This document shows positions 1 to 23,285 of a stretch of 23,285 nucleotides of DNA, piece by piece. The DNA lies in the IMG/VR virus record IMGVR_UViG_3300021964_000560, positions 1 through 23,285 of that record; one strand, 5' to 3'. The notes beneath the pieces were generated by a model, which saw nothing but the letters and a program-made list of their open reading frames with translations, was not told the DNA's origin and searched no databases. The translations under genes and the position numbers were made by a program. How positions within the stretch are numbered: position 1 is the stretch's first letter; each line of letters begins with the position of its first letter. The stretch comes from a virus.

Positions 1-2
1 GA

Positions 3-764
3 GACATGGAACGTGTAGAATATACCACTGGCGATGAGGATGGCATGCTGGCCCAAATGGAGCCGCATATTCCTTATCTCGAACAAGTATATTTTGCAGG
101 TGGTGAACCTTTAATTATGAAGGAACACTACTATCTATTAGAACAATTAGTGAAACATAACAAAAACGATGTGCGTATTCAGTACAACACAAACTTTAGT
201 GAACTAAGATACAAAGATAAACATGTGTTTGACTACTGGCGTAATTTTACCAATGTCAGTGTGGGCGCAAGTTTAGATGGTATGGGTCCACAAGCAGAAC
301 TAATACGCAAAGGGACAGATTGGCAGCAGACAGAAAATAACAGACGCAGGATGATTGAGGAAACTCCCCATGTAGATTTTTATGTCAGTGCTACAGTAAG
401 TGCAATGAATGTTTTACATGTTTTAGATTTTCATCGTGCGTGGGTAGCGAAAGGATTGATACGAGCCAAGGACTTTAATGTAAATATCTGTCAGAGTCCT
501 GAATGGTATCGTGTAGACATTTTTCCTGTATGGTTTAAAGAGCAGTATATCTATCCTGCGTATGAACAGCACATTGCCTGGCTAGAACCGCAAGACGATT
601 TAAAACGTGCAACCACTGGATTTCGAAGTTTATTAAATATGATGCAGGCAAATGATGCCAGCGAACATTGGCATCGATTCGTCGAAGAAACTGACAAACT
701 CGATCGAGTTAGAAATGAAAATTTCTGGGATCTATTTCCTGAATTTGAAAAGTTAAAGCCATGA
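3..764 (+). CDS. Twitch-type radical SAM protein, C-terminal part (5' end outside window)
   Basis: The frame is open to the left edge, so the first ATG at 6 is probably internal. The visible 252 residues lack the Cys-x3-Cys-x2-Cys cluster site, which should lie upstream. They begin close to the AGGEP motif (residues 31-35 counting from that ATG), the SAM-contacting GGEP of radical SAM enzymes. A YNTN strand motif and SLDG follow, as in the two complete radical SAM genes downstream. The end carries R-x4-F-x3-FPEF, a C-terminal signature shared with the genes at 1176 and 15483. It belongs to the family with an N-terminal twitch-like Cys region and probably modifies a small molecule, sugar or peptide; the substrate is unknown. 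Its TGA overlaps the next ATG (ATGA), indicating translational coupling. Confidence 0.85.
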   Translation, partial: DMERVEYTTGDEDGMLAQMEPHIPYLEQVYFAGGEPLIMKEHYYLLEQLVKHNKNDVRIQYNTNFSELRYKDKHVFDYWRNFTNVSVGASLDGMGPQAELIRKGTDWQQTENNRRRMIEETPHVDFYVSATVSAMNVLHVLDFHRAWVAKGLIRAKDFNVNICQSPEWYRVDIFPVWFKEQYIYPAYEQHIAWLEPQDDLKRATTGFRSLLNMMQANDASEHWHRFVEETDKLDRVRNENFWDLFPEFEKLKP

Positions 765-1189
765 GTAGATTTAGTACATATGAAGTGTTATTGCGTAGAG
801 GCAATGGTTTAAATAAAACAGTCTACATACATGACTGTATGAGCGACCAAGAAGCACGAGAAACTGCAGAAGCAATGTACGGTATGGAAGTGCTACGGGT
901 GTTGTGGAAAGGTCGCACAGACGACTGGGAGAATAGAAATAACACTAGTGTTGGTTCTGTTTCCAACAATAATGACAATAAGGAAACAAGTACTATGACA
1001 TTTACCGAAATGTTAGGAGCAATATTAGTATTTGCGTTTTTGTTCTTCCTGTTTGTAATTTATGAGATGCTGTTAGCAATCTGGGCATTTATTGTTGCTT
1101 ATTGGCCGTGGATATTAGGAGTCGGTGTACTTGCGTTTTTAATCTGGGCATGGCTTTTACCGGACGAGGAAGAAAATGAAAAAGACTGA
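761..1189 (+). CDS. Small membrane protein with N-terminal soluble domain and two transmembrane helices
   Basis: This is a 142-aa protein. Residues 1-50 look like a small folded alpha/beta domain (YEVLLRRG near 7-14, then a helix rich in Ala/Glu ending in AMYGMEVLRVLW). Residues 55-80 are a polar Asn/Ser/Thr-rich linker. Residues about 84-104 and 106-133 are strongly hydrophobic and aromatic, giving two membrane helices, and the tail is acidic (PDEEENEKD). There is no signal peptide, and I do not recognise a family. It is sandwiched between radical SAM genes, overlapping by 4 bp upstream and 14 bp downstream. This suggests it anchors the tailoring enzymes or their product at the membrane, but that is inference. 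A holin-like role is possible, though the soluble N-terminus argues against it. Confidence 0.75.
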   Translation: MSRFSTYEVLLRRGNGLNKTVYIHDCMSDQEARETAEAMYGMEVLRVLWKGRTDDWENRNNTSVGSVSNNNDNKETSTMTFTEMLGAILVFAFLFFLFVIYEMLLAIWAFIVAYWPWILGVGVLAFLIWAWLLPDEEENEKD

Positions 1190-2384
1190 ATTACCCGACA
1201 CGATTTGCATGTTGCCTTGGATCAGTATAGAAACCAGTCCACATGGTACTGCTCGTCCTTGTTGTTTAAGTAGAGAAGATATTAGAGATATAGACTTAAG
1301 ACAGCACACAATTGAAGACGCCTACAAAAGTGAATATATGCAGATAATGCGTAGGCAAATGCGGGCCGGCGAAAAGCCAGATACTTGTAAACTTTGTTGG
1401 GATGAAGAAGCGGCAGGGCGTGATAGTAAACGTATTCATAGCCGTGTCAGGTTAAAACATTTATATCCCCTAGTAGACTGGTCAAATGACACACCCGATC
1501 AATTATGGTTTATAGACTTAAAACTTGGAAACATATGTAATTTGAAATGTAGAATCTGCGGTAGTTGGTCAAGCAGCAAATGGGCAGAAGAAGAAATGAA
1601 ATACTTGCCAGATCATGTTGACAAAAAAACACACATTGCCTATCAATGGTTAAAATCTGGTGCATGGCCAAGACAGAGCGAAAGATTTTGGGATAATTTA
1701 AAAACACTGCTACCACAAATAAAATACTTTGAATTTACAGGTGGTGAACCTTGGCTAATTCAAGAGCACTGGGATTTATTGCAGTATGCAGCAGACAATG
1801 GCTATAGCAAAAATATAGACATACACTATAACACTAACGCAACACAAGAACTAGGCCCACACACTATGGTGTGGGACAAATTTGGTCGTGTTGACGTAGC
1901 ATTTAGTGTAGACAATGTAAATGAACGTTTTGAGTATGAACGTTATGGCGCCGACTGGGAGCAGGCAAATAAAATTATAGATGATGTGCATTTTGCTAGA
2001 TCAGTAGACACTCCCAATATTACAACCCAACTTTGTTTCACTATTAATATTCAAAATGTCTACTACTTGGACGAATTACTGGCCTGGGCCGACACAAAAC
2101 CATTTGACAGCATATATTTTAACATGCTGCACAGTCCTGACCATATGAGTATTGCACGGATGACACCTGCAGCAAAAGAACTAGTATTAAACAAATTAAA
2201 AAGCATGTTTTGGGGAGGAGAGTTTTATCAACGTGAAATTGATAATGTGATCAAGTTTATTGAAAACGGTTCAGGCAGTGATGGCACAGAGTTTGTGCGT
2301 AAAATGACCAAAACCGATCAATATAGAAAACAGGACTTTAGACTGCTGTATCCTGAAATGGCTCGAGCAATGGGATATGACTAA
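1176..2384 (+). CDS. Twitch-domain radical SAM enzyme
   Basis: This 402-aa protein appears complete. Residues 11-30 carry C-x-LPW and a PCC pair, and residues 71-74 hold CKLC; together these resemble the N-terminal auxiliary Cys region of twitch-domain radical SAM proteins. The radical SAM site is CNLKCRIC (Cys121, Cys125, Cys128), which binds the 4Fe-4S cluster that cleaves S-adenosylmethionine. TGGEPW at 188-193 is the SAM amino-group motif. YNTN and the C-terminal RKQDF...YPEM signature follow. The ATG is preceded by GAGGA about 7 nt upstream and lies inside the end of the membrane-protein gene. The family acts in the cytoplasm by radical chemistry; the substrate cannot be inferred. It may work with the flanking radical SAM proteins as a set. 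Confidence 0.93.
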   Translation: MKKTELPDTICMLPWISIETSPHGTARPCCLSREDIRDIDLRQHTIEDAYKSEYMQIMRRQMRAGEKPDTCKLCWDEEAAGRDSKRIHSRVRLKHLYPLVDWSNDTPDQLWFIDLKLGNICNLKCRICGSWSSSKWAEEEMKYLPDHVDKKTHIAYQWLKSGAWPRQSERFWDNLKTLLPQIKYFEFTGGEPWLIQEHWDLLQYAADNGYSKNIDIHYNTNATQELGPHTMVWDKFGRVDVAFSVDNVNERFEYERYGADWEQANKIIDDVHFARSVDTPNITTQLCFTINIQNVYYLDELLAWADTKPFDSIYFNMLHSPDHMSIARMTPAAKELVLNKLKSMFWGGEFYQREIDNVIKFIENGSGSDGTEFVRKMTKTDQYRKQDFRLLYPEMARAMGYD

Positions 2385-3672
2385 ACCCGATACATTATGT
2401 ATGGCGCCATGGACGCACACATATTTAAGTCCGCAGACAGAACGCAGAATGTGTTGTGCCAGTAGAGAACCTGCACAAAACTTTCAACAATACATAGATA
2501 CCGAATCTGGTACCGGCCAGTACATTCCCATTACATTAGAAGAACACTGGAACGGCGAACATATGCGTAGTGTGCGTCGTCGTATGATGGCAGGAGAAAC
2601 ACTACCTGAGTGCGAAGTCTGTAACGACAAACTGTTAAACACAGACGTTTACCGCAGTTATTTTAATAATTTATTTGCCAATAAGTACAACGATATACTG
2701 GACACAACCGACGAGTCAGGTTATACCACAATGAAGCCTGTTAGTTGGGACTATAGGTTTAGTAACCTTTGCAACTTCAAATGTCGTATGTGTGGAGACA
2801 TGTTAAGCAGTGCTTGGGAAAGCGAGCAGCGGCAGCACAACATGATCGACTACACCAATCCAAAGAATAATTGGATGCAGCCCGAAGTCAAGCGACAGAT
2901 TGAACAGTTCCAAGACACTGAGATCGAACAAGAATTTAGCCAGGCTGTTGAAGAACACCGAGTAGAAGAAGTCTACTGGGTAGGCGGAGAGCCTTTAATG
3001 TACGACCAGCATTGGCGTTATATGCAAAGAATTATAGAATTAGGGGACGGACCAAATTTATATGCCAGATACAATACTAATCTTAGTCGCCGCGCTTATC
3101 GGGGTGTTGATCTGTTTACTGATATTCTTCCTAGGATTCGCGATTGGCAAATCTGCGCGAGCATCGACGGAACTGGAGTCATTGGAGAGTATATTAGAAC
3201 AGGTCTTGACTATAACCGATGGCTTGCGAACTTTCGTGCGGGAGTTCAAATCCAGCGTCATAAAAGGCAAATGAGATTAGACTTCACATTAACCTTACCT
3301 GGCCTGTTTGAAATAGTAAATATTCAACAACTAGCAGATGAACTAGGCGTTGACGTTCTCTCAAAAGTTGTGTTTAGTTTTAGTCCCGATATAGTAATGT
3401 CGCCGTTAGCACTACCCAAAGACATATTGCATCCGTGGGTAGACGAACTCATACCTCAGGTTAGGGGCGCCTTGCAGGACACACTCGTCCAACTAAAAAC
3501 TAGGCCAACTTTTGCGGAGCAATGGCCCGAAGAATATATTCAAGGTATTCAACGAGGCAAACAGCGTATTTTAAAACTAGAACAGATTAGAGATCAAAAA
3601 ATAACGTTTACAGACATTGTGTCTAAACGTCCTGAAACGCTCGAATGGTGGATGCAAATTGAAAACAGTTAA
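2377..3672 (+). CDS. Twitch-domain radical SAM enzyme
   Basis: This 431-aa protein is a second complete member of the same family. C-MAPW and a CC pair lie at residues 8-27 and CEVC at 79-82. The radical SAM triad CNFKCRMC is at 132-139 (Cys132, Cys136, Cys139) and VGGEP at 202-206. YNTN and SIDGTG follow the usual order. The insert between the Cys triad and GGEP is longer than in the preceding gene (about 63 residues). The C-terminus keeps the LEQIR helix but lacks a clear FPE signature. It starts 8 bp inside the preceding gene. Codon divergence between the radical SAM copies is high, so they look like old paralogues with separate substrates rather than a recent tandem duplication. Confidence 0.93.
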   Translation: MTKPDTLCMAPWTHTYLSPQTERRMCCASREPAQNFQQYIDTESGTGQYIPITLEEHWNGEHMRSVRRRMMAGETLPECEVCNDKLLNTDVYRSYFNNLFANKYNDILDTTDESGYTTMKPVSWDYRFSNLCNFKCRMCGDMLSSAWESEQRQHNMIDYTNPKNNWMQPEVKRQIEQFQDTEIEQEFSQAVEEHRVEEVYWVGGEPLMYDQHWRYMQRIIELGDGPNLYARYNTNLSRRAYRGVDLFTDILPRIRDWQICASIDGTGVIGEYIRTGLDYNRWLANFRAGVQIQRHKRQMRLDFTLTLPGLFEIVNIQQLADELGVDVLSKVVFSFSPDIVMSPLALPKDILHPWVDELIPQVRGALQDTLVQLKTRPTFAEQWPEEYIQGIQRGKQRILKLEQIRDQKITFTDIVSKRPETLEWWMQIENS

Positions 3673-4738
3673 AGTAGTATTACGTAATCCTCTAAACTAT
3701 AGTGATCAAGTCGACTATACTATAGAAGTGTTTGACAACGCACTTGCACAGGATTGGCTCCCGGCACTGAAAGAATTGTTACAAAAAAATCTTCTATTAG
3801 AAAAGAATTTTTGTTTTATAGGATTTCCTAAAACAGCAAGAACTTTAGAGTATCTCTGTAATGAATTAAATCAACATTGCAGGACTATTAATGATTATTT
3901 TATAGATTATCAAATTGAAGACCAATTCACACCAAACAATGTAGTAGGATTTGATTATGCCGAAAACGGAGTAAATCATGAAGTAATGAACAGACTGCAC
4001 AATCATTTTGAAGTCCTGCAGGGTACAGTGTGGAATTTGAGTGATTATTACAAACGTGCGGATTACGAAACAAAATATGCTATCAGACAATTAAATAATA
4101 TTTGCCACGAAATTGAAAACTTAATACTAAGTCAGCGCAAATATGTAACATATCCTTATTGGGTACGCCCAAGTCAGATTACTACATGGTTACAGGCACC
4201 TAGATATAATTTAAAGGATATACATAGAGAATTATTTTTACAAAATGGCTACGATAGAGTTTTAGGTGGGGTCTATATGCATTGGACACAGATTGGTAAA
4301 ACGCTGTTTGAAGTTTTTAGAGATGAGGGTGCACCTGAATTAACGGACACTGTCTGCGAAGCGATCACAGAGTTAAAATATTATAGTGGTGAATTTGATG
4401 TAGAATGGGGTAACGATGTTGTGTATGGTGGCAACATGTCCTGGCACAACGAGGAACAAGATTATTTTAACAAATGGCTAATTGAAAACAATCGTGATCC
4501 TAAAGATAAATCACTTAGCCTAGGATATTTGCCCATAGCACAGGTAAACTTAGAAAAAAGTTTTGGTACTACAGATTATAGAACGATTTGGGAAATTTTA
4601 GGTAATCATTTAGACATTTACAAAGTGATAGTAGACGATGTAGAACAGACATTTGACTATTGTTGGAGTGATTCTAACTACAATCAAATGCAAATAAACA
4701 TGATGAAACCAGGTTATGACTATAGTAGCAGGTGGTGA
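3659..4738 (+). CDS. Conserved-looking protein of unknown function (359 aa)
   Basis: I do not recognise this family. The most likely start is TTG at 3659, giving a natural beta-strand beginning (KTVKVVLRNPLNYSDQ) and a 14-bp overlap with the preceding gene. A longer version from TTG 3617 would add an unconvincing Cys-rich leader. The protein is soluble and rich in Tyr, Asn, Asp and Trp, with no signal peptide or membrane segment. Notable stretches are a central WVRPSQITTWL, then GGVYMHWTQIGKTLFEVFRDEGAP, then GNMSWHNEEQ. The His, Glu and Asp residues there could bind metal, but no known catalytic motif is evident. It overlaps the SGNH-like gene by 23 bp, so the two are probably co-translated. 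It may be an enzyme or structural partner in the tailoring cassette. Confidence 0.8.
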   Translation: MKTVKVVLRNPLNYSDQVDYTIEVFDNALAQDWLPALKELLQKNLLLEKNFCFIGFPKTARTLEYLCNELNQHCRTINDYFIDYQIEDQFTPNNVVGFDYAENGVNHEVMNRLHNHFEVLQGTVWNLSDYYKRADYETKYAIRQLNNICHEIENLILSQRKYVTYPYWVRPSQITTWLQAPRYNLKDIHRELFLQNGYDRVLGGVYMHWTQIGKTLFEVFRDEGAPELTDTVCEAITELKYYSGEFDVEWGNDVVYGGNMSWHNEEQDYFNKWLIENNRDPKDKSLSLGYLPIAQVNLEKSFGTTDYRTIWEILGNHLDIYKVIVDDVEQTFDYCWSDSNYNQMQINMMKPGYDYSSRW

Positions 4739-5474
4739 CAGTTTTGTTTGGGGCAGCGAATTAGCAGATAGTCCTCACGGTGGCCCTGATGGATATAGTA
4801 GAAATACATTTACTGCATTATTAGCAAACGACTATATTTGTGCTGCATATCCAGGAAACGGCAACGATGCTATTGCAAGAAATACTATAATAAGTTGCCA
4901 AGAACACAGGAATAATAATATTGGCGTTATTGTATCTTGGACGTTTACTGGTAGATATGAATTTAATTTTAGTTTTGATAAGTTGTCCGATTGGCAAACT
5001 ATAAATCATTGGACTATAGGAAACCAATTTTATAAAGAAAACGAAGAGCACAAGACTATGATTGATTGTTATTCCCAACGTGCTCAAGAAAGCGGCATAT
5101 ATGATTTTGCTGTGAATTATTTTAAACACGTAGGTAGTTCTGAATACTGGGAAATATATTCTACACTAAAAGAAATAGTATACCTACAAAATTACCTGAT
5201 TGTAAACAAAATACCTTACATGTTTACTTGTGCTGACTACAACTTTACTGAGTCATACACAATAAACAATCCAGATGTTACAATAAAATCTTTGTATAAC
5301 CAAATTGACTTCACAAAATGGTTTATTTTTCCTGATAATAAAGGCTTTTATCAATGGGCTATGGACAATAAATACCCTATAGGAGATACGCATCCTTTAG
5401 AAGAAGCGCATAGAGATGCTGCAGAATTAATGAAAGACAAATTCTATGAACTGGTTACGAAACATTTACAATAA
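4716..5474 (+). CDS. SGNH/GDSL-hydrolase-like protein
   Basis: This is a 252-aa protein. It starts TIVAGGDSFVWG, matching block I of SGNH hydrolases with Ser9 as the candidate nucleophile in GDSF. YPGNGNDAIARN near residue 45 fits the later Gly and Asn oxyanion blocks. GDTHPLEEAHRDAAELM near the C-terminus supplies the Asp/His of block V. Such enzymes are esterases or O-acyltransferases acting on sugars, glycans or lipids. There is no signal peptide, so a cytoplasmic or virion location is likely. The middle is unusually long and aromatic for a minimal SGNH domain. A second gene fragment with a similar C-terminus lies on the other strand at the right edge of the window (23068-23285). The family call is good; the substrate is unknown. 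Confidence 0.8.
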   Translation: MTIVAGGDSFVWGSELADSPHGGPDGYSRNTFTALLANDYICAAYPGNGNDAIARNTIISCQEHRNNNIGVIVSWTFTGRYEFNFSFDKLSDWQTINHWTIGNQFYKENEEHKTMIDCYSQRAQESGIYDFAVNYFKHVGSSEYWEIYSTLKEIVYLQNYLIVNKIPYMFTCADYNFTESYTINNPDVTIKSLYNQIDFTKWFIFPDNKGFYQWAMDNKYPIGDTHPLEEAHRDAAELMKDKFYELVTKHLQ

Positions 5475-5547
5475 GATTCGCTTAGAAATACGTTATCGTA
5501 AAAAATTAAAAGAACTACGCAAACGAGATCCATTTATCTACAAGTGA
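5446..5547 (+). CDS. Small basic protein (33 aa)
   Basis: This short gene begins 29 bp before the end of the SGNH-like gene and ends in GTGA, so its TGA overlaps the GTG start of the next small gene. The product is MNWLRNIYNK followed by an Arg/Lys/Leu amphipathic helix and the ending KRDPFIYK. About a third of the residues are basic. It is too short for a domain call. The amphipathic character suggests binding to membrane or nucleic acid, or simply a partner peptide. The exact coupling on both sides and the coherent composition support a real gene. I recall similar small ORFs ending in DPFIY in marine phages, but could not check. Confidence 0.6.
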   Translation: MNWLRNIYNKIRLEIRYRKKLKELRKRDPFIYK

Positions 5548-5702
5548 GAAGTCCTTGTGTAAATGTCTGTCAGATGGTCAATAATCGATGTGTTGGTTGT
5601 GGGCGTACTCTTGAAGAAATAGCAAATTGGTTAGCCTATAATAATCAACAACGTCAATTGATAATGACAAGATTACAAAATGAAAAAAATAATAGGAATT
5701 AG
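5544..5702 (+). CDS. DUF1289-like Cys-rich small protein (52 aa)
   Basis: Starting at GTG 5544, this reads SPCVNVC, then CVGCGRTLEEIANWL, then a helix with QRQLIMTRL. The arrangement SPC-x3-C ... C-x-GCGRT-x2-EI-x2-W is the signature of the DUF1289 family of small, probably iron- or zinc-binding bacterial proteins (four Cys at residues 5, 9, 16 and 19). The length is typical of the minimal family. The gene overlaps the 33-aa gene by 4 bp and the carbamoyltransferase gene by 23 bp, placing it firmly in the same transcript. The function of the family is not established. In this setting a role in metal-cluster supply or as a small redox partner is only a guess. Confidence 0.8.
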   Translation: MRSPCVNVCQMVNNRCVGCGRTLEEIANWLAYNNQQRQLIMTRLQNEKNNRN

Positions 5703-7173
5703 TGCTGGCTTTCACGACGCAGGTGTAGCAGTAATTCATGACGGCGAAATACTGTTTGCTGCACATAGCGAACGCTACAGTAAACAAAAACACGACGCAG
5801 ATGTAAATGACAAAATACTGTGCGAAGCACTAAGTTACGGCCAGCCCGACTGTCTAGCATACTACGAACGTCCATGGCTTAAAAAGATTAGACAGATATA
5901 CGGCGGACAATACGATTTAGCGTTTGACACTAGCACGCTGACTGTAAAACGTTATCTACAGAAACATACTGCAATAAAAAGTTTGAGTAAAATTAAAACA
6001 AAAACTTACAATCATCATTTAAGTCATGCAGCAGCAGGATTTCAAACAAGCACGTATGACCGTGCCACCGTAGTTGTTATTGATGCCATTGGTGAATGGG
6101 ACACTATTAGTATTTGGGCAGCAGAATATGATCGAAAAGGCAGGGCACAATATCGTAAACTTTGGAGTCAGCGTTACCCACACAGCATCGGAATGTTCTA
6201 CAGTGCTATGACCAAACACGTAGGTTTGAAACCCATGGACGAAGAATACATAATGATGGGCATGGCTGCTTACGGTAAGGTGCATTGGGACAACTTAATG
6301 AAAGCAAGATACGTTGCCAACGAGTCTGATGCGGAATTTAAAGAAAATCTGCACATTGGTGTAAATAGTACGGAATGGGCGAGTACTGAAAACTTTGATA
6401 TTGCAGCCGGCGCTCAGAGTTTAACAGAAAACTTGATTTACAATATAATGCGTAAAGCAAGGGATTTTGCATTCAGTACAAATCTTGTTTACATGGGTGG
6501 GGTAGCACTTAACTGCCTCGCAAACAGAAACTTAGGAGCGTATTTTGAAAACATTTGGATTATGCCTAATCCTGGCGATGCTGGTAGTAGTCTTGGCGCC
6601 GCTGCTTTGGCCTTTGGCGGCCGCATTCATTGGACTAATGCTTTTCTTGGCCACGATATCCCTGGCGATTACCCTTCCACTAGTGCCCTTGATATTCTTG
6701 CTAGCCAGGGAATAGTTGGCATTGCGTCAGGTCGAGCAGAATTTGGCCCCAGAGCATTGGGCAATCGTAGTCTGCTTGCCGATCCTAGAGGGCCTGACAT
6801 CAAAGACAGAGTCAACGAAATAAAGCGCCGCCAAAAGTTTCGGCCATTTGCTCCAGTAATATTAGAAGAACAAGCACAGGAATATTTCCATATGCCGCCA
6901 GGTTTTTCGAACAGTAGATATATGCAGGCTACTGCGTACTGTAGACATCCTGAACAATTTCCTGCTATAATACATTATGACGGTTCAAGCCGTGTTCAAA
7001 CTGTGCCTGCTGATGGTACGGGTATTAGAGAGTTATTAGAAAAATGGTTTGTGTTAACGGGTTGCCCGATGTTATTGAATACCAGTTTAAACATCAGAGG
7101 TGAGCCAATGGTAAATGACAGAGCAGATGCAGACAGATTTGAACGACTGTATGGTATTCGAGTTTTATCATGA
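5680..7173 (+). CDS. O-carbamoyltransferase, NodU/CmcH/TobZ family
   Basis: This is a 497-aa protein. The N-terminal Kae1-like domain begins IIGISAGFHDAGVAVI; the metal-binding motif NHHLSHAA is at 111-118 and VVVIDAIGEWDT at 131-142. YMGGVALNC at 271-279 and MPNPGDAGSSLGAA at 295-308 follow. The C-terminal carbamoyltransferase domain has GRAEFGPRALGNRS at 351-364, KFRPFAPVI at 386-394 and NTSLNIRGEPMV at 467-478. Family enzymes use carbamoyl phosphate and ATP to put a carbamoyl group on a hydroxyl, usually of a sugar or antibiotic. The protein is somewhat shorter than many bacterial members, but all main motifs are present. Its stop overlaps the oxygenase gene (ATGA). The target could be a glycan of the virion or host. 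DNA-base carbamoylation is less likely because no base hydroxylase or HMase is seen nearby. Confidence 0.95.
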   Translation: MKKIIGISAGFHDAGVAVIHDGEILFAAHSERYSKQKHDADVNDKILCEALSYGQPDCLAYYERPWLKKIRQIYGGQYDLAFDTSTLTVKRYLQKHTAIKSLSKIKTKTYNHHLSHAAAGFQTSTYDRATVVVIDAIGEWDTISIWAAEYDRKGRAQYRKLWSQRYPHSIGMFYSAMTKHVGLKPMDEEYIMMGMAAYGKVHWDNLMKARYVANESDAEFKENLHIGVNSTEWASTENFDIAAGAQSLTENLIYNIMRKARDFAFSTNLVYMGGVALNCLANRNLGAYFENIWIMPNPGDAGSSLGAAALAFGGRIHWTNAFLGHDIPGDYPSTSALDILASQGIVGIASGRAEFGPRALGNRSLLADPRGPDIKDRVNEIKRRQKFRPFAPVILEEQAQEYFHMPPGFSNSRYMQATAYCRHPEQFPAIIHYDGSSRVQTVPADGTGIRELLEKWFVLTGCPMLLNTSLNIRGEPMVNDRADADRFERLYGIRVLS

Positions 7174-7721
7174 GAGTAAGTTCCGTTAGACTTTACACTG
7201 ATGAAGATTTGTGGCTAATAGAAGAATTTTTAACATCGGAATTTGAAGATCTTGCTCTTCAAATATGCGATACTTATTATAAAGATAAATCACAATGGCA
7301 CAACTCAGACTGGACTGATTTACGATTTATTCATAGCAAAGAAACCGACGACTGGGACACGCTAGAAGAATCATTTCAGTCAGGAGAAATTTATAAACAA
7401 TTGACAAAAATTTTAGGAAAAAATTTAGTATTCGGCACAATGGATTTATGGTGTGATTTACCTGGTTACGGCCCTTTGGCACCACATTGTGAAAACACTG
7501 GCACAATACAAGGACAACTTTATCTTACCAGGGATCAAGAAAACATATACAAAGTACACGGAACTTCAATACACAATATGGAAAAAGAACTTCTTTTTAC
7601 TTTGCCATACAGAAACAATCTCGCTTGGTTATTTCGAGATTGCCAACAAGTAATGCACGGCCGTGAATTAGATGTTCCCGAAAATCTTGAAAGGTTCAGT
7701 CTTATATTTTGGTATAATTAA
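7170..7721 (+). CDS. 2OG-Fe(II) oxygenase-like protein with an HxE iron motif
   Basis: This is a 183-aa protein with the double-stranded beta-helix pattern of 2-oxoglutarate/Fe(II) dioxygenases. The stretch CDLPGYGPLAPHCEN (95-109) matches the usual DLPGY-x-L-x-PHxD segment, with His106 as first ligand and Glu108 where Asp is usual. GQLYLT follows. NNLAWLF then VMHGREL gives the distal His163, and ERFSLIFWY supplies Arg175 for the 2OG carboxylate. It is probably a hydroxylase acting on a sugar, amino-acid side chain or peptide, coupled to the carbamoyltransferase just upstream: hydroxylate, then carbamoylate. HxE occurs in some active members of the superfamily, so activity is likely but not certain. 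Confidence 0.72.
   Translation: MRVSSVRLYTDEDLWLIEEFLTSEFEDLALQICDTYYKDKSQWHNSDWTDLRFIHSKETDDWDTLEESFQSGEIYKQLTKILGKNLVFGTMDLWCDLPGYGPLAPHCENTGTIQGQLYLTRDQENIYKVHGTSIHNMEKELLFTLPYRNNLAWLFRDCQQVMHGRELDVPENLERFSLIFWYN
7713..7718 (+). promoter_or_regulatory. Possible extended -10 promoter of the dCMP deaminase gene
   Basis: TGGTATAAT has a perfect -10 hexamer with a TGn extension and ends 6 nt before the ATG at 7725. No convincing -35 is present at 16-18 bp. If used, the message would begin at or next to the start codon (leaderless). The hexamer also encodes the C-terminal Tyr-Asn of the oxygenase, so chance is possible. Confidence 0.35.
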
Positions 7722-7724
7722 ATT

Positions 7725-8162
7725 ATGAAAGAAAAACATAAACAGGCATTTATGCGAACAGCAGAAGTATTTGCAGAGTGTAGCACTGCTGTTCGTGCTA
7801 AGGTAGGTGCAATCATTGTCAAGGACGATAGGATTATTAGCATAGGCTATAATGGTATGCCGTCAGGTTGGGACAACACCTGCGAAAACTTTGTAGGGTT
7901 TGACAACGGCGGCGAGGAAAGATTGAACACCAAACCTGAAGTATTGCACGCCGAAATGAACGCTTTAATGAAATTAGCAAAAAGCACTGAAAGTGGCGAT
8001 GGATCTTCTATTTTTATCACACATAGCCCGTGCCTGGAATGTGCAAAAGGAATATATCAAGCTGGAATAAAAGAAGTTTATTATTCTATAAATTATAGAA
8101 ATACAGACGGAATAGATTTTCTCGAAAAGTGTAATATTAAAATAGAAAAGTTAGATGTTTGA
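7725..8162 (+). CDS. dCMP deaminase (ComEB/Cd type)
   Basis: This is a 145-aa protein that converts dCMP to dUMP, the substrate of thymidylate synthase. It has the zinc site of the cytidine/deoxycytidylate deaminase fold: LHAEMNA with His75 as ligand and Glu77 as proton shuttle, and SPCLECAKGI with Cys103 and Cys106. RAKVGAIIVKDDRIISIGYNGMPSG is the typical N-terminal half. ThyA and DHFR on the other strand complete a dTMP pathway. The gene is an oddity inside the tailoring operon. It starts 3 nt after the oxygenase stop with no visible Shine-Dalgarno, but a TATAAT lies 6 nt before the ATG. It overlaps the next gene by 8 bp. Confidence 0.95.
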   Translation: MKEKHKQAFMRTAEVFAECSTAVRAKVGAIIVKDDRIISIGYNGMPSGWDNTCENFVGFDNGGEERLNTKPEVLHAEMNALMKLAKSTESGDGSSIFITHSPCLECAKGIYQAGIKEVYYSINYRNTDGIDFLEKCNIKIEKLDV

Positions 8163-9978
8163 TGTATTTTATCAAGACCGTAAACCTGACCTTTTTGCAT
8201 TTGAACAGCCTGCCACAAGTTTAGAACAAGCGGCTGAACTGAGTCGTACTGAATATTTTTGGTACATACACGGCAATAACGATTACACAGGATTCGATTT
8301 TACATGGCAACCTGCACCATGGGAACGGGACCAAGTACATGTGTTTGCCAGTCAATGGCAACGTAATGGAGATGTATACTTTGCTCGTAAGTGGACTGCC
8401 GGTAATCGAGAGTGGCACTTTAGACAGGAACAATCAGTTCGGCGTTTAGTGGATATGACCAAATGGTCTGTGCCTGAGTTATGCGACACCACAGATTTTG
8501 ATTTTAGTTGGCATCCCGACACCATCGAACCCGACTACGAATATAGATTTCCTACACAACACCAACGTGAAGGCGGACCTATATACCACGGCACTGCTGG
8601 TATAAAGTATTCAAATAGTCAAAAGGTTCGTACAAATGCTACACAGATATTTTACATGGATTTTCTTGATCCAGGCAGTGCAGAACGTTATGAAGAACTA
8701 AAAACTCTGTACCCTGACATCAAACGAACTAGATATGTGGATAATCATTTAACAGTGTTAAAACGCATTGCGAACTTGGCAACCACAGAGTTTGTTTGGA
8801 TTATCAGCAGCATATGTGATTACGCTGGTTTTGATTTTACCTGGCATCCAGAAGAGAGTCAACGTGAAATGATTCACTGTTTTTACAGTGACAGTCAAAA
8901 ACGCGGCGATACATTTTTGATACATGTCCAAAGTTTCAAAAATCAGATGTATGATTTAGAATTATTGGATTGGTTTAACGTAATCAACTATGTTGATACA
9001 TTTCGAGTACCCAGAGTAGAAATGCCTGTGCATTACTATCAAAGCGACGACTTAGTAACAGAAATTAAAAATTACCAATTCACTGCACCTTATGCGTTAT
9101 TTTCAAATCAACAAGATCTTTATACTCATTGGCATCCTTGCCTTTGGACTGAAAAAGACAGGGTTGTAAGTGCATTTAGTGCAAGTAAGAGTATATGTGC
9201 CATACCCCGTGACGTAAAGGCACATTTGCGTACACAAATCTACGATTATCCCCACGTAGAGGACCGAGAAATACAGTTTTTTGCAGAAGATCCGTTAGAT
9301 ATTATCTATATTAGCAATGGCGAACCCGATGAACAATTTTATTTTGATTGGTTAGTGTCTTGTGTTAATCCTAGTAGACGTTATGTTGTAAAATGGGTAC
9401 GAGGTGTAAATGGTAGAACACAGGCTTATCAGGCTGCTGCCCGAATGAGTAGCACACCATGGTTCTTTGCAGTGTTTGCCAAACTTAAAGCAGACAAAGA
9501 CTTCGATTGGCGTTGGCAACCAGACTATTGGCAACAGCCTAAACACTATATTTTCCATGCACGTAATCCTGTAAACGGTTTGGAGTATGGGCACCAAGCC
9601 ATAATTGCTTATAACAAAAAATTAGTTTTGGCTAATAATGATCCGGGGTTAGATTTTACACTAACACAAGAACACGAAGTGGTCCCTATACTAAGTGGAG
9701 AAGCAAATTTTAATCAATCAGAATGGATGACTTGGCGTACTGCTTTTCGTGAAGTGCTAAAACTACAGCAGTTTCAAGAGCAAACGCCTACTGTGGAAAA
9801 CAAACATAGACTAAACACTTGGTTGACTAAAGCAACTGGTCAGTACAGTGAATACTGTATTAAAGGCGCACAAGATGCAGTTGATTATTATCGTGAAGTC
9901 ACCGGTGACTACGATAAACTAAAACTCAGTTATGATTGGCAGTGGTTACAAGAGCGCTTTAACGCAGGTAACCCTTAA
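8155..9978 (+). CDS. Large repeat protein with glycosyltransferase-like units (607 aa)
   Basis: The protein is built from degenerate repeats, each ending in a Trp motif: FDFTWQP (47-53), FDFSWHP (115-121), FDFTWHP (227-233), THWHP (324-328) and FDWRWQP (450-456). Several units share a lead-in such as IFYMDFLDP or IIYISNGEPDE, then a helix with A-T-T-E-F-V-W or S-S-T-P-W-F-F before the motif. This layout recalls the nucleotide-sugar half of GT-A (GT2-like) enzymes in phages. However, the usual DxD metal motif after the Trp strand is not evident. The last unit (380-520) is the best preserved, with FHARNPVNGLEYGH and LDFTLTQ. It could be a multi-unit glycosyltransferase or a glycan-binding protein. 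It ends the plus-strand run and overlaps the convergent aminotransferase gene by 20 bp. Confidence 0.7.
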   Translation: MFDVFYQDRKPDLFAFEQPATSLEQAAELSRTEYFWYIHGNNDYTGFDFTWQPAPWERDQVHVFASQWQRNGDVYFARKWTAGNREWHFRQEQSVRRLVDMTKWSVPELCDTTDFDFSWHPDTIEPDYEYRFPTQHQREGGPIYHGTAGIKYSNSQKVRTNATQIFYMDFLDPGSAERYEELKTLYPDIKRTRYVDNHLTVLKRIANLATTEFVWIISSICDYAGFDFTWHPEESQREMIHCFYSDSQKRGDTFLIHVQSFKNQMYDLELLDWFNVINYVDTFRVPRVEMPVHYYQSDDLVTEIKNYQFTAPYALFSNQQDLYTHWHPCLWTEKDRVVSAFSASKSICAIPRDVKAHLRTQIYDYPHVEDREIQFFAEDPLDIIYISNGEPDEQFYFDWLVSCVNPSRRYVVKWVRGVNGRTQAYQAAARMSSTPWFFAVFAKLKADKDFDWRWQPDYWQQPKHYIFHARNPVNGLEYGHQAIIAYNKKLVLANNDPGLDFTLTQEHEVVPILSGEANFNQSEWMTWRTAFREVLKLQQFQEQTPTVENKHRLNTWLTKATGQYSEYCIKGAQDAVDYYREVTGDYDKLKLSYDWQWLQERFNAGNP

Positions 9979-11065
9979 CTGTACTGACTACACGTTCTAC
10001 TTCTGCGTCTTCCATTTCGGGATAGATAGGCAAACTCAAACATTCAACACAGAACGCACTGGCTTCCCTGTATAACTCTGCCACATAGTTAATATAAGGA
10101 TAGCCCACAGGATATTCATATAAAGGACGTTCGTAGTGTACCTTAACTTCAATACCTCTGGTAGTCATGTGTTTAAGTAATCCACTACGGTCCACGGTTT
10201 TAATTACATACTTGTGCCAAGCATGTTCTGCGCCTTCGGTTACCTGAGGTGTGTCTACAATGTCTTTTAATTCTTGTGTGTAGTAATTGGCTATCTGTCT
10301 GCGTCTTCGCTGCCATTGGTCAAAATGCTCTAACTTGACCAACATTTGAGCGCAGTCTACTTCCGACATTTTACTGTTAGTACCAGTTATGTCATGACTG
10401 TTGGTTTTGCCATTGTCTCTATAGTCACGTATACTTTTTGCATCTGCTAAGTTGTCTACCAATACCATGCCACCTGATCCATAGTTGGGCAAGTTCTTTG
10501 TAGGATCAAAACTTAGAATACTTACATCTCCAAGACAGCCGCTGGGCATGCCTTTATAACTTGCACCAAAACTCTGTGCAGCATCCTCAATAATTTTTAC
10601 GTCCTTGTTAAAGAATCTGCAGATGTTGTAGAACCTGTCGTAGTCAACAACGTTCCCAAATATGTTTACGTACATAACTGCCTGTATACCGGCAGCGTCT
10701 ATGGCATAGTCCATACTTTCCAAGTTTATCATTGCTTGGTCGTCTGTGTCGCATAGCACAGGTGTGTTGCCATTTAGTAACACAGCATTTATTGTAGCAA
10801 TAAAGCTAATTGTAGGAATAATAATCTTTACAGGTTCTTGAAACAACAGTTGTTGTGCAAACACCAAAGCCTGTGTGCCGCTGCCTACTGCTACTGCATA
10901 ACGTCTATGGCAACGTTTTGCTATTTCCTGTTCAAACTTTTGAGTATAGTCACCGTCCAGCATTTGTCCGCTGGTATAGACTTCGTCTGTTACAGATAAC
11001 AGTTCTTCACGTAGGTTTTGATACTGACGTGCTATGCCGGTAAAAGGGATAATTTGTGTTGCCAA
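9959..11065 (-). CDS. DegT/DnrJ/EryC1/StrS-family sugar aminotransferase
   Basis: This PLP-dependent enzyme transaminates a nucleotide-linked keto-sugar to an amino-sugar. PFTGIARQYQNLREEL is the classic N-terminus. VGSGTQALVFA is the phosphate-binding loop, IIEDAAQSFGA holds the Asp that contacts the pyridine nitrogen (Asp161), and LSFDPTKNLPNYGSGG contains the Schiff-base lysine (Lys190). The C-terminal half has HAWHKYVIKT and the late SLPIYPEM. The start is chosen at TTG 11065 (368 aa, ATQIIPFTG), preceded by AGGA about 9 nt away; an ATG at 11086 would lengthen it by 7 residues. It overlaps the epimerase gene, and the pair probably makes an amino-sugar for a glycan. Confidence 0.93.
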   Translation of the reverse strand: MATQIIPFTGIARQYQNLREELLSVTDEVYTSGQMLDGDYTQKFEQEIAKRCHRRYAVAVGSGTQALVFAQQLLFQEPVKIIIPTISFIATINAVLLNGNTPVLCDTDDQAMINLESMDYAIDAAGIQAVMYVNIFGNVVDYDRFYNICRFFNKDVKIIEDAAQSFGASYKGMPSGCLGDVSILSFDPTKNLPNYGSGGMVLVDNLADAKSIRDYRDNGKTNSHDITGTNSKMSEVDCAQMLVKLEHFDQWQRRRRQIANYYTQELKDIVDTPQVTEGAEHAWHKYVIKTVDRSGLLKHMTTRGIEVKVHYERPLYEYPVGYPYINYVAELYREASAFCVECLSLPIYPEMEDAEVERVVSTVKGYLR

Positions 11066-12018
11066 AATTTGCTTCCTACTAACCAAGCATGATATCGTTC
11101 AAACCCCTGTTCTACATCCACAGTGGGAAAGTATCCTAAATCTGTCTGTGCACTTTGTATACTGAGTCTGCCACGTTTAGGAAAGTTTAAGTCTCTATCC
11201 TGAACTTCATAACTACCTCTGCCCACAATGTCAATGCAGAGTTGTGCTGCACCTTGTAGAGTTAGTGCTATGGGATTACTGCGTGTAATATTATAGACAT
11301 TGCCGTTGGCTTTGGACTCTAATGCTGCCAATGCGATGCCTTTGGCAGTGTCATCTACGTGTGTGAAGTCTAAGACTTCCTGTGCACCTTGCACCCGCAA
11401 TGTTTTTCCTTGCAGTGCGCCAATCATAAACTTACTGACTACTCTGTCATCTACATCCAGTTCACCATATACGGCACTGGGACGTACAATAACGTAGTCT
11501 ATACCTGTGCGTTTAGCATAATCTTCTACAATCTTTTCGCCCATGTATTTCATAATAGCATACTGACCTTGAGGAGTACATTGAGCAGTTTCTTTTACAA
11601 AATCCGTTTCAAAGTCTCCGTATACCATGCTAGAACTGATGTAAACAAATTTTTTAACACGATTCTGTTTGCACTCCTCTAACAAATTTATCAAACCTGT
11701 TATCATTACTTCACTGCCTACTACAGGATTCTGTAGTACTACACGCTGTCTAGGAAAACTGGCAAGGTGCACTACCATCTTGGGATGGAATGCCAACATC
11801 ATGTCACTTAAACCTTTACGATTACGAATGTCAACGTTGTGTGTATTACACCTTACTTTGCGTTTGCGTTCACGTTTAAGGTATTCTAATTCGTCTTTAG
11901 GTATAAAGTTATAGTTTGTGAAACTGTCTATACCAAAGCAACTGTGTCCTTCTTGTTCTAGATATTTTACAACATTATGACCAATGAATCCACTGGCACC
12001 AGTTACTAATACGTTCAA
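11032..12018 (-). CDS. NAD-dependent epimerase/dehydratase (extended SDR)
   Basis: This protein of about 328 aa has the Rossmann start NVLVTGASGFIGHNVV (GxxGxxG) and GIDSF at the end of the second strand. VHLASFPRQRVVLQNP is the typical HLA strand region. The catalytic set is a Ser run (YISSSMVYG) and the Y-x3-K pair in QYAIMKYMGE. VRPSAVYGE and FTHVDDTAKG are further family landmarks. It is a UDP-glucose 4-epimerase- or dTDP-glucose dehydratase-type enzyme supplying a sugar to the neighbouring aminotransferase. TTG at 12018 is preferred because GGGG lies about 7 nt upstream and the start overlaps the previous stop as TTGA. GTG at 12030 is the alternative, with no Shine-Dalgarno. Confidence 0.93.
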   Translation of the reverse strand: MNVLVTGASGFIGHNVVKYLEQEGHSCFGIDSFTNYNFIPKDELEYLKRERKRKVRCNTHNVDIRNRKGLSDMMLAFHPKMVVHLASFPRQRVVLQNPVVGSEVMITGLINLLEECKQNRVKKFVYISSSMVYGDFETDFVKETAQCTPQGQYAIMKYMGEKIVEDYAKRTGIDYVIVRPSAVYGELDVDDRVVSKFMIGALQGKTLRVQGAQEVLDFTHVDDTAKGIALAALESKANGNVYNITRSNPIALTLQGAAQLCIDIVGRGSYEVQDRDLNFPKRGRLSIQSAQTDLGYFPTVDVEQGFERYHAWLVGSKFWQHKLSLLPA

Positions 12019-12260
12019 TTGTTGCCCCACTTTAATTGAAAAAACGTAGCGTCTTCCTCTGATAACACAGCCTCGACTCTACATCGGTAACCATATGTCT
12101 GCATACAAGGTCCTATATAAAATACAGGTTTTTCTAAGGCATGTTCCATGACCCACTGGCCTTGTTCGCTTTTTTCAAACTTATACAAAGGTTCAGCCGC
12201 ATAAATTTCCGGGTCTTCCACATCGCCCATGGGAAATTCATAGACTCTAAGTTTTATCAT
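12015..12260 (-). CDS. Small conserved-looking phage protein after thyA (81 aa)
   Basis: The function is not recognised. The start is the ATG at 12260, which overlaps the thyA stop as ATGA; an upstream in-frame extension inside thyA is out-of-frame noise. The product begins IKLRVYEFPMGDVEDPEIYAAEPLYKFEKSEQGQWV and ends with a beta-rich part containing GPCMQTYGYRCRV. It looks like a compact beta/alpha domain without membrane segments. Its position directly after thyA and before the sugar genes is the only functional hint. I recall a similar small protein in other marine phages (FPMGDVEDP motif), unverified. Confidence 0.8.
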   Translation of the reverse strand: MIKLRVYEFPMGDVEDPEIYAAEPLYKFEKSEQGQWVMEHALEKPVFYIGPCMQTYGYRCRVEAVLSEEDATFFQLKWGNN

Positions 12261-13156
12261 ACTGCCATGTCTGCTCGAATCGGCGGGTGGGAGGTATAAC
12301 CAATAAGCTCGATATCCTCCATACCGAATGAATCTATCGTCTTGCATTCTGGATTAAGTTTAAGTTGCGGTGCAGGTAATGGTTCACGCTCTAACTGTTC
12401 TTTTACCTGCTCTACATGATTTAGGTATATATGTGCGTCGCCCAGCACGTGAACAAACTCTCCAACACCCAATCCGCACACTTGTGCAATCATGTGAGTT
12501 AATAGGCTATAAGACGCAATATTAAAAGGCACACCTAAAAACATGTCACAACTACGTTGATACATTTGACAACTTAAACAACCGTCTGCTACATAGAACT
12601 GGCTGAATACATGGCAAGGAGGCAGTGCCATGTCATCTAGTTCTGCAGGATTCCAAGCAGTTAAAATGTGTCTACGCCCATTGGGATCCTGCTTAATTCC
12701 CTCAATTAAATTACTAAGTTGATCTATTTCGCGATGTACTAACTTACTGGGACCATCAAATACTTGATCCTTAGCCTGCCAATGTCTCCATTGTACTCCA
12801 TAGACTCTGCCTAGATCTCCTTCAAACTGTGGGCCCTTAGGCGGAAACTTTTTGTGTTTGTCTGTCCAGTAGGGTGCTGTGGCATTGGCAGTCCAGATAG
12901 TGCTCTTTTCAGAGTCTCTGCTACCATGTAATATCTCTCGCAGCCTATTGTCATCTCCTGAACCTTCAATGAACCACAGCAACTCTGATACAACACTACG
13001 CCATGCTAACTTTTTTGTAGTGACAGCAGGAAAACTTTTAGCCAAGTTATAGTGTTGTTGCATGCCGAACACACTGATAGTGCCCGTACCCGTACGGTCT
13101 GTTTTAGTTACGCCATTGTCTAAAACAAACTGGAGTGCATCTAAATATGGTTTCAT
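12257..13156 (-). CDS. thyA: Thymidylate synthase ThyA
   Basis: This 299-aa protein converts dUMP to dTMP using methylene-tetrahydrofolate. TDRTGTGT and FPAVTTKKLAWRSVVSELLWF are the N-terminal signatures. The catalytic cysteine is in LPPCHVFSQFYV (Cys181), and the phosphate and base site is QRSCDMFLGVPFNIASYSLL. The Asn of FNIASY (Asn212) marks dUMP specificity; Asp there would suggest dCMP hydroxymethylase. The start at ATG 13156 gives the natural MKPYLDAL beginning 7 nt after the DHFR stop. It has no Shine-Dalgarno. DHFR upstream regenerates the folate cofactor, and the dCMP deaminase on the other strand supplies dUMP. Confidence 0.97.
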   Translation of the reverse strand: MKPYLDALQFVLDNGVTKTDRTGTGTISVFGMQQHYNLAKSFPAVTTKKLAWRSVVSELLWFIEGSGDDNRLREILHGSRDSEKSTIWTANATAPYWTDKHKKFPPKGPQFEGDLGRVYGVQWRHWQAKDQVFDGPSKLVHREIDQLSNLIEGIKQDPNGRRHILTAWNPAELDDMALPPCHVFSQFYVADGCLSCQMYQRSCDMFLGVPFNIASYSLLTHMIAQVCGLGVGEFVHVLGDAHIYLNHVEQVKEQLEREPLPAPQLKLNPECKTIDSFGMEDIELIGYTSHPPIRADMAV

Positions 13157-13162
13157 AACTGT

Positions 13163-13192
13163 ATTATACTGACAAGGGCCTGAAAATGTCAA
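13163..13192 (-). promoter_or_regulatory. Perfect-consensus sigma70 promoter in front of thyA
   Basis: On the minus strand TTGACA (13192-13187) and TATAAT (13168-13163) are both exact consensus hexamers, separated by 18 bp. They lie in the last codons and stop of the DHFR gene. The -10 ends 6 nt before the thyA ATG at 13156, so transcription would begin at about the A of the start codon. That fits the absence of a ribosome site and suggests a leaderless thyA message. Confidence 0.6.
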
Positions 13193-13670
13193 CGTTTTTA
13201 TAGACTGTCCAAGTACATTTTCCGTCTTTACTAGGCCAAGCACCCAATGCTCGCATCATTAGTGTCATTTTACGCATATCCATTTTGACGTCACTTCTGT
13301 ATTGACTTTTGAAATGTGTTACATGCATTTCGTCGATTATGTCTTTGCATGACATTATGATTTCTGGACCGCCTATAATCCAAACATGCTTGTTGGGATG
13401 ACGTTGTTGAACTTTTTTTACTTGTTCGACTAAATCTCCTTTTATTGTACCACAAGTATACAATGGTCTATTGGTAGCCACATATGTAATACGATTAGGC
13501 AAAGGTTTAGGCATTTTGGGATCATCGTATGTGCGTCTACCCATAACAACGATGTGGTTCTCAGTCTGTTTTTTAAAGTATTGCATGTCTTCACTGTGGT
13601 GTGGCCATGGAAGGCTACCCCGGAATCCCATGCCACCCCAAGTATCAACTGCAAATATTGCTTTAATCAT
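13164..13670 (-). CDS. folA: Dihydrofolate reductase
   Basis: This 168-aa protein reduces dihydrofolate to tetrahydrofolate, needed after each ThyA turnover. GGMGFRGSLPWPHHSEDMQYFKKQT contains the folate-site Trp22 and acidic Asp28. VVMGRRTYD (41-49) is the NADPH-binding signature, and VWIIGGPEI holds the Gly-Gly pair (100-101). The C-terminal strands DEMHVTHF and CTWTVYKN complete the fold. The length is normal for phage and bacterial enzymes. The ATG overlaps the upstream gene stop as ATGA, so it is coupled to the 109-aa gene. thyA follows at 7 nt. Confidence 0.96.
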   Translation of the reverse strand: MIKAIFAVDTWGGMGFRGSLPWPHHSEDMQYFKKQTENHIVVMGRRTYDDPKMPKPLPNRITYVATNRPLYTCGTIKGDLVEQVKKVQQRHPNKHVWIIGGPEIIMSCKDIIDEMHVTHFKSQYRSDVKMDMRKMTLMMRALGAWPSKDGKCTWTVYKNVDIFRPLSV

Positions 13671-13996
13671 AAGTTAGAAAGTATTCTATCTGTCTCGGGC
13701 TGAATAGCCTGCTCAACCAAATCTACATCAACATAGAAATCTACATTGGCAATATATTGATCAAGTTCTTCTAGTTTTTTTCTAACATGATGTTCAATCT
13801 CGTCAGGGTCGGCACCTTCTGATAATATATGTTTTATATCAATATTAACTTCGGTGCCATCTTTAAGATGTACAATTAGCCGTTCTAATACGTGTACTGG
13901 TACTTCTTTTTTCTCTACGCCTTTGAGAATCTCACGCCATGCTTTTTTATTGTTTAAGTTAAGCCGTTTTGGCTTTGGCTTTTTTCCTTGGGGCAT
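13667..13996 (-). CDS. Unknown phage protein (109 aa) upstream of DHFR
   Basis: The function is not recognised. ATG 13996 is chosen because GGTGAG lies 8 nt upstream; an earlier start would lie deeper in the preceding gene. Residues 1-15 are very basic (PQGKKPKPKR), followed by KKAWREILKG. Then comes LIVHLKDGTEVNIDIKHIL, a beta hairpin typical of small phage assembly or regulatory proteins, and an acidic C-terminal half with VDFYVDVDLVEQ. The protein is soluble. It overlaps the 223-aa gene by 38 bp and DHFR by 4 bp. The charge split (basic head, acidic tail) could mean protein-protein or nucleic-acid contact; that is inference only. Confidence 0.82.
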   Translation of the reverse strand: MPQGKKPKPKRLNLNNKKAWREILKGVEKKEVPVHVLERLIVHLKDGTEVNIDIKHILSEGADPDEIEHHVRKKLEELDQYIANVDFYVDVDLVEQAIQPETDRILSNL

Positions 13997-14630
13997 TCTT
14001 TGTCTCACCGGAAAGATTAGCAGCCTCTGCCATTAACCGCTCAGACTCTGCAAGTAATTGTTTTGCTTCTGCAGCCATCTTCATGGCCTGTGCTCGACGT
14101 TGCGTAGCAATTTGATCGTCGCTTAAGAAGTCTGTGGCACGTGCGTTTCCTTGTACTTGTGCAGGTTGAGCACTTCCAGGAGGAGCACGCAGTTCGCCAA
14201 CGTCCTGACCTTCATTGGTTCTCCTTCGAGTTACCATTCCTGCGTTAGCATCTAAGTCAGCCATTTCTTTAATGGCTTCTTCTCCTAACGCCATTTTATC
14301 AAGAATAGTGTTTAATTCGTCCAACCTTACCGAAGAAGTGGTGGTAGGAGTTACAATAACTTGATTTGTAGGAATTTTTTTAATCATGCCTTCTGCATGT
14401 AAAGTTTGCAGTGCGTTGTTTCCATCGCTAAGAGTAAACCTGAATAAGTAATCACTAAATTCTTTAGCTTGTTGACCTGAATCAGATTCAAGTGCTTGCA
14501 TAATATCATCATGAATATGACCAGGTAATGTGTCAGTATATGTGACTAGGCACATATGATCTTCTTCAGGTACTTTTCTAAATAGAATAATAATCTTGCG
14601 GTTGTTGTGTTTACCGACGTGCTTAATCAT
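13959..14630 (-). CDS. Unknown conserved-looking phage protein with basic coiled C-terminus (223 aa)
   Basis: Residues 1-110 form a compact domain beginning IKHVGKHNNRKIIILFRKVPEEDHMCLVTYTDTLP, with LHAEGMIKKIPTNQVIVTP near its end. Residues about 110-160 are Gly/Pro/Gln-rich and probably disordered (PPGSAQPAQVQG). Residues 165-213 form a long Ala/Glu/Lys helix (AAEAKQLLAESERLMAEAANL), and the end is strongly basic (RKKAKAKTA). The architecture suits a virion-assembly, scaffold or transcription-associated protein, but I cannot assign it. I recall a protein with the same HVGKHN...EDHMCLV start in marine T4-like phages, annotated only as hypothetical. The ribosome site AAGGAT lies upstream of the ATG. 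Confidence 0.85.
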   Translation of the reverse strand: MIKHVGKHNNRKIIILFRKVPEEDHMCLVTYTDTLPGHIHDDIMQALESDSGQQAKEFSDYLFRFTLSDGNNALQTLHAEGMIKKIPTNQVIVTPTTTSSVRLDELNTILDKMALGEEAIKEMADLDANAGMVTRRRTNEGQDVGELRAPPGSAQPAQVQGNARATDFLSDDQIATQRRAQAMKMAAEAKQLLAESERLMAEAANLSGETKNAPRKKAKAKTA

Positions 14631-14641
14631 AGGTTAATCCT

Positions 14642-14860
14642 TTATTGATTTTCTTCAGGAGCAGATTGCTCTGATGGTTGGGTACTTACTACACCACTAG
14701 CAACTAAAAAATCATATAGATTTTTATATGCTTGGCCAACTGTTGTAAATTCTTCTACTTTAAATGCACCTCTACTAGATGCAAGTTGAATAGCTTCTAA
14801 GGCCACAACTAAGTCTTGTACTTGTAAAGGTGTTGTTTGTTTTTGATCTTCTTCTGCCAC
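14642..14860 (-). CDS. Small acidic phage protein (72 aa), GTG start
   Basis: The GTG start at 14860 has a clear CGGAG ribosome site 9 nt upstream. The product is acidic at both ends (AEEDQKQTT at the start, EQSAPEENQ at the end). A central two-helix core has LQVQDLVVALEAIQLASSRGAFKVEEF and TVGQAYKNLYDFL. It has no Cys, no membrane segment and no known motif. The core recalls a small protein common in marine T4-like phages (ASSRGAF-x-EE), function unknown. It lies 11 nt before the 223-aa gene, suggesting shared expression. Confidence 0.85.
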   Translation of the reverse strand: MAEEDQKQTTPLQVQDLVVALEAIQLASSRGAFKVEEFTTVGQAYKNLYDFLVASGVVSTQPSEQSAPEENQ

Positions 14861-14916
14861 AAAAATCTCCGTGTTTGTAAAGATATTTAATCAATACAGA
14901 CAACGGAGAAATATTT
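14861..14916 (-). promoter_or_regulatory. Leader with inverted repeat covering the ribosome site; possible late promoter
   Basis: On the minus strand TCTCCGT (14909-14903) is complementary to ACGGAGA (14872-14866), which contains the CGGAG ribosome site of the 72-aa gene. A read-through message could fold and hide this site. Between the arms is ATTAAATA, one mismatch from the T4-like late motif NATAAATA. A message started there would lack the first arm and leave the site free. Confidence 0.35.
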
Positions 14917-15198
14917 TTAAAACTGATTTTTGTTAAAAGTATCTAGCATTAGGGTAAAGTAACTGGCTTCACTGTGACGTTCAAAAGCCGCACACTTGCG
15001 ACTTACTAAAGATCCCGAATCAACAGTTATATGCTCACCTAAATAGAATCTACCCTCTAAATTCTCATATATCCAATTTAGGATATCTCTATCGTAGGTT
15101 CGAGATTCAAAAAATACTTTTTCAAAGTGCGGCGGACAATCGTCCCACTTGCGCAAGTTGTGAACATTAAGTGGATTTACTTCACCGTGTTTAAGCAT
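14917..15198 (-). CDS. Unknown phage protein (93 aa)
   Basis: The function is not recognised. The ATG overlaps the preceding gene by 8 bp (GATGCTTAA). The sequence is soluble and mixed: NPLNVHNLRKWDDCPPHFEKV, then ESRTYDRDILNWIYENLEGRFYLGEH, then SRKCAAFERHSEASYFTLML. The regular hydrophobic spacing indicates a folded alpha/beta domain. Two Cys and several His residues are present, but no paired metal motif. It ends the transcript segment before the 56-bp leader of the 72-aa gene. The coding call rests on tight packing and composition. Confidence 0.82.
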   Translation of the reverse strand: MLKHGEVNPLNVHNLRKWDDCPPHFEKVFFESRTYDRDILNWIYENLEGRFYLGEHITVDSGSLVSRKCAAFERHSEASYFTLMLDTFNKNQF

Positions 15199-15490
15199 CG
15201 TCTAACTCATCTGTGGGAGGCAAACCATTGCTGTGAAAATCACGTTGAATATCCAAGTCCTGAAACAGTCTTTGCTCCTGTGCTGTTAGTTCGCCAAATT
15301 TTCTTGGATTAGCGCACAGGGTGCATTTAGGATCACCACAGTTCAATGCATGGTGTTTGGCAAAGCGATGTGCTTCATACTGATGATCGGGCATTCCATG
15401 TGACTTGGCAATTTTTTGTTGTTTGTAAATTGCGTTTTCCTCTTTTTGAATTCGTTTACTGTGTTTTAATTTATCCTCTGACTTACTCAT
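15191..15490 (-). CDS. Small protein with CGDPKCTLCANPRK motif (99 aa)
   Basis: The N-terminal 30 residues are a charged helix (KSEDKLKHSKRIQKEENAIYKQQ). The core is HRFAKHHALNCGDPKCTLCANPRKFGELTAQEQ, in which Cys51, Cys56, Cys59 and nearby His residues could form a zinc site. The CG-x-P-x-C-x2-C-x-NPRK-x2-GE-x-TxQE pattern recalls a small conserved family found in aquatic bacteria and phages, without known function. The C-terminus is acidic. It overlaps the radical SAM gene upstream and the 93-aa gene downstream by 8 bp each. Confidence 0.82.
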   Translation of the reverse strand: MSKSEDKLKHSKRIQKEENAIYKQQKIAKSHGMPDHQYEAHRFAKHHALNCGDPKCTLCANPRKFGELTAQEQRLFQDLDIQRDFHSNGLPPTDELDDA

Positions 15491-16604
15491 ATGGAAATCC
15501 TATATCAATCATTTCGGGAAACGTTTCTGCAAAGTTTTGTTTTCTGTGCTTATCAAGTATTTTAATATATTTAATGGTATTTTCTAAGTTATTTGGCGAA
15601 GTAAGTTCTAGTTCTTTTTTAATAGGTTTTAATTCTTGAATTTGAAATTCCGGACGTTTTGCAATAGTTTTACGAATTTTTTCCGGGAGTGCAGAAACAC
15701 TATAGTAATCAGGTTCTAAAAGTAAACCTAAATACGGTTTAGGTAATTTTTCTTTTAAACACCAATGTATAAATTCGGGTAGATAATACACTGTAAAAAT
15801 ACTTACGGTGTGGCTTATACTTAATTGAAGATTAGAATATTTTTGTGTATAGACTTGGTAATTTTTGATGTTTTGATAACATTCACTCCACTTGCCCGGC
15901 CATCTGTTGTATTCAAATTGGCTTCCTGTGCCATCTATGCTTAATTGAATGTCAACATTCTTAAAATTTTTCCACAAATCCCAAAATCTACTTTCTGGAA
16001 AAATACTTGTATTTGTTATGTAATGTAATTTTAAATTCTGTGGGTTATATTTTAAAAGCGAATTTAAAAAATTAAGATGTTCTTCGACACCTGTCAGGAA
16101 TGGTTCACCTCCAGGGAATTCAAAAAGTAAAACATCCTTGGATAGACTTAATATTTGATTTGTAAAGTTTTTGTCTTTATAAAATTTATTATGCTTATAG
16201 ATTCTAATATCAGGAAATTCTTTTTGCAGTTTTTGGGTATGGCTACGCCAAAAACTACTATATTGACTACCACAAATTCGACAAGCAAAATTACATGTAT
16301 TACCAAAGGGCATACTTATAATTTTCAGCGTGTCTAAACTAGGATGTTGGTCGTTAAACACGTATTTTAAGTCTAATTGTCTTTTACTTTTTATACCTAA
16401 TTCTTCATCAACCCAACATCTTCGACATCCTGCTGGTTTAGTACCTGCTAAAAAACTATCTTTAATTTCTTGCAGTTCAGGACTAGAAAAATACGATTTT
16501 ATATCTGTAGCAATGCTATTTTTATACTTGCAACAAGGTTTTAATTCTCCTTGAGCATTGATGTCTATGCTGGTCCATGGCAAACTACAAAACGACTCAT
16601 TCAT
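15483..16604 (-). CDS. Twitch-domain radical SAM enzyme (minus-strand copy)
   Basis: This 373-aa protein starts at ATG 16604 (MNESFCSLPWTSIDI), 20 nt after the upstream gene. The longer reading lies inside that gene and is not credible. C-x-LPW at residue 6, PCC at 23-25 and CRRC at 60-63 form the N-terminal Cys region. The radical SAM triad is CNFACRIC (104-111) and PGGEP is at 164-168. LSIDGTGS and the C-terminal RKQNFAETFPEM match the plus-strand radical SAM genes. Its substrate is unknown. It stands alone among phage core genes, far from the other three, and is visibly more AT-rich than the neighbouring VWA gene. This hints at separate acquisition. No clear ribosome site precedes it. Confidence 0.92.
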   Translation of the reverse strand: MNESFCSLPWTSIDINAQGELKPCCKYKNSIATDIKSYFSSPELQEIKDSFLAGTKPAGCRRCWVDEELGIKSKRQLDLKYVFNDQHPSLDTLKIISMPFGNTCNFACRICGSQYSSFWRSHTQKLQKEFPDIRIYKHNKFYKDKNFTNQILSLSKDVLLFEFPGGEPFLTGVEEHLNFLNSLLKYNPQNLKLHYITNTSIFPESRFWDLWKNFKNVDIQLSIDGTGSQFEYNRWPGKWSECYQNIKNYQVYTQKYSNLQLSISHTVSIFTVYYLPEFIHWCLKEKLPKPYLGLLLEPDYYSVSALPEKIRKTIAKRPEFQIQELKPIKKELELTSPNNLENTIKYIKILDKHRKQNFAETFPEMIDIGFPYE

Positions 16605-16624
16605 GTAGTATTTACTAAATCGCT

Positions 16625-17920
16625 TTATGCGCCTGCCAGTTCTTTTGCTTTTTCGTAATGAGCCCAAACACCAAAGGGCGGTTCACATTCAGTGTTGCCT
16701 TTGATAATGAATACAGTATCGCAGTATTCCGGGTCACCCCACGAACCATATGGATAACCATCAGTGAACATGATAAACTTCTTAGGTTGAATATCATTTT
16801 CTTTCATGTAAGTCCAGTTACAGTCGTAGTCAGTACCGCCGCCACCTTGGGGTTCATATTCCAAGATGCTGTCGAGATTGTCACTGCTGAACACTTGATG
16901 ATTGTACACTTCTGTATCAAATGACCAGATATGAATTTTATATTCATCGTAGGCTTCCATGATGCCTTTGACTTCACCCAGGAAAGCCTTGATGTCTTCG
17001 TCACCAATACTGCCCGACATGTCCAATGCGATGTGTGCTTCAATTTGGTCCCCGGGAATCATACCTGGCATAACTGCATCCATGTTCCAACCACGTCGGC
17101 TGGGACGCATCCAACTAAAGTCATCTTTAACAATACTTTGGATCTGTTGCTGAAGCAGTTCACGCCAGTCAACTACAGGTTGCGTCAAGTCTTTAATAAG
17201 ACGTTTAACACCTGAGGGCAAGTTACCTGCACCAGTGGCCTGAGCAGCCTGTAAGACTGCTTCGCGAACTTCGTCACGAATCTGACGACGTTCCTCATCG
17301 GACATTTTAGGACGACCTTTGCCGTTGCCTTCTTTGTCTCCGTCCTTGTCATCGTCCTGATCACCTGAACCTTCCTGCTCGTCGAGGTGTTCGTCAATCA
17401 TTTTTTCAATGAGATCGCCAATGTCAATCTTCTCAGCCTTTTCATATAAGTCGTCATAGACTTCTTCGGCACTCCAGCCTTGATATTTTGTGTCATGCAG
17501 GCAAGGAGTAATCTTGTCGCCAATCCGTTGTTCAACCAAGTCTGCGTTTACGCAAAAGTCTGCGGCGCAGTTAAAAAGCATGGGGTCACGATCTGGACCG
17601 CAACGACCCATATGGTCGTAGACGTTATGTAAAACTTCATGTCCAAATAAGAATTCAAGTTCTTTGGGTTTGAGTTTGTTTACAAATTCGGTATTGTAGT
17701 AAAATTTCCTGCCATTGGTTGCGGCAGTGCCACACCACGAATCAGCATTAACCAATTCCAAGCGAGTAGCCAAGTTACCAAAAAACGGAGCACGAAGCAA
17801 CAAGCCAATTCGAGCAGTGGTCAATTTTTCACGCACCGCACGATCCAATGCGGGATCTGTCGTTTCGGTTAGCCTGCCAGCAATGCCGGACTTGGGATTA
17901 GTTGTAGTATCTTTTGACAT
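16625..17920 (-). CDS. HEXXH metallopeptidase-like protein with C-terminal VWA domain
   Basis: This is a 431-aa protein. The N-terminal domain (about 25-165) has the zinc motif HEVLHNVYDH (His94, Glu95, His98), typical of VWA-like predicted metallopeptidases. Residues 175-205 are an acidic Asp/Gly/Glu linker. Residues about 293-430 form a VWA fold with the MIDAS motif DMSGS (Asp300, Ser302, Ser304), a GGGGTDY loop and FTDGYP. Such proteins pair with MoxR-type AAA+ ATPases as chaperone or insertase-like machines, and a MoxR ATPase gene lies directly upstream. The pair may process or remodel a host or virion protein; whether the HEXXH is active is unknown. It has its own sigma70-like promoter and an AGGAG ribosome site. 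Confidence 0.9.
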   Translation of the reverse strand: MSKDTTTNPKSGIAGRLTETTDPALDRAVREKLTTARIGLLLRAPFFGNLATRLELVNADSWCGTAATNGRKFYYNTEFVNKLKPKELEFLFGHEVLHNVYDHMGRCGPDRDPMLFNCAADFCVNADLVEQRIGDKITPCLHDTKYQGWSAEEVYDDLYEKAEKIDIGDLIEKMIDEHLDEQEGSGDQDDDKDGDKEGNGKGRPKMSDEERRQIRDEVREAVLQAAQATGAGNLPSGVKRLIKDLTQPVVDWRELLQQQIQSIVKDDFSWMRPSRRGWNMDAVMPGMIPGDQIEAHIALDMSGSIGDEDIKAFLGEVKGIMEAYDEYKIHIWSFDTEVYNHQVFSSDNLDSILEYEPQGGGGTDYDCNWTYMKENDIQPKKFIMFTDGYPYGSWGDPEYCDTVFIIKGNTECEPPFGVWAHYEKAKELAGA

Positions 17921-18040
17921 TTCTGCTCCTTGTTATTGTATATTATACTACCAATTTGAATTATTGTCTATTAATACTAAAGTATTAAAAGGGGAGGACT
18001 TACATGGTAAAGAAAGGAGTAAGACCAATGCCTCCATAAA
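17921..18040 (-). promoter_or_regulatory. Promoter A with palindrome, upstream of the VWA gene
   Basis: This 120-bp gap holds a sigma70-like promoter read leftwards: -35 TAGACA (17970-17965), 17-bp spacer, -10 TATAAT (17947-17942). TACTWWAGTA (here TACTAAAGTA on the plus strand, 17975-17984) lies 4 bp upstream of the -35, inside the longer palindrome TTAATACTAAAGTATTAA (17971-17988). The spacer shares AGACAATAATTCA with the promoter at 19.2 kb. AGGAG precedes the ATG. The part from 17989 to 18040 shows no convincing gene or terminator. Confidence 0.65.
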
Positions 18041-19147
18041 CTATCGATTGCCGGCGCTTGCGGCTACAATGTACTTACCAAACCTCTTGTGGAACTCATC
18101 GAAATTCTTGAGTTTGCCAGGAACAAACGGCAGGTTGTAAGTGGTAAGAGCAGTACGAGCACCCATAACAGTCAACTCCGTTGTAAAATTATCCATCATA
18201 TAACGGAAGAAGTTATCTGCCATCTCATGCCATTCTGCATTAGGCTTGCCACCAATCTTGTCTGCGGCATCCTTAAGTTCGTAGCACATACTGACTACCA
18301 AACTGTACATGGCGCTGACTTCTTTTATTTTGAGTTCTTTGACCTTACCAGCCAATACATCTTCAGGCTTGGGTAACTGTCCGGCAATCTTGCGGTGAGC
18401 CATAAACTTAACAGCCACACCTTCACCCACAGCACCTGTTACCAAGTCAGTGAGATCTGCCTCACCTACATCCTCATCTTCAAGGATTTCGCTAACAAAA
18501 GTCCACGAGCGAGGCGTAGCAAAACTACGACTGCTACTACGCGGATCAAAGTCGTATAGGTCCTGCTTGGCAAAACCAATGTAACCTACCACGTCTTTGT
18601 GGATACGGTTAATGGTAGCCCAAGTCTCCCATGCTTGGTGGTCTACTCGCATCTCCAAGTGCAGGAAACGGTTAGCCAACGGAGCAGGCATACGATAAGT
18701 AACACCCTTGTCCGATTCACGGTTACCAGCCGCAATCACTACCACATTGTCAGGCAGTTTATACTTGCCAATTCGGCGGTTAAGAATCAACTGATAAGCC
18801 GCAGCCTGGATGCTGGGAGCCGCTGAGTTCATCTCGTCCAAGAACAAAACGACCACAGGATACTGACTGGCCAACTCTTCGTCGGGCAAGTCAATGGGCG
18901 GTGCCCAATCCATCAAGCCATTGTCTTTATTGTAGTAAGGGATACCACGCAGGTCGGTGGGCTCCATTTGTGCCAGGCGCAGGTCAATCATTAGACCCTT
19001 TTGCTCTTCAGCAATACTGGCAACCACTTCACTTTTGCCAATGCCTGGAGGACCCCAGAGAAATACCGGACGCTTCTTGTCAAAGCATTTTGTAATCAAC
19101 CGTTTTGCCTGCTCGGTAGTAACGGTGCGATGTTCACTTACTGTCAT
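18041..19147 (-). CDS. MoxR-family AAA+ ATPase (phage CobS-like)
   Basis: This 368-aa protein has Walker A GPPGIGKS (32-39), Walker B VVLFLDEMN (99-107) and sensor-1 VVIAAGNRE (136-144, Asn142). MPAPLANRF (153-161) places an arginine-finger type residue. DLRLAQMEPTDLRGIPYY is the MoxR/CobS-type insert. Such ATPases remodel proteins together with VWA partners, and the VWA+HEXXH gene follows on the same strand. Marine T4-like phage homologues are often labelled cobS (cobaltochelatase subunit). No other cobalamin gene is present here, so a generic MoxR role is the safer reading. A GGAG ribosome site and its own promoter precede it. Confidence 0.94.
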   Translation of the reverse strand: MTVSEHRTVTTEQAKRLITKCFDKKRPVFLWGPPGIGKSEVVASIAEEQKGLMIDLRLAQMEPTDLRGIPYYNKDNGLMDWAPPIDLPDEELASQYPVVVLFLDEMNSAAPSIQAAAYQLILNRRIGKYKLPDNVVVIAAGNRESDKGVTYRMPAPLANRFLHLEMRVDHQAWETWATINRIHKDVVGYIGFAKQDLYDFDPRSSSRSFATPRSWTFVSEILEDEDVGEADLTDLVTGAVGEGVAVKFMAHRKIAGQLPKPEDVLAGKVKELKIKEVSAMYSLVVSMCYELKDAADKIGGKPNAEWHEMADNFFRYMMDNFTTELTVMGARTALTTYNLPFVPGKLKNFDEFHKRFGKYIVAASAGNR

Positions 19148-19217
19148 AAAATACTCCTTTCAACATATCTATATTATATGACTTTTCTGAATTATTGTCT
19201 GTAGTTTTTTTACAACA
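19148..19217 (-). promoter_or_regulatory. Promoter B, upstream of the MoxR gene
   Basis: Reading leftwards: -35 CAGACA (19201-19196), 17-bp spacer, -10 TATAAT (19178-19173), then GGAG before the ATG at 19147. The 13 bases AGACAATAATTCA are identical to promoter A and sit at the same distance from the -10. The TACTWWAGTA palindrome is absent here; an A/T run is found instead. Confidence 0.65.
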
Positions 19218-19586
19218 CTACCACGAACTATTGTAAAAAACTTTCAAACCCAAGAACAGTTCTGCCCGGGCATTTCGGACGAACTCTAATACTGATTGCT
19301 TATAGTAATTGTCACTGTCTTCGCCAAAAAAGAACCCTTTAGTTTGCGGTAGTTGGTCATTAATTACTGCCTGTTCTAAGTTTTTGAGATCATCCCAAGA
19401 GAGTTCCAACTCAACGCCGTTGAACATATTATTGCCTTCTGCATTATAGTCAGGATTTCGTTTGGCCCAGATTTGTTCCATCCAACCCTGAAGGTTGGGA
19501 TGTTTACGCCAGTAGGCAATTTCTCGGCTTTCGTCCCACGTGCCTTCTTTGTTGGCACGGCAGTATGCAAATTGATCCAACCCCAT
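19218..19586 (-). CDS. Unknown protein of the MGLDQFAYCR type (122 aa)
   Basis: The ATG at 19586 overlaps the previous stop by one base (TAATG), giving MGLDQFAYCRAN. This resembles the widespread MGLDMYLYA family start. IAYWRKHPNLQGWM and a later DDLKNLEQAVI fit the family, as do KGFFFGEDSDNYYKQSVLEFV and the end LGLKVFYNSSW. Members occur in bacteria and phages and have no established function. It is soluble, with no membrane segment. It is probably co-transcribed with the 92-aa and 89-aa genes upstream. Confidence 0.85.
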   Translation of the reverse strand: MGLDQFAYCRANKEGTWDESREIAYWRKHPNLQGWMEQIWAKRNPDYNAEGNNMFNGVELELSWDDLKNLEQAVINDQLPQTKGFFFGEDSDNYYKQSVLEFVRNARAELFLGLKVFYNSSW

Positions 19587-19864
19587 TATACAGCCTCCAA
19601 CATGTTGGCAGGCACACGCCACAGGCCATAGCCTGGACTGCGGACAGTGACATACTTACGAGCAATCTTAGTGACATCACCGACATAAGTCTGACCATTG
19701 CGACTGCTAGTGAACTTAACCTTGGTGCCTATAACCAGGCTACCACGATTTTCTTTTACCAACTGATTACGAGCAAATTTAATTGCCATTGAAATACTGT
19801 TCAACTGCTCGTTGGTAAAGTTACCAGAGATGATAGCGTGATTGATGTCGTTGATTGAAACCAT
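19586..19864 (-). CDS. Small protein with KOW/SH3-like C-terminal domain (92 aa)
   Basis: Residues 1-38 are helical (SINDINHAIISGNFTNEQLNSISMAIKFARNQL). Residues 42-90 look like a small beta-barrel: SLVIGTKVKFTSSRNGQTYVGDVTKIARKYVTVRS then GLWRVPANML. This is a KOW/SH3-like fold that often contacts RNA or ribosomes. The function is unknown. A strong AAGGAG ribosome site precedes the ATG. It lies 11 nt after the 89-aa gene and is coupled to the 122-aa gene. I recall phage proteins with the NDINxAIISGxF start, unverified. Confidence 0.85.
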   Translation of the reverse strand: MVSINDINHAIISGNFTNEQLNSISMAIKFARNQLVKENRGSLVIGTKVKFTSSRNGQTYVGDVTKIARKYVTVRSPGYGLWRVPANMLEAV

Positions 19865-19875
19865 TTTAGTTCTCC

Positions 19876-20145
19876 TTAAGCCAAGTCAACTTGAACAGGC
19901 GTAATGCTACCATTCACGCCGTTATAATTAAAGCCAAAACCAACAGGCATTTCTTTGTCGCCACGACGTTTTGCATGACGGCGTTCTTTTGCCAAATTCA
20001 TAAGAGCGAGTTGAGTCGCTATCGCATGCTGATTAGTGCAGATATCGGCAGTGCCAGCCACTGTGGTGTAAAAACCAACACCATCGACAATAACACGAAT
20101 ACGTTGGCTGTTTTTGAAGCCGGTGATAAAAGTGGGTGTACGCAT
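19876..20145 (-). CDS. Unknown small protein (89 aa)
   Basis: The function is not recognised. It starts with a beta-rich segment (RTPTFITGFKNSQRIRVIVDGVGFYTTVAG). A helix with ATQLALMNLAKERRHAKRRGDKEMP follows, strongly basic in the middle, and then a Gly/Asn/Val-rich tail. The basic helix could bind nucleic acid. It is the first gene behind promoter C and has a GGAG ribosome site 7 nt before the ATG. Neighbouring genes are of the same size and style. Confidence 0.82.
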   Translation of the reverse strand: MRTPTFITGFKNSQRIRVIVDGVGFYTTVAGTADICTNQHAIATQLALMNLAKERRHAKRRGDKEMPVGFGFNYNGVNGSITPVQVDLA

Positions 20146-20232
20146 TTCAAACTCCTTTTCTTACACTATGCCTATATTATAGCAAAATGACGAATTTCGA
20201 GCAAGTACTACTTTAGTAGTAATACTTTAGTA
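20146..20232 (-). promoter_or_regulatory. Promoter C with two palindromes, upstream of the 89-aa gene
   Basis: Reading leftwards: -35 TTGCTC (20204-20199), 17-bp spacer, extended -10 TGCTATAAT (hexamer 20181-20176), GGAG, ATG at 20145. TACTTTAGTA (plus strand) occurs twice, at 20209-20218, which is 4 bp from the -35, and again at 20223-20232, touching the stop of the preceding gene. Flanks are nearly identical to promoter D. Confidence 0.7.
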
Positions 20233-20472
20233 CTACCATTCTTTCTTGCCGCCCAATTCTTCGTTCCAGTCATAGCCCGCATTGTATTCGGCTATCTGAT
20301 CCTTGGTCATAAAACGCTCTTCAATCTCGTCACTTTGATAAGTGGCATCTGTGAAAAAGTGTGGGCGACGTGGACGGCTGTACCAACTGTCAGCGGAGCC
20401 ACGGTCAAATGGACCACCGTGGCGTCCGTCGTAAAATCTGCCCTTGTATTCTTTAATTTCGGTGCTTTGCAT
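20233..20472 (-). CDS. Unknown small protein with DRGSADSWYSRP motif (79 aa)
   Basis: The protein is rich in charged and aromatic residues: GRFYDGRHGGPFDRGSADSWYSRPRRPHFF, then MTKDQIAEYNAGYDWNEELGGKKEW. The DRGSADS-x-Y-x-RP-x2-PH and AY-x-AGY-x2-NE pattern recalls a small family seen in aquatic bacteria and phages. Its function is not established. It is soluble and likely compact. A clear GGAG ribosome site precedes the ATG, and promoter D lies directly upstream. Confidence 0.85.
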   Translation of the reverse strand: MQSTEIKEYKGRFYDGRHGGPFDRGSADSWYSRPRRPHFFTDATYQSDEIEERFMTKDQIAEYNAGYDWNEELGGKKEW

Positions 20473-20550
20473 TTATTACTCCTTTTCTTTAACCTATTCC
20501 ATATTGTAGCAAAAAAAGGAATATTCTGCAAGTACTACTTAAGTATTAAT
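20473..20550 (-). promoter_or_regulatory. Promoter D with palindrome, upstream of the 79-aa gene
   Basis: Reading leftwards: -35 TTGCAG (20531-20526), 17-bp spacer, extended -10 TGCTACAAT (hexamer 20508-20503), GGAG, ATG at 20472. TACTTAAGTA (20536-20545) is a perfect palindrome exactly 4 bp upstream of the -35 and overlaps the stop codon of the preceding gene. The block GCAAGTACTACTTAAGTA matches promoter C at 17 of 18 bases. Confidence 0.7.
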
Positions 20551-20922
20551 TTCCAAGTTATCCAAGTATGAGCGCAAGTCACCGTCCATCAGACTCAACA
20601 TACTGGCTTCGGTTTCGTCAAACACAATTATTTTTTTATTTTGAAACAAGTAGTAAGGACCTTGAAAGTATCGTTCAAGTTGGATAAGGTTTTTACTGGA
20701 CAAAGGCGACTTTAATGTATACTCGTAACCTTTTAGTTTAACATTGTCCATTAAAAATTGATAACCAATTAAGTTTAATCTCAGACTTTCATTGTCTACA
20801 GGATTAAACCAAATGCGGCGTTGCCAGGTACTTAGTTGTTGTACAGGTATATTCGACGAAGTCAGAAATACTTCGGTCAACTGTCTTTGTGTATACCTTT
20901 TAGGGGAAGATTTGGTCACCAC
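20539..20922 (-). CDS. Unknown phage protein (127 aa)
   Basis: The function is not recognised. The likely start is GTG at 20922 or the adjacent GTG at 20919, giving a 20-23 bp overlap with the preceding gene; a TTG further in cannot be excluded. The sequence is mixed alpha/beta: TQRQLTEVFLTSSNIPVQQLSTWQRRIWF, then LRLNLIGYQFLMDNVKLKGYEYTL, then GPYYLFQNKKIIVFDETEASMLSLMDGDL. It has no Cys, no membrane segment and no known motif. The pattern of a DNA-binding-like first third followed by a beta-strand region could suit a small regulator. Confidence 0.78.
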   Translation of the reverse strand: MVTKSSPKRYTQRQLTEVFLTSSNIPVQQLSTWQRRIWFNPVDNESLRLNLIGYQFLMDNVKLKGYEYTLKSPLSSKNLIQLERYFQGPYYLFQNKKIIVFDETEASMLSLMDGDLRSYLDNLEINT

Positions 20923-21187
20923 TTTTTAAAAGCACCACAGTGAATTGGTCTGTTTTAAAAAGTACGTTTAGTTTTTTAGCAAGATTGATTGCATGTCCGG
21001 GATTACTAAATGAAGTCTTTTTATACTTAGGACCTGGGTAACTGACCAACATGTTACCGGACTTTAAATTAATAGGTTTGTTTTCGTAAAACACAGCCCA
21101 AATACCTTCACTACTGAGAACTTGTTCAGTTTTATAGTTTTGTTTGTTTACATACTCGACAAGTACATTAGGTTTGGGTCTACTCAT
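20900..21187 (-). CDS. Unknown small protein (95 aa)
   Basis: The function is not recognised. The ATG at 21187 follows GAGA and a late-promoter-like motif. The protein is basic and beta-rich: VLVEYVNKQNYKTEQVLSSEGIWAVFYENKPINLKSGN, then a Pro/Lys-rich loop, then a helix with NPGHAINLAKKLNVLF and a final strand QFTVVLLKSGD. It resembles small single-domain phage proteins in size, with no catalytic motif. It overlaps the 127-aa gene. Confidence 0.8.
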   Translation of the reverse strand: MSRPKPNVLVEYVNKQNYKTEQVLSSEGIWAVFYENKPINLKSGNMLVSYPGPKYKKTSFSNPGHAINLAKKLNVLFKTDQFTVVLLKSGDQIFP

Positions 21188-21205
21188 TGAAGTTCTCTAC
21201 TATAT

Positions 21206-21213
21206 TATTTATC
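21206..21213 (-). promoter_or_regulatory. Candidate T4-like late promoter
   Basis: GATAAATA on the minus strand fits the late motif NATAAATA of T4-like marine phages and is 7 of 8 bases identical to the T4 consensus TATAAATA. It lies about 19 nt before the ATG of the 95-aa gene, in the only gap of this part of the run. A -35 is not required for such promoters. Confidence 0.45.
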
Positions 21214-21217
21214 TTTT

Positions 21218-21233
21218 AAAACTACGTAGTTTT
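21218..21233. repeat. 16-bp perfect palindrome AAAACTACGTAGTTTT
   Basis: This perfect inverted repeat starts directly after the stop codon of the 72-aa gene and lies 4 bp upstream of the late-promoter-like motif. It could be a weak terminator hairpin or an operator. The core CTACGTAG is similar in style to the TACTWWAGTA sites at 18-20.5 kb. Confidence 0.6.
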
Positions 21234-21451
21234 TACCAATTGCCACCGTCCATTCTTACATTGGTACTCATACCATCATTTTGTACAAGTATTTTACTTA
21301 GTTTGGTGCAGTGCGCCAGCAAATCAAAAATATCATTATGCAAACTACGTGCTTCGTTGGCGGAAAGTGTCAAGTTTTGCTTACCAGTCTGGTTCATTAA
21401 TTTGACTTTATCACTAAACGATTTAACGTGTAGGGTAAGATTATTTTCCAT
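21233..21451 (-). CDS. Unknown small protein (72 aa)
   Basis: ATG 21451 is chosen because AAGG lies about 8 nt upstream; it overlaps the preceding gene by 11 bp. The protein is ENNLTLHVKSFSDKVKLMNQ, then a helix with LSANEARSLHNDIFDLLAHCTKLSKIL, and a short polar tail. The helical pattern is clean and amphipathic, typical of a small phage protein that oligomerises or binds a partner. No family is recognised. Confidence 0.78.
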   Translation of the reverse strand: MENNLTLHVKSFSDKVKLMNQTGKQNLTLSANEARSLHNDIFDLLAHCTKLSKILVQNDGMSTNVRMDGGNW

Positions 21452-21914
21452 TGGCAAACCTTAATTGTTCTTGCATTTCCAGTTTTGTTTTAAAAGGTCC
21501 TTGATACTCATACCTATTAAGTGTAATAAACTTAGGACAAAAACTTTTAACCCAGCCATTATTAAATTTAATAATGTAATACCCTGCACAATAAAAACTT
21601 TTACTTTTACTGGTCTTGGTATAAATCGGAAATTGATGTTTTATATCATACAAACTATTCCACGGTTTACCGTTAACAGGATAACCATGTAGTTCATGTT
21701 CTGTTTTAACATCTTTAATTTTTTTCGTTTCTTTGTCAAAGATAATATTGTAATCTTTGCTGAGTAATTTGATGCTGGTGTACTTCTTACGTTCTGTTGA
21801 ACTTACATAAACTACACTACCATCGTCTACCATTTGAATAGTGGCAACTTTTTCGCCTTGATTTTCTACTATCCAAAATTTATTTTTTAATACTGGTTTT
21901 GCAAACACTGTCAT
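21441..21914 (-). CDS. Unknown conserved-looking phage protein (157 aa)
   Basis: It begins TVFAKPVLKNKFWIVENQGEKVATIQ, followed by repeated beta strands. A second conserved-looking part is HGYPVNGKPWNSLYDIKHQFPIYTKT, then SKSFYCAGYYIIKFNNGWVKSFCPKFITLNRYEYQGPFKTKLEMQEQL. This matches my memory of a protein common in pelagic T4-like phages, annotated as hypothetical. It is soluble and beta-rich, and Cys-Ala-Gly-Tyr-Tyr and FCPK may form a conserved core. Function unknown. It is coupled by ATGA to the 51-aa gene upstream. Confidence 0.87.
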   Translation of the reverse strand: MTVFAKPVLKNKFWIVENQGEKVATIQMVDDGSVVYVSSTERKKYTSIKLLSKDYNIIFDKETKKIKDVKTEHELHGYPVNGKPWNSLYDIKHQFPIYTKTSKSKSFYCAGYYIIKFNNGWVKSFCPKFITLNRYEYQGPFKTKLEMQEQLRFANGK

Positions 21915-22066
21915 TGTTGTTGTCCTTGTTGATATCGATACTCTCTACGTAACCACCATTTGTATTGTTGAAAATATTGTTGGACAGTATGTGTGTCCAT
22001 GTGCCAAGCACCACGCTCTTCGCAGTTCTCTAACCACATCTCATGTAACCATTGTCTGAATGTCAT
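21911..22066 (-). CDS. Small Trp-rich protein (51 aa) after RNase H
   Basis: This short gene is joined by ATGA overlaps at both ends: with the RNase H stop (22063-22066) and with the 157-aa gene (21911-21914). The product begins MTFRQWLHEMWLENC, continues with ERGAWHMDTHTVQQYF and ends KWWLRREYRYQQGQQQ. It has six Trp residues in 51, an acidic first half and a basic second half. The perfect coupling supports it strongly. The function is unknown; a partner of RNase H is a reasonable guess from position only. Confidence 0.78.
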   Translation of the reverse strand: MTFRQWLHEMWLENCEERGAWHMDTHTVQQYFQQYKWWLRREYRYQQGQQQ

Positions 22067-23049
22067 TGATACTCTGCACTTAAAAAGTCACTGAAACTGG
22101 TAGCATGTTCGCTTAGTCTGTTTAGTTCATACCTGCCACAAAACTTAAGAAATTTAGCACCAACCATGCTTACAGTTTTTGGGACTGCCATTGTTTTAAT
22201 TGTTTCATTAATTTTTGCTTTGACCGCATCCGGTTGTGCAGTCAAATCTACCAATACACGATTGCGTTCATAGTCATCTAACACACGATGTTCATCACCA
22301 TTATGATCAACCCAACGTTGTAGCATTAGGTTATTCCAGTTAAAGCCTTTGTGACTTCTGTCCTCGTATGCTTCCTGTAAGCCGACCTTATTCTTGCTAC
22401 CTTTAGTGCGTACACCTGGATAAGCACTGAATATGTTATCTGTGGGATCACCGCGCATACATTTTTCAAATAAGATCCAACTTGGGTCTGGAATTTTTTT
22501 AGGTTCTTTGGTTTTCTTGTCTATTACAAGTTTGCCCCGTTTATCGAATATTCCCTCTATGGTATGCAATTCATCTGCTATGCCATTGTACTGTTTGACA
22601 TTAGTATTTAGCAGTTGATGAAAGTCCGAATCTGAGGACACAATAATGTGCTCGTCTTTGGGGTGATTTTGTATCCAGCCTGCGATCAAGTCATCTGCTT
22701 CAAGTTCAGGATGTTGCAGAACTGTACAGTTAGTCTGCTCACGCAAGAACTGTTGCAGTGTGTCAAAAGTTTCCCAGAACAGTTTATCCTCTTCTTGTTC
22801 TGCTTCAGTTAAGGCAGCACGAGCAACCTGTCGGTTCTTTTTGTAGGGTTCGTAGTAATCTTTGCGCCAACTACGCCCTTCTAAACAGAAGACTACGTGA
22901 TTGGCTTTTTGATCTCTCCAGGCTTTGTTTACGCTACCCAGTGTAACGTGAATGGCAAAACCCAGTCGATCCCAAGTATCGGCCTGTCTGTGTGCCGCAT
23001 GTCGGGCACGAAAAAATGTATTAGCAGTGTCAACTATTAGATATCGCAT
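22063..23049 (-). CDS. rnh: T4-type RNase H / 5'-3' flap exonuclease
   Basis: This 328-aa protein is a PIN/FEN-type nuclease that removes RNA primers and 5' flaps during lagging-strand synthesis. The acidic metal site is spread over YLIVDTANT (Asp7), LEADDLIAGW (Glu117, Asp119, Asp120), SSDSDFHQLL (Asp140, Asp142) and MRGDPTDNI (Asp201, Asp204). RKDYYEPYKKNR is the helical-arch-like basic segment, and a helix-hairpin-helix-like region follows GVRTKGSKNKVGLQEAYED. The length is near T4 RNase H (305 aa). No Shine-Dalgarno is free upstream: an 8-bp hairpin ends 2 nt before the ATG. It heads the small-gene run to its left. Confidence 0.93.
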   Translation of the reverse strand: MRYLIVDTANTFFRARHAAHRQADTWDRLGFAIHVTLGSVNKAWRDQKANHVVFCLEGRSWRKDYYEPYKKNRQVARAALTEAEQEEDKLFWETFDTLQQFLREQTNCTVLQHPELEADDLIAGWIQNHPKDEHIIVSSDSDFHQLLNTNVKQYNGIADELHTIEGIFDKRGKLVIDKKTKEPKKIPDPSWILFEKCMRGDPTDNIFSAYPGVRTKGSKNKVGLQEAYEDRSHKGFNWNNLMLQRWVDHNGDEHRVLDDYERNRVLVDLTAQPDAVKAKINETIKTMAVPKTVSMVGAKFLKFCGRYELNRLSEHATSFSDFLSAEYQ

Positions 23050-23051
23050 AA

Positions 23052-23073
23052 GGATAATAATAGCATATTATCC
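23052..23073. repeat. Hairpin in front of the RNase H start
   Basis: GGATAATA (23052-23059) and TATTATCC (23066-23073) form a perfect 8-bp inverted repeat with a 6-nt loop. On the minus-strand message it sits between the upstream gene's stop codon and the rnh ATG at 23049. It contains the only GGA in reach, so it may control initiation or coupling. Confidence 0.5.
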
Positions 23074-23285
23074 ATTTTGTGTCAATAGGATTTGAACTTT
23101 TGGTAAAAGAAATTCTGCCCATGCGCGGTGGGCATCTGCACCATAATGATAGTATTTCGGATTGCTTGGTCGGAATCCTTGTTGTTTTAACCAAAAATAG
23201 TAAGTCATGTTCTGATTATAAGGATCTATATAACTGTTAGACCAATCATATTTTGGTCTATTTTGGCGTTCTGTATAAAAGAAAT
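23068..23285 (-). CDS. C-terminal part of a second SGNH-hydrolase-like protein (start outside window)
   Basis: An open frame runs from the right edge to TAA at 23070-23068, giving 71 residues. After a Tyr/Trp/Asn-rich part (YDWSNSYIDPYNQNMTYY) comes FWLKQQGFRPSNPKYYHYGADAHRAWAEFLLPKV. The ending (G-x-D-AH-x-AWAEFL) resembles the last block of SGNH/GDSL hydrolases, in which the catalytic His lies before a final helix, and echoes THPLEEAHRDAAELM in the gene at 4716. The usual DxxHP is imperfect here, so the call is tentative. The true length and N-terminus cannot be seen. Confidence 0.6.
   Translation of the reverse strand, partial: FFYTERQNRPKYDWSNSYIDPYNQNMTYYFWLKQQGFRPSNPKYYHYGADAHRAWAEFLLPKVQILLTQNG

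Follow-up and report, generated by a model that had tools for sequence, protein, structure and literature searches.

Why should one short palindrome stand at the same distance in front of three promoters of a viral DNA? The stretch analysed here, referred to as the window, is a virus record of 23,285 bases, itself a fragment. A first-pass annotation had noticed that the palindrome, TACTWWAGTA, lies 4 bp from the -35 hexamer of three promoters that have 17-bp spacers, and had taken this fixed spacing as a sign of a regulator site. Our scan of the window confirmed its four exact copies, at 17975-17984, 20209-20218, 20223-20232 and 20536-20545, and gave no others, 0.25 copies being expected from base composition (probability of four or more, about 1.4e-4). 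The distances and spacers were also correct at all three promoters, named P1, P2 and P3, which lie on the minus strand and precede a VWA-type gene and two small genes. Here, we propose that the palindrome is the centre of a larger dyad, which is a putative operator for a dimeric, most likely phage-encoded protein and serves a subset of sigma-70-type early promoters. We give this reading a probability of about two in three.

The symmetry of the sites extends beyond the 10-bp core, and the four copies of TACTWWAGTA are the cores of an 18-bp dyad, GTARTACT-NN-AGTAYTAC. The 4-bp gap is thus the outer arm of the dyad, whose edge touches the -35 at all three promoters (Table 1). P2 and P3 have poor -35 boxes, which match three of six consensus letters. 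P2 has two dyads, P2a and P2b, which overlap by 4 bp, and P2a is the only one in the window that matches the consensus of the relatives in full. The P1 dyad is identical in one relative (locus L001), in which the promoter spacer has diverged. Stop codons of upstream genes are found within the window dyads: P2a holds the TAG of the 79-aa gene and the P3 dyad holds the TAA of gene 20539-20922.

Table 1 Dyads, promoters and downstream genes at P1, P2 and P3 in the window.
Feature	Positions	Strand	Description
P1 dyad TTAATACTTTAGTATTAA	17971..17988	-	adjoins -35 of P1 (VWA gene); mismatches to consensus of relatives: 2
P1 promoter	17942..17970	-	-35 TAGACA (17965-17970), 17-bp spacer, -10 TATAAT (17942-17947)
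P2b dyad TTACTACTAAAGTAGTAC	20205..20222	-	abuts -35 of P2; 3 mismatches
P2a dyad GTAGTACTAAAGTATTAC	20219..20236	-	14 bp from -35 of P2; 0 mismatches
P2 promoter	20176..20204	-	-35 TTGCTC, 17-bp spacer, -10 TATAAT
P3 dyad TTAATACTTAAGTAGTAC	20532..20549	-	abuts -35 of P3; 2 mismatches
P3 promoter	20503..20531	-	-35 TTGCAG, 17-bp spacer, -10 TACAAT
VWA-type gene	16625..17920	-	downstream of P1; 431 aa; PHROG 1314, there named HNH endonuclease
89-aa gene	19876..20145	-	downstream of P2; no assigned function
79-aa gene	20233..20472	-	downstream of P3; no assigned function

The annotation had placed a MoxR/VWA and small-gene block under the control of these sites. This holds for the VWA gene and the two small genes, but the MoxR promoter (19173-19201), which was checked for the 18-bp dyad, has none, so the proposed block is covered only in part. 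The VWA and MoxR promoters share AGACAATAATTCA, which runs from the -35 into the spacer, and the dyad is found only at the former. Paired dyads or half-sites about 14-16 bp apart, as at 20205-20236, are also seen at some promoters of relatives (loci L398, L401, L403 and L408) and might permit joint binding. Part of P2 resembles the Xanthomonas LexA box; a LexA reading was set aside on inspection, as the dyad of the relatives is centred elsewhere. Elsewhere in the window (1-7173), several large genes resemble, by eye, radical SAM proteins and one appears carbamoyltransferase-like.

Relatives were collected, independently of the motif, with MoxR and the product of the 79-aa gene as protein queries, which gave 160 loci. 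A strong GGTTGACC / TATAAT signature is common to the early promoters of these loci. When the two arms were scanned with a variable centre, the dyad with its 2-bp centre gave 12, 16 and 18 sites with 0, 1 and 2 mismatches, and other centres gave few sites, save for a minor 5-bp variant. The dyad occurs at 26 of the 396 strict promoters in these loci, compared with 0.05 on average and 2 at most for about 200 dyads built from shuffled half-sites. IMG/VR was then scanned for the exact dyad alone, and at least 119 distinct sites were found. Among the 119 listed, 78 have a strict promoter within 60 bp downstream, and with the strict pattern none overlaps a promoter or lies downstream of one; a relaxed promoter pattern places about 100 of them upstream of a promoter. 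The promoters with a dyad are near consensus, and in 81% the -35 has at least five of six letters.

Because the window is only a fragment, the promoter association was examined in larger records; the first-pass annotation had stated that an equal frequency of the motif inside genes and away from promoters would refute its proposal. Nine of the ten dyads listed in G016 (214 kb; its tiles overlap, and one dyad is listed twice) and seven of seven in G017 (300 kb) lie upstream of a strict promoter, about 0.1 being expected in each, and the regulator proposal came through this test. In G001, four of ten dyads are at strict promoters (about 0.1 expected) and most of the remainder are at weaker ones; G013 has dyads, none of them at a strict promoter. 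Viewed from the promoters, a dyad accompanies about 9 of the 38 strict ones in G016 and about 7 of the 57 in G017. A BLAST search of a dyad-promoter segment against cultured phage records gave nothing useful, and alignment on loosely defined -10 boxes gave no informative palindrome profile.

The dyad lies about 0, 10, 21, 33, 41 or 51 bp from the -35, distances that increase by roughly one turn of the helix each time, with the caveat that over all 118 clusters listed R is 0.52 at 10.5 bp and peaks at 0.59 near 11.25 bp. The combined dyad and promoter scans were complete for gaps of 0-7 and 12-29 bp and comprise the matches listed for gaps of 7-13 and 29-58 bp. Among these matches, the pooled clusters fall at gaps of 0-2, 8-12, 18-26 (peak 20-21), 29-37 (peak about 32-34), 40-42 and 51-52 bp. 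The ranges 3-7, 13-17 and 27-28 bp were empty in the complete scans, and no match was listed at 47-50 bp. For gaps of up to 30 bp (61 clusters), the best period is 10.25-10.5 bp, with R of 0.68, and p is about 0.002 when the 8-12 class is left out; such p-values are indicative only, since the clusters are not fully independent. The sites at 24-26 bp have a second half-site closer to the promoter. The 29-37 bp class includes terminators of near-constant length, which may shape its peak, and the spacing classes may stem in part from a few inherited cassette types. That the distances in relatives follow the DNA helix lends support to the regulator site first suspected from three promoters.

A protein site in DNA and a structure in RNA make different demands on the two arms of the dyad. 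Arm positions 4 (A or G) and 15 (C or T) vary independently (A-C 41, A-T 42, G-C 11, G-T 11), which is expected if a protein dimer reads two half-sites but not if the arms pair in RNA. This bears on the explanation that the dyad marks a junction of the PeSL (promoter-early stem-loop) type. In that case it would be a recombination joint, or would act in the RNA of the upstream operon as a stem-loop or terminator, and its closeness to promoters would simply follow from the movement of whole terminator-promoter cassettes in T4-like phages. The anatomy of the junctions has features that fit: the stop codon (TAA or TAG) of the longest upstream frame lies inside the dyad in 58 of about 88 junctions listed, the frames that end there belong to many unrelated families, and upstream and downstream families are mixed across junctions (for example, 16 sites with one upstream family have seven downstream families). 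Many dyads of the 8-12 bp class are also followed by a T-rich tract, but no such tract was found at dyads that abut the -35, and the 29-37 bp class has a GC-rich terminator of its own, separate from the dyad; such a separate terminator is present in many junctions. Moreover, A-C at the two varying positions is as common as A-T, the commonest asymmetric form of the dyad folds at only -0.5 kcal/mol, and helical spacing is not predicted by recombination alone. We therefore regard a PeSL-type origin as improbable. The narrower reading as a terminator or RNA hairpin is disfavoured by the absent arm covariation and the separate terminators, in agreement with the first impression that the sites in the window do not look like terminators.

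If the dyad is bound by a protein, that protein could also repress. A phage dimer that contacts the polymerase and holds or hinders it could shut down some of the early promoters at a later stage of infection, and GalR at -60.5, which represses gal P1 through contact with the alpha-CTD of the polymerase (PMC4693257), is a precedent for such an action. The near-consensus sequence of the promoters agrees with this, but the promoter core is overlapped by none of the sites listed under the strict pattern, and in the window the -35 boxes next to the dyads are weak, which suits a helping protein better than a hindering one; we consider a negative operator rather unlikely. It is very unlikely that the phage exploits the operator of a host regulator. 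The promoters are of the host sigma-70 type, and the hosts of the contigs may be unsampled; however, only 102 exact copies, scattered over unrelated phyla, were found in the genomes of 84,980 species of bacteria and archaea (257 billion bases). A simple estimate with equal base frequencies gives about 240, so there is no sign of a host regulon. Moreover, one phage record, G002, has a different dyad at the same promoter type.

G002 lacks the first dyad and has this other one, GGTWAGTGCNNACTWACC, at five promoters (loci L636, L640 and L599). The GGTWAGTGCNNACTWACC family lies upstream of early promoters, and in loci L471 and L075 it occurs in the same promoter region as the first dyad. The search for a DNA-binding phage protein, which the first-pass annotation had recommended, was made with Pfam scans of 154 proteins of G016, and the HTH_39, SutA-like and AbrB-like candidates were followed over 20 records; among these candidates, no gene tracks the dyad. 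The HTH_39 winged-helix protein was rejected, being absent from G001, which has the dyad, and present in G009, which is dyad-free and in which its recognition helix resembles that of dyad-bearing G005. The SutA-like RNA polymerase-binding domain was rejected as it scored above the cut-off in only one of the 20 records, and a small HTH-like protein adjoining MoxR as it is also found in loci without a dyad. The AbrB-like protein of 62 aa is present in 16 of the 20 records, dyad-free ones included, and absent from G013 and G018. It is fast-evolving (L595:9843-10046 in G016, and homologues).

In the mechanism that we propose, a dimer bound to the dyad would always face RNA polymerase from the same side of the DNA helix and regulate it by contact. 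With transcription assumed to start 7 bp past the -10, its centre would lie at about -44.5 when the dyad abuts the -35, and at about -54.5, -65.5, -77 and beyond at distal sites. The putative operator would serve, in the window, the VWA gene and the two small genes. The dyad is often found at a compact gene junction, where it holds the stop codon of the upstream gene, and a GC-rich terminator sometimes precedes the -35. The helical register, together with the absence of dyads from the core promoter, favours an upstream protein that contacts RNA polymerase, as CRP does. With less confidence, we infer activation or tuning rather than simple blocking, because none of the dyads listed covers the promoter core; since the promoters with a dyad are already near consensus, a need for activation is not evident. 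A more specific version, which we hold only tentatively, is that jumbo T4-like phages have a hitherto unrecognized dimeric regulator of a subset of early genes, whose operator also supplies the upstream stop codon and a joint for the exchange of early-gene cassettes, and that the operator sequence has diverged in related phages. The use of GGTWAGTGCNNACTWACC by G002 at the same promoter type would then mean that specificity has diverged.

The dyad is found upstream of many early promoters in large T4-like phages, usually near a whole number of DNA turns, and is most likely the docking site of a putative phage regulator that touches the polymerase. The closest known arrangement is that of the PeSL cassettes described in T4-like phages (Arbiol 2010; Comeau 2014, as cited in PMC4503421 and PMC5348500). 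These are compact junctions across which genes are exchanged and which combine an early promoter of sigma-70-like type with an inverted repeat and, often, a terminator. The junctions described here resemble them in their compactness, in having a strong early promoter of this type, an inverted repeat and often a terminator, and the mixing of gene families across them may reflect a similar exchange. The repeat that recurs here differs from that of the cassettes in being a DNA dyad that shows no stem covariation, stands apart from the terminator, keeps helical register with the promoter and usually holds the upstream stop codon. Judged from its sequence, the dyad itself does not appear to be a terminator-type inverted repeat, having no covariation, no T tract when it abuts the -35 and a weak fold. 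The embedded stop codon suggests how exchanged regulatory cassettes could keep genes intact. Activation by CRP depends on the position of its site with a period of about 10.5 bp, and the dyad is like such upstream activator sites in lying upstream of the -35 with a similar distance preference (PMC6301791). It differs from CRP sites in sequence, phase and binding protein, which is putative here and probably phage-encoded, and in that its promoters are near consensus. As in class I and class II operators, dyad symmetry and a fixed centre are seen, and the sequence evidence suggests that the site is read as DNA; its distances follow the helical repeat, but the period over the 118 clusters is nearer 11.25 than 10.5 bp. 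In the middle promoters of T4, the place of the -35 is taken by MotA boxes, which are found near -30. Like them, the dyad is a DNA element that is specific to the phage and sets apart some of the promoters used by the host polymerase, but it lies further upstream, in front of a -35 that is kept intact. Early transcription in T4-like phages relies on the host polymerase and on strong promoters, and until the middle stage the phage exerts little control over individual promoters. An operator specific to the phage and held in helical register with some of the early promoters would point to an additional tier of regulation in a large group of mostly uncultured phages, in which the dyad sites would delimit a regulon from sequence alone and could serve as bait for finding its regulator.
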